Below, piece after piece: positions 1 through 64,000 of a stretch of 64,000 bases of DNA. Below the pieces are notes generated by a model. The model saw nothing but the letters and a program-made list of their open reading frames with translations. It was not told the origin of the DNA and searched no databases. The position numbers were made by a program, and so were the translations under genes. The stretch is from Sphingomonas sp. URHD0057 (GTDB lineage: Bacteria; Pseudomonadota; Alphaproteobacteria; Sphingomonadales; Sphingomonadaceae): the NCBI RefSeq assembly GCF_000620665.1, contig NZ_KK211162.1, positions 186,001 through 250,000 of the forward strand, given 5' to 3'. Each line of letters starts with the position of its first letter. Positions within the stretch are counted from its first letter, which is position 1.

Positions 1-2
1 TC

Positions 3-158
3 GGCGACATCATCGACAATGACCCCGATTTCGGCGCCGACGAGGTGGCCATTGTCAGCGACTGGTGCACTCGCTCGGGCATCCCCTACGGCGGGCGGGC
101 GGACATCGGTCACGATGCGCAAAACCGCGTCGTGCCGTTCGGCCTGCGCACTTCTTGA
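3..158 (+). CDS. LD-carboxypeptidase (LdcA family), C-terminal end only
   Basis: Only the last 51 codons are in the window; the gene begins before base 1. The readable tail contains SGIPYGGRADIGHDAQN followed by RVVPFG and a stop. The pattern G-x-D-x-G-H-D..N..(V/L)P-(F/L)-G is the usual end of peptidase family S66 (muramoyl-tetrapeptide carboxypeptidase), which removes the terminal D-alanine from murein tetrapeptides during wall recycling. The GH histidine belongs to the S66 Ser-Glu-His triad. The assignment rests on this tail alone, so it is good for the family but says nothing about the rest of the protein. Confidence 0.75.
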   Translation, partial: GDIIDNDPDFGADEVAIVSDWCTRSGIPYGGRADIGHDAQNRVVPFGLRTS

Positions 159-232
159 TCCAGGTTTGCTTTGGACCATTGCAAAGGCCCTGAAGTTGCG
201 CTCTACGAAGAGGGGAACAACAGGAGGGCCTG

Positions 233-502
233 ATGGCACAAGGGACTGGTCGTAAAGCGGGGGGCGGATTGGCCCGCCCGGTTCAACCTTCGGCGGATTT
301 GGCCGCGATCACCGGCAGCGCTCCGCTGCCGCGCAGCCAAGTGGTCTCGAAGGTGTGGGACCACATTCGGAAGAACAACCTGCAAAACCCGCAAAACAAA
401 CGGGAAATTATGGCTGACGCCACGCTGAAGAAGGTCTTTGGGGGCAAGGACCGGGTCAGCATGTTCGAGATGAACAAGCATCTGTCGAACCATCTGAAGT
501 AG
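233..502 (+). CDS. Stand-alone SWIB/MDM2 domain protein
   Basis: 89 residues. A disordered N-terminal 25 residues rich in Gly/Pro/Ala precedes one SWIB fold, with LPRSQVVSKVWDHIRKNNLQ, the NPQNKREI segment, KKVFGGKDRVSMFEM and a closing helix. SWIB domains in eukaryotes sit in chromatin remodelling proteins; small bacterial versions occur in alphaproteobacteria and chlamydiae and their role is not settled (DNA-topology or nucleoid functions are proposed). A good Shine-Dalgarno (AGGAGG, 6 bases before ATG) fixes the start. The gene is monocistronic and is followed by a strong terminator at 525. Confidence 0.88.
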   Translation: MAQGTGRKAGGGLARPVQPSADLAAITGSAPLPRSQVVSKVWDHIRKNNLQNPQNKREIMADATLKKVFGGKDRVSMFEMNKHLSNHLK

Positions 503-524
503 ACGCTTCAAGGGTTCCGACGAG

Positions 525-555
525 AAGGGGATCCGCGCCCGCGGGTCCCCTTTTC
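525..555 (+). terminator. Rho-independent terminator of the SWIB gene
   Basis: AAGGGGATCCGCG pairs with CGCGGGTCCCCTT with one G-U pair, and the right arm runs into TTTT. It lies 22 bases after the SWIB stop codon. Confidence 0.8.
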
Positions 556-587
556 CATATCCGGACGAGACGACTCGGAAGCTGGCA

Positions 588-1328
588 TCACCCTCGCCAC
601 AGGCCGTCCAGATGCTCCTGCGTCACCGGAAAGCCGAGATCAGCCGGGATGGTGATGAATTTCTCACCGTCCACATTCTCTACCCAGGGCGAGATCGGTT
701 CGATCCGGTGCGAGTCCGCATCGGCGCGGATTTCATCGAAGCTCCTGTGTTGAGCGAGCCGCTCCAAAGTGCGACGCGTGGGGAAAATCAAGCGCGCTTC
801 GCCCCGCTTCTCGCGTTCCAGGACGTCGCTGGCGGTCACCCACGCGGCGCCCGCGCATTCGCCCTCAATGACTTGCGGCTGCCAGTCGATGACCGGAGCC
901 CGCGCGACGAAGAACATCGTGTCGAACCGCCGCACCGCGTGGAATTTGGGAACCCAGCGGGCGAATGGCGTAAGCTCGGCAACATCGAGCCCGAGGCCGT
1001 GGGCCTCCAGCAGGTCGGCGAACGACGCATCGGCGACGAGATCCCTCTGGAGCTCCAGCGCCTGCTCCTCGCTGGGAACCGGCGCCAGCCCGACCGCGAT
1101 GGCCGTTTCTTCGACGGTCTCGCGAATGGCCGCGACGCGTGCGGCATCGGCCTTCAGTGTTTCGGCCAGCTGGCGGTCGGCCTCGTCGATCCGCCCGCCC
1201 GGGAACACTAAAGCGCCCGCGGCAAACGCCATGCCGCCCGCCCGCTCGACCATCAGCAGCTCGGGCGGGCCCGAGACCTGGTCGCGGACGACAATCAAGG
1301 TGGCGGCGGGGATCGCCTCGTCGGTCAT
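588..1328 (-). CDS. NUDIX hydrolase, NUDT7/NUDT19-like
   Basis: 246 residues. The Nudix box is seen as FPGGRIDEAD.. followed after a spacer by ..AAIRETVEETAIAVGL (about residues 43-81), so the loop between the GG and the REXXEE helix is longer than in the standard 23-residue box. That spacing is known in the NUDT7/NUDT19 branch, which hydrolyses CoA, acyl-CoA and related diphosphates. The C-terminal half (FARWVPKFHAVRRFDTMFFVAR) also fits that branch. ATG is used at the first possible position. Substrate is inferred from the branch only. Confidence 0.8.
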   Translation of the reverse strand: MTDEAIPAATLIVVRDQVSGPPELLMVERAGGMAFAAGALVFPGGRIDEADRQLAETLKADAARVAAIRETVEETAIAVGLAPVPSEEQALELQRDLVADASFADLLEAHGLGLDVAELTPFARWVPKFHAVRRFDTMFFVARAPVIDWQPQVIEGECAGAAWVTASDVLEREKRGEARLIFPTRRTLERLAQHRSFDEIRADADSHRIEPISPWVENVDGEKFITIPADLGFPVTQEHLDGLWRG

Positions 1329-1356
1329 GCCCCGCGAGGTAGGCGCAGGCGGACCA

Positions 1357-1392
1357 AAGAAAAAGCCGCCCGAGGCGAACCCCGGGGCGGCC
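1357..1392 (-). terminator. Terminator of the Asn-rich lipoprotein gene
   Basis: Read on the minus strand, GCCGCCC.. pairs with GGGCGGC and is followed by TTTTTCTTT. It lies about 30 bases after the lipoprotein stop and just before the NUDIX start. Confidence 0.75.
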
Positions 1393-1421
1393 GTCTGCCC
1401 CCGTCTGCGAACGCTCCGCGG

Positions 1422-1682
1422 TTACATACCGCTGACGTTCTGCTCCTGCGCATCGCTCGGGTTGAGCGTGTTGGCGCTTTCGTTCTCGAGCTGGTTTTCC
1501 TGGTTGCCGAGGGCGTCCGCCTCGCTGTTGGCGGCGTCGTTGGCCGCCTCGTTCGACAGCGCGTTGAGGTCGGTCGCGGGCTGGTTCATCTCGGCATTAT
1601 TGACCTGGTCCTGGCTGTTGTAATTGCACCCGCCGAAGGTGATCGCAGCAAGGCCGGACAACGCAAAAACAAGCTTTTTCAT
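1422..1682 (-). CDS. Small Asn-rich lipoprotein
   Basis: 86 residues from the ATG at 1682 (MKKLVFALSGLAAITFGGC). An upstream in-frame ATG at 1724 would put 14 residues before a normal signal peptide and is unlikely. The sequence has a type II signal peptide with lipobox TFGGC, then a low-complexity mature part rich in Asn, Ala, Glu and Gln with no recognisable domain. Likely anchored to a cell-envelope membrane. No function can be given. It diverges from the tmRNA promoter. Confidence 0.65.
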   Translation of the reverse strand: MKKLVFALSGLAAITFGGCNYNSQDQVNNAEMNQPATDLNALSNEAANDAANSEADALGNQENQLENESANTLNPSDAQEQNVSGM

Positions 1683-1759
1683 GTGTTTGAACCCCATCAG
1701 AATCACGTTTGCAGGGGCCTCCATAACAGCAGAGGGCAGCCGCTTTCCAGTGGCTTTGC

Positions 1760-1788
1760 TTGAGATTTCGGCCCGGAAACACTATCTT
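1760..1788 (+). promoter_or_regulatory. Sigma-70-type promoter for tmRNA
   Basis: TTGAGA (1760-1765), a 17-base spacer and TATCTT (1783-1788). It points at the tmRNA with an expected start near 1795. There is no other reading frame for it to serve before the RNA. Confidence 0.65.
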
Positions 1789-1819
1789 ATGCGTGCCGGT
1801 TCGCCGGCTATGTCGGTAG

Positions 1820-2150
1820 ACTGTTGCGTGGAATAGGCACTTCGGACCCGGGGGGCAGTACCCCGGCGCCTCCACCATCAACCGCGGCCAAAGGGAGACG
1901 GCTGCCGCGGCTGTTGATGGGGGCGAAATAGGATCGACGAGTGCAATAAAGACGCGATTGCCGATCGGTATGGATGCCACCGTGACGGCTCATAAACACA
2001 AGTGCCAACGATAACGAGGCGCTCGCTCTTGCCGCGTAACTGACGGCCTAACGGCCTGAGGTTACAAAGCTAAAGCGCGGTTGGACCCCACCGGGCAACA
2101 GAAGGGGATTCCAGCGGTTCGGGGGGCACCGGGCAACAGAAGCCCCCCAC
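1820..2150 (+). ncRNA. ssrA: Circularly permuted two-piece tmRNA
   Basis: The acceptor piece comes first and ends with CGCCTCC + A + CCA at 1867-1877. The coding piece begins at GGGGGCG (1919-1925). The two form a 7-bp acceptor stem with a G-U pair at position 3, the alanine identity signal. AGTGC (1940-1944) pairs with GCACT (1837-1841), and GCGT (1826-1829) with ACGC (1952-1955), making helix P2. An intervening segment of about 41 bases (1878-1918) folds back as CCATCAAC/GTTGATGG and is expected to be cut out. The tag frame at 2004 reads ANDNEALALAA-stop. After it come two hairpins, at 2084-2109 and 2121-2148, with the same 14-nt loop ACCGGGCAACAGAA. The RNA rescues stalled ribosomes together with SmpB. 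Permuted ssrA is established for alphaproteobacteria. Outer ends are estimated. Confidence 0.95.
2004..2039 (+). other. tmRNA tag-peptide reading frame
   Basis: Resume codon GCC at 2004, then codons for ANDNEALALAA and TAA at 2037-2039. The LAA end is the degron recognised by ClpXP, with its adaptor SspB, in this bacterial class. Confidence 0.95.
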
Positions 2151-2269
2151 TTCCCTTCAAGCATGGCGGCCTCCGCTTGCGCCCCACGCACCTACGCCCG
2201 TCGAACAATCGGTTGCGCATTGCGACGCGTCTCGGCAGACCCCCGGCGATCATTTCGTGGGGGATTTCC

Positions 2270-4309
2270 ATGCGTCGTCCGATTCTCGCTGTCCTGTTGT
2301 CTGCCTGCGCCTCCGTCGCAATTGCCGACCCGACGCCGAAGGAGCAGCTGCTGAAGCCGCCGGCGGGCGCGCGCCATTATACGATCAGCTCGGTCGCCGG
2401 GAAGCACGGCGACACCTGGTCGTGGGCGCTGCCGGATGGGCGCAAGGCCTATCGTATGTCGATGTCGCTGCGCGGCTGGATCACCGAAAATGACGAGGTG
2501 GTCACGTCCGGCGCCGATGGCCGTCCGTCCGCGATCGCCATCCGCGGCTTCACCGACACCGGCGACGCGACCGAGGATTTCAACGTCGACAGCAGCGGTG
2601 TTGCCCATTGGAAGACGTCGGTGGATTCGGGCTCAGCTCCTTTCGGCGGGAAGCGGTACAGTACTTACGGCGGTCCGTTCCTCGCCGGCGATCTCGACTT
2701 CGAAGCTCTGGTCGCCGCCGGCGACAAGGGCATCGATTTGCTGCCCAACGGCCATGCCAGCATCAGCATCGGACAGCCGGTACAGATCGACGGACCGCAA
2801 GGGCCGAAGACGCTCAAGCTCGCCTTCGTCAAAGGTCTTGGCTTCTCGCCGAGCCCGGTCTGGCTCGACAGCGACAATCATTATTTCGGCAACGCCGGGA
2901 CGATCTCGGTGTTGCCCGAAGGTTATGAAGCCGCCGGACCGAAGCTGAAGGCGATCCAGGACGAGGCAACCGCCGCCATGGTCCGCGACGTTGCGCACCG
3001 CTTCCTCAGCCCGGCGAACAAGACGCCAACCCTGGTCGACCATGTGCTGGCGTTCGATTCGATCGAGGGGCGCTACATTCCCAATACCGCGGTGCTGATC
3101 GCCGACGGGAAGATTGTCGCGACCGGCCCGGCGGGATCGATCAAGGCGCCCGCGGGTACGACGGTCATCGACGGCACCGGCAAGACGCTCCTTCCTGGCC
3201 TGTGGGATTCGCACCAGCACGTCGGGGACGACTGGAACCTGCTCCAGAACCTCGCCACCGGCATGACCAATTATCGCAGCCCCGGGACCGAGATCGACGA
3301 TGCCCTGAGCATCTACAAACGCCGCGCGGCGGGCGACTTGCTGGCGCCGGACGGCAAGATTTCGGTGATCGTCGACCGTAAGGATCCGCTCGCGGCGCAG
3401 GGCGCGCTGACCGTTTCCTCGGAAGCGGAAACCATTGCCGCCGTCGACAAAATTAAGGCGGCGGGGCTGTGGGGCGTGAAATTCTATACCTCGATGACTC
3501 CGGCGTGGATCGCGCCTGGCGCCGCCGAGGCGCACAAGCTCGGCCTCCACGTTCACGGCCACATCCCGGCGGGCATGCGTCCGCTCGATGCGGTTCGCGC
3601 CGGCTATGACGAAATCACGCACATCAACTTCATCATCATGCAGGCGATGCCCCAGGCGGTCGTGGACAAGGCCAATACCGCCGCGCGCCTCGAGGGGCCG
3701 GCCAAATACGGCAAGGACGTCGACCTCGATTCTCCCATGATGAAGGCGTTCTATGCGGAGCTAGCGAAGCGGAAGACGATCATCGACCCGACGCTCACGG
3801 TGTGGGAGCCGTTGCTGACTTCGGACGGCAGCGTCCTCGCGCCCGAATATTCGCCGTTCGCAGACATTGCTCCCCCGGCAGTCGCGCGCGGGTGGAAGAT
3901 CAGCGGCTATCCGCTGTTCGACGGCCTCACGCGCGACGACTTCCGCAAGAGCTTCAACAAGATGGTCGGCGTGGTCGGGAAGCTCCACCAGGCCGGCGTG
4001 CCCATCGTCGCCGGCACCGACGGGTACGGTCTCGAGCTCGTGCGCGAGCTGGAGCTTTACGAGACGGCTGGCCTGAGCAACGTGGAGGCGCTGCAAACGG
4101 CGACGATCGTGCCGGCCCGCATGGTCGGCATGGATGACCGGACCGGCTCGATCACCAACGGCAAGACCGCGGACCTGATCCTCGTTGAGGGCGACGTGTC
4201 GAAGGACCTCGGCAATCTTCGTCACGTCGAGACGGTATTCCTCGATGGCTACCGGCTCGACGGAAAGGCGCTGCGCGAGGCCAGCGGCCTCAACGGCATG
4301 CCGAAATAG
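2270..4309 (+). CDS. Secreted amidohydrolase-family protein
   Basis: 679 residues from the ATG at 2270, preceded by GTGGGGGA; the frame is open upstream but without a signal or SD. MRRPILAVLLSACASVAIAD is a signal peptide. The C-terminal 400 residues are a metal-dependent amidohydrolase barrel: LPGLWDSHQHVGDD gives the H-x-H metal pair, GVKFYTS the bridging lysine, VHGHIP and ITHINF the later histidines and VAGTDGYG the catalytic aspartate. The N-terminal 220 residues are a beta-rich region of unknown role. The imidazolonepropionase/prolidase-like subgroup is typical, and the natural substrate cannot be read from sequence. It meets mscL tail to tail with 3 bases between them. Confidence 0.85.
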   Translation: MRRPILAVLLSACASVAIADPTPKEQLLKPPAGARHYTISSVAGKHGDTWSWALPDGRKAYRMSMSLRGWITENDEVVTSGADGRPSAIAIRGFTDTGDATEDFNVDSSGVAHWKTSVDSGSAPFGGKRYSTYGGPFLAGDLDFEALVAAGDKGIDLLPNGHASISIGQPVQIDGPQGPKTLKLAFVKGLGFSPSPVWLDSDNHYFGNAGTISVLPEGYEAAGPKLKAIQDEATAAMVRDVAHRFLSPANKTPTLVDHVLAFDSIEGRYIPNTAVLIADGKIVATGPAGSIKAPAGTTVIDGTGKTLLPGLWDSHQHVGDDWNLLQNLATGMTNYRSPGTEIDDALSIYKRRAAGDLLAPDGKISVIVDRKDPLAAQGALTVSSEAETIAAVDKIKAAGLWGVKFYTSMTPAWIAPGAAEAHKLGLHVHGHIPAGMRPLDAVRAGYDEITHINFIIMQAMPQAVVDKANTAARLEGPAKYGKDVDLDSPMMKAFYAELAKRKTIIDPTLTVWEPLLTSDGSVLAPEYSPFADIAPPAVARGWKISGYPLFDGLTRDDFRKSFNKMVGVVGKLHQAGVPIVAGTDGYGLELVRELELYETAGLSNVEALQTATIVPARMVGMDDRTGSITNGKTADLILVEGDVSKDLGNLRHVETVFLDGYRLDGKALREASGLNGMPK

Positions 4310-4312
4310 CGG

Positions 4313-4735
4313 CTAGCGCTTCCGCAGCTCGTCGCGGATTTCGGCCAGTAACTCGACCTCGCTCGGGCCCGCGGCAGCGTCGGGGCCCTTGCGCATCGCC
4401 CGGTTCGCGGCCTTGATCATCAGGAAGATGATGAAGGCGAGGATGACGAAGCTCACGACCTGGGTGACGAATTCGCCCCAGCCGAGCACCGGCGCGCCGG
4501 CCTTCTTCAGCGCGGCATAGTCGGCCATCGATCCGTGATAGTCGGCCGGGACCGGGCCGAGCACGATGAAATAGCTCGAGAAATCGAGGCCGCCGAAGAT
4601 CTTGCCGACGATCGGCATGATGATGTCTTCGGTCAGGCTGGTGACGATCTTCCCGAACGCGGCGCCGATGATCACCGCAACGGCGAGGTCGAGCACATTG
4701 CCCTTGGCGATGAAGTCCCGGAATTCCTTCAACAT
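4313..4735 (-). CDS. mscL: Large-conductance mechanosensitive channel MscL
   Basis: 140 residues, the usual length. The start [21 protein letters not shown] contains the amphipathic N-terminal helix and the conserved pore-lining stretch [16 protein letters not shown]2 is [21 protein letters not shown], followed by the charged C-terminal bundle ([15 protein letters not shown]). It forms a homopentameric inner-membrane pore that opens under hypo-osmotic shock. Confidence 0.97.
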
Positions 4736-4784
4736 GTCTGGCCCTCCACTTTCGCCGAACCGACAGTAGCGCAGATGGATTCGT

Positions 4785-4811
4785 TTGACATCACCGGTCC
4801 GGCTGTATTGT
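4785..4811 (+). promoter_or_regulatory. Candidate promoter for the lemA operon
   Basis: TTGACA (4785-4790) with a short 15-base spacer and TATTGT (4806-4811). It lies 70 bases before the lemA start. The -35 is perfect and the spacer is sub-optimal. Confidence 0.4.
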
Positions 4812-4882
4812 GCGCTTAAGACAGCATTGAAAGCGGGCGCCGCCGCATCTACCTATCCGCGCGTTTGGAAGGGGACTTCACG

Positions 4883-5482
4883 ATGACCGCACTGCGCCGT
4901 TTCGGATTGCTCGCACCGCTTGTCGCATTCAGCCTTGCCGGCTGCGGCCTCAACAGCGTGCCCACCGCCGAGGAGCAGGTCAACGCTCAATGGGCGAACC
5001 TGCAGGCGGACTATCAGCGCCGCGCCGACCTCATCCCCAACCTGGTCAACACCGTGAAAGGATACGCCAAGCAGGAAAGCAGCGTCCTCATCGCGGTGAC
5101 TCAGGCTCGCGCCGACGCCGGACGGGTTCAGCTCAACGCGAGCGATCTCGACGATCCGGCGAAGGTGAAGGCGTTCAACGAAGCGCAAGGCCGCCTGACC
5201 CAGGCGATTATTCCGCTGCAGCGCCTGCAGGAGGCTTATCCGGACCTGAAGTCGAACCAGAACTTCCTGGCGCTCCAGGACCAGCTGGAAGGCACCGAGA
5301 ACCGCATCAACGCGTCGCGCCGCGACTATAACGAGGCCGTGCGCGGCTATAACACGCGGATCCGCACCTTCCCCGACGCGATCGGCGCGAAGATTTTCTA
5401 CGGCGCCAGGCCGAAGGTGCCGTTCGAGGCTGCAGCGGCCGCGCAAACCGCGCCGTCGGTCGATTTCAACACTGCTGGTTGA
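4883..5482 (+). CDS. lemA: LemA family lipoprotein
   Basis: 199 residues from the ATG at 4883, which has GGAAGGGG 9 bases upstream; an earlier start at 4865 would lose that SD. The signal peptide ends LAGCG (lipobox). The body is the LemA four-helix bundle: VNAQWANLQADYQRRADLIP NLVNTVKGY is the family signature, then two long helices and the C-terminal ..FPDAIGAKIFYGARPKVPFEA. LemA proteins commonly sit beside TPM-domain (TPM_phosphatase) genes, as here. Their role in the envelope is still poorly defined. Confidence 0.93.
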   Translation: MTALRRFGLLAPLVAFSLAGCGLNSVPTAEEQVNAQWANLQADYQRRADLIPNLVNTVKGYAKQESSVLIAVTQARADAGRVQLNASDLDDPAKVKAFNEAQGRLTQAIIPLQRLQEAYPDLKSNQNFLALQDQLEGTENRINASRRDYNEAVRGYNTRIRTFPDAIGAKIFYGARPKVPFEAAAAAQTAPSVDFNTAG

Positions 5483-5495
5483 GGTGATTCCAACT

Positions 5496-5570
5496 CGTCA
5501 TCGCGAGGAGCGCAGCGACGTGGCGATCCAGGGGCGAATGCTGGATTGCTTCGCTGCGCTCGCAATGACG
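5496..5570 (+). repeat. 75-bp palindromic interspersed repeat (class 1) inside the start of a gene
   Basis: Terminal arms CGTCATCGCGAG.AGCGCAGCGA and TCGCTGCGCTCGC.ATGACG are inverted repeats. The inner arms ATCCAG and CTGGAT enclose a 9-base loop. Elements of this kind, whose translation reads HREERSDVAIQ..DCFAALAMT, are scattered through many proteobacterial genomes. Here it starts 13 bases after the lemA stop and ends inside the signal-peptide codons of the next gene. Confidence 0.85.
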
Positions 5571-6371
5571 GTTGCGCTTCTGTTTGCGCTACCGGCATCG
5601 GCGCAGACCTTTCCAAAGCTGACGGGACGCGTGGTCGACCAGGCGCATCTGCTCAGTCCCGCGCAAGTGGTTGATCTGACAAGCAAGTCCGAAGTGCTGG
5701 AAGCGCGGTCGGGCCGGCAATTCGTCGTTGCGACGGTCACCAGCCTCGAAGGCTATCCGATCGAGGACTATGGCTATCGCCTTGGACGTTATTGGAAAAT
5801 TGGTAGCACGAAGAACGACGATGGCGTTGTGCTGCTGGTCGCGCCCAAAGAGCGCAAAGTGACGATTGCGACGGGCTATGGTGCCGGCGGATATATGACC
5901 GATGCCGTGTCGGGGCTCATCATTCGCGAAGCGATCCGGCCTCACTTCAAGCAGAACCCTCCCGATTACGGTGGCGGGATCGAGGCCGGAGCCGACCAAA
6001 TCATCAAGCAGATGAGCCTGCCGGCTGCGGAAGCCCAAAAGAATGTCGCTCAGGCGGGGCAAGCCCAGCAGTCGCGCAAGGACGCGAGCCCCGGCTTCAT
6101 TTCGGTCATCTTCTGGATCATGATCATCGGGTTCGTCATGCTTTCGATGGCGCGCCGCGCCGGCGGCCGGCGGTATCGGACGCGCCGGTCGGGCATCAGC
6201 CCGTGGGTGGTGTTGTGGGGCCTCAATGAGCTCAGCCGCGGCTCGCGCGGCAGCGGTTGGGGCGGCGGCTCATCATGGGGCGGTGGCGGCGGTTGGGGCG
6301 GCGGGGGAGGCGGCGGCTTCTCCGGCGGCGGTGGATCGTTCGGCGGCGGCGGAGCATCCGGCTCATGGTGA
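5538..6371 (+). CDS. TPM-domain membrane protein
   Basis: 277 residues from the ATG at 5538. GTG at 5484 is the other option. The first nine residues (MLDCFAALA) and part of the signal peptide are encoded by the class 1 repeat. After cleavage near ASAQ the TPM domain runs from LTGRVVDQAHLLSP through GYPIEDYGYRLGRYWKIG and DDGVVLLVAPKERKVTIATGYG, then a C-terminal transmembrane helix (ISVIFWIMIIGFVMLSM) and a Gly/Ser/Trp-rich tail. TPM proteins include the plant PSII repair phosphatase Psb32/TLP18.3. In bacteria they pair with LemA, and activity here is unproven. It overlaps the following gene by one base (TGATG). Confidence 0.88.
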   Translation: MLDCFAALAMTVALLFALPASAQTFPKLTGRVVDQAHLLSPAQVVDLTSKSEVLEARSGRQFVVATVTSLEGYPIEDYGYRLGRYWKIGSTKNDDGVVLLVAPKERKVTIATGYGAGGYMTDAVSGLIIREAIRPHFKQNPPDYGGGIEAGADQIIKQMSLPAAEAQKNVAQAGQAQQSRKDASPGFISVIFWIMIIGFVMLSMARRAGGRRYRTRRSGISPWVVLWGLNELSRGSRGSGWGGGSSWGGGGGWGGGGGGGFSGGGGSFGGGGASGSW

Positions 6372-7042
6372 TGCGGCTCTCCGAAGCGGACCACGACAAG
6401 GTCAGCGCGGCGATCGCCGCGGCGGAGGCGAACACCAACGGCGAGATCGTCGCGGTCGCGACGCCGATCAGCGATCCTTATCACGACGTCGCGCTGCACT
6501 GGGCGGTGGCGGCGCTGATCCTCGTCCTCGCCTGGGCGGCGTGGCGGCCGGACTGGCTGCAATATTCGTATGACACCCTGACCGGCGGTTGGCATGCCGA
6601 GCCGACGCTGGGCGAGTTGCTGACGTTCCTGATGATCCTCGCGGTGCTGAAGTTCACTGCGGTCCTGCTGATCCTCAAATGGATGCCGCTGCGGCTTGCG
6701 CTGACGCCTGGCGCGACCAAGCATCGCCGCGTCCGGCGCCGCGCCGTCGCCGTGTTCAAGGCCGCCGCCGAACGCCGCACGGTCGGTCGGACCGGCGTGC
6801 TGATCTATCTCTCGATGGCCGAGCGGCGCGCCGAGATCGTTGCCGATGAGGCGATCCTCAAGCTTACGGGCGATCAGACCTGGGGCGAGGCGATGGCAGC
6901 GCTGCTGGAGCAGGTGCGCGAAGGCCGGCCAGCCGAGGGAATTTGCGCCGCGATCGGCCAGGTCGGAGTCGTGCTCGCGGAGCATTTTCCGCGCTCCGAA
7001 GGCGACCGCAACGAAATCCCCGACAAGCTCATCGAGCTGTGA
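6371..7042 (+). CDS. Second TPM-domain protein (short, two-helix membrane type)
   Basis: 223 residues from the ATG at 6371 that shares its A with the previous stop (TGATG). An ATG two codons upstream (6365) is also possible. The N-terminal MRLSEADHDKVSAAIAAAE..TNGEIVAV is a TPM domain start. Two hydrophobic segments follow (VALHWAVAALILVLAWAAW and ELLTFLMILAVLKFTAVLLI), then VGRTGVLIYLSMAERRAEIVAD, another TPM signature. This split arrangement (TPM interrupted by membrane helices) is usual for the group found after lemA and the first TPM gene. Likely translated by coupling. Confidence 0.85.
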   Translation: MRLSEADHDKVSAAIAAAEANTNGEIVAVATPISDPYHDVALHWAVAALILVLAWAAWRPDWLQYSYDTLTGGWHAEPTLGELLTFLMILAVLKFTAVLLILKWMPLRLALTPGATKHRRVRRRAVAVFKAAAERRTVGRTGVLIYLSMAERRAEIVADEAILKLTGDQTWGEAMAALLEQVREGRPAEGICAAIGQVGVVLAEHFPRSEGDRNEIPDKLIEL

Positions 7043-7554
7043 ACCTCGACGACCTGCCGCCGCTCGAAGTGATGTGCGAGGGCAGGTTCGTCCGCGCCAT
7101 GCGTCGCGGGAAATGGGAGTTCGCCGGGCGGACGAACCAGATTCGTGCCGTCGTGATTCTCGCCGAATATGAGGGGAAAGTGATCCTGGTCGACCAGCCG
7201 CGGGTGCCCCTGGAAGCGCGCTGCATTGAGTTGCCCGCCGGTCTGGTCGGCGACACCGATCCCAATGCGACGATCGAAGGAACCGCGATCAAGGAGCTCG
7301 AGGAAGAGACCGGCTTTACCGCCGAGCGTGTCGAGCGGCTCGGCGACTTCCATGCCTCGCCGGGGATGCTGTCGGAGAGCTTCACCCTGGTTCGCGCCCA
7401 CGGCCTGCGGCGGATCGGAGAGGGCGGCGGCGACGACAATGAGGACATCGCCGTTCATCTGGTCGCGCGCGGCGACATCCCGAATTTCATCGAGCAGAAG
7501 CGCGCCGAGGGCTTCGCGGTGGATGTGAAACTGCTGATCTTTCTCGGCTATTGA
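7039..7554 (+). CDS. NUDIX hydrolase, ADP-ribose pyrophosphatase-like
   Basis: 171 residues from a GTG that overlaps the previous stop (GTGA). Nudix box: AGLVGD..EGTAIKELEEETGFTA; lysine replaces the usual arginine of REXXEE. The ELPAG before the box and the proline-rich DQPRVPLEARCIELPAG fit the ADP-ribose pyrophosphatase branch. An upstream ATG in this frame (6943) would lie deep inside the TPM gene and is a shadow. Fourth gene of the lemA operon, spaced for coupling. Confidence 0.82.
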   Translation: MNLDDLPPLEVMCEGRFVRAMRRGKWEFAGRTNQIRAVVILAEYEGKVILVDQPRVPLEARCIELPAGLVGDTDPNATIEGTAIKELEEETGFTAERVERLGDFHASPGMLSESFTLVRAHGLRRIGEGGGDDNEDIAVHLVARGDIPNFIEQKRAEGFAVDVKLLIFLGY

Positions 7555-7568
7555 AGCGTTGGGACCGC

Positions 7569-8402
7569 ATGGCCCGTCTCATCCATTTGTCCGACCTGCA
7601 CTTCGGCGCCCATGACGACGAGCTCGTAGCAGCGGTCGAACATAAAGTTGGCGAGCTGAAACCGGATCTCGTCGTGATCAGCGGCGATTTCACGCAGCGG
7701 GCGCGGACCGAGCAATTTCGCGAGGCATGCGAGTTCCTCGAACGACTGCGCGACGGCGGGCACGAGGTTCTCGGCGTCCCCGGCAACCATGACGTGCCGC
7801 TTTATGACGTGCTCCGCCGCTTCCTCTCGCCGCTCACCCGCTACCGCCGGTTCATCGACGACAGCTTGTGCCCCTTCGTCGAGCTGCGGGGTGTGGCGGT
7901 GCTCGGCATCAACACCGCCCGCTCGCTGACCTTCAAGGACGGGCGCATCAGCCGCCACCAGATCGACTTCATCCGCGACACTTTCGCCCGGACACCGGCG
8001 GAGTCCGTGCGCATTCTCGTGACCCATCACCCGCTGTTCGCGGTCCCGGTCGGCGACGAGATCGAGCGCGCGGTCGGCCGGAACGAATCGGCGCTGGATG
8101 CCATCGAGGAGGCGGGTGTGGACCTGCTGCTAGCCGGTCATGCGCATCATGCCTCGGTCCACAGCGCCAGCGACCTCGTGACCCGCGCCGGTGGCGCGCT
8201 CGTCGTCCAGGCGGGCACTGCGACCTCGACCCGCCTGCGCGAGCAGAACCAGAGCTTCAACGTGATCGACGTCGACGACGGCGCCATCAAATTGACCGTC
8301 GAATGCTGGTCCCGCGACGAGTTTCGCGCGATCGACACCAAGCGCTTCGAAAACCGCGACGGAACGTGGCGCATATTGAAAGCGGAGGAGTCGGCGCACT
8401 AG
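7569..8402 (+). CDS. Metallophosphoesterase (calcineurin-like)
   Basis: 277 residues from the ATG at 7569; a TTG at 7551 could add six residues. All five motifs are visible: LSDLHFG (D-x-H), ISGDFTQR (GD), VPGNHDVP (GNHD), VTHHPLF and AGHAHHAS (GH-x-H). These coordinate the two metal ions of this phosphodiesterase fold. It belongs to the CpdA-like group that includes cyclic-nucleotide phosphodiesterases, but the substrate cannot be decided. It lies 15 bases after the NUDIX gene and 8 before nadC. Confidence 0.87.
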   Translation: MARLIHLSDLHFGAHDDELVAAVEHKVGELKPDLVVISGDFTQRARTEQFREACEFLERLRDGGHEVLGVPGNHDVPLYDVLRRFLSPLTRYRRFIDDSLCPFVELRGVAVLGINTARSLTFKDGRISRHQIDFIRDTFARTPAESVRILVTHHPLFAVPVGDEIERAVGRNESALDAIEEAGVDLLLAGHAHHASVHSASDLVTRAGGALVVQAGTATSTRLREQNQSFNVIDVDDGAIKLTVECWSRDEFRAIDTKRFENRDGTWRILKAEESAH

Positions 8403-8410
8403 GAGGGGGG

Positions 8411-9259
8411 ATGCCGCTGCCCCCAGACTTCGATCTCGACGATTTCGTCACCCGGACTCTCGCCGAGGATCTCGGTGTGGGCGGCGACGTCACCTCGAAT
8501 GCCACTATCCCTGCCGATGCCCGCTTCATCGCGGAGATGAATTGTCGCGAACCAATCGTGGTTGCCGGGCTGAAGATCGCGGCGGCGTTCTTCCGGTCGC
8601 TCGACCCGGACGTCACGATTGAGCAGGCGGTCGCGGACGGCGATCGGGCGGAAGCGGGCACGGTGTTGATGCGGCTGTCCGGCAAGGCGCGGGCGATGCT
8701 CACCGCGGAACGGTCGGCACTCAACACGCTGCAGCATCTGTCGGGAATCGCGACGCTAACTCGGCGCTATGTCGATACGATCGCGGGGACCGGCGCGATC
8801 TTGATCGACACGCGAAAGACCATCCCGGGCCTGCGGACGCTCGAGAAATATGCGGTGCGCATGGGCGGCGCCCACAACCACCGCATGCGCCTCGACGATG
8901 GCGTGCTGATCAAGGACAACCATGTCGCCGTCTGCGGGGGCGTGGCCGAAGCCGTGCGGGCAGCGAGAGCTGCGGATACGGGACTTCAGGTCCAGCTCGA
9001 GGTCGACCGGATCGAGCAGATCGAGCCGGCGCTGGCCGCGGGCGCCGACCGCCTGTTGCTCGACAACATGCCCCCGCCGGTCCTGCGCCAGGCCGTCGAG
9101 CTGGTCGCCGGCCGCGTGCCGCTAGAAGCATCGGGTGGAGTGCGGCTGGAAACCATCCGCGCGATCGCGGAGACGGGCGTCGACTTTATCTCGCTCGGGC
9201 GCATCACCCAGTCCGCGCCGGCGGTGGATATCGGGCTCGATTTTGCGCTGAGTCGTTGA
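8411..9259 (+). CDS. nadC: Nicotinate-nucleotide pyrophosphorylase (carboxylating)
   Basis: 282 residues from an ATG with a very strong SD (AGGAGGGGGG, directly before the start). It makes nicotinate mononucleotide from quinolinate and PRPP in NAD synthesis. Diagnostic stretches are AEDLGVGGDVTSNATIP, TAERSALNTLQHLSGIAT, DTRKTIPGLRTLEKYAV, GGAHNHRMRLDDGVLIKDNH and the C-terminal LEASGGVRLETIR..GVDFISLGRIT. nadA and nadB are not nearby. Confidence 0.97.
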   Translation: MPLPPDFDLDDFVTRTLAEDLGVGGDVTSNATIPADARFIAEMNCREPIVVAGLKIAAAFFRSLDPDVTIEQAVADGDRAEAGTVLMRLSGKARAMLTAERSALNTLQHLSGIATLTRRYVDTIAGTGAILIDTRKTIPGLRTLEKYAVRMGGAHNHRMRLDDGVLIKDNHVAVCGGVAEAVRAARAADTGLQVQLEVDRIEQIEPALAAGADRLLLDNMPPPVLRQAVELVAGRVPLEASGGVRLETIRAIAETGVDFISLGRITQSAPAVDIGLDFALSR

Positions 9260-9289
9260 GCCGACGCAACAATGTTCATGTTGGTGACA

Positions 9290-9314
9290 GGAACCGAAGC
9301 GCAGCAGCTTCGCT
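9290..9314 (+). promoter_or_regulatory. Candidate EcfG (general stress) promoter
   Basis: GGAAC (9290-9294), 16 bases, then CGCT (9311-9314). The alphaproteobacterial EcfG consensus is GGAAC-N16/17-CGTT, so one base of the -10 differs. It lies 53 bases before the Gly/Tyr-rich gene. Confidence 0.35.
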
Positions 9315-9366
9315 GAGTCGGCTGCGCGTTCTTCAGCGGTCGTCGCTTCGATCGAGGAGTATTTCG

Positions 9367-10029
9367 ATGATCCAGAGAATCGCGCTTGCGCTCGCGGCTT
9401 CGGCCATGGCGCTCATCCCCACCGCGGCATCGGCCAAGGACCGCCATCACCACGACGGCGGCCGCAACCATTCCTATTCGTACCGCGGTTACTACCCGTC
9501 CTATGGCTACAATAACTACGGCTACGGCTATCCGCGCACCATCGTCAGCATCGGCGTTGGCTCGCCGTACGGCTACGGCGGATATGGCGGCGGCTACGGC
9601 GGCTACGGCAGCTACGGCGGTTACGGAGGATATGGCGGCGGCTACGGCGGCTATTCGGGCTACGGCGGATATGGCGGCGGCTATGGCTATGGCTACCCGG
9701 GTTATGGGTCCTCGGGCTACGGTTATCCGGGATACGGCTATGCCGGATATCCCGGTTACGGCGGCTACGGCGGTGGTTACCCCTACGGTGGCGGCTACGG
9801 CGGCGGCTATCCGTATGGCGGCGGCTACGGCGGCGGTTACCCGTATGGCGGCGGCTATCGCTGCGGCAATCCAGCGGCCGGCGCGGCGGTTGGCGGCGTT
9901 GCCGGCGCGGCGATCGGCGGCGTGATCGCTGGCAATGACGGCCACCGGCACAACACCGGCGAGGGCATTGCAATCGGCGGAGTCCTCGGGGCCGTGCTTG
10001 GCGGTGCGGCTTCCGCGAATAACTGCTGA
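9367..10029 (+). CDS. Exported Gly/Tyr-rich protein with glycine-zipper C terminus
   Basis: 220 residues. ATG at 9367 has GAGGAG 8 bases upstream. A signal peptide ends TAASAK, then a His-rich patch (DRHHHDGG), then about 100 residues of YGG/GYG repeats, including near-identical 12-residue units GGGYPYGGGYGG at 9780-9860. The last 55 residues hold two glycine-zipper helices (AAGAAVGGVAGAAIGGVIAG and GIAIGGVLGAVLGG), the 2TM zipper of the SlyB/RcnB-like envelope proteins. Two cysteines flank the zipper. Probably periplasmic or outer-membrane associated. A near-match to a stress promoter and a terminator at 10043 frame it as a single-gene unit. Confidence 0.8.
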   Translation: MIQRIALALAASAMALIPTAASAKDRHHHDGGRNHSYSYRGYYPSYGYNNYGYGYPRTIVSIGVGSPYGYGGYGGGYGGYGSYGGYGGYGGGYGGYSGYGGYGGGYGYGYPGYGSSGYGYPGYGYAGYPGYGGYGGGYPYGGGYGGGYPYGGGYGGGYPYGGGYRCGNPAAGAAVGGVAGAAIGGVIAGNDGHRHNTGEGIAIGGVLGAVLGGAASANNC

Positions 10030-10042
10030 CACGAGTCCCCAG

Positions 10043-10078
10043 AAAGAGCGGGGCCGGCCTTGTCGGTTCCGCTCTTTT
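10043..10078 (+). terminator. Terminator after the Gly/Tyr-rich gene
   Basis: AAAGAGCGG pairs perfectly with CCGCTCTTT across an 18-base inner region, and the right arm ends in TTTT. It lies 13 bases after the stop. Confidence 0.75.
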
Positions 10079-10148
10079 GATTCGTGCAATCGGGGCGAAT
10101 CCCCCTATATGACCGCCCGAGGCGCGCCACGCGCCGGGGAGACGGCAT

Positions 10149-11555
10149 TTGTTCAAGGGCCTCAAGCCCATCTTGTACGCCGGCAAGGAAGTCTGGCCGC
10201 TGATCGAAGGCGGCAAGGGCGTGTCCGCCACGAACCATGCCAGCTCGGGCGCTTGGGCCGCTGCCGGCGGCATCGGCACGGTCAGCGCCGTCAATGCCGA
10301 CAGCTATGATGCCGAGGGCCGGATCATCCCCCAGGTCTATGAGGCGCTGACCCGCCGCGACCGCCACGAAGAGTTGATCAAATATGCGATCGACGGCGCG
10401 GTCGCGCAGGTCCATCGCGCCTACGATATTGCGTCGGGCAAGGGCGCCATCAACATCAACGTCTTGTGGGAGATGGGCGGTGCGCAGCGAGTGCTGCACG
10501 GCGTCCTCGAGCGAACCAAGGGCCTGGTGTCCGGCGTCACCTGCGGGGCGGGGATGCCCTACAAGCTGAGCGAAATCGCGGCGTCCTACGGCGTCAACTA
10601 CCTGCCGATCATCAGCTCGGCGCGCGCGTTCAGCGCGCTGTGGAAGCGCGCCTATCACAAGGCCGCCGAGTGGCTTGCGGCAGTCGTCTATGAGGACCCG
10701 TGGCTGGCGGGCGGGCACAACGGCCTCAGCAACGCCGAGGACCCGCGCAAGCCGCAGGACCCATATCCACGCGTCGCCGCGCTTCGCCAGACGATGCGCG
10801 AAAACGGCATCGCCGACAGCGTCCCGATCGTCATGGCCGGCGGCGTCTGGCGCCTCGACGAGTGGGACAATTGGATCGACAATCCGGAACTCGGCCAGAT
10901 CGTCTTCCAGTTCGGGACTCGGCCGCTGCTGACTCAGGAAAGCCCGATCCCGCCCGAGTGGAAGGCGCGGCTGATGACGCTCGAGGAAGGCGACATCCTG
11001 CTCCATCGCTTCTCGCCGACCGGCTTCTATTCGTCCGCGGTGCGCAACCCGTTCCTGCGCAATCTCGAGGCGCGCAGCGAGCGCCAGATCGCCTACACCA
11101 AGGACCCGATCGGCGATCACCATTTCGAGCTCGACGTCGGCATCGGCACCAAGAAGAATTACTGGGTCACCAAGGGCGACCTCCAGCACGCCCGCGAATG
11201 GTATGCCCGCGGCTTCACCAATGCGATGAAGTCGCCCGACGACACTTTGATCTTCGTGACGCCGGAGGAAGAGAAGCAGATCCGCAAGGATCAGGCCGAT
11301 TGCATGGGCTGCCTTAGCCAATGCGCCTTCTCGTCGTGGGCCGACAATGAGAAGAACTCGACCGGGCGGCTCGCCGACCCGCGCAGCTTCTGCATCCAGA
11401 AGACGCTCCAGGACATCGCCCATGGCGCACCGGTCGAGCAGAATTTGATGTTCGCCGGCCACGCGGCGTTCCGGTTCAAGAGCGATCCATTTTACTCCAA
11501 CGGTTTCGTCCCGACGGTGAAGCAGCTTGTGGACCGTATCCTGACTGGCGCCTGA
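10149..11555 (+). CDS. Nitronate monooxygenase-like flavoprotein with C-terminal Cys motif
   Basis: 468 residues from a TTG preceded by GGGGAGA; no ATG or GTG offers a better start. The N-terminal 330 residues follow the nitronate monooxygenase / FMN-binding TIM barrel: VSGVTCGAGMPYKL, a second strand NYLPIISSARAFSAL, GGHNGLSN, and the phosphate-binding IVMAGGVWRLDEW..QFGTRPL. The family is usually about 350 residues. The extra C-terminal part carries CMGCLSQCAFSSW and a later Cys (SFCIQKT), which could bind a metal or Fe-S cluster. Family placement is firm, substrate unknown. It overlaps the next gene by one base. Confidence 0.75.
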   Translation: MFKGLKPILYAGKEVWPLIEGGKGVSATNHASSGAWAAAGGIGTVSAVNADSYDAEGRIIPQVYEALTRRDRHEELIKYAIDGAVAQVHRAYDIASGKGAININVLWEMGGAQRVLHGVLERTKGLVSGVTCGAGMPYKLSEIAASYGVNYLPIISSARAFSALWKRAYHKAAEWLAAVVYEDPWLAGGHNGLSNAEDPRKPQDPYPRVAALRQTMRENGIADSVPIVMAGGVWRLDEWDNWIDNPELGQIVFQFGTRPLLTQESPIPPEWKARLMTLEEGDILLHRFSPTGFYSSAVRNPFLRNLEARSERQIAYTKDPIGDHHFELDVGIGTKKNYWVTKGDLQHAREWYARGFTNAMKSPDDTLIFVTPEEEKQIRKDQADCMGCLSQCAFSSWADNEKNSTGRLADPRSFCIQKTLQDIAHGAPVEQNLMFAGHAAFRFKSDPFYSNGFVPTVKQLVDRILTGA

Positions 11556-12034
11556 TGTTTGTTCGGGGGCTGCTCACCGCATTGTTGATTATCGCTGTCG
11601 CGACGCCCGCGGCCGCCCAGGACAAGAAGCCGCCTTACTGGGCGTCGATCGCGTCGGGGCAGGCGATGATGCGCACCGGGCCGGCCCGCAATTATCCCGG
11701 CACCTGGCTCTACCAGCGCCGCGACCTCCCGATCCGGGTGCTCCAGACCTATCCCAATTGGCGGCTGATCGAGGACCCCGACGGCACCCAGGGATGGATG
11801 CTGGTCACGCTGCTCAGCGACCGCCGTACTGCAATCGTCAGGAAGGGCGAGCCACGGCCGGTCCGGGTCGAACCCAGCGACGGCGCCAAGGTTCGCTACA
11901 TGGCCGAGCAGGGCGTGGTCGGGCGCATCGACAAGTGCGGCAGCGGCTGGTGCCGGATCGCGGTCGGGAACCGGCAAGGGTACATCCGCGCGTCGGACAT
12001 CTGGGGTGTCGGCGAGAACGAGGTCGTGGACTGA
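11555..12034 (+). CDS. Exported bacterial SH3-domain protein
   Basis: 159 residues. ATG overlaps the upstream stop (TGATG). A signal peptide (LLTALLIIAVATPAAAQ) is followed by two SH3-like repeats: MRTGPARNYPGTWLY..LPIRVLQTYPNWRLIEDPDGTQGWM and VRVEPSDGAKVRYMAEQGVVGRIDKCGSGWCRIAVGNRQGYI. Such periplasmic SH3b proteins generally bind peptidoglycan or partner proteins. The two cysteines of the second repeat could form a disulfide. Probably co-translated with the flavoprotein, though the functional link is unclear. Confidence 0.85.
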   Translation: MFVRGLLTALLIIAVATPAAAQDKKPPYWASIASGQAMMRTGPARNYPGTWLYQRRDLPIRVLQTYPNWRLIEDPDGTQGWMLVTLLSDRRTAIVRKGEPRPVRVEPSDGAKVRYMAEQGVVGRIDKCGSGWCRIAVGNRQGYIRASDIWGVGENEVVD

Positions 12035-12055
12035 CGATCAACTTGGGGGCGTGAC

Positions 12056-12511
12056 ATGAAGGCGTTTTTCGCAATCCTAATCGGAGCATTGATCATGACC
12101 AGCACTGCGGAAGCTGCGCCGCGCTCCGCCGTCCAGCATTACGGAAACCCGACGCTAAACGGTCAGCCGCTTCCATTTTCCGAGGCGGTTCGCGTTGGAG
12201 ACGTCCTCTATCTCTCGGGACAGTTGGGCAGAGGGCCGGACGGCACGTTGCCCGACGGCATCGAGGCGCAGACCAAGCAAACTCTCGACAACATCGGCGC
12301 GACATTGAAGCTCGCCGGGCTCGGCTACGAAGACATCTTCCATTGCACCGCGATGCTGGCCGACATGAAGCTCTGGCCTGACTTCAACAAAGCCTATGTG
12401 ACCTATTTCCCGGAAGGAAAGCGCCCGGCCCGAAGCGCGTTCGGCACCAGCGGCCTGGCGCTAGGTGGCCTGATTGAGCTGGAGTGCCAGGCTTATGCCG
12501 GGAAAAAGTAG
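12056..12511 (+). CDS. RidA/YjgF family protein with signal peptide
   Basis: 151 residues. MKAFFAILIGALIMTSTAEA is a signal peptide, then a full RidA domain: PLPFSEAVRVGDVLYLSGQLGR, the central TLDNIGATLKLAGLGYEDI, and the C-terminal RPARSAFGTSGLALGGLIELECQAYA, which contains the conserved arginine that binds the imine/enamine intermediate. Classical RidA is cytosolic and hydrolyses reactive 2-aminoacrylate. Exported versions are a separate subgroup of unknown role. It overlaps the next gene by 17 bases. Confidence 0.87.
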   Translation: MKAFFAILIGALIMTSTAEAAPRSAVQHYGNPTLNGQPLPFSEAVRVGDVLYLSGQLGRGPDGTLPDGIEAQTKQTLDNIGATLKLAGLGYEDIFHCTAMLADMKLWPDFNKAYVTYFPEGKRPARSAFGTSGLALGGLIELECQAYAGKK

Positions 12512-13001
12512 CCTACTCGTCCTCGCTGTTGTGCTCACCGGCTGCGGCACCGAAACCTATCCAGGTCAATGCCACCAATTGCTATCAGGCTGGGTTACGA
12601 ATGAGCATGGCTTTGGCATCCTTGGCATGGCCTCCGACATTCGATTGCAAAAGGACGGGGCGCTGACGCTCGATCGCAAAACGTTGAGTCGTGAGCAGTT
12701 AGTTCGATACAGTCGTCAGCTCGGCGACATGAACCCAAGAGTCTTCGTCACTTTGGCTATCGACGATGGCGCATCCTGCAAACAAGTCAGAGCAGTTCGC
12801 GCGATCATTGATGCCGGCGTCGATTGTAACGGCGGCAATCGTGGCAAGTGCGGCGAGGGGCCAGGACCGTGGCCGGTCTTCGGCGACGTCCCGCCATTCC
12901 CAATCGTTCAGGAATATCGAGACGGGCGTTATCGCTGGCTCAAACCAGGTGTCACCGACGAGCGATGGCGTGCAGCAAACGTTCGCCAGCCGAACCGCTG
13001 A
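12495..13001 (+). CDS. Putative lipoprotein of unknown function
   Basis: 168 residues from the ATG at 12495, inside the end of the RidA gene. MPGKSSLLVLAVVLTGCGTE is a lipoprotein signal with lipobox LTGC. No known domain. The mature part has five further cysteines (QCHQ, SCKQ, DCNGGNRGKCGEG), which suggests a disulfide-stabilised periplasmic fold, and ends WPVFGDVPPFPIVQEYRDGRYRWLKP. Its overlap with RidA and same direction suggest one transcript. Confidence 0.65.
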   Translation: MPGKSSLLVLAVVLTGCGTETYPGQCHQLLSGWVTNEHGFGILGMASDIRLQKDGALTLDRKTLSREQLVRYSRQLGDMNPRVFVTLAIDDGASCKQVRAVRAIIDAGVDCNGGNRGKCGEGPGPWPVFGDVPPFPIVQEYRDGRYRWLKPGVTDERWRAANVRQPNR

Positions 13002-13007
13002 ACCGCC

Positions 13008-14201
13008 TTAGACCAGCTCCACCGCCACCGCAGTCGCTTCGCCGCCGCCGATACACAGGCTCGCGATGCCGCGCTTGAGGCCGCGGTCCTGGAGGGCGGC
13101 GATCAGGGTTGTCGTGATGCGCGCGCCGCTGGCGCCGATCGGGTGGCCGAGCGCGGTCGCGCCGCCGTTGACGTTGATCTTGTCGCGCGGGATGCCGATG
13201 TCGCGCATCGCGATCATGGCGACGCAGGCGAACGCCTCGTTGACCTCGAACAGGTCGACGTCGCCGACGCTCCAGCCGGCCTTGTCGAGCACCTTTTGGA
13301 TTGCGGGCACGGGCGCCGAAGTGAACTTTTCCGGCTCCTGCGCGTGTGCAGCGTGGGCGACGATGCGCGCAATTGGCGCCTTGCCGAGCTTGTCGGCGAC
13401 GCTCTGGCGGGTCAGCACCAGCGCGGCGGCGCCGTCGCTGATCGATGAGCTGGTCGCCGCGGTGATCGTGCCGTCCTTGGCGAAGGCGGCCTTGAGCTGC
13501 TTGATCTTCTCGGGATTGCCCTTGCCCGGCTGCTCGTCGACGTCGACGGTGACCTCGCCCTTGCGGGTGACGACCGTGACCGGCACCACTTCCTTTTCGA
13601 ACTTGCCGTGGGTGATCGCCTCGTTGGCACGGCGCAGGCTTTCGATGGCATATTCGTCCTGCTGTTCGCGGGTGAACTGATATTCGCGGGCGGCGTCCTC
13701 GGCGAAGGTGCCCATCGCGCGGCCGGCGTCATAGGCATCCTCGAGCCCGTCAAGCATCATGTGGTCGTAGACGGTGTCGTGGCCGATGCGCGCTCCGGCG
13801 CGGTGCTTCTTCAAGAGGAAGGGGGCGTTGGTCATGCTTTCCATGCCGCCGGCGACGATGATATCGGCCGAACCCGCAGCGAGCATATCGTGCGCGAACA
13901 TCGCCGCCTGCATGCCCGATCCGCACACCTTGTTGACGGTCACCGCTTCGGCGGACTTGGGCAGCCCCGCGCCGATCGCCGCCTGGCGCGCCGGGGCCTG
14001 GCCGAGGCCGGCGGAGAGAACGTTGCCCATGAACACCTTGTCGACTTGGTCGCCGCTGAGCCCGGCGCGCTCGACCGCCGCCTTGACCGCCGTCGCTCCG
14101 AGCTCGGTCGCGCTGACGCCGCTGAGCGCGCCCTGAAAGCTGCCCATCGGGGTGCGGGCGTAGGACAGGATGACGATCGGGTCGGACGCGGTGGTGGCCA
14201 T
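13008..14201 (-). CDS. Acetyl-CoA C-acetyltransferase (thiolase)
   Basis: 397 residues, typical biosynthetic/degradative thiolase length. The active-site triad is complete: VNKVCGSGMQAAM (nucleophilic Cys), GGATALGHPIGASG (His) and CIGGGEATAVAVE (C-terminal Cys). It interconverts two acetyl-CoA and acetoacetyl-CoA. Near isovaleryl-CoA dehydrogenase and a biotin carboxylase it could finish leucine breakdown (acetoacetyl-CoA to acetyl-CoA), but the same enzyme serves polyhydroxybutyrate synthesis, so no symbol is given. Confidence 0.93.
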   Translation of the reverse strand: MATTASDPIVILSYARTPMGSFQGALSGVSATELGATAVKAAVERAGLSGDQVDKVFMGNVLSAGLGQAPARQAAIGAGLPKSAEAVTVNKVCGSGMQAAMFAHDMLAAGSADIIVAGGMESMTNAPFLLKKHRAGARIGHDTVYDHMMLDGLEDAYDAGRAMGTFAEDAAREYQFTREQQDEYAIESLRRANEAITHGKFEKEVVPVTVVTRKGEVTVDVDEQPGKGNPEKIKQLKAAFAKDGTITAATSSSISDGAAALVLTRQSVADKLGKAPIARIVAHAAHAQEPEKFTSAPVPAIQKVLDKAGWSVGDVDLFEVNEAFACVAMIAMRDIGIPRDKINVNGGATALGHPIGASGARITTTLIAALQDRGLKRGIASLCIGGGEATAVAVELV

Positions 14202-14321
14202 CGGGGATGCTCCGGAGTCGGGGGAATGTTGCAGCGCACATAAGACGCCGCGACGAGGGTTTCAAACCGCGTCGGAACAGCCGTTGCTTTCGCGGCGCGC
14301 ACTGATAGCTTCGGCGGCGAA

Positions 14322-14792
14322 ATGACTCGGCTGCCGGCCCTGCTGTTGATTGCCTCCACCGGCCTGTTCGGCCTGTCGGTCGCGGCAGCGCAGACTCCGC
14401 CGCCGCTCCCCGCGCCGGCCTTCGCGTCCTTCGCGGTGCCGCCCTACAAGAACCTTAAAATCTTTCCCGCCGACGTCACCCGCGACCAGCTGCTGTCGAA
14501 CATGAAGTTCTTCGCGCAATCGCTCGGCGTGCGTTGCACCTATTGCCACGTCGGCGAGGAGGGGAAGCCGCTGTCGACGTTCGATTTTGCGTCGGACGCG
14601 AAGGACAAGAAGCTGGTCGCGCGCAAGATGCTGGCGATGGCCCACCGCATCAACAGCCAGGATTTCGGGCTGACCGATTCGAGCAAGCTCAAGGTGACCT
14701 GCTTCACCTGCCACCGCGGCTCGACCCATCCGCTGACCGCGCCGCCGGCGGAGGATGCGGCCCCGGCTCCGGCCAAGCCCGAACGCGCCTGA
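14322..14792 (+). CDS. Exported diheme c-type cytochrome, photosynthetic reaction-centre cytochrome-like
   Basis: 156 residues. Signal peptide [19 protein letters not shown], then two heme-binding motifs, CTYCH and CFTCH, about 54 residues apart. The surrounding [35 protein letters not shown] is the signature of the CytC_RC-type fold found in non-phototrophs. The tail is Pro/Ala-rich. Electron partner unknown. It is divergent from the thiolase and directly upstream of the isovaleryl-CoA dehydrogenase. Confidence 0.85.
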
Positions 14793-14853
14793 CCGCTACT
14801 CCCTTTCCCAAGCGCGAGCCTTCCTGCTAGCGCCCCGCGCTGGAGGAAGTCCC

Positions 14854-16005
14854 ATGTCCGAAGCAACGCTCGATTTCGACCTCGGCGAGATGGCCGACAC
14901 CATCCGCGAGACGACGCAGCGTTTCGCGAGCGACAAGATCGCGCCGATCGCGGCGGAGATCGACGAGACCGACGAGTTCCCGCGCCACCTGTGGCCGCAG
15001 ATGGGCGAGCTCGGGCTTCACGGCATCACGGTCGAGGAAGAGTTCGGCGGGCTCGGCCTCGGCTACGTCGAGCATGTCGTCGCGCAGGAGGAAGTGGCGC
15101 GCGCGTCGGCGTCGGTGGGTTTGAGCTACGGCGCCCATTCGAACCTGTGTATCAATCAGATCCGGCGCTGGGCGAATCCCGAGCAGAAGAAGCAATTCCT
15201 GCCCAAGCTGATCAGCGGCGAGCATGTCGGGGCGCTGGCGATGAGCGAAGCGGGCGCGGGCAGCGACGTCGTCGGAATGAAGCTCAAGGCCGAGAAGAGC
15301 GGAAACGGCTATCGGCTCAACGGCACCAAGTTCTGGATCACCAACGGCTCGGAAGCCGACACGCTCGTCGTGTACGCCAAGACAGGCGAGGGCAGCCGCG
15401 GGATCACCGCCTTTCTGATCGAAAAGGAAATGACCGGCTTCTCAGTTGGCCAGAAAGTCGACAAGCTCGGCATCCGCGGCTCACCCACCGCCGAGCTGGT
15501 GTTCGACGATTGCTTCGTCCCGCCCGAGAACATCCTCGGCGAGGAAAATAAAGGCGTCGAGGTGCTGATGAGCGGCCTCGATTACGAGCGGACGATCCTC
15601 GCGGGGATGCAGATCGGGATCATGCAAGCGTGCCTCGATTGCGTCCTCCCTTATGTCCGCGAACGCAAGCAATTCGGCAAGCCGATCGGCAGCTTCCAGC
15701 TGATGCAGGCGAAGATCGCGGACATGTACGTCGCGCTGAATTCATCCCGTGCCTACGTCTACCAGGTCGCCAAGGCATGCGATGCCGGCAAGACCACGCG
15801 GCACGACGCCGCCGGCGCGATCCTGCTCGCCTCCGAGAACGCCGTGAAGGTCGCCAACGAAGCCGTGCAGGCACTGGGCGGCGCCGGCTACACCAAGGAC
15901 TGGCCGGTCGAGCGCTATTATCGCGACGCCAAGCTGCTCGACATCGGCGCCGGCACCAACGAGATCCGCCGCATGCTCATCGGCCGCGAGGTCATCGGGG
16001 TCTGA
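14854..16005 (+). CDS. ivd: Isovaleryl-CoA dehydrogenase
   Basis: 383 residues from the ATG at 14854 with GGAGGAA upstream; the frame is open further 5' without a start signal. Acyl-CoA dehydrogenase fold: [58 protein letters not shown], and the terminal [38 protein letters not shown]. The motif LDYERTILA places the catalytic glutamate on the helix used by isovaleryl-CoA dehydrogenases (Y-E-R), not the GTxE position of straight-chain enzymes. It oxidises isovaleryl-CoA to 3-methylcrotonyl-CoA in leucine catabolism, the substrate of the carboxylase encoded at 20-25 kb. Confidence 0.9.
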
Positions 16006-16037
16006 TGTGGTAGAGACCCTCCACCGGGGGGCTGCCC

Positions 16038-16853
16038 ATGCGCAAACATTCGCTCGCGATCCTGCTGCTGGCCGGCTCTTGCCATCAGCAGCAGCGATCC
16101 ACGACGATGACCGAACTGGCGTACGACGGCGCTGGCTATAAGACGCAAGCGGACAAGATCGCGCACGGCGCGCGGCTGACGCAAGTCCTCGGATGCACAC
16201 GCTGTCATGGTTCCAATCTCCAGGGCAAGGACATGGCCGACAAGCCGGAGGACGGCGCGATGTACTCGCCGAACGTCACCCGCCTCGCTCCCGGATATAG
16301 CGACGTCGAATTCGAGAGACTGTTCCGCAACGGCGTGCCGAAGGACGGGCGTCAATTCTGGTTCATGCAGGTCGAGAGCTACCAGTTCCTCAGCGAGGCT
16401 GACCTGGCTGCATTGATCGCCTATCTGAGAACCCTCAAGCCCGGAGGCGACGTTCGTCCGGCCTTCAGGCCGAATCGAGCCGAGCAAAAGGATGTCGATC
16501 AGGGCGTGCTTGGCAATGCCAGGGCCCAGATCGCAAAGTATCGCGCAACCCAACCCGTTGATCTTGGGCCACAGCACGCGTGGGGCCGCTATCTCGTCCA
16601 GACGACCTGCACGGCCTGCCACAACAATGCACTTGAGGGCTGGAAGAATTTCACGCCTGACCTCGACATCGCCGGCGCCTATTCGAAGCCGGAGCTGACG
16701 CAGCTCCTCACCGATGGCACGGGGAAAGGGGACAAGGATGTCGGCGCCATGTCCGGCATCGCGCGGGCCTATTTCTCCCACCTGACCCCGCGCGAGCGAG
16801 AAGCGATTGTCGATTATGTCCTCGCCCGCGCCAATCGGCCGCACCAGCCGTAG
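16038..16853 (+). CDS. Exported diheme cytochrome c
   Basis: 271 residues. The N terminus is a short signal ending LLAGSC, a possible lipobox. Two class I heme motifs, CTRCHG (near residue 54) and CTACHN (near 192), each head a cytochrome c domain, with NVTRLAPGYSDVEFERLFRNGVPKDGR resembling the alcohol/aldehyde dehydrogenase cytochrome subunits and FMQVESYQFLSEADLAALIAYLRTL giving the axial Met candidate. Its dehydrogenase partner is not next to it. Confidence 0.82.
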   Translation: MRKHSLAILLLAGSCHQQQRSTTMTELAYDGAGYKTQADKIAHGARLTQVLGCTRCHGSNLQGKDMADKPEDGAMYSPNVTRLAPGYSDVEFERLFRNGVPKDGRQFWFMQVESYQFLSEADLAALIAYLRTLKPGGDVRPAFRPNRAEQKDVDQGVLGNARAQIAKYRATQPVDLGPQHAWGRYLVQTTCTACHNNALEGWKNFTPDLDIAGAYSKPELTQLLTDGTGKGDKDVGAMSGIARAYFSHLTPREREAIVDYVLARANRPHQP

Positions 16854-16877
16854 CGGCGGCAGTGCGCCGAGGATCGC

Positions 16878-17612
16878 TCAGGTCAATAGCTCGGCGATGC
16901 CCCAGGCGATCAACGCAACGCCCGTAAGCCGTGCCAGCCACTCGCCGCGCGGGACCAGCTTCTCCGCGGCGACGATCGCCGCAAGCGCTACCACCCACAA
17001 CAGGTTCATGACTCCGCCGACGAACAGCAACAGCATCAATGCCCAGCAACAGCCGATGCAATAAGCGCCATGAAGGAGGCCAAGGCGCAGCGCGCCTGGC
17101 CACCCCGGGCGCCATTGGCGGCTGATGAATTGCGCGGGCGAGCGGCACTCGCCGAGGCAGGCGGTCTTGAGCGGCGACAGCTGATAGATGCCGGCCGCGA
17201 CCAACAGCACGCCGCGCGCGGTGCCGTTGGCGATGATCATAGAAGGCCCCGTGAGCAGCCGCTCCGCACTCGCGGCCACGAGCGAAAAGAGCAGCCACAG
17301 CGCGAGATAGCCGGTGAGGAATATCCAGGTCTGCGCGATCGTGCTGCCGCCGCCACGCATCTGGCGGACCCGTGCGTAGAGGAGGATCGCGGGGGCGGCG
17401 GACGGAAGCATCATGGCCGCCATCATCAGCCACCACATGAGCAGCGCGGCCGCGAACGGCGGCTCGCTCCCGCCGCCCATCGTGTGGCCTACGCCGGCAC
17501 CGTCGATCAGGAACCACCAGGCGAGCGCCGCAAGCAGCGCAAGCCCCCCGGCAATGACCAGTCGCTGGTGAAGCAGGACGCCGCTGCTCAAGTCAGGCGG
17601 TGTGGATGACAC
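16878..17612 (-). CDS. DUF2182 integral membrane protein (predicted metal-binding)
   Basis: 244 residues from a GTG at 17612 that overlaps the DUF1326 gene by 20 bases. A TTG at 17591 is an alternative, and the longer open frame upstream is antisense-like and discarded. Six to seven membrane helices. The family signature M-(W/M)-x-x-M-A-A-M-M-x-P-S is seen as LLMWWLMMAAMMLPSAAPA, and the central part carries HGAYCIGCCWALM. DUF2182 genes are regularly paired with DUF1326, as here. A methionine/cysteine-rich membrane core suggests metal handling, but this is inference. Confidence 0.82.
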   Translation of the reverse strand: MSSTPPDLSSGVLLHQRLVIAGGLALLAALAWWFLIDGAGVGHTMGGGSEPPFAAALLMWWLMMAAMMLPSAAPAILLYARVRQMRGGGSTIAQTWIFLTGYLALWLLFSLVAASAERLLTGPSMIIANGTARGVLLVAAGIYQLSPLKTACLGECRSPAQFISRQWRPGWPGALRLGLLHGAYCIGCCWALMLLLFVGGVMNLLWVVALAAIVAAEKLVPRGEWLARLTGVALIAWGIAELLT

Positions 17613-18231
17613 CGTGGGTCGACAGGTGCAGATGCGCGAGCTGCGCATATTTGTCGCTGATTTCGATCTGCATCGGCCCGCCGAGCGTGCGGCTCGACGC
17701 GCTGCCGATCTCCGCGACCTCATATTCGAAGCCGTCAGGGATGCAGATCTGAGCGCGCGATTCCTTGCCCGTGACCTTGTTGCGGATCGGCTCGCCGCTC
17801 ATTTCGACATAGCCCGGTATGCTGAGGCGGCCGCTGCGCCCTTCGACGTCGACTTCGAAGTCGATGTCGGCGAAGACCGGCTCGTGCATCGTCTCGATCG
17901 TCGAGGCGAACACCGCGAACACCGTCGCGAACGGATCGGTGTCCTGGCCGGTCATGATTTTCAGCAGCGCCTCGCGCTGCTTTTCATCCGCGCCGGCGTC
18001 GACGAAGGCCAGCGCCTCCCCGTGGCCCTCGTGGATCGGCCCCGGCCATTTGAACAGCGCCGCGATCTTCAAGCCGCCCAGCGGCGTATCGCCGTGATAG
18101 CCCTGGTCGATCTGGATTCCCGCGACTGCGTGGCAATGGCCCTTGTCGGGGAGCGCGTTGAACTGGCAATTGCAGCCGTATTCACAGGTGCAGTTGATGA
18201 GCTCGCGCCCCTTGAATTCCCAGTAGGTCAT
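17593..18231 (-). CDS. DUF1326 domain protein
   Basis: 212 residues from the ATG at 18231 with GGAGGCGG upstream; the 12 codons before it lack an SD. The N-terminal WEFKGRELINCTCEYGCNCQF is a Cys-rich patch (C-x-C-x3-C-x-C) typical of DUF1326. The rest is beta-rich (GGLKIAALFKWPGPIHEGHGEALAFVD, IPGYVEMSGEPIRNKVTGKESRAQI). Function unknown. The gene fusion and pairing of DUF1326 with DUF2182 are known, and the two are likely one transcript. Confidence 0.85.
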   Translation of the reverse strand: MTYWEFKGRELINCTCEYGCNCQFNALPDKGHCHAVAGIQIDQGYHGDTPLGGLKIAALFKWPGPIHEGHGEALAFVDAGADEKQREALLKIMTGQDTDPFATVFAVFASTIETMHEPVFADIDFEVDVEGRSGRLSIPGYVEMSGEPIRNKVTGKESRAQICIPDGFEYEVAEIGSASSRTLGGPMQIEISDKYAQLAHLHLSTHGVIHTA

Positions 18232-18276
18232 CGCCGCCTCCGCCTGTCGCGGAGGCTCGCATAGCATGCGCCCCGA

Positions 18277-20343
18277 CTACCCCCAAACCCTGACGCGCTG
18301 GTCGGGGGGCAGGTACAGCTTCTGTCCCGGCTGGACGTCGAACGCCGGGTACCAGGCGTCGATGTTTCTCACCGTCGGGATGCGGAACATGTCGGGCGAG
18401 TGGCCGTCGGTCGCGATCCGCTGGCGCAGCGTCTCGTCGCGCATCTTGCAGATCCATGACTGGGCGAAGGCGATGAAGAAGCGCTGGTCGCCGGTCAGGC
18501 CGTTGACGACCGGCGCCGGCTTGCCGCCGAGCGACGCCTTGTACGCGTCGTAGGAAGCAGCGAGGCCGGCGACGTCGGCGATATTCTCGCCCAGCGTCAG
18601 CTTGCCGTTGATGTGCAGCCCCGGCAGCGGCTCGTAGGCGTCATACTGCTTCACCAGCGCATTGCCGGCCTGTTCGAAGCGTTTGAAGTCCTGCGGCGTC
18701 CACCAGTTCCTGAGCCGGCCGGTCGAATCGAACAGCGCCCCGTTATTGTCGAAGCTGTGGCTGATCTCGTGGCCGATGGTCGCGCCGATCCCGCCGTAAT
18801 TATAAGCGGCGTCGGCCTTCGGGTCGAAATAGGGCTTCACCAGGATCGCGGCCGGGAAGTTGAGCGCATTCTGCACGGGCAGATTGACCGCGTTGACCAG
18901 CTGCGGCGGCATCCACCACTCCGTGCGGTCGAGCGGTTTGCCGATTTTTGAGAGCTGATGCTGGTACTCGAGCAGCCCGACGGCCTTCTGGTTGGCGTAT
19001 GCGTCCGTCGGGCTGATCGTCAGCGCGGAATAGTCGCGCCAGCTGTCGGGGTAGCCGACGCCGACGACGATCGTCTCGACCTTCTTCAGCGCTTCCTGCT
19101 TGGTCGCCGGCGCCATCCAATCGAGGGCCTGGACGCGCTTGGCAAAAGCGGCCTTGATGCCCGCGACCATGCCCTGGACTTCGGTCTTGGCCGAGGCTGG
19201 GAAATATTTGTCGACATAGGCCTTGCCGACGGCGTCCTGCAGCGCGCCGCTGGTGGCGTTCAGTGCGAGCTGATCGCGCGGTCGCTGCTTGGGCGTCCCG
19301 GACAGCGTGGTTCCGTAGAAAGCGAAGCTCGCATCCCGGAAGGGCTTGGGCAACGCGCTCGAATGCTCATTCAGAGCGTGAAAGGCGAGCCAGTCCTTCC
19401 AATTCTCCAGCGGCTCGGACGCGACGAGCGCGGCGAGCTTGGGAATCGCGCCCGAATGATAGGCCTCGAACTTCTGGATCGAGCCGAGTTGCGCCGCGCC
19501 GAGCAGCGCGCCCCAGTCGAGCCCCGGTGCGTTGCGTTCGACCTCGGCGCGCGTCCACACGGTCGCGCCTTTGGCGAAGTCGTCGCTTTCCTCGCGGGTC
19601 GCGTGGACGGTAGCGATCTTGGTTTCGAGATCGATGATCCGGTTGGCCGTGCCCTGCGGGTCGGCATTCCCGGCGAGCTGCAGGAACTGAGCGACGTACG
19701 CGTGATATTTGTTGCGGATTTCGGCCATCTTCGGGTCGGCGGAGAGGTAATATTCACGCTCCGGCAGGCCGATGCCGCCCTGCATCAGATAGGGTAGCTG
19801 CTCGCCCGGTGTGTTGAGGCCCTGCGAGATGAACACCCCGAACAGATGCTGGGTGAAGAAGTTGCTCGCGTTCAGGGGATCGGTGTCGGCGCGAATGGTG
19901 CCGCCGATCGCCGCCGCCAGCTGGCGCTTGTCGGCGATAGCCGCGATTGCGTCGAGGTCGGCCTTTTCGGGCGACAGCCCGGCGCGGTCGATCGCGTCGG
20001 TGTTGAGATAGGCCTTGTAGTAATTGGCGATGAGCGCGTCGTTGCCGCTCGTGGGATTGGCTTTGAGGATGCCGTCGAACAGCTCGCGGGTATTCTTCTC
20101 GCGCAACTGGTCGGCCAGGTAGGAGGCGCCGATCTCCGCGCGGTCTTCCGGCATCGCATGCGTCGCGATCCAGTGGCCGTTGGCATAGGCATTGAAGTCG
20201 TCGCCGGGCTTGACCGAGGTATCCATCCACGACGGCTCGATTCCAATCTCGGTGCCTTGCGCAGTCTCGGCGCCCTGCTGCGAGCGGCAGCCGGCAAGGG
20301 CCGCGGCGGCGAACAAGATCAGTACGAGCGGCTGTTTCATCAT
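18277..20343 (-). CDS. M13 family zinc metallopeptidase (PepO/neprilysin-like), lipoprotein
   Basis: 688 residues from the ATG at 20343 (ATGATG, AGAGGA upstream). Lipoprotein signal LILFAAAALAGCR. N-terminal M13 domain from PGDDFNAYANGHWIATHAMPEDRAEIG. The catalytic domain has GATIGHEISHSFDNNG (HExxH) about 160 residues from the end and GENIADVAGL (the third zinc ligand and ExxxD), followed by FFIAFAQSWICKMRDE. It ends in RVRVWG; family members commonly end in C-x-x-W. Likely a periplasmic peptidase on the outer membrane. Confidence 0.93.
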   Translation of the reverse strand: MMKQPLVLILFAAAALAGCRSQQGAETAQGTEIGIEPSWMDTSVKPGDDFNAYANGHWIATHAMPEDRAEIGASYLADQLREKNTRELFDGILKANPTSGNDALIANYYKAYLNTDAIDRAGLSPEKADLDAIAAIADKRQLAAAIGGTIRADTDPLNASNFFTQHLFGVFISQGLNTPGEQLPYLMQGGIGLPEREYYLSADPKMAEIRNKYHAYVAQFLQLAGNADPQGTANRIIDLETKIATVHATREESDDFAKGATVWTRAEVERNAPGLDWGALLGAAQLGSIQKFEAYHSGAIPKLAALVASEPLENWKDWLAFHALNEHSSALPKPFRDASFAFYGTTLSGTPKQRPRDQLALNATSGALQDAVGKAYVDKYFPASAKTEVQGMVAGIKAAFAKRVQALDWMAPATKQEALKKVETIVVGVGYPDSWRDYSALTISPTDAYANQKAVGLLEYQHQLSKIGKPLDRTEWWMPPQLVNAVNLPVQNALNFPAAILVKPYFDPKADAAYNYGGIGATIGHEISHSFDNNGALFDSTGRLRNWWTPQDFKRFEQAGNALVKQYDAYEPLPGLHINGKLTLGENIADVAGLAASYDAYKASLGGKPAPVVNGLTGDQRFFIAFAQSWICKMRDETLRQRIATDGHSPDMFRIPTVRNIDAWYPAFDVQPGQKLYLPPDQRVRVWG

Positions 20344-20454
20344 CAATCCTCTTCCCCAGTCCGATGAGCCGCCTTCCAAGGCGCTGCTTTGCAACGCGGC
20401 AAGCAGCAGCTAGGCGAGCGGCAGGGCTTTTCGACTAACGGACGAACTGACGGC

Positions 20455-22059
20455 ATGAGCGCACCGCGGATCGAGACGAAAATCGCGACGGAGGGCGAAG
20501 AGTTCCGCACGCGGGTCGCGCACAACCGCGCGCTCGCCGAACGATTGCGCGCCGACGTCGCGGAAGCCGCGAAGGGCGGGCCTGAGAAACACCGTGAACG
20601 CCATGTCTCGCGCGGCAAGCTTCTCCCCCGCGACCGCGTCGAGCGCCTGCTCGACCCTGGCTCGCCGTTCCTCGAAATCGGCCAGCTCGCCGCCTGCGAC
20701 ATGTACGAGGGCGAGGTGCCGGGCGCGGGAATCATCGCCGGGATCGGCCGCGTGTCGGGCCGGCAGGTGATGATCGTCTGCAACGACGCGACCGTGAAAG
20801 GCGGCACTTACTATCCGCTGACGGTCAAGAAGCATTTGCGCGCACAGGAAATCGCCGAGCAGAACCGCCTGCCGTGCGTGTACTTGGTCGACAGCGGCGG
20901 TGCGAACCTGCCGCACCAGGCCGAGGTGTTCCCCGACCGCGATCATTTCGGGCGGATCTTCTTCAACCAGGCGCAGATGTCCTCGAAAGGCATTCCACAG
21001 ATCGCCTGCGTGATGGGCAGTTGCACCGCCGGCGGCGCTTACGTCCCGGCGATGAGCGACGAGAGTGTGATCGTCCGCGAGCAGGGCACTATCTTCCTCG
21101 CCGGCCCACCGTTGGTCAAAGCCGCGACCGGTGAGGAAATCAGCGCCGAAGAGCTCGGCGGCGGGGACCTGCACGCGCGCAAATCCGGCGTGGTCGATCA
21201 TCTCGCCGAGAATGACGAGCACGCGCTCACCATCGTCCGCGACATCGTCTCAACCTGTTCCCCGGCGGAGGCCGGGGCCCAGGTTGGGCAGAGAGAGCCA
21301 CGCCCCCCGCGGTACGACGCCGAGGAACTCTACGGGATCATCCCCGAGGACGTCCGCGCGCCCTACGACGTGCACGAGATCATCGCGCGCATCGTTGACG
21401 GCAGCGAGTTCCACGAGTTCAAGGCGCTCTACGGCTCGACGCTCGTGTGCGGCTTCGCGCACATCTGGGGCATGCCGGTCGCGATCCTTGCCAACAACGG
21501 CGTGCTGTTCAGCGAGAGCGCGGTCAAGGGCGCGCATTTCATCGAGCTCGCCTGCCAGCGCCGAACGCCGTTGCTGTTCCTCCAGAACATCTCCGGCTTC
21601 ATGGTCGGTGGGAAATATGAGGCCGAGGGCATCGCCAAGCACGGCGCGAAGCTGGTTACCGCCGTCGCGACCGCAAGCGTGCCGAAGATCACCGTGCTGA
21701 TCGGCGGCAGCTTCGGCGCCGGCAATTACGGCATGGCTGGCCGCGCTTATAGCCCACGCTTCCTGTTCACCTGGCCCAATTCGCGCATCAGCGTGATGGG
21801 CGGCGAACAGGCGGCGAGCGTCCTCGCCACCGTCCACCGCGACGCCGACAAATGGACGGCCAAGCAGGCCGAAGCCTTCAAGCAGCCGATCCGCGACGAT
21901 TACGAAGCGCAGGGTAACCCCTGGCACGCGACCGCCCGACTGTGGGACGACGGCATCATCGACCCGGCGCAAACCCGCGACGTCCTCGGCTTGGCGTTCG
22001 CGGCGTGTCTGAATGCGCCGATCCCCGAGCGAGCGCAGTTCGGCGTGTTCAGGATGTAG
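20455..22059 (+). CDS. mccB: Acyl-CoA carboxylase carboxyltransferase subunit, probably methylcrotonyl-CoA carboxylase beta
   Basis: 534 residues from the ATG at 20455. Complete carboxyltransferase fold: [57 protein letters not shown] (typical of methylcrotonyl-CoA rather than propionyl-CoA carboxylases), [16 protein letters not shown], and C-terminal [59 protein letters not shown]. With ivd nearby it should carboxylate 3-methylcrotonyl-CoA in leucine catabolism. Between the two halves, codons for SPAEAGAQ come from a class 2 repeat (21257-21283) inserted in frame. The biotin subunit follows at 23345, separated by two unrelated small genes. Confidence 0.88.
21257..21283 (+). repeat. Class 2 repeat, half element inserted in frame in mccB
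   Basis: GTTCCCCGGC-GGAG-style core: CCCCGGC (21260-21266), four bases, GCCGGGG (21271-21277), then CCCAGG. The 27 bases match the left arm of the element at 25302 in 26 positions. Confidence 0.85.
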
Positions 22060-22067
22060 GAAGCAAC

Positions 22068-22538
22068 ATGTTGATCCTTTCGATATTCATGGCCGCGCAA
22101 GTCGGGTCGGGCCAGCTTCCGCCCGCCCAACCTATTCCGCCGCCCGATTTTCAAACCGCCAATGTCCTGACCCCTGTCCATCAATTGTTGGGTACTTTCG
22201 AAGCCGGGAACTCGGCCGCGATGCTGGGGCTGGTCTATCCCGAGGGTCGTGTCACCGCGACGGGTGAACGGGCGAGCGGCAGCGGGCTCCGCCAAATGAG
22301 CTGGTCCGAATTCGCTCAACGAGTGAATCCCGACAGCCGCTTCCAGGAAACCATCAGCGACCCGGCGGTCGAGATTGATGGCGATGCCGCAATGGTGTGG
22401 GCGCCCTTCGTCGTTCGCATCAATGGCAAGGTCAGCAATTGCGGCTTCGACCATTTCGACCTGGTCCGCGACAACGGAGCCTGGAAGATCATGAACCTGA
22501 CCTTCTCGTCGCGCGTTGCCGACTGCCCCGCTGAGTGA
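22068..22538 (+). CDS. Exported NTF2-like (SnoaL/DUF4440-type) protein
   Basis: 156 residues from the ATG at 22068, which has TAGGAAG upstream; the longer open frame inside mccB is a shadow. Short signal-like N terminus (MLILSIFMAAQVGSGQ). The body has the alpha/beta cone pattern of NTF2-like proteins: LTPVHQLLGTFEAGNSAAMLGLVYPEG, a strand EIDGDAAMVWAPFVVRINGKVSNCGFDHFDLVRDNGAWKIMNLTFS. The cone can bind small molecules, and many members have no known activity. Its place inside the carboxylase locus is conserved gene order or insertion; the sequence alone cannot tell. Confidence 0.72.
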   Translation: MLILSIFMAAQVGSGQLPPAQPIPPPDFQTANVLTPVHQLLGTFEAGNSAAMLGLVYPEGRVTATGERASGSGLRQMSWSEFAQRVNPDSRFQETISDPAVEIDGDAAMVWAPFVVRINGKVSNCGFDHFDLVRDNGAWKIMNLTFSSRVADCPAE

Positions 22539-22748
22539 TTTCGTTTGTCCTCATGCGCTGATCACTGCGGCGGCTGCCTGACGACTGATCTTTTTTCTCT
22601 GTCCTACAGCCGGGTGCTTCGGTTACGCGCAGCCACATGAGGCACGTCAGCCCAGATCCAAATGCTCTGCCGCGCATGCGTATGCACATGCGCGGGCGGG
22701 CGCCGGCACAACGCGCGCGTCAGTGCGAACATTCGTGAACATTCGCGC

Positions 22749-22856
22749 ATGACGACGTCCCTACTCATCGCCAACCGGGGCGAGATCGAGTGCCGCGCCA
22801 TTCGAACCGCGCGGCGGCTGGGGATCCGCATGGCCGAGGTTCGGAGTGTTCCGGAT
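22749..22856 (+). pseudogene. Decayed 5' end of a biotin carboxylase gene
   Basis: Reads MTTSLLIANRGEIECRAIRT then ARRLGIR, against MIKSLLIANRGEIACRVIRT and ARRLGVR at the start of the intact gene at 23345. The match covers about 27 codons and fades after GIRMAEVRS. At nucleotide level the two differ at many third positions, so this is not a fresh duplication. The frame runs on into the next gene. Confidence 0.8.
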
Positions 22857-23344
22857 GTGAGAATCATAGTCGCAAGGTTTCTCGCATTCTCGCTTGCACT
22901 TGTCGGAGCTGCCCTGAGCGGAAGTGTGGCGTTCGCCGGCACGCGCGATGAAGCGGAGACGCAGCTCCTGGAGCGCTCGATCCGCGCCGCAGCGCATGCA
23001 TGCGTGGCCGGTCGGCCTACCGATGCGCTCGCCGGCCTCGATCATGATTTCCTGCTGACCTTTCCGAACAGTCCAACTCAAGATTACGCCGGCATGGTCA
23101 GGGACTATGGAAACCTGTGCAAGCGATCGGGCGAGAATACGCTCGAGAGCAGCGTTCCGGTGTTCGAGGAGGTGGCGGTCAATGGCGATATCGGCATCGC
23201 GCGGCTCCAATGGTCGACACATTTAAGGGGCGCGCCGAAAGAGTCTGTCCGTCGCCTGGGCGAGCTGCAGGTGTGGAGACGCACGCCCGACGGTTGGCGG
23301 TTGTGGCGTAGCGCGCGCTGGCCTCTCCGCGCACCCGCGAGCCG

Positions 23345-23348
<4 letters not shown>
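22857..23348 (+). CDS. Exported NTF2-like protein inserted before mccA
   Basis: 163 residues from a GTG at 22857. ATG at 22830 would keep part of the carboxylase relic. VRIIVARFLAFSLALVGAALSGSVAFAG is a good signal peptide, so the GTG start is preferred. The mature part (EAETQLLERSIRAAAHACVAGRPTDALAGL, DFLLTFPNSPTQDYAGMVRDY, ..VNGDIGIARLQWSTHLRG, LQVWRRTPDGWRLWRSARWPL) has the order of a DUF4440/NTF2-like domain. No catalytic claim. Its stop overlaps the mccA start (ATGA), so the two are translationally coupled. Confidence 0.65.
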
Positions 23349-25339
<1,991 letters not shown>

Positions 25340-25436
25340 GCGCTGTTTCACGGCGCCCTGGACCCCGGCCTTCGCCGGGGAACAGATGTGGATACGGTCA
25401 CGAGCCGATGAGTTAAGCGTCGCAAAGGAGATTGAG

Positions 25437-25787
25437 ATGGCGAAGAAAGCGACGGTCAAAGCGGGCGCAAAGCCGAAGAGAGCAAAGGTCGCGTCCAAGT
25501 CGAAGGCGGTCGTCGACCGCCGGACGGGCGGCAGGCGCTCGAGCGACAATTACGGCGATGCGTTCATCAAGCTGCTGCAGAGCCCGCTGGTCGCCGAGCT
25601 CGTGGCGGCGGCCGCAACGGCCGCGCTCGCGGCGCTGGCGCAGGAAGGGATCGGCGGTCGCGGCCGTGGCGGCAACGCGGTCAAGCGCGCCGGCAAAGCC
25701 GCGGCCAAGGCGATCGGCGACCGGCTCACCACCGAGGTCGACGAAATAAAGAAAGCGGCGAAGGCTAGGCGCGGCGCAAAAGCGTAA
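25437..25787 (+). CDS. Small Ala/Lys-rich basic protein
   Basis: 116 residues from the ATG at 25437 with AAGGAG upstream. The N-terminal 40 residues are Lys/Ala/Val-rich (MAKKATVKAGAKPKRAKVAS), like histone H1-type tails. The middle has DNYGDAFIKLLQSPLVAELVAAAATAALAAL, an amphipathic or hydrophobic helix, and the end is again basic (KRAGKAAAKAIGDRL..EIKKAAKARR). No domain assigned; nucleoid association is only a guess from composition. It overlaps rsmD tail to tail by 23 bases. Confidence 0.7.
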   Translation: MAKKATVKAGAKPKRAKVASKSKAVVDRRTGGRRSSDNYGDAFIKLLQSPLVAELVAAAATAALAALAQEGIGGRGRGGNAVKRAGKAAAKAIGDRLTTEVDEIKKAAKARRGAKA

Positions 25788-26304
25788 GCCGCGCGCGGCC
25801 GACGTCGCGGGTCGCGTCGACGATCAGGGTACCGGGATCGACCGTGTCGGCGCGGCTGGTCTCGATGCTCATCCAACCGCCGGGCGCGAGCCAATCGGCC
25901 TTGGTGATCGCCTGGACGACGACATTGCCTGCGCCTGGACCGTACGGCGGATCGGCGAAGATGAGGTCGAACGGCTCGGAGCGGGGCAGGGCCAGCGCCG
26001 AGCCGCCGAGGATGTGGACGCGGTCCGATGCGCCGAGTTTTTCCGCATTGCGGCGGATGGCCGCCGACGCCTTGACGTCATTTTCGACGAAGGTCGCTTG
26101 CGCTGCGCCCCGCGACAAAGCTTCGAAGCCAAGCGCGCCGCTGCCCGCGAACAGGTCGGCGACGCGCAAATCCTCGAACGAGCCGAGGCGGCTCGCCAGC
26201 ATCGAGAACAAGGTCTCGCGCACTCGGTCGGCGGTCGGGCGGGTGGCCTGGCCCACCGGCGCCTCGATGACCCGCCCGCGCCAGTGGCCGGCGATGATCC
26301 TCAT
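25765..26304 (-). CDS. rsmD: 16S rRNA (guanine(966)-N(2))-methyltransferase
   Basis: 179 residues from the ATG at 26304, which overlaps the stop of the upstream pseudouridine synthase gene (ATGA). Starts MRIIAGHWRGRVIEAPVG..TRPTADRVRETLFSML, the RsmD signature. The SAM-binding VADLFAGSGALGFEALSRGA and catalytic FADPPYG (DPPY) follow. It methylates G966 of 16S rRNA. The pair with a RluB-type gene is standard. Confidence 0.95.
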   Translation of the reverse strand: MRIIAGHWRGRVIEAPVGQATRPTADRVRETLFSMLASRLGSFEDLRVADLFAGSGALGFEALSRGAAQATFVENDVKASAAIRRNAEKLGASDRVHILGGSALALPRSEPFDLIFADPPYGPGAGNVVVQAITKADWLAPGGWMSIETSRADTVDPGTLIVDATRDVGRARLTLLRRA

Positions 26305-27113
26305 TTGAGCGTGTTGCGGAAGGCCTCGAGCTCGCCGCGGTCCATCTCGTCGATCTGTCCCGGCTCTAGCCCTTCCAGCGTCAGCGGGCCGTAAGCCGTG
26401 CGGATCAGGCGCGAGACCTGGAGGCCGAGATGCTCGAGGACGCGCCGCACCTCGCGGTTCTTGCCTTCGGTCAGGCTCATCTCGATCCAGCAATTGCGGC
26501 CGGTACGGCGCTCGAGGTTGGCGTCGATCGAGCCGTAATGGACACCGTCGATAGTGATGCCCTCGGCCAACTGCTCCAGCTGCGCCTGGCTGACGGTGCC
26601 GAAGGCGCGGGCGCGATAGGTGCGGACGACTCCGGTCTTCGGCAGCTCGAGCTGGCGCTTCAGCTCGCCGTCGTTGGTGAGCAGCAACAAACCCTCGGTC
26701 AGGAAGTCGAGGCGCCCGACCGGCATCAGTCGCGGCAGCCCGCTGGGCAGCTTGTCGTAAATCGTCGGACGGCCCTTGAGGTCATGCGCGGCGGTCAGCG
26801 TGCGCTGCGGCTTGTAGAAGCGGTAGAGCCGGCTGGCCTTGGCCGGGCGCACCGGACGGCCGTCGACCGTCAAGCCGGCGACGTCGTTGAGCAGGGTCGC
26901 CGGCGTGGTGATCTTTTCTCCATTGAGTGCAATGCGGCCTTCAGCGATCATGCGCTCGATTTCCCGCCGGGAAGCGATGCCGGCGCGGGCGAGCAGCTTG
27001 GCGATTCTTTGCGGCCCGTCCGTGCGCTCCTGCGGCCGGGCGGACGTGTTACGTCCGCCTTTTCGCGGGGGCGGCACAGAAGCGCGCTTGGTTCGTTGCG
27101 GTGGCGAAGTCAT
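26301..27113 (-). CDS. rluB: RluB/RsuA-family 23S rRNA pseudouridine synthase
   Basis: 270 residues from the ATG at 27113. A basic 35-residue leader (TSPPQRTKRASVPPPRKGGR) precedes an S4 RNA-binding domain (RIAKLLARAGIASRREIERMIAEGRIALNG) and the synthase: LMPVGRLDFLTEGLLLLTNDGEL contains the catalytic Asp (GRLD). The end ..EGKNREVRRVLEHLGLQVSRLIRTAYGPLTLEGL fits RluB. RluB or RluE/RsuA are not fully separable by eye. Confidence 0.9.
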   Translation of the reverse strand: MTSPPQRTKRASVPPPRKGGRNTSARPQERTDGPQRIAKLLARAGIASRREIERMIAEGRIALNGEKITTPATLLNDVAGLTVDGRPVRPAKASRLYRFYKPQRTLTAAHDLKGRPTIYDKLPSGLPRLMPVGRLDFLTEGLLLLTNDGELKRQLELPKTGVVRTYRARAFGTVSQAQLEQLAEGITIDGVHYGSIDANLERRTGRNCWIEMSLTEGKNREVRRVLEHLGLQVSRLIRTAYGPLTLEGLEPGQIDEMDRGELEAFRNTLK

Positions 27114-27128
27114 TGGGGCTGAATATCG

Positions 27129-27566
27129 ATGCTGTTCGGGAAGCGTAAGCAGATCGTCAAGCGGATCCTCATCGTCGAGGATGAGCCGTTGACCGCCTTC
27201 GACAATGAGAATTTCCTCGGCGAGGCGGGTTATCACATCGTCGCCACGGTCGACGACCTCGACGAAGCACTCGAGATTCTCGAGCGCGAGGAAGTGCATT
27301 TGATCCTCAGCGACGTTCGTCTGCGCAAGCAGCAGACCGGCATCCATCTCGCCAAGGCGGCTAAAGTGAAGGGCGTCCCGACGCTGTTCGCGACCGGCAA
27401 TCCCTATCCCGGCGCGGCGGACATCGCGGTCGGCTGCCTGACCAAGCCCTACACCGAGCGGCAGCTGACCCGGGCGATCCAGTGCGTCGACAAGCATCTG
27501 CAAGGCCAGACAGTGAAGCCGCCCAAGGGCCTCGAGCTGTTCATCGCGGTGAGCGAGCAGGAATAG
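27129..27566 (+). CDS. Single-domain response regulator
   Basis: 145 residues, receiver domain only: RILIVEDEPLTAFDNENFL (acidic pair), LILSDVRL (phospho-Asp), TLFATGNP and CLTKPYTERQL (conserved Lys). It lacks an output domain, so it works as a phosphate sink or by protein contact. Receivers of this kind with LxxExxxLTA.D.. occur as partners of HWE kinases in alphaproteobacteria. No histidine kinase is nearby. It is divergent from the rluB gene with only 15 bases between starts. Confidence 0.87.
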   Translation: MLFGKRKQIVKRILIVEDEPLTAFDNENFLGEAGYHIVATVDDLDEALEILEREEVHLILSDVRLRKQQTGIHLAKAAKVKGVPTLFATGNPYPGAADIAVGCLTKPYTERQLTRAIQCVDKHLQGQTVKPPKGLELFIAVSEQE

Positions 27567-27637
27567 GCTTCGAGCCGTTCATCGCGGGGCTAGGCAGGCC
27601 GTGAAAGCTGGCTAAGCTTGAGCCTCAACAGGGGAAG

Positions 27638-29371
27638 ATGCCGGTGGCCGCAGCACAACGTCCGACGGGTTGGAGGCTGCTGAAGGCCGCGCTCCAGACG
27701 CGCAAGTCCTCGACCATGCTCGCCTTCGGCTTTTCGTCGGGGCTGCCGTACGCGCTGCTGATCGGGACGCTCAACGCCTGGCTCGGTGAAGCGAAGATCA
27801 ACCTCGCGACGATTGGCGTGCTGTCGTGGATCGGCTTGAGCTACAGCTTCAAGTTCCTGTGGTCCCCGCTGGTCGATCGGCTGAAGCTGCCGGTCCTCGA
27901 ACGCATCGGCCGGCGCAAGAGCTGGATCCTGATGTGCCAGGGAATCATGATCCTCGGGTTCGCCGGGCTCGCCGCAACCAACCCCGCCACGAACATCGGC
28001 ACCTTCGCGATTTTTGCGGTGATCACCGCGCTCGCATCGGCCACGCAGGATGTCGCGGTCGATGCCTGGCGCATCGACGTCGCCGACGAGCAGACGCCGG
28101 TCGAGCTCCTCTCGTCGGTTTATCAGTTCGGCTATCGCATCGCTTCCATCGTCGGGGGCGCACTTGCGCTAGTGCTCGCCGCGCGAATGTCCTGGTCGCT
28201 GGTCTACCTGCTAATGGGCGGTCTGGTCGGCGTCGTTGCGCTGATTGCCTTTCGCGCCCCGGACACCCCGCGCCCCGACGTCGGCATGCTCCATAAGGAG
28301 CTGGCCGAGCCCGGGGCACTCGAGCCCCGCGCCCGCGGGATAGCGCTCGGAATCGTCGGCGTGAGCTGGGCCTGGGCGATCTTCACCATCGGCCATTTCA
28401 TGGTCTCGATGCTGACCACCGCGCCGGGCGAGAAGCAGCCGTCGGTCGCCGATTTCACCAAACATTATGCGCCGTGGATCATCTTTGCGACGGTGATCGT
28501 GCCGCTGATCGTCGCCTCGGTCAGCAACTATTTGCGCGACCGGAAGCGCTATGTCCTGACGGAAACCGACCCGACGCACACCTCGGGGCGAACCGCGATG
28601 AACCATCTCTATGTCGCGCTGGTGGCTCCCTTGAGCGAGCTCGCCGGCCGGCTCGGCTGGGGCGTCCTGATCGTGATCGGGCTGATCCTCACCTACACGC
28701 TCTGCTACAATATCTGGTCGAGCTTTGCCTTCCCCTTCTACCTCGATTTCCTCCATTATTCGAAGGACGAGGTCGCGTTCGCTTCGAAGGTGTTCGGCAT
28801 CTTCATGACGATGATCGGGATCGCGCTCGGCGGCTATCTGTTCGCACGGCTGGGGCGGCTGCCGACGGTGCTGATCGGCGCGATCCTCCCGGTATTCGGC
28901 AACTTCGTTTACGCTGACCTCGCCGAAGGTGGGCTGCGTCTCGACGCGGTCGCCGGGACCATCGGCCTGACGCAACTCTTCGGGTTGTTCGGCTTCGACG
29001 AGCGGATGGTGCGCCTGCTGCTGGCGATCTCGTACGAGAACATCTCGACCGGCATCGCGGGGGCGGCGTTCGTCGCCTATTTGTCGGGCATCGTCAGCAA
29101 GCGCTTCACCGCCGTCCAATATGCGCTGCTGTCGTCGCTGACCTTCCTCATCGGTTCACTCGGACGCGGCATCGCAGGGGAGGCGGTCGACATCTACGGC
29201 TATGCGACCGTGTTCCGCTGGACCGCCGCGGCGGGCGCGTTCGCCATTCTCTTCGTGGTGCTCGAATGGTTCCGAGTTGCGGCCGAAGGGCGACGCGCGC
29301 AGGCGGCCGTGGCGCCGAGCGTCGATCGGGCGAGCGGACGCGCCAGCTCCTCAGCCACGGACGCCCGTTGA
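27638..29371 (+). CDS. ampG: AmpG-like muropeptide MFS permease
   Basis: 577 residues, 12 or more membrane helices. The start MLAFGFSSGLPYALLIGTLNAWL and SYSFKFLWSPLVDRLKLP are the AmpG signatures, with LASATQDVAVDAWRIDV and the late FVAYLSGIVSKRFTAVQYALLSSL. It imports anhydro-muropeptides for wall recycling. A hydrophilic stretch between helices (YLRDRKRYVLTETDPTHTSGRTA) lengthens it relative to E. coli AmpG. The LD-carboxypeptidase at the window start belongs to the same pathway but is not linked. Confidence 0.9.
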   Translation: MPVAAAQRPTGWRLLKAALQTRKSSTMLAFGFSSGLPYALLIGTLNAWLGEAKINLATIGVLSWIGLSYSFKFLWSPLVDRLKLPVLERIGRRKSWILMCQGIMILGFAGLAATNPATNIGTFAIFAVITALASATQDVAVDAWRIDVADEQTPVELLSSVYQFGYRIASIVGGALALVLAARMSWSLVYLLMGGLVGVVALIAFRAPDTPRPDVGMLHKELAEPGALEPRARGIALGIVGVSWAWAIFTIGHFMVSMLTTAPGEKQPSVADFTKHYAPWIIFATVIVPLIVASVSNYLRDRKRYVLTETDPTHTSGRTAMNHLYVALVAPLSELAGRLGWGVLIVIGLILTYTLCYNIWSSFAFPFYLDFLHYSKDEVAFASKVFGIFMTMIGIALGGYLFARLGRLPTVLIGAILPVFGNFVYADLAEGGLRLDAVAGTIGLTQLFGLFGFDERMVRLLLAISYENISTGIAGAAFVAYLSGIVSKRFTAVQYALLSSLTFLIGSLGRGIAGEAVDIYGYATVFRWTAAAGAFAILFVVLEWFRVAAEGRRAQAAVAPSVDRASGRASSSATDAR

Positions 29372-29417
29372 TCATGGATTAACCCCCTGCCCATCAATGT
29401 GAGATAGGGCGACGCTG

Positions 29418-30206
29418 ATGCCCGTATTCGCGCTGATCATTGCGGTTCAGGTGTTTCTGATCGTCGACGTCATCCGGCGGCGGCGCCCGACGGTCTGGAT
29501 CATGGCCTTGATGTTTCTGCCGGTCGCGAGCGCGATCGCCTATTTCATCATCGAGATCCTGCCTGGTCTGCAGCACAACCGGCACGTTCGCGTGGCGCGT
29601 GAAAAAATCGTCGACAAGTTCGATCCGGAGCGCGAGCTTCGCGCGGCACGGGAGGCGCTCGAAATCGCCGATACCGTCGCCAACCGGATGCGGGTGGCCG
29701 ACGCGCTCACGGCCCTCGAGCGTCACAAGGAAGCGCTGCCCCTGTACCGGCTTGGGGTTGGTTTGAGGCCAGATCTCCGCGGAGGCGAAAAGCTGGCGCG
29801 GTCGCTGTACTTGAACGACCAATCGCAGGAAGCGTTGGAGACGCTCGAATCGCTGCCATCGACCACCGGTCAATCGGACCGCGACAGGCTCTCGCTGCTG
29901 CGCGCTCAGATTCTCGAAGACCTCGGACGCAATGATGATGCGTTGCCGCTCTATGCGGATGTCAGCAAGCGGCTGCCGGGCGACGAGGCGCGTTGCCGCT
30001 ATGCCGCGCTACTGCTCAAGATGGGGAAGCGCGGTCAGGCGATCCTCGTACTCGAGGAAGTCGAGCATCGGATGAAGCGGATGGACCGCCACAGCCGTGC
30101 GGCGGCGGCTCCGATGTACGACTGGGCGATGCGCGAGCTAAATGCCTTGCGCGGAAATCAGTCCGGCACTTCGCCGTTGGCCCCGAGTGCCTCTCCCGCG
30201 AGGTAA
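29418..30206 (+). CDS. Membrane-anchored TPR protein with PLDc_N-like N terminus
   Basis: 262 residues. The first 60 residues form two membrane helices (FALIIAVQVFLIVDVIRR and VWIMALMFLPVASAIAYFIIEI), the small PLDc_N module also found before cardiolipin synthases. The rest is helical tetratricopeptide-like repeats (ALTALERHKEALPLYRLGV, RSLYLNDQSQEALETLESL, LEDLGRNDDALPLYADVSKRLPGD). A scaffold role is likely but no partner is visible. The last 49 bases overlap the end of folC on the other strand. Confidence 0.75.
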   Translation: MPVFALIIAVQVFLIVDVIRRRRPTVWIMALMFLPVASAIAYFIIEILPGLQHNRHVRVAREKIVDKFDPERELRAAREALEIADTVANRMRVADALTALERHKEALPLYRLGVGLRPDLRGGEKLARSLYLNDQSQEALETLESLPSTTGQSDRDRLSLLRAQILEDLGRNDDALPLYADVSKRLPGDEARCRYAALLLKMGKRGQAILVLEEVEHRMKRMDRHSRAAAAPMYDWAMRELNALRGNQSGTSPLAPSASPAR

Positions 30207-31378
30207 AGCGAGCCCACGACGAGCCGCGGCGCCGGCAAGTCCGCAAGCGCTTCCTGGATAGAAGCAGCCGCGCGCCCGCCGAAGCGTCGAGCGAGCTCCA
30301 GTGGATTGCGATGCTCGTGATCGGGGACGGGCACGAAGGTCAGCGAGAGTGCGTGCGGCGCGAGCGCGGCGACAATTGCCTCGGCGTCCTTATTCGCGAG
30401 AATGCCGAGGACGAGGTGCATCGGCCCTCGCTCGGCCAATAGATCGGCGAGCGCGGCCGCGGCCGAAGGATTGTGGGCGCCGTCGATCCAGGTGGGTACG
30501 CCGCGGGTGAGCGGGCCATCGCCGAGTTGCTGGAAACGCGCGGGCCAGCGCGCCTCCTTGATGGCGTCGGCAAAGGTTGCGCGCGGAACGCGCAACCGGT
30601 CCTGGATCGCGAGCATCTCCCACGCGAGCGCGGCGTTGCGGCGCTGATGCGGTCCGGCGAGGCTGGGTCGAAGCTCGGCGTCGACCGTCCAATCGCGGCC
30701 TTCGAGGAATAACGGCGCGCCGCGCTCGGCGGCGATCCTGGCGATCGCTTCTTCCGCTGCGGTGGGTTGAGCAAGACTGACGAGTGGAACGCCGCGTTTG
30801 GCAATGGCGGCCTTCTCGCCAGCGATCGACATGATGTCCGAGCCGAGGAACTGCTGATGGTCGAGACCGAGGCTGGCGATCCCGGTGACCAGGGGCTGCT
30901 CGATGACGTTGGTCGCGTCGAGCCGGCCGCCGAGACCGACTTCGAGGATGCAGGCGTCGGCCGGAGCCCGGGCAAAGGCGAGGAAGGCGACGACCGTGGC
31001 GACCTCGAAGAAGCTTGGCTCGATCCCCTCGCTCGCGCCGATGACTTCGTCGAGAAGGTCGGCGAGAGCCGGATCTTCGACAAGCTTCCCGCGGACGCGG
31101 ATGCGCTCGTTGAAGCGGACCAGGTGCGGGCTGGTGAAGGCGTGGACCTGGTAGTTGGCGGTCTCAAGCCCGGCCCGAAGGAAGGCGCAGGTCGAGCCTT
31201 TGCCATTCGTGCCGGCGACATGGAAAACCGGGGGCAGCCTGTCTTGCGGCCGGCCCAACCGTTCGAGCAGCTCGGCCGTGCGCTCGAGGCCGAGCCGGTC
31301 GCCCGCGGGCGATTGCATGGCCAGCCGATCGAGCTGCGCCTGAACGCGGGCGTCGGTCGAGCGGGCGAAATCAGGCAT
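30158..31378 (-). CDS. folC: Dihydrofolate/folylpolyglutamate synthase
   Basis: 406 residues. Mur-ligase fold: VFHVAGTNGKGSTCAFLRAGLE (P loop), YQVHAFTSPHLVRFNERIRV, ILEVGLGGRLDATNVI, and the C-terminal IDGAHNPSAAAALADLL. It adds glutamate to dihydropteroate and to folates. It follows accD in the same direction, as in many alphaproteobacteria. Its SD (GAGAGGG) lies inside the end of the class 3 repeat. Confidence 0.95.
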   Translation of the reverse strand: MPDFARSTDARVQAQLDRLAMQSPAGDRLGLERTAELLERLGRPQDRLPPVFHVAGTNGKGSTCAFLRAGLETANYQVHAFTSPHLVRFNERIRVRGKLVEDPALADLLDEVIGASEGIEPSFFEVATVVAFLAFARAPADACILEVGLGGRLDATNVIEQPLVTGIASLGLDHQQFLGSDIMSIAGEKAAIAKRGVPLVSLAQPTAAEEAIARIAAERGAPLFLEGRDWTVDAELRPSLAGPHQRRNAALAWEMLAIQDRLRVPRATFADAIKEARWPARFQQLGDGPLTRGVPTWIDGAHNPSAAAALADLLAERGPMHLVLGILANKDAEAIVAALAPHALSLTFVPVPDHEHRNPLELARRFGGRAAASIQEALADLPAPRLVVGSLYLAGEALGANGEVPD

Positions 31379-31382
31379 TTAG

Positions 31383-31490
31383 CCCTCTCCCCGGCGGGGA
31401 GAGGGAAGGGAGAGGGGGTTCGGCGATTGAAGGGACTCGCCGGCGCGGCGCCCCCTCACCCCAACCCTCTCCTCGCCGGGGAGAGGGGGT
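31383..31490 (-). repeat. Class 3 palindromic repeat between accD and folC
   Basis: Both ends are GC-rich palindromes (CCCTCTCCCC-GGC-GGGGAGAGGG on the left, CCCTCTCC-TCGCC-GGGGAGAGGG on the right) and the two ends are inverted copies of each other, with a 30-base centre. Translations of such elements read LSPAGRGKGEG..PHPNPLLAGERG, a pattern met in many proteobacterial genomes. Confidence 0.85.
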
Positions 31491-31494
31491 TTGC

Positions 31495-32352
31495 TCACGC
31501 CGCCTTTTTCGCTTTCGGGCACAGGTAAGAAATGAGCAGCCCCAGCTTCTCTTTGAGGTCGCCGCGCGAGACGACCATGTCGATCATGCCGTGCTCGAGC
31601 AGATATTCGGCGCGCTGGAATCCCTCGGGAAGCTTTTCCCGGATCGTCTGCTCGATCACCCGTTGGCCGGCAAAGCCGATCAGCGCGCCCGGCTCGGCCA
31701 GCTGGATATCGCCAAGCATGGCGTAAGAAGCGGTGACCCCGCCGGTGGTGGGGTCGGTGAGCACGACTATGTAGGGTAGACCGGCCTCCTTGAGCTCGGC
31801 GAGAGCGACGGTCGTGCGCGGCATCTGCATCAGGCTCAGGATTCCCTCCTGCATGCGAGCGCCGCCGGCGGCGGTGAAGAGGATGTAGGGCGCCTTGTCT
31901 GCGATCGCCGCGCGCACTCCAGCGACGAAGGCGGCGCCCACGGCGATGCCCATCGAACCGCCCATGAAGGCGAAATCCTGCACACCCAGGACGACCTTGC
32001 GCCCGTCGATCTTGCCGCGGGCATTCACCAGCGCGTCGCGCTCGCCATTGGCGGCCCGCGCGGTTTTCAGGCGGTCGGTATAACGTTTCGTGTCCTTGAA
32101 CCGGAGCGGATCCTCCCTGACCTGCGGGGCCGGCAGAAGGTCAAATTGAGCGGTATCGAACAATTGCTCGAAGCGCTTGGTCGGGCCGATGCGGTCGTGG
32201 AAGTCACAGCGTGGACAGACGCTGTAATTCTCTTCCCATTCCTTGACGAACACCATCGTTCCGCATTTGCCGCACTTGTGCCACAGGTTCTCGGCGCTTT
32301 GGCGTTTGGGGAGGAAGGGGATGCCGCTGCGCACCCGGCTCAGCCAGCTCAT
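31495..32352 (-). CDS. accD: Acetyl-CoA carboxylase carboxyltransferase subunit beta
   Basis: 285 residues. N-terminal zinc ribbon: [23 protein letters not shown] (C-x2-C..C-x2-C). Carboxyltransferase core: [77 protein letters not shown]. With AccA it forms malonyl-CoA for fatty acid synthesis. Start overlaps the pyrF stop (ATGA). Confidence 0.97.
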
Positions 32353-33047
32353 GCGATGTCCCTCAGATCTTCGATATTCAAGCTCGCCGCAATTTCCTCG
32401 ATGGCACGTTTGGGGTTCGGCGCTGCCGTAATCGGGCGGCCGATTACCACCACGGAAGCGCCATCGCTCAAGGCTTCAAAGGGCGTAACCACACGCTTTT
32501 GGTCCGCAACCTCAAAGCCATCGGGCCGCACGCCAGGAACGACGAAGAAACCCTCCGGCCAAATGTCACGGACCGCCGCCACTTCCCGCCCTGAACAGAC
32601 GATGCCGTCGATGCCGGACTCGACCGCCAGCTCAGCGAGGCGCTCCACCTGCTCGGCCGGGGAGCCGGCGATGCCGGTCTTGGCCAAGTCGGCGGCGTCG
32701 AGGCTGGTGAGCACGGTTACGCCGACGACTTTCGTGCCGGCCGGTGCGGCCGCCTTCGCGGCCGCCATCATCTCTCGACCGCCGGCTGCATGAACGGTCA
32801 GAATCGCAGGGGCGAGCGGCGCGATCGCCGCGACCGCCTTGGCGACCGTGTTGGGGATATCGTGCAGCTTGAGATCGAGAAAGATCGGCATCCGGTGCTC
32901 GGCTACGCGGAGGACGCCGTCGGGGCCATTGGCGAGGAAGAACTCGAGCCCGAGCTTCATTCCGCCCGCGATGCCGCTGACGTCCCGCGCAATCGCGGCG
33001 GCGCGGTGTACATCGCGGGTGTCGATGGCGACGAAGATCGGTTTCAT
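32349..33047 (-). CDS. pyrF: Orotidine 5'-phosphate decarboxylase
   Basis: 232 residues from the ATG at 33047, which overlaps the lapA-like stop. Core motif [17 protein letters not shown] contains the catalytic D-x-K-x-x-D. Also [12 protein letters not shown] at the start and [33 protein letters not shown] at the phosphate-binding end. Last step of UMP synthesis. Confidence 0.97.
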
Positions 33048-33334
33048 ATGACCGGCATCTCGGGTTCGTCCGCGACGGGCTCGGGCGCGGCCATCGTCGC
33101 TCGCTGACGATCGACGGCTTCCAGCCGGCGCCGCACGCTCCACAGCCTGGCGCGCATGATCAGCCAGGTTGGAAGCCAGGCAAGCAGGAACGCGACCAGC
33201 ATCAGGATCGGGATCTTCACGTCCGCCTGGATGTTGCCCCACAGATTAAGAGTGACGTCCGTCCAGTTGCGCACCGCGAACAACGCCACCAACACCGCGA
33301 GCAGGACCCAGAAGACGGTCTTCAGGAATTGCAT
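33044..33334 (-). CDS. LapA-domain (DUF1049) membrane protein
   Basis: 96 residues. Two transmembrane helices (TVFWVLLAVLVALFAVRNW and IPILMLVAFLLAWLPTWLIM) joined by the family DVTLNLWG loop, then a charged C-terminal region (RARLWSVRRRLEAVDRQRA). In E. coli LapA/LapB regulate LpxC and so lipopolysaccharide level; only the LapA part is here. First gene of the pyrF-accD-folC transcript. Confidence 0.88.
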   Translation of the reverse strand: MQFLKTVFWVLLAVLVALFAVRNWTDVTLNLWGNIQADVKIPILMLVAFLLAWLPTWLIMRARLWSVRRRLEAVDRQRATMAAPEPVADEPEMPVI

Positions 33335-33483
33335 GCCGCGCGCTTTAGGCGAGGTGGCGGATCAAAGCCAGAAGCGGCGAGTTTCGTCGCGCAACAGAGT
33401 CGCTTCATCGCAAGCTCGGCGCTCAGGGCGTTGAGGGCCGGACCGCCTCCAGCCACACTTGGCACGGGCGGGAGAGGGACGAG

Positions 33484-34773
33484 TTGCAGACAGCACATAA
33501 GATCGGTTTGGGTGCGTTCATCCTCCTGATGGGAGCGTCGCTGCTGGCGATGCGCCCCCATGCCGCGGACGATCGGGCGTTCCGGATCGCACGGGCTCAT
33601 CTGAAGCTCGCCTCGGTCTCGACTGCGGACCGGCGGGATGTCGATTATCGCCTGCTCGACGCCCGGCTGAGGCAACTCATGACCAAGCCGACGATGGTCG
33701 GCATGGCAGTCGGCGTCGTCGAGAACGGACGCATCACCTTCCTGCAGGGCTATGGCGAGACCGAGGCCGGGTCGGGCGATCGGGTGACACCGGACACGGT
33801 TTTCCGCTGGGCGTCGACGTCCAAGGGCGTCGCCGCGACCATGGTCGCCAAGCTCTCGGAGCAAGGCAAGATTAGGCTCGACGCGCCGGTCGCCGATTAT
33901 GCCCCCGACCTCAGGCTGCCGAATGGGAACGAGCGGGTCGCGACCGTCGGCGATTTGCTGTCGCACCGCCTGGGCCTGTACCGGAACGCCTACGACAACA
34001 AGCTCGAGGAAGGCCAGGACCCAAGCTTCCTTCGCGCCAGCCTGGGGCAACTCAGCGCGGTGTGCGCGCCCGGCACATGCTGGGATTATCAGAACATCGC
34101 CTACGATGCGTCGAGCGAGATGGTCTCCCGCGTCACCGGCTTGCCTTATGAGCAGGCGGTCGAGCGCTATTTGTTCAACCCGATCGGCATGAGCAGCGGC
34201 AGCGTCTCACTCGCGGGCCTGGAATCGAACCGGAGCTGGGCTCGTCCGCACACCGCCGGCAAGCGCGCGCTGCCGATGGTCGACACTTATTACAAGGTGC
34301 CCGGCGCGGCGGGCATCAACAGCAATATCAAGGACATGTCGCTGTGGATGCTGGCGCAGATGGGGGAGATGCCCGACGTGCTCGACGCGCGCGTGCTCAA
34401 CACCGTTCACGCACCCTACGTCGTCACCCCGACCGAGCGCGGCCGGTTGCGCAAGTTTCTCGAGCGCGTCGGCACCGCCTGGTACGGCTACGGCTGGCGC
34501 AGCTACGATTATGCCGGGCATCGGATCGTCGGCCATCGCGGCGGAATCCGCGGCTACCGGTCTTTCATCCTATTCGACCCGGAGAAGAAGAGCGGCGTCG
34601 TCGCGTTGTGGAACAGCGACACGTGGCAACCGGGAGGACTGGAGTTCGAAGTGATGGACATGATCTATCACTTGCCCTTCCGCGACTGGCTCGAACTCAA
34701 CAAATCGGCCGCGGAATCGATCGCCGGCGCCGACAACGAGGCCGAGGCCAACAATGGCGACGGCGGGCATTAG
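33484..34773 (+). CDS. Serine hydrolase (class C beta-lactamase/penicillin-binding fold)
   Basis: 429 residues from a TTG with GGGAGAGGGACG upstream. An N-terminal hydrophobic anchor (IGLGAFILLMGASLLAM) exports it. The three active-site motifs are present: FRWASTSKGVAA (S-x-x-K), WDYQNIAYD (Y-x-N) and VGHRGGIRGY (H-x-G in place of K-T-G). TFLQGYGETEAGSGDRVTPDTVFRWAS is usual in family S12 esterase/peptidases. Substrate unknown; a true beta-lactamase is not implied. Divergent from lapA. Confidence 0.88.
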   Translation: MQTAHKIGLGAFILLMGASLLAMRPHAADDRAFRIARAHLKLASVSTADRRDVDYRLLDARLRQLMTKPTMVGMAVGVVENGRITFLQGYGETEAGSGDRVTPDTVFRWASTSKGVAATMVAKLSEQGKIRLDAPVADYAPDLRLPNGNERVATVGDLLSHRLGLYRNAYDNKLEEGQDPSFLRASLGQLSAVCAPGTCWDYQNIAYDASSEMVSRVTGLPYEQAVERYLFNPIGMSSGSVSLAGLESNRSWARPHTAGKRALPMVDTYYKVPGAAGINSNIKDMSLWMLAQMGEMPDVLDARVLNTVHAPYVVTPTERGRLRKFLERVGTAWYGYGWRSYDYAGHRIVGHRGGIRGYRSFILFDPEKKSGVVALWNSDTWQPGGLEFEVMDMIYHLPFRDWLELNKSAAESIAGADNEAEANNGDGGH

Positions 34774-34788
34774 CCGCTTGGCGCCGGC

Positions 34789-35052
34789 TCAATGGTCGGC
34801 CTTGCTTTGCGCTTCCTTCTCGGTCCGCTTGAGCTTCCGCACCTCATCGAGGTGGGCTTTGTAGCGCGAGGCCATGCCAAGGATCGAGGTCGCCATTCCC
34901 CCGATCAGGACCGGCAAGTGCCAACCGGGCTCACCGGGTTTGGGCCAGGCGATTGCCCCCAATAGGAAAACGCTGGCGATCGAGATGAGATAGCCGAGTC
35001 CCTTCCAGTCGATGCCTCGTCCAACAGGCGTGGTCACGGTTTCCGGATGCAT
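34789..35052 (-). CDS. Small two-helix membrane protein
   Basis: 87 residues from the ATG at 35052 (MHPETVTTPVGRGIDWKGLG); the longer frame upstream lies antisense to the hemerythrin gene. Helices YLISIASVFLLGAIAW and WHLPVLIGGMATSILGMASRY, then a charged tail (DEVRKLKRTEKEAQSK). No family recognised. Divergent from hemerythrin with 64 bases between. Confidence 0.6.
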   Translation of the reverse strand: MHPETVTTPVGRGIDWKGLGYLISIASVFLLGAIAWPKPGEPGWHLPVLIGGMATSILGMASRYKAHLDEVRKLKRTEKEAQSKADH

Positions 35053-35116
35053 GGCCGAGGAACACCAAGCCTTGGAGAATGTTTCGTTTTTCAAACCCAC
35101 AGGGAGAAATCGAGAC

Positions 35117-35632
35117 ATGGCTGACAGCAAACCACAAGATGCAATCGCGCTGCTGAAGGAAGACCATCGGACGGTTGAGGATCTCTTCGCCCAGTTCGAG
35201 AAAGCGAGCGGCGATGGACGCAAGCAGAAGCTTGCCGCGGAGATCTGCCTGGAGCTTTCAGTCCACGCCACGATTGAAGAAGAGATCTTCTATCCGGCGT
35301 GCGAGGGGAAGGTCGACGAAGACCTGCTGAAGGAAAGCTATGTCGAGCATGACGCAGCCAAGATCCTCATCGCGCAAATCGCGGCAGGCAGCGAGGAGAG
35401 CGACGAGTTCTTCGACAGCAAGGTGAAGGTGCTCCAGGAGGAAATCGAGCACCACGTCGAGGAAGAGGAGAAGCGGATGGAGGGCCTGTTCGCGCAGGCG
35501 CGCAGGGCCGGGCTCGACATGGACGCGCTGGGTGAGCAGCTCGCCGCCCGCAAGCAGGAGCTGACCGAGACCTACAAGACGACCGGCCTGCCGACGCCGG
35601 AGCTCACGACGATGGACGAAGTGTCGGTCTGA
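35117..35632 (+). CDS. Hemerythrin HHE-domain protein
   Basis: 171 residues from the ATG at 35117 with AGGGAG upstream. Four-helix HHE fold with DAIALLKEDHRTVEDLFAQF, LSVHATIEEEIFYPA, YVEHDAAKILIAQI and IEHHVEEEEKRMEGLFAQA, which supply the His and Glu ligands of a di-iron centre. The C-terminal 40 residues (QLAARKQELTETYKT) are an extra helix. Such proteins bind O2 or NO or serve in stress responses; which applies here is unknown. Confidence 0.92.
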   Translation: MADSKPQDAIALLKEDHRTVEDLFAQFEKASGDGRKQKLAAEICLELSVHATIEEEIFYPACEGKVDEDLLKESYVEHDAAKILIAQIAAGSEESDEFFDSKVKVLQEEIEHHVEEEEKRMEGLFAQARRAGLDMDALGEQLAARKQELTETYKTTGLPTPELTTMDEVSV

Positions 35633-35657
35633 CCGCTTTGATGGCATAAGGGCGCCG

Positions 35658-36515
35658 ATGCCTTCGGCGCCCGACATTACCGCATTCTTTGACGAGGCGA
35701 CCAATAGCGTCAGCTATCTCGTCGCCGATCCGGCGAGCGGCCTCGCGGCGGTGATCGACCCCGTGCTCGATTTCGATGGCGCGAGCGGCAGGATCGGGAC
35801 AGGCTCGGCCGACAAACTCCTCGCCGTCGCCGCGGCCAAAGGGCTGACCATCGCGTGGGTGCTGGAAACTCACGCGCATGCGGATCACCTGTCGGCGGGA
35901 AGTCTGATTCGGGAGCGCACCGGCGCCAAAATCGGAATCGGCGCCGGCATTCGAGAAGTCCAGCAGGCGTTCGCCCCGATGCTCGCTGTCGACGACCTGC
36001 GGCCCGACGACTTCGATCGGCGGTTCGAAGATGGCGACACGATCTCCGTCGGTGAGCTGACCATCGAAGTCCTGATGACGCCTGGCCACACCCCGGCTTG
36101 TGTCACCTACCGCGTCGGCGATGCGGCCTTTGTCGGCGACACCTTGTTCATGCCCGACTACGGGACCGCTCGCTGCGACTTTCCCGGCGGCAGCGCGCGG
36201 CAGCTCTTCCGGTCCCTGCACCGTATCCTCGCGCTGCCGCGAGATACGCGGCTGTTCACTTGCCATGACTACAAGGCGCCGGGCCGCGACGTCTTCGCGT
36301 GGGAGACGACGGTCGGCGAGCAGATCGATCACAACACCCACGTCGGCGACGGAGTGGAGGAGGAGGCCTATGTCGCCATGCGCGAAGCCCGCGACGCGAC
36401 CCTGAAAGCGCCAAAGCTGCTCTATCCCGCCATCCAGGTGAACATCCGCGGCGGCCGCTTGCCGCCGGCGGACGACCAGCGCCGGCGCTATCTCGTGCTG
36501 CCGCTGACCTTCTAA
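35658..36515 (+). CDS. MBL-fold hydrolase, persulfide dioxygenase (ETHE1/Blh)-like
   Basis: 285 residues. Metal site: LETHAHADHLSAG (H-x-H-x-D-H), LMTPGHTPACVTY, FVGDTLFMPDYGTARCDFPGGSARQLF and FTCHDYKAPGRD. The last three are hallmarks of the ETHE1/Blh branch, which oxidises glutathione persulfide in sulfide detoxification. The 26 bases after hemerythrin suggest a shared transcript. No rhodanese or sulfide:quinone reductase gene is adjacent. Confidence 0.88.
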   Translation: MPSAPDITAFFDEATNSVSYLVADPASGLAAVIDPVLDFDGASGRIGTGSADKLLAVAAAKGLTIAWVLETHAHADHLSAGSLIRERTGAKIGIGAGIREVQQAFAPMLAVDDLRPDDFDRRFEDGDTISVGELTIEVLMTPGHTPACVTYRVGDAAFVGDTLFMPDYGTARCDFPGGSARQLFRSLHRILALPRDTRLFTCHDYKAPGRDVFAWETTVGEQIDHNTHVGDGVEEEAYVAMREARDATLKAPKLLYPAIQVNIRGGRLPPADDQRRRYLVLPLTF

Positions 36516-37817
36516 CTACTGCAGCGCGACGACGGCGGCGCCGGCGCCTGCGTCCTTCGCATAAGGATCGTCGGCGAAGCTCAGCCGTCCGCCATCCGCC
36601 TGCGCCGTCAGATAGGTGATGTAGATCGGCACCGGGGTCGGCAGTGGGACATTCTGCTCGGGCTCATGAGTCGCGGCCCGCGGATCGCGCTGGAGCATCC
36701 AGCGGCCAAGCCGCGGCGCATCCTCGAGGCGAATGCAGCCGTGGCTGAGGTCGCGGTCGCCGGAGGCGAACAGCTCCTTGTTGGGCGTGTCGTGCAGATA
36801 GATGTCGTACGCGTTGGGGAAGCCGAACTTCATTCGCCCCATCGAGTTGGCCGGCCCCGGGAGCTGCCGCACCTTGACCTGCATCTTTCCGTTGGCGACC
36901 GCCATCCAGTTGATCTTCGATGGATCGAGCAGCCTGGCTTGTGCGCCGTCGGGCCCGTCCGCGGCCAATACCTGGTAGCCGCGGCTCTTGAGATAATTGA
37001 GGCCCTGCTGGAGCACATTGGGCGCGATGAGCGACCGGATCATGTCGTCGGACACGTGCCAATAGGGATTGAGAGTCGCATAATAGATGGTGCTGGCCAG
37101 CATCGGCGTCTGGCTCGACGATTTGCCGACGATGACCTTCATCTGATCGACCACGCGGCCGTCCTCGATCATGTACAGCCGTGCGCTGGCCGCATCGACC
37201 ATCACATATCGCTCCTGGAACGGCATATCGCGAACCCGGTCGAGGCTGGTGAGTACTCGCGGATCGATCCGGCCGCCGCTCGCCAGTGTTGCGCTCCACG
37301 CCGCTTCCCGCAGCTGCGCATAGATCGGGTTGACGCTGGAAATGCCGCGGACATGCGCCGAAAGCGAAGGCGCTCTCGCTGCCCGAGCGAGGATCTGCGC
37401 TGCGCTTTCGCTCCGCGGCCGGACCCATGCGTCGGCGTAGACCATGCCCGCCGGCGGGGTCTGCAGGCTTTGCACATATTTCACCCAGGCGACCGAAAGG
37501 AGCTGGTCGGCGCCGGCCAATGCGCTGCGGTCACCAGCCATGGCGCGCTGCATCAACGCTTGGGCCTGCGCGGCCAGCGCCGGTCCGCGATCGAAGCCAT
37601 CGAGCGGTGCGCGCTGGAGGACCGAGATGAGCTCCTGTGCGGCCGAGCTGCCGGGCCCGAACCACAGAGGTGCGCCGTGTCGGCCGGCATAGAACGCCGC
37701 CACCGATGGATCGGCTGAAGCCACCAAGGCGAGAGAAGGGCTGTTGGCCGCAATCGCAGGCACAACCGGGGTCATCAGCGCCGCAGCTGCGGCACTGGCC
37801 AGAATCGAGTTTTTCAC
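36516..37817 (-). CDS. L,D-transpeptidase (YkuD domain, YcbB-like)
   Basis: 433 residues from a GTG at 37817. Signal peptide ending PAIAANSP. An N-terminal scaffold with ALWFGPGSSAAQELISVLQRAPLDGFD and the YVQSLQTPPAGMVYADAW region, then the catalytic domain: MVDAASARLYMIEDGRVVDQMKVIVGK, and HDTPNKELFASGDRDLSHGCIRLEDA with the nucleophilic Cys. It makes 3-3 crosslinks or attaches proteins to murein in the periplasm. A paralogue lies at 51944. The stop abuts the stop of the MBL gene. Confidence 0.92.
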   Translation of the reverse strand: MKNSILASAAAAALMTPVVPAIAANSPSLALVASADPSVAAFYAGRHGAPLWFGPGSSAAQELISVLQRAPLDGFDRGPALAAQAQALMQRAMAGDRSALAGADQLLSVAWVKYVQSLQTPPAGMVYADAWVRPRSESAAQILARAARAPSLSAHVRGISSVNPIYAQLREAAWSATLASGGRIDPRVLTSLDRVRDMPFQERYVMVDAASARLYMIEDGRVVDQMKVIVGKSSSQTPMLASTIYYATLNPYWHVSDDMIRSLIAPNVLQQGLNYLKSRGYQVLAADGPDGAQARLLDPSKINWMAVANGKMQVKVRQLPGPANSMGRMKFGFPNAYDIYLHDTPNKELFASGDRDLSHGCIRLEDAPRLGRWMLQRDPRAATHEPEQNVPLPTPVPIYITYLTAQADGGRLSFADDPYAKDAGAGAAVVALQ

Positions 37818-37935
37818 GTCCGGAACTCTCTAACTGTTTCAAGCTCTTGCGAGCGTTTGACTGCAAAACGCAGGACGCCGCAGCGGGTTCAAAATCTTAT
37901 TGACGACGCACTTGATCCGCCGGGCGAACATGTCG

Positions 37936-38487
37936 TCACGCGCCGATATAGACCGGCGTGCCGACGTCGGTGACCGAGAACAGCTTCTTCGCGAATGCCG
38001 GGGGCAGCCTGACGCAGCCGTGAGAGGCAGGGACGCCGGGGTTGTAGCCGGCATGCAGCGCAACCCCGTAGTCGGTGACGAACTGCGCGAACGGCATCGG
38101 CGCGTTGTCGTACTTTTTCGAACGATGCATCGGGGTCTTGGACAGGATCGAGAAGGTACCTGTCGGCGTGTCCCGCCCGGCCTGGCCGCTTGAAATCGTC
38201 GAGACGGCGACCAGAGTGTCACCGCGGTAAAGGAAGGCAAGCTGGTCGGACAGACTGATGACGACCCGTTGCCGCCCGCCGGCCGAAACGTTTCGCCACA
38301 GATACTGACCGGGCTTAAGCGCCTTCGGTCCGAACGCATCGAGCATGTCGATCCGCGCTTGAGACGCCGCGTCGCTCGCGACCATTTGTGCTTCGAAGGT
38401 TTCCAGCGCTGAAGCGGGTGTTGCGGACACGGAGAACCCAAATACGCACGTTCCCGATAGCGCCAGCATGAGGGCCAGCCGCTTCAT
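37936..38487 (-). CDS. Short L,D-transpeptidase (YkuD domain)
   Basis: 183 residues from the ATG at 38487; codons before it carry no SD. Signal peptide MKRLALMLALSGTCVFGFSV..ASA. The catalytic core is near the end: GRQRVVISLSDQLAFLYRGDTLVAVSTISSG, the T-P-T-G-T-F motif, and YNPGVPASHGCVRLPPAFAKKLF with active-site Cys. The compact form is common in alphaproteobacteria. It sits upstream of the larger transpeptidase with 118 bases between. Confidence 0.92.
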   Translation of the reverse strand: MKRLALMLALSGTCVFGFSVSATPASALETFEAQMVASDAASQARIDMLDAFGPKALKPGQYLWRNVSAGGRQRVVISLSDQLAFLYRGDTLVAVSTISSGQAGRDTPTGTFSILSKTPMHRSKKYDNAPMPFAQFVTDYGVALHAGYNPGVPASHGCVRLPPAFAKKLFSVTDVGTPVYIGA

Positions 38488-38730
38488 TTTCACACCTGAA
38501 CTTTTCTGTTGACTTTTGCGGCAAGAATGCACTGCCTCCGAGTCGGGTTCCCAGAAAACTGCGGTAGGTGCTCAGAGTGGCCGCCTCTCGGGAGGCGGAA
38601 CTTGAAGGACGGGTTGTCCCTAAGTCTGTAGATTCAAGCGGTTTTCTGCGAATTACTCACCAATACGGCGAGTCCATCCAATGATATCCTGCGTGCGGGC
38701 GAACGACCTCGCCCAGGGGAGGGTTTTGAG

Positions 38731-38832
38731 ATGGAATATGAGATCGAACGCAGCCGGACCTGGCAGCTCGCCGCGCTGCTGTTGACCGTGGCGGTTGTTG
38801 GAGGGGCGCTTGCCTTCGCTCTAGCCGGATAA
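38731..38832 (+). CDS. 33-residue single-pass membrane peptide
   Basis: ATG at 38731 with a strong SD (AGGGGAGGG, 11 bases upstream). The peptide begins MEYEIERSRTW and continues as one hydrophobic helix (QLAALLLTVAVVGGALAFAL) to AG and TAA at 38830. The charged N terminus followed by an 18-20-residue helix is a typical small membrane protein. Its last 12 bases overlap the end of the large orphan gene on the other strand. Not homologous by eye to any named peptide. Confidence 0.6.
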   Translation: MEYEIERSRTWQLAALLLTVAVVGGALAFALAG

Positions 38833-40896
38833 TTCGGTTCGCCGCTCAGCGAAGGAGCCGAAGAAGCGGTCGAAGAGCCAGACGCCAGTGACCGTGACGG
38901 TTTCGCCGGCGCGCAACCCGCTTTCGGCGGCGTCACGAAGGCCGCGCCAGGTCGCGAGATCCGGGCGGATGGCTGCCGCCTTGGTCGGATTCCATTCGCC
39001 GTGCGACGGAGCATCTGCCCCGAGCGGCCACACCCGACCGAGAGCTAACGTGGATCGCAAGGCTTCCACTCGCAGGCGCTTCTCGCCTTCGACGAAATCG
39101 GCATAATCGGCCCTGTGCGCTTCCTCACGGTGGAAACTGATCGAAAGGACAGACGCCGCTAATCGGGCCGCATCCGATAACCGCGCCTTCTCGAACGGAA
39201 TAGGCGCTTCGTCACGTCCGCCCCCGCCGTAAACGTAGTTGGGCTCGTGGTAGTGACGCTCGCCGAGATCGACTGGTAGGTCGTCCGTTCGCCGCCATTG
39301 CTTCACCGGGGCATAGTCTGACCATTCCCCAGTATCCGGCTCTCGCACGGTCTCGTCATAGTGGAGGGGCCGGTCGACGGTACGGGCCAGCTCGGCGGTG
39401 CGCCACAGACCATCGTAAAATCCACCGGAGGTCACCAGGCGCTGCGGTGCCGGGCCGGTCTGTTCGCAATCGGCCCAGGACAGGATCGCGTCCTCGATGA
39501 ATTGACGCATGCAGTCCCAATGGGCGGGCTGGGGCAAATCGCGCCCGGTTTCCGCCCGCCAAAGCCCGAGACACGCGTGGTGATCGATCCGCCACGGCCG
39601 GAGCTCCTGGTAACGATGCCGGCCTTGCCGGACGACGACCGGCCAGTCGAGACCGCCACCGGCGCATCGCAACAGAACCGAAGCGCCATCGGTGTCGGCA
39701 TCGAGTAGCCGTTCGAACGTGAGGCTGGAACCGTTGGGCCCCACCAGACGGGCCAATTCTCGGTCGAAGTTGATTCCACTGCGAGCGACGGTGACGAGGG
39801 CCGGCGGCGGGGCGTCGGCGAAAGCCGCGACAAATTCATCGGTGGGAAGCGTCCGGGCCGCCCATGATCGCGATTTGAGATAGCCGGCCTGAATCCAACC
39901 TCTGTTGAGCTCGACCAGCTTGGGCGGTGCGAACACGCGCCTCTCGGTGAAGGCGCCACTTGGCACCTCGAACAAGGCCTCCGCAAAGCTCTCTGCTGCT
40001 CGCTCGACCAGAACCGGGTCTGCATCCCAATTCTCGCCGCCGCGATGATCTCTTTTCGGCTCCTTCCACAGAAGGCCGAGCAATCCTTTCGGGAACTCAA
40101 GGCTGGCGGGACGAAGGTTGTCTAGCCGGCGGGCGCCCAGCTCCACGCTCGCATAGTCGCCGACGTACCAGCGATCCTCCTGCCCGCGATAGCGCCCCGT
40201 GATCCTGTATCGATCCGAGACGAAATCTTCGTCGACATATGTCGCCTGTAGCGCGCCATTTTCATCCTCTTCGAGCAGGATCGCGCGGTCCTCGCAGGTA
40301 AGTGCGGGACCGCGGTCGATCATTGCCGCCAGACCCTGTTTGACGGCTCGCGACGAGGCGGACTTGGCGAGTGCGGCGCGGCTCGGTGCCGAAACGGCGG
40401 CATCGAGCGGGCGAAAGCTCCAGTGCCGCTCTACCGCATCCGGCTCCAGCACGCGGCCGCTGAGGAAAAGGCGTTGAACGCGGGCGCGCTCGTAGATGTG
40501 GTACCGGTCCCGAACAAACCTTCCGTCGCTCCAGCCGCCCTCTACAGCGACAAAATCAGGAATCTCGCCGAATATCTGCATCGGCCAGCAGGCGAGGCCG
40601 TCGGCCGCAATTTGCTCGAATGCCGCCCATTGCGCGTAGCAGGTTGGTGAAGGGCCCCGCGTGAAATCGGCGCGCCAGTAAAGATCCCGATATTGGCTCT
40701 GAAACCCGATTGGCCGGTGCTGAACTAGCAAGGGACTTTGGCCTTGGGTGCAGCCGATCAGGAACCGGAACCAGTGGCCCCCTCGGAAATCGAATTCTTG
40801 GTCCGCTGTGCCGAGGTATTTCAGGAAGGCACCGTCGTCGCGCACGAGCACCGTTCCGGCTTCATTCCACGACCAGCAGCCGAACCAACGTCCCAT
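38821..40896 (-). CDS. Large protein of unknown function
   Basis: 691 residues, no signal peptide or membrane helix, unusually rich in Trp, Arg and Asp. I do not recognise a domain. The N-terminal MGRWFGCWSWNEAGTVLVRD and repeated W-x-x-G/D patterns in the first 250 residues look beta-rich. The C-terminal half has DIDH-like histidines (RPWRIDHHACLGLW, YHEPNYVYGGGG). Codon use matches neighbours, so recent transfer is not indicated by composition. It is isolated: PilZ gene divergent upstream, micro-ORF convergent downstream. The start ATG at 40896 lacks a strong SD. Confidence 0.7.
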   Translation of the reverse strand: MGRWFGCWSWNEAGTVLVRDDGAFLKYLGTADQEFDFRGGHWFRFLIGCTQGQSPLLVQHRPIGFQSQYRDLYWRADFTRGPSPTCYAQWAAFEQIAADGLACWPMQIFGEIPDFVAVEGGWSDGRFVRDRYHIYERARVQRLFLSGRVLEPDAVERHWSFRPLDAAVSAPSRAALAKSASSRAVKQGLAAMIDRGPALTCEDRAILLEEDENGALQATYVDEDFVSDRYRITGRYRGQEDRWYVGDYASVELGARRLDNLRPASLEFPKGLLGLLWKEPKRDHRGGENWDADPVLVERAAESFAEALFEVPSGAFTERRVFAPPKLVELNRGWIQAGYLKSRSWAARTLPTDEFVAAFADAPPPALVTVARSGINFDRELARLVGPNGSSLTFERLLDADTDGASVLLRCAGGGLDWPVVVRQGRHRYQELRPWRIDHHACLGLWRAETGRDLPQPAHWDCMRQFIEDAILSWADCEQTGPAPQRLVTSGGFYDGLWRTAELARTVDRPLHYDETVREPDTGEWSDYAPVKQWRRTDDLPVDLGERHYHEPNYVYGGGGRDEAPIPFEKARLSDAARLAASVLSISFHREEAHRADYADFVEGEKRLRVEALRSTLALGRVWPLGADAPSHGEWNPTKAAAIRPDLATWRGLRDAAESGLRAGETVTVTGVWLFDRFFGSFAERRTELSG

Positions 40897-41000
40897 GAGT
40901 CATTCGCCCCTGAGGCCGAAATCTAGCCTCTGGCGCCAAGGCAGCAAGCGGTTGTCGTTAGCGAGTTGTTAGTTTCGCTGCGTCAGAGGTTTCACGACAC

Positions 41001-41648
41001 GTGCCGGATGATGCAATGACGGACGCCGCCTCAATCACCGTCGTGGTCATGGGAGACCTGCTTCCGTGGCCCGAAGACGAACGGGTACCCGATGCGGGGC
41101 CGTTCGATCCGGCCGCCATCCATCATTGCGGGACCCGCCGCGAATGCGTGATCCGGAGGATTTCCTCGCTGGGGGTCACCGTTGGAAGCGACCTCGTGCC
41201 AACGCTCGGCGACCGCGTCGCGGTCGAGCTTGCAACCGGCCAGCGCCCCGCGGGGAAGATCGCTTGGACGGGGGCCCGACAGCTCGGTGTGTGCTTCGAG
41301 GATTCGATCGACGTAATCGCCCTGCTCAACCGCAAGCTGATCAGCCAGGACCGCGAGCGCCGCACCATGCCGCGAGTCGAGGTTCGCGCGCCGGTCCAAG
41401 TGAAGAGCGGCGAGCATTTCTGGTATGCGACGCTGCGCAACATCTCCGCCAACGGCCTGCAACTAGAAGGCAACGAGCTGCCGGCGCTCGGCGCTTATGT
41501 GACGCCCTTCATCGAGGGCCTTAATGTTCCGTCAGGCGAGGTCGTGTGGAAACGCGATGGGCGGGTTGGGATCGAAGTGATGGAACAGCTGAGCTGGACA
41601 TCGATCATCCCGTGGATCCGGGCGACAGTGAAGAAGAGCGCTAACTAG
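41001..41648 (+). CDS. PilZ-domain protein
   Basis: 215 residues from a GTG at 41001; ATG at 41016 is equally possible. The second half has RERRTMPRVEVRAPVQVKSGEHFWYATLRNISANGLQLEG, matching the PilZ R-x-x-x-R ... (D/N)-x-S-x-x-G pattern for cyclic-di-GMP binding, though the first arginine box is spread (RERRTMPR). The first half repeats a similar beta barrel (RRECVIRRISSLGVTVGSDLVP) and may be a degenerate second PilZ. Likely a cyclic-di-GMP effector with no adjacent output gene. Confidence 0.8.
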   Translation: MPDDAMTDAASITVVVMGDLLPWPEDERVPDAGPFDPAAIHHCGTRRECVIRRISSLGVTVGSDLVPTLGDRVAVELATGQRPAGKIAWTGARQLGVCFEDSIDVIALLNRKLISQDRERRTMPRVEVRAPVQVKSGEHFWYATLRNISANGLQLEGNELPALGAYVTPFIEGLNVPSGEVVWKRDGRVGIEVMEQLSWTSIIPWIRATVKKSAN

Positions 41649-41658
41649 GCGAACGGCG

Positions 41659-42027
41659 TTACGATTCGCGGACCGGCGAGAGTTCGGTGCCAAGGATGCA
41701 TAGCACCCAGATGCCCAAGGTAGCGGCCAGCCGATGGAGATCGTCCGGGGATATTCCTTTTGGCGGCACGAACAGCAGAACAACCGCGAAGATCGCGACG
41801 TACACGCCGACGAGGCTGAGCATGTAAGCGCGCCGCTCGGACGTCGACAGCATCCGCAAGACCATCACTGTCCCGGCAAGGAGCACGACGAGCGTAACGT
41901 AGTCCCGGAGCGCGAGGGCTTGCATCGTGCCGAGGTTCGCGCCGAGGAGCGCGCCGAAAAACAGATTGAGGCCATCGATCGCCCCGACTTTCCCGCCGGC
42001 CGTGGTTCGTAACAGCTTTTTGATCAT
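41659..42027 (-). CDS. Membrane protein of unknown function
   Basis: 122 residues from the ATG at 42027 with GGAGAAAG upstream. Three to four hydrophobic segments: VGAIDGLNLFFGALLGANLG, YVTLVVLLAGTVMVLRML, RAYMLSLVGVYVAIFAVVLLFVP and LAATLGIWVLCILGTEL. No family recognised. It follows the helicase gene on the same strand with 51 bases between. Confidence 0.65.
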   Translation of the reverse strand: MIKKLLRTTAGGKVGAIDGLNLFFGALLGANLGTMQALALRDYVTLVVLLAGTVMVLRMLSTSERRAYMLSLVGVYVAIFAVVLLFVPPKGISPDDLHRLAATLGIWVLCILGTELSPVRES

Positions 42028-42078
42028 CGGCTTTCTCCACGGACGCATCGCGATCGACCGTCGCTCAAGGATGGGATT

Positions 42079-44367
42079 TCACTCGGCGCTAACGAAGCTG
42101 TCCAGCACCTTCTTGCGGCCAGAATGCTCGAAGTCGATCTCGAGCTTGTTGCCTTCGATCGCAGCGATGGTGCCGTAGCCGAACTTGCCGTGGAACACGC
42201 GCTGGCCGAGCGCGAGATCGTCGCGGCCCTTGTTGCCGAGGCTGACAGCGGAAGCGCGCGCTTCGATGATCCGCTGCGGTTCGGGATTGAAGCCGCCGCG
42301 GCTGGCCCGCTGCCAGCCTGGCCCTCGCGTTGAAGCGCGCATCGATTGCGCAGGTCCCAAGTGAGCAAAAGGATCAGCCCGCTCCGACCATTGGGCGCGC
42401 CACAGGCTCTCGCCGCCGGTCATGGTTGTCTCTTCTTCCACATGCGCCTTGGGCAGCTCGGCGAGGAACCGCGACGGGATCGAGCTGGTCCATTGGCCAT
42501 AGATGCGCCGGTTTGCCGCATGCGAGATCGTTGCCTTGCGACGAGCCCGGGTGATCGCGACGTAAGCAAGCCGCCGCTCTTCCTCGAGCGCGGCAAGCCC
42601 GCCTTCGTCGAGCGCGCGCTGCGATGGAAACACGCCTTCTTCCCAGCCGGGAAGATAGACGACGTCGAACTCAAGGCCCTTGGCGGCGTGAATGGTCATG
42701 ATTGTGACGCGCTCGCCCTGGCGCGCCTCGTCATTGTCCATGACCAGCGACACATGCTCGAGAAACGCCTGGAGCGAGTCATAGTCTTCCATCGCCCGGG
42801 TGAGCTCGGCGAGGTTCTCGAGCCGGCCAGCGCTTTCGGCCGAGCGATCGGCCTGAAGCATCGCCGTGTAGCCACTCTCGTCGAGCATGATCCGGGCCAG
42901 CTCGGGATGCGGCAACTCGCTCGCCATCTGCCGCCAGCGCGCCAAGTCGGCGATGAAATTGCCGAGGCTGCGGCGAGCCTGGGAGGTCAGCTCATCGGTA
43001 TCCAGCGCGGCCGCGGCAGCGAGGAGAAGCGGCTGCTGCACTGCTCGGGCGTGGCGATGAATGGTGGCGACGGCCTTGTCACCGAGACCGCGTTTGGGCT
43101 GATTGACGATCCGTTCGAAGGCGAGGTCGTCGGCAGGCTGAACGATCAGACGGAGATAGGCGATCGCATCGCGGATCTCGGCCCGTTCGTAGAAGCGGAA
43201 ACCGCCGATGATCTGATAGTTGAGCCCGATCGATATGAAGCGCTCTTCGAACTCGCGGGTCTGGAACTGGGCACGGACGAGAATCGCGACATCATCGAGC
43301 GACTTGCCCGCGGCTTCGTGGCGCTCGACCTCTTCGCCGATGCGGCGAGCCTCTTCCGGGCCGTCCCAGACGCCAATGGCGCGGACCTTTTCGCCATCGC
43401 CGGCCTCGGTCCACAGGGTCTTGCCGAGGCGCCCGGCGTTGTGGGCGATGAGGCCGTCGGCCGCTGCCAGGATGTGGCTGGTCGAGCGATAGTTCTGCTC
43501 GAGGCGGATGACCTTGGCGCCGGGGAAATCATGCTCGAACTTGAGGATGTTGGCGACCTCGGCGCCGCGCCAGGAATAGATCGACTGGTCGTCGTCGCCG
43601 ACGCAGCACAGGTTGCGGCGCGGCTCGGCGAGCAGCTTCAGCCACTCATACTGCGCGCTGTTGGTGTCCTGATATTCGTCGACGAGCAAATAACGGAAGC
43701 GGTCGCGGTAGCGCTCGAGCACGTCCGGATGGCGGCGGAAGATCACCAGCATGTGCAGGAGCAGGTCGCCGAAGTCGCAGCAGTTCAGCGTCTTCAGGCG
43801 GTTCTGATATTGGGCGTAGAGCGCGGCCCCGCGACCCGCGGCAAAAGCCTCGGACTCGCCGGCGTCGACCTGCTCCGGAGTCCAGCCGCGGTTCTTCCAG
43901 CGGTCGATCAGCGCAACGAGCTGGCGCGCCGGCCAGCGCTTTTCATCGAGGTTGGCGGCACTGATGAGCTGCTTGAGAACGCGGAGTTGATCGTCGGTGT
44001 CGAGGATGGTGAAATTGGACTGGAGTCCAACGACCTCGGCGTGGCTTCGCAGCATGCGCGCGGCGACCGAGTGAAAGGTGCCGAGCCACGGCATGCCCTC
44101 GAGCGCGCCACCGGAGAGGCGCCCGACCCGCTCGCGCATCTCGCGAGCCGCCTTGTTGGTGAAGGTGACCGCGAGAATCTGGCTCGGCCACGCCAGCCGG
44201 GTCGCGATCAGATGGGCAAGCCGCGCCGTCAGTGCCGCGGTCTTGCCGGTGCCCGCACCGGCAAGGACGAGCACCGGGCCTTCGGTTGTAAGCACCGCTT
44301 CGCGCTGGGGCGGATTCAGGCCCTGAAGATAGGCAGGCTCGGGACTGAGGGCAGGAGATTCAGGCAC
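42079..44367 (-). CDS. uvrD: UvrD/PcrA-type ATP-dependent DNA helicase
   Basis: 762 residues from a GTG at 44367. All superfamily 1 motifs: Q motif LNPPQREAV, Walker A VLAGAGTGKTAAL, DEYQDTN, GDDDQSIYSWRGA, LEQNYRS, TIHAAKGLEFDVVYLPGWEEGVFP and YVAITRARR. The last 60 residues (RVFHGKFGYGTIAAIEGNKLEIDFEHSGRKKVLDSFV) form the Tudor-like RNA-polymerase-binding end of PcrA/UvrD. It acts in mismatch and excision repair and in removing blocked polymerase. Confidence 0.95.
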   Translation of the reverse strand: MPESPALSPEPAYLQGLNPPQREAVLTTEGPVLVLAGAGTGKTAALTARLAHLIATRLAWPSQILAVTFTNKAAREMRERVGRLSGGALEGMPWLGTFHSVAARMLRSHAEVVGLQSNFTILDTDDQLRVLKQLISAANLDEKRWPARQLVALIDRWKNRGWTPEQVDAGESEAFAAGRGAALYAQYQNRLKTLNCCDFGDLLLHMLVIFRRHPDVLERYRDRFRYLLVDEYQDTNSAQYEWLKLLAEPRRNLCCVGDDDQSIYSWRGAEVANILKFEHDFPGAKVIRLEQNYRSTSHILAAADGLIAHNAGRLGKTLWTEAGDGEKVRAIGVWDGPEEARRIGEEVERHEAAGKSLDDVAILVRAQFQTREFEERFISIGLNYQIIGGFRFYERAEIRDAIAYLRLIVQPADDLAFERIVNQPKRGLGDKAVATIHRHARAVQQPLLLAAAAALDTDELTSQARRSLGNFIADLARWRQMASELPHPELARIMLDESGYTAMLQADRSAESAGRLENLAELTRAMEDYDSLQAFLEHVSLVMDNDEARQGERVTIMTIHAAKGLEFDVVYLPGWEEGVFPSQRALDEGGLAALEEERRLAYVAITRARRKATISHAANRRIYGQWTSSIPSRFLAELPKAHVEEETTMTGGESLWRAQWSERADPFAHLGPAQSMRASTRGPGWQRASRGGFNPEPQRIIEARASAVSLGNKGRDDLALGQRVFHGKFGYGTIAAIEGNKLEIDFEHSGRKKVLDSFVSAE

Positions 44368-44478
44368 TTGGCCGAGGTAGGCGGGGGAGAACGGAACGGC
44401 AACCGCGACGGCTGCCTCGAGTTGAGGCCGGATTCGCGATTCGCAACAAGGTTCCGACGGTTGTTACCGATATCCCCG

Positions 44479-44487
44479 TTATCCACA
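44479..44487 (+). promoter_or_regulatory. Isolated perfect DnaA box
   Basis: TTATCCACA, the consensus DnaA 9-mer, in the AT-richer stretch between the helicase gene and the candidate RNA promoter. Only one copy was seen, so it is not an origin; it may be chance or regulate the flanking transcripts. Confidence 0.4.
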
Positions 44488-44511
44488 GGCTTCTCACCCA
44501 ATTTTTCGCTT

Positions 44512-44540
44512 TTGCGACTCGGCGGACATGTGCATGGTTA
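44512..44540 (+). promoter_or_regulatory. Candidate promoter for the 44.5-45.0 kb RNA
   Basis: TTGCGA (44512-44517), 17 bases, TGGTTA (44535-44540). Expected start near 44547. The -35 is moderate and the -10 is weak. Confidence 0.35.
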
Positions 44541-44546
44541 TCAGGT

Positions 44547-45040
44547 GATCGGGACGGCGGTCCCGGCCTCCCCAAGAGCCGGCAACGGCAGGCGGGAGCG
44601 GCAGGTGACCAAAGGTCCGATCTCCGCCGGCAGGCGATGTTGAAGCTCTTCGGAGCGGAAGCGCTGTCAGTCGGTATGAGGCGCCGGAAGAGTTGATCTT
44701 CCTCTAGCGCGACGCGGTTTTGAAGCGGTCTTCGGATCGGTGAGAAGCAAAGCGGGACGCAAGAGTGGTCGACCCAAGAAGGGCCGCAGAACATCGGACG
44801 GTTTTGGCTTTGCCAGGCCGGACAGGGCGAAGGACCAGCGAACCCTCGGGCCGCGCAGTCTGGTAGGTCGGTTGGGCTCCTCGCAAGAGGGAGCGGTTCG
44901 ATAGGAAGCGACGCCTGAGCTGGTGAGCCAGGATCGAGAGCGGGTTGGGGCCTTCGGGTTTTAACCAAGTTGCGAACACCGGCATATCCTTCGCTCGGCG
45001 CAGTGGGGGCTGGCAGCAATGCCGGCCCCCATTTCCTTTG
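44547..45040 (+). ncRNA. Candidate structured non-coding RNA of about 490 nt
   Basis: No reading frame here has a convincing start, codon bias or family match, although antisense frames stay open by GC bias. The + strand has a promoter-like signal at 44512, many small hairpins (GGAAGA-GTTGA-TCTTCC at 44685-44703, CTC-GCAA-GAG near 44881, GG-CC-TTCG-GG-TT near 44950) and ends in a strong terminator at 45005. I checked by eye for RNase P RNA, 6S and SRP landmarks and found none. The boundaries are inferred from the promoter and terminator. Confidence 0.4.
45005..45039 (+). terminator. Terminator ending the candidate RNA
   Basis: GGGGGC-T-GGCA pairs with TGCC-G-GCCCCC around a 4-base loop (one T-G pair) and is followed by ATTTCCTTT. 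No coding gene on the + strand precedes it for over 2 kb. Confidence 0.65.
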
Positions 45041-45065
45041 TGCCAACGCGCTTCGCTTATTGCCA

Positions 45066-45174
45066 CAAAGGGTACTTCGCTGCCGAGACGGCAGCTTCGT
45101 TTCCTTTGAAGCGACGGCTGCGCGGATTGCTCCAAAGGCTAGTTCGCCGCCGAGACGGCAGCTTCGGTTCCTTT
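45066..45174 (+). repeat. Two copies of a 43-bp palindromic repeat
   Basis: Copy 1 at 45066-45108 and copy 2 at 45132-45174, about 36 of 43 bases alike. Each begins CAAAGG and ends CCTTT(G), with an inner GC(T/C)GCCG-AGA-CGGCAGC hairpin. The 23 bases between them and the bases on both sides are not coding. The unit reads EPKLPSRRRTSLW or TKLPSRQRSTLC on the minus strand. Confidence 0.8.
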
Positions 45175-45360
45175 TCAGGAACTCCCCCAATCATCGACTG
45201 AGCGCAAAGTGGCGGCGGTCCGGCGCGGCGGCGACGGGGCGGGCGAGCGACCTCCCCGCGCCGCGCGAGCAATGCTGTTGGACACGAAACCGAACGTTGC
45301 GCGTTAGGGGGTGCAGGTGGGCGGCGGCAATTCAGTCGCCGGAGCGGCGGGCACGTCGGA

Positions 45361-45969
45361 GTGTTTCAAGTGATCCGCACCCTTGCCGCCTTGGCCCTGC
45401 TCACTGCTTCAGCCCACACAATCGCCGCTACCTCGGCCACCGATCAAGCGACACCAAAAGCCGCCAAGCCAAACGCGAGCTCGAAGGCCGACCCGGTCCT
45501 CAGCCCAACCTCCGAATGGTGGGAAAAAGTGACCGTCACCCTCGCCGGCGACGGCAAGTCCAACTCCTGCCGCTATGAGACCAGCCTGGTTCCCGAGACA
45601 TCGAAGGACTGCGACGTGAGCGGCGACCCCAAGGCGCTCGGCGCTGACGCGCCCCAGTCCAAGGACCAGTTCACGCGGCTGACCTTCGAGCGCCGCTTCA
45701 ACCCGGGATCGATGGCGCCCCAGGACGCCGCGCTGCAGACCGGCGACACGTTGCTCGGCCGCCAGGTCCTGTCGCTGGCGATCGACGCGGCCGGCAAGGT
45801 GAAAGGGTGCCGGGTGATCGCGAAATCGGGCGACATGACTCCGGCCTACAATTGCGAGGATGCGCAATCGGAGCATTTCGAAGCGAGCGCGGCGAAGCCT
45901 GGCGCCGCCGACGCGCACGAAGGCTTTATGACCATCCTCGTCTACGGCCACGAAGAGCATCTGGTCTGA
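45361..45969 (+). CDS. Exported protein with TonB C-terminal-like domain
   Basis: 202 residues from a GTG at 45361. Signal peptide IRTLAALALLTASAHTIAAT, a low-complexity Ala/Lys/Thr linker, then a domain with RYETSLVPETSKDCDVSGDP and GRQVLSLAIDAAGKVKGCRVIAKSGDMTPAYNCEDAQ. The (V/A)xxDxxGxVxxCxVxxSSG pattern with paired cysteines is the TonB C-terminal fold used in TonB-like periplasmic proteins without a membrane anchor. Partner unknown. Confidence 0.65.
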   Translation: MFQVIRTLAALALLTASAHTIAATSATDQATPKAAKPNASSKADPVLSPTSEWWEKVTVTLAGDGKSNSCRYETSLVPETSKDCDVSGDPKALGADAPQSKDQFTRLTFERRFNPGSMAPQDAALQTGDTLLGRQVLSLAIDAAGKVKGCRVIAKSGDMTPAYNCEDAQSEHFEASAAKPGAADAHEGFMTILVYGHEEHLV

Positions 45970-45975
45970 CGCGAC

Positions 45976-46347
45976 CTAGTTGACGATGATCTGATCCGTC
46001 ATGCCCATCGTGGCGTGGAGGAAGTGGCTGCAGTGCGCCTTGTAGACGCCGACCCGTGGAACGAGGGTGATGCGGCGCGTTTCGCCGCCGGCCAGCTCGA
46101 TCTCGCCACCCGGCGCAGCGCCAGTGATGATGCGCGAGCTGGCGAAGAATGATTTCGCAGTGAAATCGTGGCCGTTGCCGGATGAGTTGACGAAGGTCAG
46201 CGTGACCGGCCGGCCGGCGGCAAGGTGAATCGGCCGCGGCGTGAAGCCATAGCTGTAGACTTGCACGACATAGCTGGCGGGCTGCGCCGCACCGGGCGCG
46301 CTGATCGCGAGCAAAAGAGCAGTGCCGAGAAACCGGAATGAACGCAT
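45976..46347 (-). CDS. Exported cupredoxin-like copper protein
   Basis: 123 residues. Signal peptide FLGTALLLAISAPGAAQP. A plastocyanin/azurin-type beta fold with ligands GHDF (His) and AHCSHFLHATMGM (Cys, His, Met), giving a type 1 copper site. Single-domain form resembling the C-terminal part of other periplasmic copper carriers. Electron partners are not adjacent. Convergent with the preceding gene. Confidence 0.87.
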   Translation of the reverse strand: MRSFRFLGTALLLAISAPGAAQPASYVVQVYSYGFTPRPIHLAAGRPVTLTFVNSSGNGHDFTAKSFFASSRIITGAAPGGEIELAGGETRRITLVPRVGVYKAHCSHFLHATMGMTDQIIVN

Positions 46348-46433
46348 GAGTACCTCCGCGCGGTATGTGCCCCCGATGCCGTGAACGGTTCAGATGACCA
46401 CAACATCGAATAACCAAATAGGTAAAATAACGC

Positions 46434-46462
46434 TTGACATCGTGACGCTCATCAGGTACACC
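46434..46462 (+). promoter_or_regulatory. Promoter before the GTA-derived terminase genes
   Basis: TTGACA (46434-46439), 17 bases, TACACC (46457-46462), within an AT-rich patch that stands out from the surrounding GC (46405-46435). Confidence 0.55.
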
Positions 46463-46488
46463 AAAGGCACAGTGAAGAATTGCGAGTC

Positions 46489-46520
46489 GGGCCGCTCCTC
46501 CGGGAGTTCGGCCCTTTTTT
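46489..46520 (+). terminator. Terminator-like leader hairpin before the terminase small subunit gene
   Basis: GGGCCG (46489-46494) pairs with CGGCCC (46509-46514) over an inner CTCC/GGAG stem, followed by six T. The SD GGAG begins 4 bases after the T run and the GTG start lies at 46533, so this hairpin is in the leader of the gene, between its promoter and its SD. Confidence 0.7.
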
Positions 46521-46532
46521 ATTGGAGTAAAA

Positions 46533-47102
46533 GTGCCACGGAAGAAGCAGCTGACATTGGTCGCCGCGAGGAAGCCCCACCTGCGCAAGCGAGCCAAGCG
46601 GGATTGGTCGAAAGCCAAGGCGCGGGCGTTCCTGGAGGCGCTCGCCGACACCTGCAACGTCAGCGAAGCGTGCCGCCGAAGCGGCGTGCCGATGACCGTC
46701 GCCTATCGCCGCCGCAAGATGGACGCGGCGTTCCGCGCCGAGTGGGCGGAGATGATCGCGATCGGCTACCACCGGCTGGAAGCAGTGCTGCTCCGGCGCG
46801 CCTTCGAAGGCACCGTGAGGGTGATCACCAAACGAGACGGCAGGGAAGAGCGGATGCACGAATATCCGAACCAGCTCGGCCTGCAGCTGCTCAAGATGCA
46901 CCGCGAGACTGCGCTGGAAATAGACGACGGGATGGCCGCCGAGGACGTCGATGAAATCCGCGAGCGGCTGGTCCGCAAATTGCAACGGCTGAAGAAGCGG
47001 GATGAAGCGCAGGAAGCGGAAAGAGCCCAATTACGGGGTGATGCGCCACGAGATGGCGATGCTGAAGAATGCAACGGAGGACCAACAAAGACGGGCGCTT
47101 AA
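46533..47102 (+). CDS. Terminase small subunit-like protein (GTA-type)
   Basis: 189 residues from a GTG with SD GGAG. The basic N terminus is followed by a helix-turn-helix-like region (AFLEALADTCNVSEACRRSGVPMTVAYRRRKMDAAFRAEWAEMI), the DNA-recognition module of small terminases, and a helical middle (LRRAFEGTVRVITKRDGREERMHEYPNQLGLQLLKMHRE). It lies directly before the large subunit gene and overlaps it by 101 bases. Assigned from position and the HTH. Confidence 0.7.
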   Translation: MPRKKQLTLVAARKPHLRKRAKRDWSKAKARAFLEALADTCNVSEACRRSGVPMTVAYRRRKMDAAFRAEWAEMIAIGYHRLEAVLLRRAFEGTVRVITKRDGREERMHEYPNQLGLQLLKMHRETALEIDDGMAAEDVDEIRERLVRKLQRLKKRDEAQEAERAQLRGDAPRDGDAEECNGGPTKTGA

Positions 47103-48354
47103 GCATGCCACGCCCGAGAAGCTGCTCTCGCTCGATGCCGCCTTCGAGCACTGGGCGCACGCCAACCAGCTGCCGCCGAACGGTGAGGGCTGGCGCGTAT
47201 GGCTGATGATGGCGGGACGCGGGTTCGGGAAGACCCGCGCCGGCGGGGAGTGGATCTTCCGCCTTGCCGAAGGAAAGCCCAAGAGCCGCATTGCGCTGGT
47301 CGGGGCGACGATCGCGGACGCACGCAGCATCATGGTAGAGGGTGTCAGCGGCTTGCTGACGATCGCGCGGCGGTTCCGCCGGCGGCTCCGCTGGCAACCT
47401 AGCCTCTCGCGCCTGACCTGGCCCAATGGGAGCGAGGCGCAGTTGTTTTCGGGCGACAATGGTGACGGACTGCGCGGGCCGGAGCATGATTTTGCCTGGG
47501 CGGACGAGCTGGCGAAGTGGCGCGAGGCCGATCAGGCATGGGTGAATTTACAGTTCGGGCTGCGGCGGGGCCCGAGGCCGCGGGCGTTGGTTACGACCAC
47601 CCCGCGGCCACTTCAGTTGCTCAAGCAGATCGCCGACGATCCGTGGACGATCACCACGCGCGGTCGAACCAGGGACAATATCAATTTGGATGAGAAGACG
47701 ATCGAGGTGCTGACCGCGACCTATGGCGGAACGCGGATCGGGCGGCAGGAGCTCGACGGCGAGATGCTGACCGACGTGGAAGGCGCGCTGTGGACCTGGG
47801 AGATGATCGACGGGGCGCGGGCGGAGCCTCAGAGGAGAGAGGATTTCGACCGGATCGTCGTCGGGGTCGACCCGCCGGCGGGCGCCAGCGAAGGATCGGA
47901 TGCCTGCGGCATCGTCGTTGCCGGAGCAATCGGCGAGACCCTGCACGTTCTCGAAGACGCGAGCGTCCGCGGGCTGAGCCCGGAAGGCTGGGCCAACCGG
48001 GTGGCCGCGGCGGCCGCGCGATGGGACACGCATCTGGTCGTGGCCGAAGCCAACAATGGCGGAGCGATGGTCGAAAGCGTCCTCAAAGCCGCCGATCTGG
48101 GGCTCAGGGTCCGGTTGGTCCACGCATCGAAAGGAAAGAGCGCGAGAGCGGAGCCGATCGCGCTCAGGTTCGAACGCGGGAAGGCGCTGTTCGCCGGGAA
48201 GTTTCCGGCACTGGAGGCGGAGCTGGCGGGATTGCAGGCCGGCGGCGGTTACGAAGGCCCGGGACGCTCGCCCGACCGCGCCGACGCGATGGTGTGGGCG
48301 ATGACGGCATTGAGCGAGGCGCGGAGCGGGGTGCCGCGCGTGAGGAGGTTGTGA
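47002..48354 (+). CDS. Terminase large subunit, gene transfer agent/phage type
   Basis: 450 residues from the ATG at 47002; ATGs at 47041 or 47053 would shorten the overlap with the small subunit. ATPase: WLMMAGRGFGKTRAGGEW (Walker A), FAWADELAKW (Walker B with Glu). RNase H-like nuclease: DRIVVGVDPPAG, LVVAEANNGG and SPDRADAMVWA carry the acidic residues. It packages DNA into a capsid. The close relatives of this compact type are in alphaproteobacterial GTA clusters. No portal, protease or capsid gene follows. Confidence 0.9.
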   Translation: MKRRKRKEPNYGVMRHEMAMLKNATEDQQRRALKHATPEKLLSLDAAFEHWAHANQLPPNGEGWRVWLMMAGRGFGKTRAGGEWIFRLAEGKPKSRIALVGATIADARSIMVEGVSGLLTIARRFRRRLRWQPSLSRLTWPNGSEAQLFSGDNGDGLRGPEHDFAWADELAKWREADQAWVNLQFGLRRGPRPRALVTTTPRPLQLLKQIADDPWTITTRGRTRDNINLDEKTIEVLTATYGGTRIGRQELDGEMLTDVEGALWTWEMIDGARAEPQRREDFDRIVVGVDPPAGASEGSDACGIVVAGAIGETLHVLEDASVRGLSPEGWANRVAAAAARWDTHLVVAEANNGGAMVESVLKAADLGLRVRLVHASKGKSARAEPIALRFERGKALFAGKFPALEAELAGLQAGGGYEGPGRSPDRADAMVWAMTALSEARSGVPRVRRL

Positions 48355-48427
48355 AGACCAGCATGGCCGTTGGGTAACTGGCGAACTGTCCCGACCAAAG
48401 GTAGACGACAGGCCAGGGGGAAGCGGT

Positions 48428-49252
48428 ATGGCGACAATTGCCGGGGGATTTTTCGAGCGCGAGCGTCGGCCCGATGCGCTATCCGGCACCCCGCGAGCGC
48501 ATGCCATCGACCGCTGGATCTTCGTCGGCATGGCGGTCTGGTTCATCGCCATTACGCTGACCGGGTTCATCCCGGATTCGATCATGAAAGTCGGAATGGT
48601 GCAGGCCGGTGCGCGGCCGCCGTTCCCGATCGTACTGCACATGCATGCGGTTCTGATGGGATCGTTCCTGCTGATCTTGTTCACGCAGACGTGGCTGATG
48701 GCGACGGGGCGGCGCGGGCTGCACATGCAGCTCGGCGTCCTCGGGATGGTAGTAGCCGCCGCGCTTGTGGCGGTCGGCTTCGTCCTCGCGCCAACGATGT
48801 ATTATCAGACCTGGAACGCCTTGCAGTCGGCTCCGCCCGCGGGCCGGGCGGAGTTGCAGCAAGTGCTCTCGGTCAAGGACAACATCCTGCTGCTGCAGAT
48901 GCGGATCGGAATCCTGTTCCCGCTGTTCCTGGTGATCGGCCTGCGCGCACGAGGGGCAAACGCGGGATTGCACAAGAGAATGATGTTCCTGGCGACAGTG
49001 ATGGCTCTGCCGGCCGGCATCGACCGGATCAGCTGGCTGCCAACGGCCTTCCCCGCCAGCCCGCTGTCGGTCGACCTGTATACCGTGCTGGCGATCTCGC
49101 CGATGCTCGTTTGGGACTTGGTCCGCAATCGCCGGCTGCACGAGGCCTATTGGATCTGGTTCGCAGTTACGATCCCGGCCGCGGTCGTGGTGAACCTGTT
49201 GTGGGATACGGCGGCGTGGCATGCGACGGCGAGGCAGATTCTCGGCGTGTGA
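48428..49252 (+). CDS. Seven-helix membrane protein of unknown function
   Basis: 274 residues, seven hydrophobic segments starting at WIFVGMAVWFIAITLTGFIP. PIVLHMHAVLMGSFLLILFTQ carries two histidines within a helix, and NAGLHKRMMFLATVMALPAGIDRI another, which could hold heme or metal. No family assigned with confidence. It sits in the gap where GTA structural genes would normally be, but it is not phage-like. Confidence 0.7.
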   Translation: MATIAGGFFERERRPDALSGTPRAHAIDRWIFVGMAVWFIAITLTGFIPDSIMKVGMVQAGARPPFPIVLHMHAVLMGSFLLILFTQTWLMATGRRGLHMQLGVLGMVVAAALVAVGFVLAPTMYYQTWNALQSAPPAGRAELQQVLSVKDNILLLQMRIGILFPLFLVIGLRARGANAGLHKRMMFLATVMALPAGIDRISWLPTAFPASPLSVDLYTVLAISPMLVWDLVRNRRLHEAYWIWFAVTIPAAVVVNLLWDTAAWHATARQILGV

Positions 49253-49285
49253 CACCTCGCCAATCCGGGCGACATTAGATTTACC

Positions 49286-49313
49286 AAGGGCTCCTTCGGG
49301 AGCCCTTTTCTTT
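49286..49313 (+). terminator. Terminator-like hairpin directly before the GTA tail gene
   Basis: AAGGGCTCC (49286-49294), loop TTCG, GGAGCCCTT (49299-49307), then TTTCTTT. The SD AGGAG starts immediately after the T tract (49314), 7 bases from the tail-gene ATG region. It could terminate the membrane-protein transcript and still lie in the leader of the tail gene. Confidence 0.8.
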
Positions 49314-49324
49314 AGGAGCGAGCG

Positions 49325-50785
49325 ATGGGGTGGTTCGGGCGCATTTTGACATTCGAGGTCGTGGCCGACGCCGACGCGCCGACTGCGGGTGAAATCCTGT
49401 TTGACAGCTCGAATGGCGCAATTGCCGACGTGGGCGGTCGATCGATCGGGGGCTACGCCTGTTATGGCGCTTCCATCAAAGCCGCGGTGAAACCGCTGGT
49501 TGATTGCTGTGCCATCGACCTGCTCGACGACGGACTACAGCTCAGGTCCGTGCCGTCTGCGCTCCTGCCGATTTCGGATTTCGACCTGGGCTACAGCGCC
49601 GATGGCCAAGCATCATCGAAGATCGAGCGCGTGCAGGCGCCTGCACGAGACGTGCCGACCTCGCTCCGATTGAGCTATTATGACCCGGCACTGGACTATC
49701 AAACAGGCGAAAGCCGAGCGAGCACAGGCGAGCAAGACGGCAAGGAGGAGCGCGTCGAGTTGCCGGCCGTGCTCCCGGCGAGCATCGCAAAGTCGCTCGT
49801 CGAGGAAGCGATGGCCCGCGCCTGGGCGAAGCGCGACAAGCTAACCCTGCGTTTGCCACCAGCGCAACTGGACCTCCGGCCTGGAGTGCGATTGGAGATC
49901 CCGCTCAGCCCCTCGCACTGGACGGTCGAAACCTGCAATATCGAATCCTTCGTGGTCATTGCCGAGCTCCGGCCATGTCGCCCGACCGGGCTGGCGCTCA
50001 TCGCGGACTCCGGCCGCATAGCTAGCAACCCAGACGTCGTCGTCGGGGATCTGACGCTGGCACTGTTCGAGACGCCCGCGGCTCTTTCTCTTCCCAACGC
50101 GCCATCGGTGATGCTGGCCGCGTCCTCATCAACGACCGGTTGGAAAAGCCGCGGCGTGGAGGTCGGCGTAGGGAATCAGGGCAGCATTCTCCGAACGCCC
50201 GCTCGAAAGTCCAAGCTCGGACGAGCGTTGAGCGCGCTGGCCTCAAGTGGCGATCCGGTGATTAGCGTCGACATAGAAATGGTCGATGCCAACCAATGGC
50301 TAGTGAGCTGCGACGATGACGCCCTGGCCCAAGGGGCGAACGCGGCAATTCTTGGCCGGGAAATCGTTCAATTCGGCGATGCGGTTCCGATCGGCCCGGG
50401 GCGGTTCCGGCTCTCTCGCCTTCTCCGTGGGCGCGATCGTACGGGATGGGCCACGGTTGGGCATACGACCGACGAATGGTTCGTGCTGATCGAAACCGAT
50501 GCCCTGCGCGTCATCGAACTTCCGTCCTGGTCGATCGGAGCGCAAGCATCCGCCAAGGGAATCGGAGCGGGAGCAGGAGCTGCCGAAGCGCACGCAACGA
50601 TCGGATGGGGAGGGTTGCGGCCGCTGAGTGGATCGGCCTTGCTTCTCGACGGAGTACAAGTGGTCGGAGCAAGATGCTCGGCCATTGCCTCGCCGACGGG
50701 CGGAACCACCATTGATACGCAGGCGCGCTCGACCCTGAATCAGCTGCTCAGCGCGCTCCGTCAGCACGGTCTGATCGAAATCTAA
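49325..50785 (+). CDS. Truncated GTA tail (host-specificity/baseplate) protein
   Basis: 486 residues. The sequence resembles the C-terminal half of the large GTA tail protein (orfg15 of Rhodobacter, rcc01698-like): VPTSLRLSYYDPALDYQTGESRA, ERVELPAVLPASIAKSLVEEAMARAWAKRDKLTLRLPPAQLDLRPGVRLEI and the end region RLSRLLRGRDRTGWATVGHTTDEWFVLIE. The full family is far longer, with preceding domains that are missing here. The start ATG is preceded by AGGAG, so the shortened gene may still be translated. It no longer has tail partners around it. Confidence 0.72.
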   Translation: MGWFGRILTFEVVADADAPTAGEILFDSSNGAIADVGGRSIGGYACYGASIKAAVKPLVDCCAIDLLDDGLQLRSVPSALLPISDFDLGYSADGQASSKIERVQAPARDVPTSLRLSYYDPALDYQTGESRASTGEQDGKEERVELPAVLPASIAKSLVEEAMARAWAKRDKLTLRLPPAQLDLRPGVRLEIPLSPSHWTVETCNIESFVVIAELRPCRPTGLALIADSGRIASNPDVVVGDLTLALFETPAALSLPNAPSVMLAASSSTTGWKSRGVEVGVGNQGSILRTPARKSKLGRALSALASSGDPVISVDIEMVDANQWLVSCDDDALAQGANAAILGREIVQFGDAVPIGPGRFRLSRLLRGRDRTGWATVGHTTDEWFVLIETDALRVIELPSWSIGAQASAKGIGAGAGAAEAHATIGWGGLRPLSGSALLLDGVQVVGARCSAIASPTGGTTIDTQARSTLNQLLSALRQHGLIEI

Positions 50786-50938
50786 GAAATGCCAATGTTA
50801 CAGTCGGTTGTTCGACTCTCGGGCGTCAAATGAGGCTTTTTGGCAACAGCCCGAGGCATTCCCCACCTTGCGCGGCACTCAGCGCTCTCATAATGTGCTT
50901 GCAGTTCAGACTTTGAACGCATGTGAAAGGGGACAAAT

Positions 50939-51781
50939 ATGCGCAAGCTGGCCATTGCGGCGGCGCTGGCATCGACTGCCATGGCGACGCCTGCTCTCGC
51001 CAAGGACGGTGCATGGTATGCCGGGGTCGAAGGCGGCTTGATGGTCGTCGAAGATACGGAGCTCGATTATCGCACCGCCAGCACCACCGTTGTCGACGGG
51101 TTCGTGATGAACCACAAAGTCGGCTTCGACGTCGATGCGCTGGCCGGCTACGACTTAGGTGTAGTCCGCCTCGAAGGTGAAGTTGCCTATAAGCACGCCA
51201 GCCTCGACGACACGAGAGTCGATCCTGCCCTTTCCGGGCCGGCTCCCCGGTTGTTCTTTGACACCAGCGGGCACGTCAATGTCCTGACGGTGATGGGCAA
51301 CGCGCTGCTCGATTTCGGCGACGAAAACGGATGGGCCGGATACGTCGGCGCCGGCGCCGGTCTGGCGCAGGTGCACTATTCGCAGAACATCAGCCTGACT
51401 GGTCTGGATTTCAGCGACAGCAATGGCAGTTTTGCCTGGCAGGGTATCGCCGGGGTTCGCTATGCGATCAGCCCGTCGATGGACGTCGGACTGAAGTACC
51501 GCTTCCTGAACGTCAGCAACCTGGTGTTCAAGGAATCGAACTTCACTCTTGACGGTCGCCTGCGGTCACACAGCCTGCTGGCCAGCCTGCTGTGGAATTT
51601 CGGTGGCGAGGTTCCGCCGCCACCCCCACCGCCTCCGCCGCCGCCTCCTCCTCCGCCACCTCCGCCGCCTCCGGCGACGCAGACGTGCCCGGATGGCTCG
51701 GTGATCCTGGCGACAGACACCTGCCCGGCTCCTCCGCCTCCGCCTCCGCCGCCGCCACCGGCGCCTGAACGCGGCTTCTAA
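50939..51781 (+). CDS. OmpA-like outer membrane barrel with poly-proline tail, no OmpA domain
   Basis: 280 residues. Signal peptide MRKLAIAAALASTAMATPALA. An eight-strand barrel: AWYAGVEGGLMVVEDTELDYRT, VGFDVDALAGYDLGVVRLEGEVAYKHA, GWAGYVGAGAGLAQVHYS, SFAWQGIAGVRYAISPSMDVGLKYRFL, SHSLLASLLWNF. Two proline runs surround ATQTCPDGSVILATDTCPA, then APERGF and stop. In related sphingomonad proteins the same PERG.. leads into the peptidoglycan-binding OmpA domain; here the frame ends there. A terminator follows at 51805, so no domain has been split off downstream. Confidence 0.88.
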   Translation: MRKLAIAAALASTAMATPALAKDGAWYAGVEGGLMVVEDTELDYRTASTTVVDGFVMNHKVGFDVDALAGYDLGVVRLEGEVAYKHASLDDTRVDPALSGPAPRLFFDTSGHVNVLTVMGNALLDFGDENGWAGYVGAGAGLAQVHYSQNISLTGLDFSDSNGSFAWQGIAGVRYAISPSMDVGLKYRFLNVSNLVFKESNFTLDGRLRSHSLLASLLWNFGGEVPPPPPPPPPPPPPPPPPPPPATQTCPDGSVILATDTCPAPPPPPPPPPPAPERGF

Positions 51782-51804
51782 GCGGTCGTACCGGCAAAGA
51801 AATA

Positions 51805-51840
51805 CCGGCTCGGGCAACTCGCCCGGGCCGGTTTTCTTTT
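51805..51840 (+). terminator. Terminator of the outer membrane protein gene
   Basis: CCGGCTCGGGC pairs with GCCCGGGCCGG (one T-G pair) around AACTC and runs into TTTTCTTTT. Confidence 0.88.
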
Positions 51841-51943
51841 GTGCGACGCACCAGCGCTAGGGAACACGTTGATCACCACGCCTGCACGGACCGGGCCCGC
51901 GCCGCGGACTATTCAAAGCTGGTCGGGTGTATTCCGGGACGTG

Positions 51944-53257
51944 TTAGTTGGACGCGAATTGCGGTGCGGTCCGGTCCCAGCCGTAGATGTCGGGTAGGTA
52001 GGACAGCTTGCCGTCCCTGACCTGAGCCGTGATGTAGGTCAGGTAAATCCGGGTGCCCTGCTGCAGCTGCACCCGCGTCTCGGCGTCGGTTCCCGGCGCG
52101 ACCGGCTCCCTACCCAGCAGCCAACGGCCCAGCCGCTTTGCGTCCTCAACGCGGACGCAACCGTTGCTGAGATTGCGGTTGGCCAAAGCGAACTTGGCGT
52201 GGTCCGGCGTATCGTGAAGATAGATGTCTTCCGGGTTCGGGAACGGGAACTTCAGAATCCCCATTGAATTCAACGGACCCGGCGCCTGTTGGATCTTAAG
52301 GTGGAGCGAACCCGAGGCCGCAGCCTTCCAATCGACCGTCTTCGGGTCGACGACTTTCGGAGTTTCGCTCCAGTCCTCGATCACCGAATAGCCGTGCGAC
52401 TTGAAGTAGCTCATCCCGAGTTTCAGCACGTTCGGAGCGATCGTCTTACGTACGAGATGGTCCGGCGCGTGCCAGTACGGATTGTAGGTGATGTAATACA
52501 TTACGCTGGCGATCAGTGGCGTCGGAAGCTCGTTCGTTCCAGTGATTACTTTCATGGAATCGATTTGCTGACCGTTGTCGAACAGCGTCAGCATCGAGGT
52601 GCCGGAATCGACGAGAAGGAAGCGCCCGGTCGCGGGTAGCGAGCGTATGCGGTCGAGATTTGCGAGCAGGCGCGGGTCAGGCGTCAAATTGCCACTGGCC
52701 TGGGCTTGTGACCAGGCGGTATCGCGAAGCTGCGCATAGATAGGATTCACGCGGGCGGTGGTTGCCACGTAGCTCTCCAGCGAGGGAGCAGCGGCGGCAG
52801 TCAGCAAGATTTGATCGGCGCGCGATCCCTGCGGCTGCAACACCGGATAGGCGTAGATCATCCCCGTCGTGGGTTTCTTGATCGCCTGGACATACTGGAC
52901 CCAGGCGGACGACATCGTGCGCTCAGCATTGTCCATGTCTTCAGGTCGGCCGCTGCCCGCTTGCGCAGCCGCCGCTTGCACTTGCGCAGCCAATTGGGGA
53001 CCGGCAGCCAAGCCATCAAACGCCGCACGCTGAAGGATCGCGGTGAGCTGCGCGACGACAGCCGGATTTACGCCATTCCTGAACCAGATCGGCTGGGTCC
53101 GATGCGTATCATAAAACCCTGCGACCGAGGTGAGAACCGGAAGCGAAACTGCCGGGGGGGTCGGACTTAGCTGTGCGGAGACTGACGCAGCGGAGACCAG
53201 AGCCGGTATGCTCGCCCCAAGCACCAGAGCTTTCACGAAATCACGCTTCCCCATCAT
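51944..53257 (-). CDS. L,D-transpeptidase (YkuD domain), paralogue with altered Cys motif
   Basis: 437 residues from the ATG at 53257 (GGGGTGGGTG upstream). Signal peptide with a Tat-like start (GKRDFVKALVLGASIPALVSAASVSA); the twin-arginine motif itself is not complete. Same layout as the gene at 36516: scaffold with SAWVQYVQAIKKPTTGMIYAYPVL, then FLLVDSGTSMLTLFDNGQQIDSMKVITG, NPYWHAPDHLVRKTIAPNV and LHDTPDHAKFALANRNLSNGCVRVEDAKRLG. The position before the catalytic GC is Asn, where the paralogue has His. Likely active, since YcbB-type enzymes tolerate other residues there. Confidence 0.9.
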   Translation of the reverse strand: MMGKRDFVKALVLGASIPALVSAASVSAQLSPTPPAVSLPVLTSVAGFYDTHRTQPIWFRNGVNPAVVAQLTAILQRAAFDGLAAGPQLAAQVQAAAAQAGSGRPEDMDNAERTMSSAWVQYVQAIKKPTTGMIYAYPVLQPQGSRADQILLTAAAAPSLESYVATTARVNPIYAQLRDTAWSQAQASGNLTPDPRLLANLDRIRSLPATGRFLLVDSGTSMLTLFDNGQQIDSMKVITGTNELPTPLIASVMYYITYNPYWHAPDHLVRKTIAPNVLKLGMSYFKSHGYSVIEDWSETPKVVDPKTVDWKAAASGSLHLKIQQAPGPLNSMGILKFPFPNPEDIYLHDTPDHAKFALANRNLSNGCVRVEDAKRLGRWLLGREPVAPGTDAETRVQLQQGTRIYLTYITAQVRDGKLSYLPDIYGWDRTAPQFASN

Positions 53258-53416
53258 CACCCACCCCAACTGCTTCAGATCCCACATTTGTGTATGCCAC
53301 GATATCCCTCAACCAAGATGCATTTGCGATGAACCGAGTCAGGTGACAGCCGAAGTGTGTCGCGGCATAGGCGTCGCGAGCGCTGGCCGGCGCACAACAA
53401 TCGCGAAGGATCGGGA

Positions 53417-54196
53417 ATGAACGTCAATGGGGTGGCCGCCGTGGTGACGGGCGCGGCATCGGGTTTGGGCGAGGCGACGGCGCGCGAGCTCGCACGTCGC
53501 GGCGCCAAGGTCGCAATCTTCGATCGCGACCAGGCGCGCGGTGAGAAAGTCGCGGCCGAGATCGGCGGAACCTTCTGCGAAGTCGATGTGACCTCGGACG
53601 AGAAGGTCGCGACTGCTTTTGCGAAGGCACGCGAGACGCACGGGCAGGAGCGCGTCCTGGTGAATTGCGCGGGCGTCGCCAATGCGGCGAAGACGGTCGG
53701 ACGCGACAAGGAGACCAAGGCCGCCAAGGGCTATCCGATGCAGCAGTTTGAGCTCGCGATTCAGATCAACCTGATCGGCAGCTTCCGCTGCATCGCCAAC
53801 AGCGCGCTGGGCATGGTCGACCTCGATCCCCTAGAGGATGGCGAGAAGGGCGTGATCATCAACACCGCCTCGGTTGCCGCCGAGGACGGCCAGATTGGGC
53901 AAGCGGCTTATTCGGCGTCGAAGGGCGGAGTGCTGGCGATGACCCTGCCCATCGCTCGGGATTTAATGAACGAAGGCGTGCGCGTGAACACCATCCTGCC
54001 GGGCGTGTTCAAAACGCCGATGGTCGGAATGATGCCGCAGAACGTCCAGGATGCGTTGGGGGCGCAGGTCCCATTTCCCAAGCGGCTCGGAGAGGCCGAG
54101 GAATATGCCCGGCTGGCGCTGTTTCTTATCGAAAATGTGTACATGAACGCCGCCTCCGTCCGACTCGACGGCGGGATCCGGATGGCGCCGCGTTGA
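53417..54196 (+). CDS. SDR oxidoreductase, 3-hydroxyacyl-CoA dehydrogenase type 2-like
   Basis: 259 residues from the ATG at 53417. Rossmann motif VVTGAASGLGEATARELARRGA, the NAG strand LVNCAGVANAAKT, catalytic Ser/Tyr/Lys in INTASVAAEDGQIGQAAYSASKGG, and VRVNTILPGVFKTPM. Closest type is HSD17B10/2-methyl-3-hydroxybutyryl-CoA dehydrogenase, used in isoleucine and fatty-acid breakdown. It overlaps the next gene (TTGA). Confidence 0.85.
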   Translation: MNVNGVAAVVTGAASGLGEATARELARRGAKVAIFDRDQARGEKVAAEIGGTFCEVDVTSDEKVATAFAKARETHGQERVLVNCAGVANAAKTVGRDKETKAAKGYPMQQFELAIQINLIGSFRCIANSALGMVDLDPLEDGEKGVIINTASVAAEDGQIGQAAYSASKGGVLAMTLPIARDLMNEGVRVNTILPGVFKTPMVGMMPQNVQDALGAQVPFPKRLGEAEEYARLALFLIENVYMNAASVRLDGGIRMAPR

Positions 54197-55023
54197 ACAT
54201 CGACTACGGACGGCTCATCGACGATCTTGCCGACGCAGCGCGCGAGGCGGGCGAGGCAATTCTCGACGTGGTCAGCCGAGGCTTCGACGTAGAATCCAAG
54301 CACGACTCTTCGCCTGTGACCGAAGCCGATCGTGCGGCCGAGCTCGTCATCCTCGCGGCGCTGGCGCAAGCTGCCCCGGGGGTGCCGGTCATCGCGGAAG
54401 AGGAGGTCGCCGCGGGCCGGATTCCCGCGCACGGCGATATTTACTTCCTGGTCGATCCGCTCGACGGCACGAAGGAATTTGTGCGTGGCGGACATGATTA
54501 CACGGTCAATATTGGTCTGATCGAGAGCGGATCGCCGACGCTCGGCGTCGTCTTCGCTCCGGCCACCGGACGCCTGCACGGTGGGTGGGTCGGGAGCGGG
54601 GCGTGGCTCGATGACGGTGCCGGCCGGAAATCGATCGCCACCCGGAGCCGTGGAGAGACGATCACAGCGGTCGCGTCGAAGTCGCACCTCAACCAGGCGA
54701 CGATCGACTATCTCGAAGCGGCGGTCGGCACATGCGGCTATGTGTCGGTAGGTTCGTCGCTGAAGTTCTGCATCGTCGCAGAGGGCGGGGCGGATATTTA
54801 CCCGCGGGCGGCGCCGACCAGCGAATGGGACACGGCGGCGGGCCACGCGGTGTTGCTCGCGGCCGGTGGCCTCGTCGACGGGCCGGACGGATCGCCGCTT
54901 CAATACGGCAAGCCGGCCTTTCTCAACCGGGCCTTTGTCGCAACCTCGGGTTGGAAGCCGCTGCGCCTCGATGCGTTCCTGGAGGATTTTGCCGGCGGTG
55001 GAGACTTGCCTCAGGGCGTTTAA
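54193..55023 (+). CDS. cysQ: 3'(2'),5'-bisphosphate nucleotidase CysQ-like (inositol monophosphatase fold)
   Basis: 276 residues from a TTG overlapping the SDR stop. Metal-binding motifs: PVIAEEEV, YFLVDPLDGTKEFVRGGHDYTVNIGLIE (D-P-L-D-G-T-x-E-F, the CysQ version) and PRAAPTSEWDTAAGHAVLLAAGG (W-D-x-A-A-G). It removes phosphate from PAP in sulfate assimilation. The DGTKEF string separates CysQ from plain inositol monophosphatases. Confidence 0.88.
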   Translation: MNIDYGRLIDDLADAAREAGEAILDVVSRGFDVESKHDSSPVTEADRAAELVILAALAQAAPGVPVIAEEEVAAGRIPAHGDIYFLVDPLDGTKEFVRGGHDYTVNIGLIESGSPTLGVVFAPATGRLHGGWVGSGAWLDDGAGRKSIATRSRGETITAVASKSHLNQATIDYLEAAVGTCGYVSVGSSLKFCIVAEGGADIYPRAAPTSEWDTAAGHAVLLAAGGLVDGPDGSPLQYGKPAFLNRAFVATSGWKPLRLDAFLEDFAGGGDLPQGV

Positions 55024-55283
55024 TGGGGTTCCCGGGCGGAGTCGTGCGCCCACGGCGTGAGATCCATCCAGTTCGGACCATATTCCCGCTGCGCTGCCCC
55101 GAATTGGCCGAGGCGGAGCGACTGAGCCTCGAGCCGGGCAGCTTCGAGGCGACCGTATAATTCCATCGCTTCGACGCTATTGCCGTCGAGGAGTCCCATG
55201 CGCCAGGCGAGCTTTTGCGCCTGCTCGAGCGCTTCGGCGAGATCGGTGAGCCAGCGGGCGCGCTCGTCGGCGGTCGTTTCCAT
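55020..55283 (-). CDS. Small helical protein of unknown function
   Basis: 87 residues from the ATG at 55283 with GAGGACC upstream. Helical throughout (TTADERARWLTDLAEALEQAQKLAWRMGLL and SVEAMELYGRLEAARLEAQSLRLGQF), ending NWMDLTPWAH. No membrane segment. Its end overlaps cysQ by 4 bases on the opposite strand. Confidence 0.6.
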   Translation of the reverse strand: METTADERARWLTDLAEALEQAQKLAWRMGLLDGNSVEAMELYGRLEAARLEAQSLRLGQFGAAQREYGPNWMDLTPWAHDSAREPH

Positions 55284-55464
55284 CGGTCCTCGCCTCACGC
55301 GCGCATCCCCTTCGATCAGCTCGCACTATGGCGAGCAAGTTGACGTCTCGTTGGCATTAGGTCCGTTCTGGAGCCGAAATCGTCTGACTTTTCTTCGTAA
55401 TGAGCGTTATCAAGCCATGCTCGGTCCACATCTGCAGCCTGGTTCAGGCCTTGGGGACTCGATT

Positions 55465-56364
55465 ATGACCGAGACGGACCTTCCTTATCTCGACGTCCCT
55501 CCGCTGCTTGTCGCGGGTTCGTCCGATGGCGCGATCGAGCGAGCGAGGCAGACCGCGCAAGCCTTCGGGATACGGCTTGGCCATGCAATGCGGATCGACG
55601 ATGTGCCCAGCCGACTGGACCGGCAGGCTTCGGCATCGGCATTGTGGATCGAACTCGACGATCTTGGCGCGAACGCCGAAGACTTCATTTCCGCCGTCAA
55701 TTCCGAGGTTCGTGCCGGTCGGTATCCCGCGATCGTCGCGGCTTCCAAGAACCTGCTCGACCCGCTCGCCGCCTTGTTCGACGATGACGTCCAGATCCTC
55801 ATCGAGGCGAATGAGGCGGAGCGAACCGCCGCGCTCGCCGTGGCGTTCGCCGGTCGCGGTATGGAGTCGCGATATTCCGACGTCGCATCCGATCGCAATG
55901 CCGAGCGATTGCGACAGTTGAGTGACGAGGTGAGCCGCATCGCGTCCACGCTCGCGCGGCTCTCGGCCGGGCCCGGCGCTCCGCCGCGACCAATTGATCG
56001 CGGCCCGGTTGCCGATATCCCGCAGGTGGCCGCCGATACGGTCCGCTCGGTCATCAGGGCGCGCCGCCTTCGCGCCCGGTTCTTCTCCGAAGAGATGTTC
56101 GCCGATCCCGCCTGGGACATGCTTCTCGATCTGCTTCAGGCCGAGATCTCCCAGCCTCGGGTCCCCGTCTCCAGCCTTTGCATCGCGGCCGCGGTACCGG
56201 CGACGACTGCATTGCGTTGGCTCAAGACGATGGTGAAGGAAGGCATCTTTGTCCGCCGTGCCGACCCGCACGATGGCCGGCGCGTCTTCGTCGAGCTTGC
56301 TCCCCAGGCAAGCCAGGCGCTGCGCCGCTATTTTGCCGAAGTCGCGTCGGTCCCCGTCATCTGA
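55465..56364 (+). CDS. MarR-like winged-helix protein with unknown N-terminal domain
   Basis: 299 residues from the ATG at 55465, preceded by GGGGA; upstream in-frame ATGs have no SD. The last 100 residues contain a winged helix: WDMLLDLLQAEISQPRVPVSSLCIAAAVPATTALRWLKTMVKEGIFVRRADPHDGRRVFVELA, with the wing DPHDGRRVF typical of MarR. The N-terminal 160 residues look like a receiver-type or flavodoxin-like alpha/beta fold (LLVAGSSDGAIERARQTAQAFG, YPAIVAASKNLLDPLAALFDDDVQILIEA) without a clear phospho-acceptor set. Target genes unknown. Confidence 0.72.
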   Translation: MTETDLPYLDVPPLLVAGSSDGAIERARQTAQAFGIRLGHAMRIDDVPSRLDRQASASALWIELDDLGANAEDFISAVNSEVRAGRYPAIVAASKNLLDPLAALFDDDVQILIEANEAERTAALAVAFAGRGMESRYSDVASDRNAERLRQLSDEVSRIASTLARLSAGPGAPPRPIDRGPVADIPQVAADTVRSVIRARRLRARFFSEEMFADPAWDMLLDLLQAEISQPRVPVSSLCIAAAVPATTALRWLKTMVKEGIFVRRADPHDGRRVFVELAPQASQALRRYFAEVASVPVI

Positions 56365-56399
56365 TCGGAAACTGGCGCCTGGCTTGCCCATCAACGACA

Positions 56400-56415
56400 G
56401 TTAGAAAAATCTAAC
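56400..56415 (+). promoter_or_regulatory. Palindromic operator of the S24 repressor
   Basis: GTTAGA-AAAA-TCTAAC, a perfect 6-4-6 inverted repeat. A further half-site TCTAAC occurs at 56445-56450. Both lie in the AT-rich leader of the repressor gene. Confidence 0.6.
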
Positions 56416-56487
56416 CATTACGTCAACGAAATATGTTCGATATCTCTAACGTTGCCGCTTTGGTTGCGTGCCGGGATAGTCGGCCGC

Positions 56488-57174
56488 ATGGCCGAGGAAG
56501 CGCAGATATATCGCGAGCTCATGCGCTTCAAGCCTGAGGATCTTACGCCCAACGGCTGGGCCATCCGTGCCGGCGTCAGCCGGACGGTCTGGGCCGACAT
56601 GCGCCGTCACGGCAATCCATCCCGACGGACGCTCGAGAAGCTGTTGGCGGCCGCTGGTTCGTCGCTGGCCGAATTTGAGGCCTTGCGGCTCGAGGGCGAT
56701 CGATCGGGGGGTAAAAGCGCGATCAAGGGCGTGGAAGACACGCGCGCGTCGGCGTGGTCGCAGGCTCGGCTGCCTTCCCTTCCGTTGGTGGGCACCGATT
56801 TCGCCGGCGAATGGCCAGCGCCGGGAAGTGGGATAGCGCTGGTCGAAGTCCGGCCGGGCGAAATCATCGAACGTCTGCCTCGACCGGTCAGTATGGCTGG
56901 CGATCCTCGAGCCTATGCGATTACGATCGTCGCGAAGTCGATGTGGCCGCGGTTTCGCCCGGGCAGGCGGGTGGCCGTTTCACCGCGGGCTTCGGTCGCG
57001 ATCGGCGATGACGTTCTCTTATCCCTTCGAAGCGGCGGCCTAGCCGTCATCGGCGAACTGGTGGAACGGGCCAACCATTCCGCGGAGCTGCGGCAGTTCA
57101 ACCCGGATCGAACATTTTCGATCGATGGCGCCGAAATCCGTTCAATTCACAAGATTGTCGGTGACTTGATTTAG
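56488..57174 (+). CDS. S24-family phage-type repressor lacking the catalytic lysine
   Basis: 228 residues from the ATG at 56488. N-terminal HTH (LTPNGWAIRAGVSRTVWADMRRHGNPSRRTLEKLL) and a C-terminal LexA/CI-type domain: AITIVAKSMWPRFRPGRRVAVSPRASVAIGDDVLL. It aligns well with the prophage repressor at 63596. There the Lys of the Ser-Lys dyad lies in VLIKEMVRR; here the same place reads AVIGELVER (Lys to Gly), and a 10-residue loop before it is deleted. The Ser (KSM) is kept. Self-cleavage should therefore be lost. It could be a domesticated repressor. Confidence 0.85.
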   Translation: MAEEAQIYRELMRFKPEDLTPNGWAIRAGVSRTVWADMRRHGNPSRRTLEKLLAAAGSSLAEFEALRLEGDRSGGKSAIKGVEDTRASAWSQARLPSLPLVGTDFAGEWPAPGSGIALVEVRPGEIIERLPRPVSMAGDPRAYAITIVAKSMWPRFRPGRRVAVSPRASVAIGDDVLLSLRSGGLAVIGELVERANHSAELRQFNPDRTFSIDGAEIRSIHKIVGDLI

Positions 57175-57225
57175 TTGAGCCGCGCTTGCGACGTTGGTGC
57201 GGGCGTGGCACGGGTCATCCTTCCG

Positions 57226-57301
57226 GGGCGCTTAGCTCAGTTGGTAGAGCATCTCGTTTACACCGAGAGGGTCGCAGGTTCGAGTCCTGCATCGCCCACC
57301 A
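57226..57301 (+). tRNA. tRNA-Val (anticodon TAC), prophage attachment site
   Basis: Cloverleaf visible: D arm GCTC/GAGC, anticodon stem TCTCG/CGAGA with loop TTTACAC (anticodon TAC), T arm GCAGG-TTCGAGT-CCTGC and a genomic CCA end. The acceptor stem GGGCGCT/ATCGCCC has one mismatch (6-67). An integrase gene ends 60 bases downstream on the other strand, so the 3' half is the probable att core. Confidence 0.95.
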
Positions 57302-57360
57302 CAGTTTTCCGCCAAATTTGGCGCTCGACCCGATGGTTTCACGTGGAACGAATGAACCAC

Positions 57361-58323
57361 TCACCAATCCAAAGCGGCCATCGCGTCGGCCATGAACCGG
57401 GGCGAATAGCGGGCATAGACCTGCTCGGTGATGCGGCTTGAAGAGTGGCCGAGGATCTGAGCGATCTTCTGCAGCGGGACGTCGGCTTGGGCCATCCAAA
57501 CCGCCGCCGTGTGCCTGAACACGTGAGGCGAGCAGGGCACCTTGGCGCGTCTCGCCGCGGCCGCGATTGCCCGCTTGACGCTGGCCACCTGCTTGCCGCC
57601 GTACTCGATGACGTGATCCGAGAGCGCCGCTTTCCGCGCTTCGATCAATGCCTCGCGAGCCTTCGCCGCCATCGCAACGACCGTCCGGCGCTTGTTCGTC
57701 TTGTCGCGGCCGGCGGGCATGAAGTCGATCGTTCCGTGATCGAAGTCGACGCGATCCCATGTCAGGTCGAGGATCGCGCCCATCCGAGCGCCGGTCGCCA
57801 ACGCCAAGGTCACGAACAGCTTCACGTGCGGCGTCTCGATGTGCTGCTCGAGCAATCGCGCCTCGTCCTTGGTCAGGTATCGGTCGCGCGGCTTTGACGG
57901 CGGTGGCGCGACGATGATCGGCGCCTCCTTGCCGTAGTGCCAGCGCAGACACGCGCGCAACGCTTCGAGCTCCGTCTTGACGGTCGAATTCGACTTGCCC
58001 TCGCGTTTCCGTTTGGCGGCATAGTCGCGGCATTCGGCCTTGGTGATCGCCCTGCCGAGCTTGTAGCCGAACGTCGGCTCGATCTGTCGCCACAGACTGT
58101 CCATGCGCGACTTCGATCCGCCGTTCGCGATTCGGTCGGCTTTGTACGGTTCCCATAGGTCGCTTACCCGTTCCTGGGCTGGTCGGTTGAGCCGGCGCCA
58201 GATTTCACCAGCGATAGCTTCGGCCCGTCCCCGATCATTCGTGCCAGTCGCAATTCGCTTCCGGGGATGCCCGTAGGCGAGGCTGTATTGTCCTCGGTGC
58301 TTGACGAGTCGCCAGTCAGACAT
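57361..58323 (-). CDS. Tyrosine-type phage integrase
   Basis: 320 residues. Core-binding region (VSDLWEPYKADRI..) followed by the catalytic domain: ALATGARMGAILDLTWDRVD (Arg I), CSPHVFRHTAAVWM (H-x-x-R), QILGHSSSRITEQVYARYSPRF (His and nucleophilic Tyr). It recombines the phage into the adjacent tRNA-Val. Its first 160 bases overlap the HTH/excisionase gene in another frame. Confidence 0.95.
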   Translation of the reverse strand: MSDWRLVKHRGQYSLAYGHPRKRIATGTNDRGRAEAIAGEIWRRLNRPAQERVSDLWEPYKADRIANGGSKSRMDSLWRQIEPTFGYKLGRAITKAECRDYAAKRKREGKSNSTVKTELEALRACLRWHYGKEAPIIVAPPPSKPRDRYLTKDEARLLEQHIETPHVKLFVTLALATGARMGAILDLTWDRVDFDHGTIDFMPAGRDKTNKRRTVVAMAAKAREALIEARKAALSDHVIEYGGKQVASVKRAIAAAARRAKVPCSPHVFRHTAAVWMAQADVPLQKIAQILGHSSSRITEQVYARYSPRFMADAMAALDW

Positions 58324-58475
58324 TCGACACGATCAACCTCATTGGCAGGGATGCGGATCAGCTTGCCGAGCCGGAAATAGCTGAGATCCCCGCGGCGGCA
58401 CATTTGCCGAACCATCTCGGATGAGCAACCCCATCGGTTCGCCAGCGTCTCGGGACTGAATGGCCGGGCGTTCAT
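58164..58475 (-). CDS. HTH protein, probable excisionase/AlpA type
   Basis: 103 residues. MNARPFSPETLANRWGCSSEMVRQMCRRGDLSYFRLGKLIRIPANEVDRVE is a MerR/excisionase-type winged helix. The C-terminal half is low-complexity and lies over the integrase start, so its sequence may be constrained by the other frame. Its start overlaps the preceding gene (ATGA). Confidence 0.8.
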   Translation of the reverse strand: MNARPFSPETLANRWGCSSEMVRQMCRRGDLSYFRLGKLIRIPANEVDRVECLTGDSSSTEDNTASPTGIPGSELRLARMIGDGPKLSLVKSGAGSTDQPRNG

Positions 58476-58747
58476 GCGTGAGACCCAAATGCCTGCGCCA
58501 GAACCTCGTCCACGCTCGGCTCGGCATCATCGGCAGGCTCAACCTCGGGAGCGGCTTCCTTCGGCGCAGGTTGGGCCTTCTCGCCCCGATAGGTGCGCGG
58601 TCGAACAGGGTGCAGCGGGCGGTTGGCGGACGTGCAGGCATCAACTTGCTCGCGCCATTGGCCTCCGCCGCCATAGGGGTCGTGGATGCAGTTGCGGCAC
58701 ATCGCATCGATCGCGGCTCGCAGGGATGGGCGGCGGGGCTTCGTCAT
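58472..58747 (-). CDS. Small phage protein with Cys pair
   Basis: 91 residues from the ATG at 58747 (ATGA overlap with thyX). KPRRPSLRAAIDAMCRNCIHDPYGGGGQWREQVDACTS contains a C-x-x-C and a third Cys, a pattern seen in small phage proteins of the YfdR-neighbour type. The rest is acidic and Ala/Pro-rich. No function known. Confidence 0.65.
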   Translation of the reverse strand: MTKPRRPSLRAAIDAMCRNCIHDPYGGGGQWREQVDACTSANRPLHPVRPRTYRGEKAQPAPKEAAPEVEPADDAEPSVDEVLAQAFGSHA

Positions 58748-59436
58748 GCGGCCTCCCGCTGCCTTTCCCACGCGCCAACCGCCACGGGAACGACAGCGCG
58801 GGCAAGATCGCGCATCGCCTCGGCGTACACTCTGATTTCATATTGGGCGTGTTCGTGAACTCGCAGGGTCAGGAAGCGGAACAGATTGAGCAGGTTCACG
58901 CTCGCGAACATGTGGCTGTAGGTGTTGACGGGTAGGACCGACCGCGCGAGTTCTCTGGGCACGCCATAGCCGAGCAATTCACGATAGGCCGCGAAGGACC
59001 GTTCCGACGAAGCGCGGATCGCGTTCACCGCCGCCTGTTGCGTTTCCGGGTCGGCTTCCACGCCGAACTCGCGCATTTGCTTATGGCTCTGGCTCTGCTT
59101 CCCGATTTTCGCGGGATCTGGAACGTAGAATTCTTCGGGCAGTTCGCGGTAACGGGCGCTTAGCTCGTTATATGACCAGGTGCGATGCCGGTGCCATTGC
59201 CGGAAAACGAAGATCGGCGCCTTGACCTCAAAGGTTAGCGCAACCGCTTCGAACGGCGATGTGTGCGCGTTCCGCCAGAGATAGTTGAGCAACCGCTTGT
59301 CGCTGCCTTCATCCTCGCCGGCGCGCCAATCGGCATCATAGGAAACTCGCGCGGCGCGGACGATTGAGAGATCGTCGCCCATGCTGTCGACGAGCCGAAC
59401 GAACCCGTGGTCAAGAACGTGAACGAGATCACCCAT
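58744..59436 (-). CDS. thyX: Flavin-dependent thymidylate synthase
   Basis: 230 residues. The ThyX motif R-H-R-x-x-S is in RQWHRHRTWSYNELSARYREL, and FEVKAPIFVFRQ precedes it. The closing SVLPVNTYSHMFASVNLLNLFRFLTLR carries the conserved substrate-site residues. It makes dTMP from dUMP with FAD and NADPH. Here it is part of the phage early operon, so it likely boosts thymidine supply during replication. Confidence 0.95.
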   Translation of the reverse strand: MGDLVHVLDHGFVRLVDSMGDDLSIVRAARVSYDADWRAGEDEGSDKRLLNYLWRNAHTSPFEAVALTFEVKAPIFVFRQWHRHRTWSYNELSARYRELPEEFYVPDPAKIGKQSQSHKQMREFGVEADPETQQAAVNAIRASSERSFAAYRELLGYGVPRELARSVLPVNTYSHMFASVNLLNLFRFLTLRVHEHAQYEIRVYAEAMRDLARAVVPVAVGAWERQREAA

Positions 59437-59656
59437 TGCTTGCAGCCTTTCGAGCGGCGATCTCGCGGTCGAGATACCAGCGCGCCTTTTCGAGGTCTTG
59501 GACGGTCGCGCCCTTATGCTCGGCGCGCGCGATATATTTGACGGTGTTGCCGAGGCAGAAGCCGAGCTTCCACGCTTCGATCACCTTGATCGCTTCATAG
59601 GGATTGTCAGCGCCACCGTAGTGCGCCGGGTGGTTCACGGCCTCGCGCGGCTTCAC
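59429..59656 (-). CDS. DUF3310 (SaV-like) phage protein
   Basis: 75 residues from a GTG overlapping the previous stop (GTGA). VNHPAHYGG..NPYEAIKVIEAWKLGFCLGNTVKYIARAEHKG and LEKARWYLDREI form the complete DUF3310 motif. Known mostly next to phage nucleotide-metabolism genes, like thyX here. Role unknown. Confidence 0.9.
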   Translation of the reverse strand: MKPREAVNHPAHYGGADNPYEAIKVIEAWKLGFCLGNTVKYIARAEHKGATVQDLEKARWYLDREIAARKAASNG

Positions 59657-59856
59657 CGCCACCACCCCTTGCGCGGCTCGTCGATGTGAACAGCCGCGCG
59701 CCGATCGCCCTCGATGTGGCAAGCGTTCCAGTTGCGCGCCATGATCGTGAGCCGCATCGCGTCGGACAGGTGCTTGCCCTCGCGCGCGCTCTGTTGGCGG
59801 ATTTCGTCGACCGTCGGCTCGGTGGCGACCAGCTTCAAGGCGGGGGCGGGCTTCAT
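59653..59856 (-). CDS. Small phage protein of unknown function
   Basis: 67 residues from the ATG at 59856 (ATGA overlap). KPAPALKLVATEPTVDEIRQ is followed by a helical stretch and HIEGDRRAAVHIDEPRKGWW. No domain assigned. Confidence 0.65.
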   Translation of the reverse strand: MKPAPALKLVATEPTVDEIRQQSAREGKHLSDAMRLTIMARNWNACHIEGDRRAAVHIDEPRKGWWR

Positions 59857-60215
59857 GCTGCGCGCCTCGTGCCGACCTTTTGGCGGCTTCCATCGTTCCA
59901 GATGAATTGCCCACCCTCGCCGACGGGGAAGTAGTCGTGGCAATGGCAGCAGAAGGTCGAGCCGTAGTATTCCGGCTGCACCGCATAGGTTTCAGCACAA
60001 GCTCGCGGCATCGCCGTGACCGCGCCGCAAGCCTCGTGAATATAGTTGATGCGGAACGGCTCGACGTAGCCCTTCGCTCGATCCTCGGGGCAGAGGACGT
60101 AATGATCGGCGTTCTGGCCGTCTGCCAGCTTTTCAGTGGTCGGCGCGTGATGCGGAGCCTTAGCCGGATCGACGGCATTGCCTTTGACGGTGCAGCGTTT
60201 CTTTCTCGGGTTCAT
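59853..60215 (-). CDS. Phage protein with Cys/His zinc-binding motif
   Basis: 120 residues from the ATG at 60215. Basic start (NPRKKRCTVKGNAVDP). The end STFCCHCHDYFPVGEGGQFIWNDGSR has C-x-x-C and His, with further cysteines at VLCPEDRAKG and EACGAVTAMPRACAE, suggesting one or two zinc sites. No function known. Confidence 0.65.
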   Translation of the reverse strand: MNPRKKRCTVKGNAVDPAKAPHHAPTTEKLADGQNADHYVLCPEDRAKGYVEPFRINYIHEACGAVTAMPRACAETYAVQPEYYGSTFCCHCHDYFPVGEGGQFIWNDGSRQKVGTRRAA

Positions 60216-60409
60216 TGCTTCGACTCCCGGCACTCCGCGTGGCAGCCCTCAAGGAGGGCTTTGAGTGCGAGCATGTTATTGGTTTCGACGGTCAGCAGTG
60301 TCGTGTCGCCGGTGAAGGGGCCAGCGTCCGTGTATTCGTAGCCGCCCTCGGTGAGGCGCTTACGGAAGACGGGCAGCTTCCAGTTATCGACGGCAATCCC
60401 TGCCTTCAC
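60212..60409 (-). CDS. Small phage protein of unknown function
   Basis: 65 residues from a GTG overlapping the previous stop. KLPVFRKRLTEGGYEYTDAGPFTGDTTLLTVETNNMLALKALLEGCH looks like a small alpha/beta fold. No family recognised. Confidence 0.65.
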   Translation of the reverse strand: MKAGIAVDNWKLPVFRKRLTEGGYEYTDAGPFTGDTTLLTVETNNMLALKALLEGCHAECRESKQ

Positions 60410-61374
60410 TTCGCCAACTCGCCCACCGGCGCGAACCGCGAGCGCTCTTGGTCGAGCGCAATTTCCAGCTTCGTCGCGAGCTCGGGGCCCATCGCGGCTT
60501 TGTGGCCTTCAGCCTCGGCGATGATCTTTTCGAGCGCTTCCGCCGTCGTTGCCGCTGCAGCCATCGCGATGACCTTCTCGACGGCCTGCTCGGCGACGGA
60601 TTTTTCGGCGCCGGTTATATTCTCGGTTATATTTTCGGCGCTCGAATTAGCATCGACAGGCGGAAGGCCGAACGTGTCGGTTTCGCCTGGCCGGTCGGCG
60701 ATCTGCTCAGCCATGCTCTGACCGCCGCCGCCGAGATCGTCGTCGTCGAAGCTCGAGCCGACCTTCAGATCAGCCGTGCGCGTGGCCAGTGCGGCCGTCA
60801 CCTTCTCATGCAGCTCGGGCCGCGCAGTCGCGAGCTCGGCCAGCTTGGCGGCTTTCTCGGTGGCGAACGTCTGAAGCGCATCGAGCGTGGTGAAGTCGGC
60901 CAGCTTGGCGATGTAGCCGTTCGCCCATCGAGCAGCGCCGTCCTCGGAAGTAGCGGCCGGCGCGCGCTGCATCACCAGCGGCTTGATCTTGAACGGCGCC
61001 TTGCGTCCGCGAGTCACGAGCAGCGCCACCGTCTTGTCCTCGCTGATGTCGCTCATGTGGCTGATGCGAATGCCGCCGACCTGCAGCCCACCGAAGGCCA
61101 CGGTCCCGTCGCGGTAGAGCGTCATCGAGCGCCCGACATATTTGCTCGCGTCCTTGCCCCATACGCCGACGAGAATGCGGCGCATCGTCTTGCACGGCTT
61201 GAACGGCTTGCCTTGGTCGCCTTCGTAGTGGATCGAAACCGGCTGCTCGGCCGCGTCCGGCGCCGCCGTCACCTTCGTGATGGTGATCGTGCGGGGCGCG
61301 TCCATAAGATCGTCGGCATTCATCTGATCGCTTTTCGCAGCGATGAAATCGGCCATGTTTACGGGCTGGCTCAT
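60406..61374 (-). CDS. Phage protein next to the exonuclease, possible recombination partner
   Basis: 322 residues. N-terminal domain: NADDLMDAPRTITITKVTAAPDAAEQPVSIHYEGDQGKPFKPCKTMRRILVGVWGKDASKYVGRSMTLYRDG, a beta-rich domain met beside YqaJ exonucleases in proteobacterial phages. The C-terminal part is a helical Ala/Glu region. Position suggests a single-strand-binding or annealing role, but no RecT/ERF motif is visible. Confidence 0.7.
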   Translation of the reverse strand: MSQPVNMADFIAAKSDQMNADDLMDAPRTITITKVTAAPDAAEQPVSIHYEGDQGKPFKPCKTMRRILVGVWGKDASKYVGRSMTLYRDGTVAFGGLQVGGIRISHMSDISEDKTVALLVTRGRKAPFKIKPLVMQRAPAATSEDGAARWANGYIAKLADFTTLDALQTFATEKAAKLAELATARPELHEKVTAALATRTADLKVGSSFDDDDLGGGGQSMAEQIADRPGETDTFGLPPVDANSSAENITENITGAEKSVAEQAVEKVIAMAAAATTAEALEKIIAEAEGHKAAMGPELATKLEIALDQERSRFAPVGELAK

Positions 61375-62069
61375 ATGATCATTTCCTCTTCAATCGTTCG
61401 TTCGGTCGGGGTCAGGCGCGCATCGCTCGCCATCGTCGCGGCATATTCGGCGACGACCTCGTTGATGCGGCTTTCGAACTTGGCGGCTGCGTCGACGATC
61501 GCGCTCTGAACGGCCTCGTCGGGAAACACGCGAATGACGATCATCGGCAACCCGCCGCTGTAGCTGATGAAGTCGCACCACTTGCGCTGCGTGACGAGCA
61601 ATTCGCCTTGCACCTGCAGCAGATAATCGTCGGGCATCGCGTTGGCGCAGATCGTCTCGACCTGGTATTTCTGGCAGCGCGACTTGACCTCGATCATGCC
61701 GTCATCGCCGACCAACCCATCGGGCGAGCAGCCGAGCGTGAAGCCCCATCGGTTGTTCGTCACAAAGCCGCAGACGTCGACCTCGCCGTAGCGCTTCGAA
61801 TATTCGGCGCGCGCCTTGATCTCGTCCTCTTGCCCGCGGAGCATCGCGTCGCTGATGTATTGCGGCTCGACGTATCGGCTGATGCGCTGAGCGGCCATTT
61901 CCCACAGATGCGAGCGCGCCTTCACGTTGTCGGCAATCTTGAGCGTTGGGGTCAGGATGCGGTCGAATTCGCTGGCGGTGAGCATGCCGCACCGAGCCTG
62001 CAGCCAGCGATCCGAGCCCTGGTCGAAATCGCAATGGATCTGGACGCCGATCTTCGCGGGCGCGTTCAT
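61371..62069 (-). CDS. YqaJ-type viral recombinase exonuclease
   Basis: 232 residues. QGSDRWLQARCGMLTASEFDRILTP is the YqaJ start, GFTLGCSPDGLVGDDGMIEVKSRCQKYQ holds the PD-(D/E)xK-type nuclease residues, and YLLQVQGELLVTQRKWCDFISY the QxQ motif. It degrades one strand from DNA ends for annealing-type recombination, as lambda Exo does. Start overlaps the previous stop (TGATG). Confidence 0.9.
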   Translation of the reverse strand: MNAPAKIGVQIHCDFDQGSDRWLQARCGMLTASEFDRILTPTLKIADNVKARSHLWEMAAQRISRYVEPQYISDAMLRGQEDEIKARAEYSKRYGEVDVCGFVTNNRWGFTLGCSPDGLVGDDGMIEVKSRCQKYQVETICANAMPDDYLLQVQGELLVTQRKWCDFISYSGGLPMIVIRVFPDEAVQSAIVDAAAKFESRINEVVAEYAATMASDARLTPTERTIEEEMII

Positions 62070-62314
62070 CAGATCAGCGCCTCGGAATAGGCCGCGCGGA
62101 AATCCTCGACGCTCAGCCCGGTCGACTCAGCCAGGCGCACGTCGAATTCGGACTGCAGATCGGTGAGCCGCGTCTCGGCTTCGGTCGCGCGGTCCTCATG
62201 CTCATCGCCGAGCGCATCGTCATAATCGCGCTTCGCTTCCTTCAGGTCGAGCAGCACGTTCGACAGCGAGCGCGGGCGGATGGTGACGACGGCGTTATGC
62301 GGTGGCACGTTCAC
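62069..62314 (-). CDS. Small phage coiled-coil protein
   Basis: 81 residues from a GTG. LSNVLLDLKEAKRDYDDALGDEHEDRATEAETRLTDLQSEFDVRL is a highly charged helix with coiled-coil spacing. Unknown function. It overlaps the next gene upstream by 20 bases. Confidence 0.65.
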   Translation of the reverse strand: MNVPPHNAVVTIRPRSLSNVLLDLKEAKRDYDDALGDEHEDRATEAETRLTDLQSEFDVRLAESTGLSVEDFRAAYSEALI

Positions 62315-62510
62315 ACTCCTCTTCGTCTTTCACGAGGCGATGGAGATCATTCGCGGTCAGCTTGCCGGCGCAGTCTCCGCAGACGTCGACCTCTTCCCAT
62401 TCCGCGACGCGGCTGCCGTCACCGACCGACTGCATCACCTTGAACGAGAGATACGGCGGGCGGATGGGTTGGTCGCAGCCGACGCAATGGCCGAAGTGGA
62501 CGCGGGGCAT
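62295..62510 (-). CDS. Small phage zinc-ribbon protein
   Basis: 71 residues. HFGHCVGCDQPIRPPY and WEEVDVCGDCAGKL give two C-x-x-C pairs, a classical zinc ribbon. Likely structural metal. Function unknown. Confidence 0.7.
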   Translation of the reverse strand: MPRVHFGHCVGCDQPIRPPYLSFKVMQSVGDGSRVAEWEEVDVCGDCAGKLTANDLHRLVKDEEECERATA

Positions 62511-62698
62511 CAGACGGCCTCCTCGCGCGCAACTTGTTTGCTCATCAGATAGGCCAGCGTCCCGACGGCATCGATCAGTCGATCAACGCGGTTGTCGATA
62601 AGCTCCACGTCAAAGGCTCGGCTGGCGCGAGACTCTTGCGAAATCTGCTCCAATTGCGCGCAAAGGGCGTCGAGCCTGATGAGAAGGTCGGACCTCAC
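62510..62698 (-). CDS. Small phage helical protein
   Basis: 62 residues from a GTG that overlaps the previous stop (GTGA); the longer frame before it is a shadow. LIRLDALCAQLEQISQESRA and IDNRVDRLIDAVGTLAYLMSKQ are helices. Unknown. Confidence 0.6.
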   Translation of the reverse strand: MRSDLLIRLDALCAQLEQISQESRASRAFDVELIDNRVDRLIDAVGTLAYLMSKQVAREEAV

Positions 62699-62988
62699 GC
62701 TGCCCTCGCGTTCAACAGAGGATCGCCTCGGCACTCGGTCAGCTGCGCCGCATACCGCCGCTCAAACTCATCGACCTTCGCGCGATATTCAGCCCGCAGC
62801 GCATCGCGCGCCGTGATCTGATCCCACAGCTTGGGGATCGCCCAGGTCTGCTGGATCGCGTCCTGATGCTCGGCCAGTGCGGCGGCGAGATCGACTTCGC
62901 GCTGCGGGTCCGGCTTTGGGCAGACCATCGCGAAGAACTTGGCGCCGGTCATGCTGGCGGCGGGGACGGTGATTAGGCGGTCGGTCAT
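62695..62988 (-). CDS. Small phage protein of unknown function
   Basis: 97 residues from the ATG at 62988 (ATGA overlap). ITVPAASMTGAKFFAMVCPKPDPQREVDLAAALAEHQDAI is followed by a helical, charged second half (LRAEYRAKVDEFERRYAAQL). No family. Confidence 0.6.
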   Translation of the reverse strand: MTDRLITVPAASMTGAKFFAMVCPKPDPQREVDLAAALAEHQDAIQQTWAIPKLWDQITARDALRAEYRAKVDEFERRYAAQLTECRGDPLLNARAA

Positions 62989-63230
62989 TGCCACACCTTC
63001 GCGGCGATGATCGCTGAGCCGACCGTTGCCATGCAGCCCGCGTAAAAGCCGAGGTAGAATGGGATCATGCGAGGCGCGGACAAAGCGTCGCCGATGCGCT
63101 CCAATGTCGAGGGGCGGCGCGCACGGAGGGCTTCGATCAGGTCAGGCCGGCCCTCATTCTCGCGGGCAATGTCGTCCAGCGTTCGAACCGGCACATGCAC
63201 GACGCGGTGAAGGTGGTGGAGGTCGCCCAC
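62985..63230 (-). CDS. Small phage protein with C-terminal membrane segment
   Basis: 81 residues from a GTG at 63230 with GGGGAA upstream. A TTG at 63299 would run through the operator and is less likely. RTLDDIARENEGRPDLIEALRARRPSTLERIGDALS is followed by a hydrophobic end (IPFYLGFYAGCMATVGSAIIAAKV). First gene after the operator region. Confidence 0.6.
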   Translation of the reverse strand: MGDLHHLHRVVHVPVRTLDDIARENEGRPDLIEALRARRPSTLERIGDALSAPRMIPFYLGFYAGCMATVGSAIIAAKVWQ

Positions 63231-63274
63231 GGTGTAATTCCCCAAGCGGCGGGATGCCGCGTTGAGGAGGTTAT

Positions 63275-63290
63275 TTAGCACGATTGCTAA
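63275..63290 (-). promoter_or_regulatory. Prophage operator 1
   Basis: TTAGCA-CGAT-TGCTAA, a perfect 6-4-6 inverted repeat, in the leader of the early operon. Confidence 0.65.
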
Positions 63291-63306
63291 GCGATGCAAC
63301 CCTATA

Positions 63307-63323
63307 TTTGCAGCAATGCTAAA
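63307..63323 (-). promoter_or_regulatory. Prophage operator 2 (imperfect)
   Basis: TTTGCA-GCAA-TGCTAAA, the same half-site TGCTAA with one changed arm, 32 bases from operator 1. AT-rich TATATTTG beside it is a possible promoter element. Confidence 0.55.
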
Positions 63324-63596
63324 TTATTCGCACAGGCTCGGCTCGCTCACGTCGGGCGGCAGGATCGCGACCTTGCCGTCGCTGCTGAAGTAGAACACCG
63401 AGAAACCGATGTAGCCGCCATAGCTGTTCTTTGCGTTGACCCATCCGCAGACGCCGCCCTTGCCGTCCATCGGTCGCAGGTCGCGGAACTTGGCTGAGTC
63501 GGCATCCTTCAATTCGGCCTTCACCGCGGCGATAGCGGCCTTGCGCTGCTCGGCGCTAACCGTAGGCGTAGCGAGCAGCAGGAGCAGGGCGATCAT
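63324..63596 (-). CDS. Small exported phage protein
   Basis: 90 residues. MIALLLLLATPTVSAEQR is a signal peptide. The mature part has KAELKDADSAKFRDLRPM..GGVCGWVNAKNSYGGYIGFSVFYFSSDGKVAIL with two cysteines (VCGW, SLCE), the pattern of small periplasmic phage proteins. It overlaps the repressor stop (TGATG) and ends at operator 2. Confidence 0.75.
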   Translation of the reverse strand: MIALLLLLATPTVSAEQRKAAIAAVKAELKDADSAKFRDLRPMDGKGGVCGWVNAKNSYGGYIGFSVFYFSSDGKVAILPPDVSEPSLCE

Positions 63597-64000
63597 CAGT
63601 AAACTTCCCCGATGACCTTGTGGATCGCAGCGACCCGCTCCTGCTCGACGCGGAACGTGACTTCCGGGTTGAACTGCCGCAGCTCGATGAAGGTGGCGCT
63701 GCGCCGGACCATCTCCTTGATGAGCACGGTCGACACGCGATCCCGATGATCGCCCTCGCCTGGTCCGCCCTTGAGCTGAACCACGACGTCATCGCCGATC
63801 GACACTGGCGCGCGCGGGCTGACGATAACCCGGCGCCCTGGTCGGAAGCGCGGGTACATGGAGTCGCCCACGACGGTCAGCGCATAAGCCTCCTTGTCGC
63901 GCGCGAGGCTCACCGGGCGGGCAACGTGCTCAAGCACTTCCGCCATGTCTAATTCAGTTAATTCTATATCCCGCTCAGGATCAAAGGAATCTGCGCCCAT
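63596..64000 (-). CDS. Prophage S24 (CI/LexA-like) repressor, C-terminal part
   Basis: 134 residues are in the window and the frame is open at the edge, so the HTH part probably lies outside. LTVVGDSMYPRFRPGRRVIVSPRAPVSIGDDVVVQLKGG gives the catalytic Ser (GDSM). STVLIKEMVRRSATFIELRQFNP gives the catalytic Lys. Both residues needed for RecA-stimulated self-cleavage are present. It is likely the lysogeny repressor acting on the operators at 63275 and 63307. Confidence 0.85.
   Translation of the reverse strand: MGADSFDPERDIELTELDMAEVLEHVARPVSLARDKEAYALTVVGDSMYPRFRPGRRVIVSPRAPVSIGDDVVVQLKGGPGEGDHRDRVSTVLIKEMVRRSATFIELRQFNPEVTFRVEQERVAAIHKVIGEVY

Follow-up and report, generated by a model that had tools for sequence, protein, structure and literature searches.

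Our results suggest that the 64-kb stretch of Sphingomonas sp. URHD0057 DNA analysed here (64,000 nucleotides; the window) carries on its plus strand, at 44545-45036, the gene for an undescribed, free-standing, structured non-coding RNA of about 490 nt, whose transcription is predicted. On the evidence from homologous sequences, we regard it as nearly certain that this is a new structured RNA family. Comparison between relatives establishes the RNA fold (helices P3, P6 and P8 and the terminator), the strand, the non-coding nature of the element, its conservation, and the fixed placement of a DnaA box and a GANTC site in front of it. The overall best explanation, to which we assign a probability of roughly 0.6, is that this RNA gene has a cell-cycle-timed promoter and produces a trans-acting RNA. 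The features of the locus are collected in Table 1.

Table 1. Features of the RNA locus and their positions in the window.
Feature	Position	Strand	Remarks
uvrD/pcrA helicase gene	42079-44367	-	Pfam; divergent neighbour, context only, outside the RNA
Perfect DnaA box TTATCCACA	44479-44487	+	Conserved flanks 44468-44489
-35-like hexamer TTTTGC	44510-44515	+	Putative; cross-genus promoter alignment
GANTC site GACTC, CcrM/GcrA type	44516-44520	+	29 nt before predicted start; adjoins -35-like hexamer
-10-like hexamer CATGGT	44533-44538	+	Putative; 17 nt from -35-like hexamer; CAT-type position recurs
Structured non-coding RNA	44545-45036	+	About 490 nt; predicted 5' end, 3' end at terminator
P1 5' strand GAUCGG	44547-44552	+	Pairs with 44617-44622; closes 5' domain; consensus folds
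P1 3' strand CCGAUC	44617-44622	+	Consensus folds
P2 5' strand CCGGC	44627-44631	+	Pairs with 44670-44674 (GUCGG)
P2 3' strand GUCGG	44670-44674	+	Pairs with 44627-44631
Core motif GGCGCCGGAAGA	44680-44691	+	GGC[G/A]CCGGAAG kept in 46/46 genus copies
P3 5' strand GUUGAUC	44692-44698	+	Pairs with 44767-44773; covariation
P3 3' strand GGUCGAC	44767-44773	+	Covariation
Core motif CCAAGAAGGGC	44774-44784	+	CCA[A/G]GAAGG..GC in 54/54 copies
P6 5' strand CGC	44785-44787	+	Pairs with 44908-44910
P6 3' strand GCG	44908-44910	+	Pairs with 44785-44787
P7 5' strand GCC-U-GAGC	44913-44920	+	Pairs with 44993-44999 (GCUCGGC); 3'-domain alignment
P7 3' strand GCUCGGC	44993-44999	+	3'-domain alignment
P8 5' strand GCC.GG.UCG	44927-44936	+	Pairs with 44973-44983
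P8 3' strand CGA...CCGGC	44973-44983	+	Pairs with 44927-44936
Intrinsic terminator, 14 pairs	45002-45033 (element from 45004)	+	GGGGGCUGGC AGCAAU GCCGGCCCCC, then UUU

A scan of the window with Rfam 15 at gathering thresholds returned a tmRNA (1756-2112) and a tRNA, and nothing at the RNA. The RNA stretch itself gave no match at E<=1 and two matches up to E 5, both far below threshold, the best scoring 18.5 bits where its family threshold is 100. In 15 relatives the same library matched nothing but a tRNA and a suhB, neither of them within the RNA. RNase P is encoded elsewhere in the genome (272 bits), and the sole 6S RNA match, at C3:690862-691012 of the genome, reaches 34.3 bits with a cut-off of 46.4, so the 6S RNA of this genome may be divergent. 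A literature search, mostly without full texts, found no description of the new RNA.

Nor could a kept reading frame be found among the homologues, in sense or antisense. Matches to the antisense ORF switch frame inside single homologues. In the sense direction the RNA holds four stop-free stretches of at least 40 codons, and at most 4 of 16 homologues cover any one of them to 90% in a single frame. Moreover, 115 of the 146 indels relative to the window copy (L001) are not multiples of three.

None of 100 dinucleotide shuffles folds as stably as the plus strand (z -3.26). In support of this orientation, CTTCGG occurs 134 times and its complement CCGAAG 10 times in 46 copies from the genus, an excess that identifies the plus strand as the RNA; the corresponding counts in 44 named copies are 104 and 27. 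The terminator stem covaries, with one pair switching between G-C, C-G and A-U and 4 of 12 pairs changed on both sides in the 3'-domain alignment. Two weaker terminator sites lie just 3' of the main one, making three in the region where 1.0 is expected. Directly 3' of the terminator, an imperfect tandem repeat of about 75 nt (82% identical, 45032-45174) contains the small hairpins GCTGCCGAGACGGCAGC.

The helices were assessed in two alignments. The first covers the 3' domain in 30 copies under a stated structure: 97.2% of its cells are paired and 9 of 29 pairs are changed on both sides, either value being reached by none of 500 shuffles, and sliding the structure out of register leaves at most 40.9% paired. 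Within it, 4 of the 8 pairs of P8 are changed on both sides; most P7 pairs are invariant, and P7 appears longer by eye in locus L074. The second alignment covers the middle domain in the 46 genus copies, which remained from 56 loci after removal of 6 duplicates and of L070, L075 and L179 (no recognised terminator) and L017 (no box pattern). Its fixed frame runs from GGCGCCGGAAGA through P3 and P3' to CCAAGAAGGGCCGC. P3 in these 46 copies has 93.1% of its cells paired (71.5% after shuffling) and scores 0.731 for covariation, where shuffling gives 0.297 +/- 0.022; none of 500 shuffles reaches either value. All 7 P3 pairs are changed on both sides (5.2 after shuffling), a value that 22 of 500 shuffles also reach, the figure for the other four measures being 0. 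A local hairpin GGAAGA...UCUUCC, first proposed by RNAalifold on whole alignments, was dropped because P3 claims the same bases and covaries strongly.

P6 is short and constant in its pairing: its three pairs form in 54 of 54 copies (8 of them from outside the 46 genus copies, with L179 added), the third pair being C-G, U-G, G-C or A-U, and a register shifted by one can form in at most 5 of the 54. The fourth pair of P2 occurs as G-C, G-U and A-U by eye, with no formal count. Note that P1 is near-invariant and thus has no covariation support, which leaves it unproven. The core sequence GGCGCCGGAAG is present too in L073, L074, L115, L125, L126, L131, L147, L170 and L179, of which L073 and L170 are apparently one sequence.

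These results agree well with the first-pass annotation, which had proposed here, from the letters of the DNA, a structured RNA of about 490 nt with many tetraloop-type hairpins and a strong terminator, and with neither a credible protein nor a common RNA landmark. Covariation analysis was positive for P3, P6, the 3' helices including P8, and the terminator; UUCG tetraloops show a marked sense polarity; the terminator is indeed strong; neither the Rfam scan nor the coding-conservation test, two of the three refuting conditions set in that annotation, counted against it; and the landmarks lie elsewhere, RNase P and the 6S candidate among them. The GANTC element, the family-wide spread and the conservation of promoter and terminator are additions to that annotation.

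The RNA is widespread among close relatives. Within the window's genus, a clade including S. daechungensis KACC 18115 and S. cremea G124 that we take to be Sphingomicrobium, 31 of 37 genomes have a BLAST homologue; of 24 genomes from the rest of the order, none has. Loci L172 and L178 belong to two culturable members of the genus, S. sediminicola KACC 15039 and S. daechungensis KACC 18115. Two RNA models reached further: R1, built on the 3' domain, and R2, an independent model of the core. R1 recovered at least one genome that BLAST had missed (G006, 75.9 bits) and, across 296 genomes of the order, matched 170 times at E<=0.01, 106 genomes having no match. Among the matches listed, all 22 same-genus genomes are positive (weakest E=0.0088), and the positive genomes all belong to the window's family except G041. 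Many weak R1 matches are the terminator alone. When genomes from across the class were drawn as a control, 14 of the 285 that do not belong to the family gave R1 matches, of up to 33.4 bits; matches below about 34 bits were taken as chance in the genus counts. Scores of at least 36 bits were obtained, among the matches listed, in 46 genomes belonging to 17 further genera.

R2 matched 9 of 68 candidate sources and none of 10 control sources at E<=0.01, the positives including S. changbaiensis, S. horti, S. quercus, S. colocasiae and Sphingobium boeckii, and R1 scores of 55-78 bits are reached by six of the named loci that contain the core (L115, L125, L126, L131, L147 and L170). Several other lineages of the Sphingomonadaceae carry copies that share this core, and the RNA appears, from these comparisons, to have been retained by a bacterial family of soils and waters. 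R2 found no match at E<0.1 in 41 loci further away, so homology of the RNA body is not established there. In distant genera, for instance those like Erythrobacter, promoter and terminator are alike and the body of 500-600 nt is unmatched. We read the RNAs of these genera as orthologues that evolve fast; the likeness of promoter and terminator may also be convergence.

The setting of the gene argues for independence. The stretch 44512-45040 is flanked by uvrD and a small hypothetical ORF (45361-45969). Of 20 genus regions fetched, up to 20 kb each, 19 (all but L051) were searched for the RNA sequence, and in all 19 it was located, adjoining uvrD and pointing away from it. In a second set, uvrD lies in the flank of 20 of 21 genus loci; the exception, L070 (G226), has flanks without a uvrD match, so the RNA gene may sit elsewhere even within the genus. 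The genes 3' of the RNA vary within the genus, and the nearest flanking genes differ among genera (30 loci, crude ORF picking). A conserved downstream gene, such as a leader or riboswitch would have, was found neither within the genus nor between genera. With its own terminator and variable downstream genes the RNA does not look like a leader, and since uvrD is its neighbour in the genus and other genes take that place in other genera, it is probably a free-standing, trans-acting RNA.

The locus is not at oriC, as judged by coarse GC skew. In two genomes of the set (G023:C1 and G318:C1, 20 samples each) the RNA lies well off the skew minimum, in the chromosome half nearer the maximum, and the skew of the window has no sign change at the RNA. 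Further downstream, 46533-50785 holds remnants of a cluster like those of gene transfer agents, with a large terminase (47002-48354), an Rcc01698-like tail protein (49325-50785) and, between them, a protein without a Pfam match (48428-49252). These genes were rejected as part of the RNA system: terL occurs in 1 of 20 genus regions (L037), and in L054.

In the promoter region, the perfect DnaA box of the first-pass annotation was found just upstream. Its promoter-like pair is not outstanding when taken alone, a sigma-70 consensus scan of the region returning 0 sites, and the promoter is visible through conservation only. The box is the only TTATNCACA in the 64-kb window, where 0.29 is expected; at least one occurs in 24 of 100 shuffles, so the box in the window alone is not beyond chance. 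The genome (2.79 Mb) has 10 copies of TTATCCACA and 7 of the reversed control. It is by its conserved placement in relatives that the box exceeds chance: a DnaA-type box stands 66-67 nt before the conserved RNA start GTGATCGGG in 30 of 30 genus loci found by BLAST, with the exact TTATCCACA in 25. The exact box is also present in 41 of the 46 extracted genus copies, a count that is not independent because extraction required a DnaA-like box.

In 38 of the 46 genus copies a GANTC site precedes the RNA start by 28-30 nt (offset counts 23, 13 and 2); widening the frame slightly raises the count to 39, with GACTC in 37 and GAATC in 2. In the window the site is within about 40 bp of the predicted start, the distance used as a criterion for GcrA/CcrM promoters, and its minus strand, CGAGTCG, fits the extended motif YGAKTCK given in the available part of PMC7987155.

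Loci found by the RNA model alone provided a cleaner promoter test. The exact box, forward or inverted, is upstream of 9 of 9 such loci of other genera among L073-L082. Forty further model-found loci were then picked, each genus contributing one or more, and compared with background windows from two genomes: a box together with CTT..GANTC occurs within 800 nt upstream of 20 of the 40 and in 1 of 1920 background windows, and the exact box in 17 of 40 and 0 of 1920. Searching 246 genomes for the promoter pattern itself gave 19 with a forward box, 7 with an inverted box and 0 for the reversed-pattern controls. Among these matches, L083 and L105 were rejected as RNA loci, since an apparent coding sequence follows by eye; in L105 (G266) the DnaA-box and GANTC pattern precedes what looks, from its translation, like an HNH-nuclease-type gene. 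A pattern scan of named genomes gave 71 matches, 5 of which (L119, L120, L142, L144 and L151) come from unrelated groups and were counted as chance. In genus g32 (L077, L078, L080 and L081), a CU-rich stretch CTCCTCCTC lies about 100-200 nt upstream of the inverted box, with a hairpin and a T-run after it; by eye, this is possibly an anti-Shine-Dalgarno sRNA gene.

The genome encodes both proteins expected to act at such a promoter. A model search found GcrA (the same search also matched a Sulfolobus control) and a CcrM-type RAMA protein, for which Caulobacter alone matched among the controls. According to the available parts of PMC7987155 and PMC3667746, on Caulobacter and Brevundimonas, GcrA is believed to work together with sigma-70 at promoters that have a methylation site beside them, and at ctrAP1 it occupies the -35 region next to a GANTC. 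Our analysis finds a promoter geometry that fits this GcrA/GANTC pattern. The accessible part of PMC3667746 also reports that mutating GANTC in Caulobacter left ctrAP1 and one other promoter unchanged, others losing 60-80% of activity; the unchanged promoters mean that the presence of a GANTC does not prove control.

We propose the following mechanism. RNA polymerase would start near 44545 and stop at the terminator (45004-45033), from a promoter that combines the GANTC beside the -35-like hexamer with the DnaA box some 66 nt ahead of the start. Both DnaA and GcrA, the latter by sensing CcrM methylation, would set the time of transcription, the box at about -66 adding an input from replication initiation, and RNA output would thus follow the replication cycle. 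The rigid core formed by GGCGCCGGAAG, P3, CCAAGAAGGGCC and P6 might, more speculatively, hold a protein or another RNA, with the fast-evolving tetraloop hairpins presumably serving as spacers. Cell-cycle-linked transcription we consider rather probable from the arrangement of sites; whether the RNA acts as a trans-acting regulator or RNP scaffold is an even bet. The fullest version, in which one sphingomonad promoter is fired by DnaA together with the GcrA/CcrM methylation clock and yields a large RNA that forms an RNP and acts back on replication or division, family-wide and without a known relative, is put forward as a doubtful extension.

The strongest competing account is that of a housekeeping or stress RNA with no cell-cycle role, in which the DnaA box and GANTC set general promoter strength or repress; we judge it unlikely, if a serious contender. 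It would explain why GANTC is absent from its place in 7 or 8 of the 46 genus copies and why the composite promoter is missing upstream of half of the 40 distant model loci, and it draws on the general over-representation of GANTC in alphaproteobacterial intergenic DNA described in the available part of PMC7987155. It fits less well with sites held at fixed spacing, with a GANTC retained as GAATC in two copies, and with the joint occurrence of box and GANTC in many genera.

Another account makes the RNA an antisense regulator resembling CcnA, pairing with the ribosome-binding sites of ctrA and gcrA or dnaA mRNAs. Precedents come from Caulobacter, where CcnA, a cell-cycle ncRNA with DnaA boxes close by, targets the ctrA and gcrA 5' UTRs (available part of PMC8959179), and from Sinorhizobium, where the sRNA EcpR1 modulates the cell cycle (available part of PMC4414408). 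Against it, CcnA is at oriC and the new RNA elsewhere; purines dominate the conserved core, part of which is paired, and no conserved free anti-Shine-Dalgarno stretch is visible by eye. We consider this account improbable.

Much less probable still is that the DNA is the functional element, a DnaA-titrating or origin-like site with the transcript as a by-product. Genera like Erythrobacter do have up to three DnaA-like boxes in an inverted arrangement; covariation at the RNA level, strand-polar tetraloops and a covarying terminator speak against this account, as does a locus placed far from the origin by coarse GC skew in two sampled genomes, with no change of skew sign in the window there. Finally, a CsrB-like sponge soaking up CsrA through many GGA sites is hardly credible: GGAA (218 against 133.8) and CGGAA (102 against 47.0) are over-represented in the 32 RNA bodies, but the over-represented loops are of the UUCG and GNRA type, and the genome gave 0 CsrA matches in a search that was positive in 3 control genomes, so the RNA is not a CsrA sponge; a sponge of this kind would require some other GGA-binding protein. 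The k-mer test on these bodies gave no clear protein-binding or anti-Shine-Dalgarno motif.

If the fullest version of the mechanism is true, the alphaproteobacterial cell cycle has an RNA component here. The promoter would tie an undescribed RNA family to replication and methylation control, and an RNA family with clear covariation is added beyond Rfam 15.

Among known systems, Caulobacter crescentus CcnA, as presented in the available part of PMC8959179, is also an alphaproteobacterial ncRNA with replication regulators in its control region and DnaA boxes nearby. By the same partial description, with which the comparison was made, CcnA is at the origin and presumably CtrA-activated, whereas the new RNA is off the origin and has a GANTC-type promoter. 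RNase P, 6S and tmRNA are stable structured RNAs like the new one, but are encoded elsewhere in this genome (6S as a candidate below its cut-off). OLE, GOLLD, ROOL and HEARO are free-standing, highly structured RNAs of several hundred nt whose role is unknown; the new RNA is alike in size, structure and independence, and differs in lacking a match in Rfam at gathering thresholds or at E<=1, a library that presumably includes these families. CsrB/RsmZ sponges share the many short hairpins and purine-rich linkers but need a CsrA partner, and none was found in this genome. A large, structured, perhaps cell-cycle-linked ncRNA is of a known kind, and the RNA family and its promoter logic are, as far as our tools show, apparently new.
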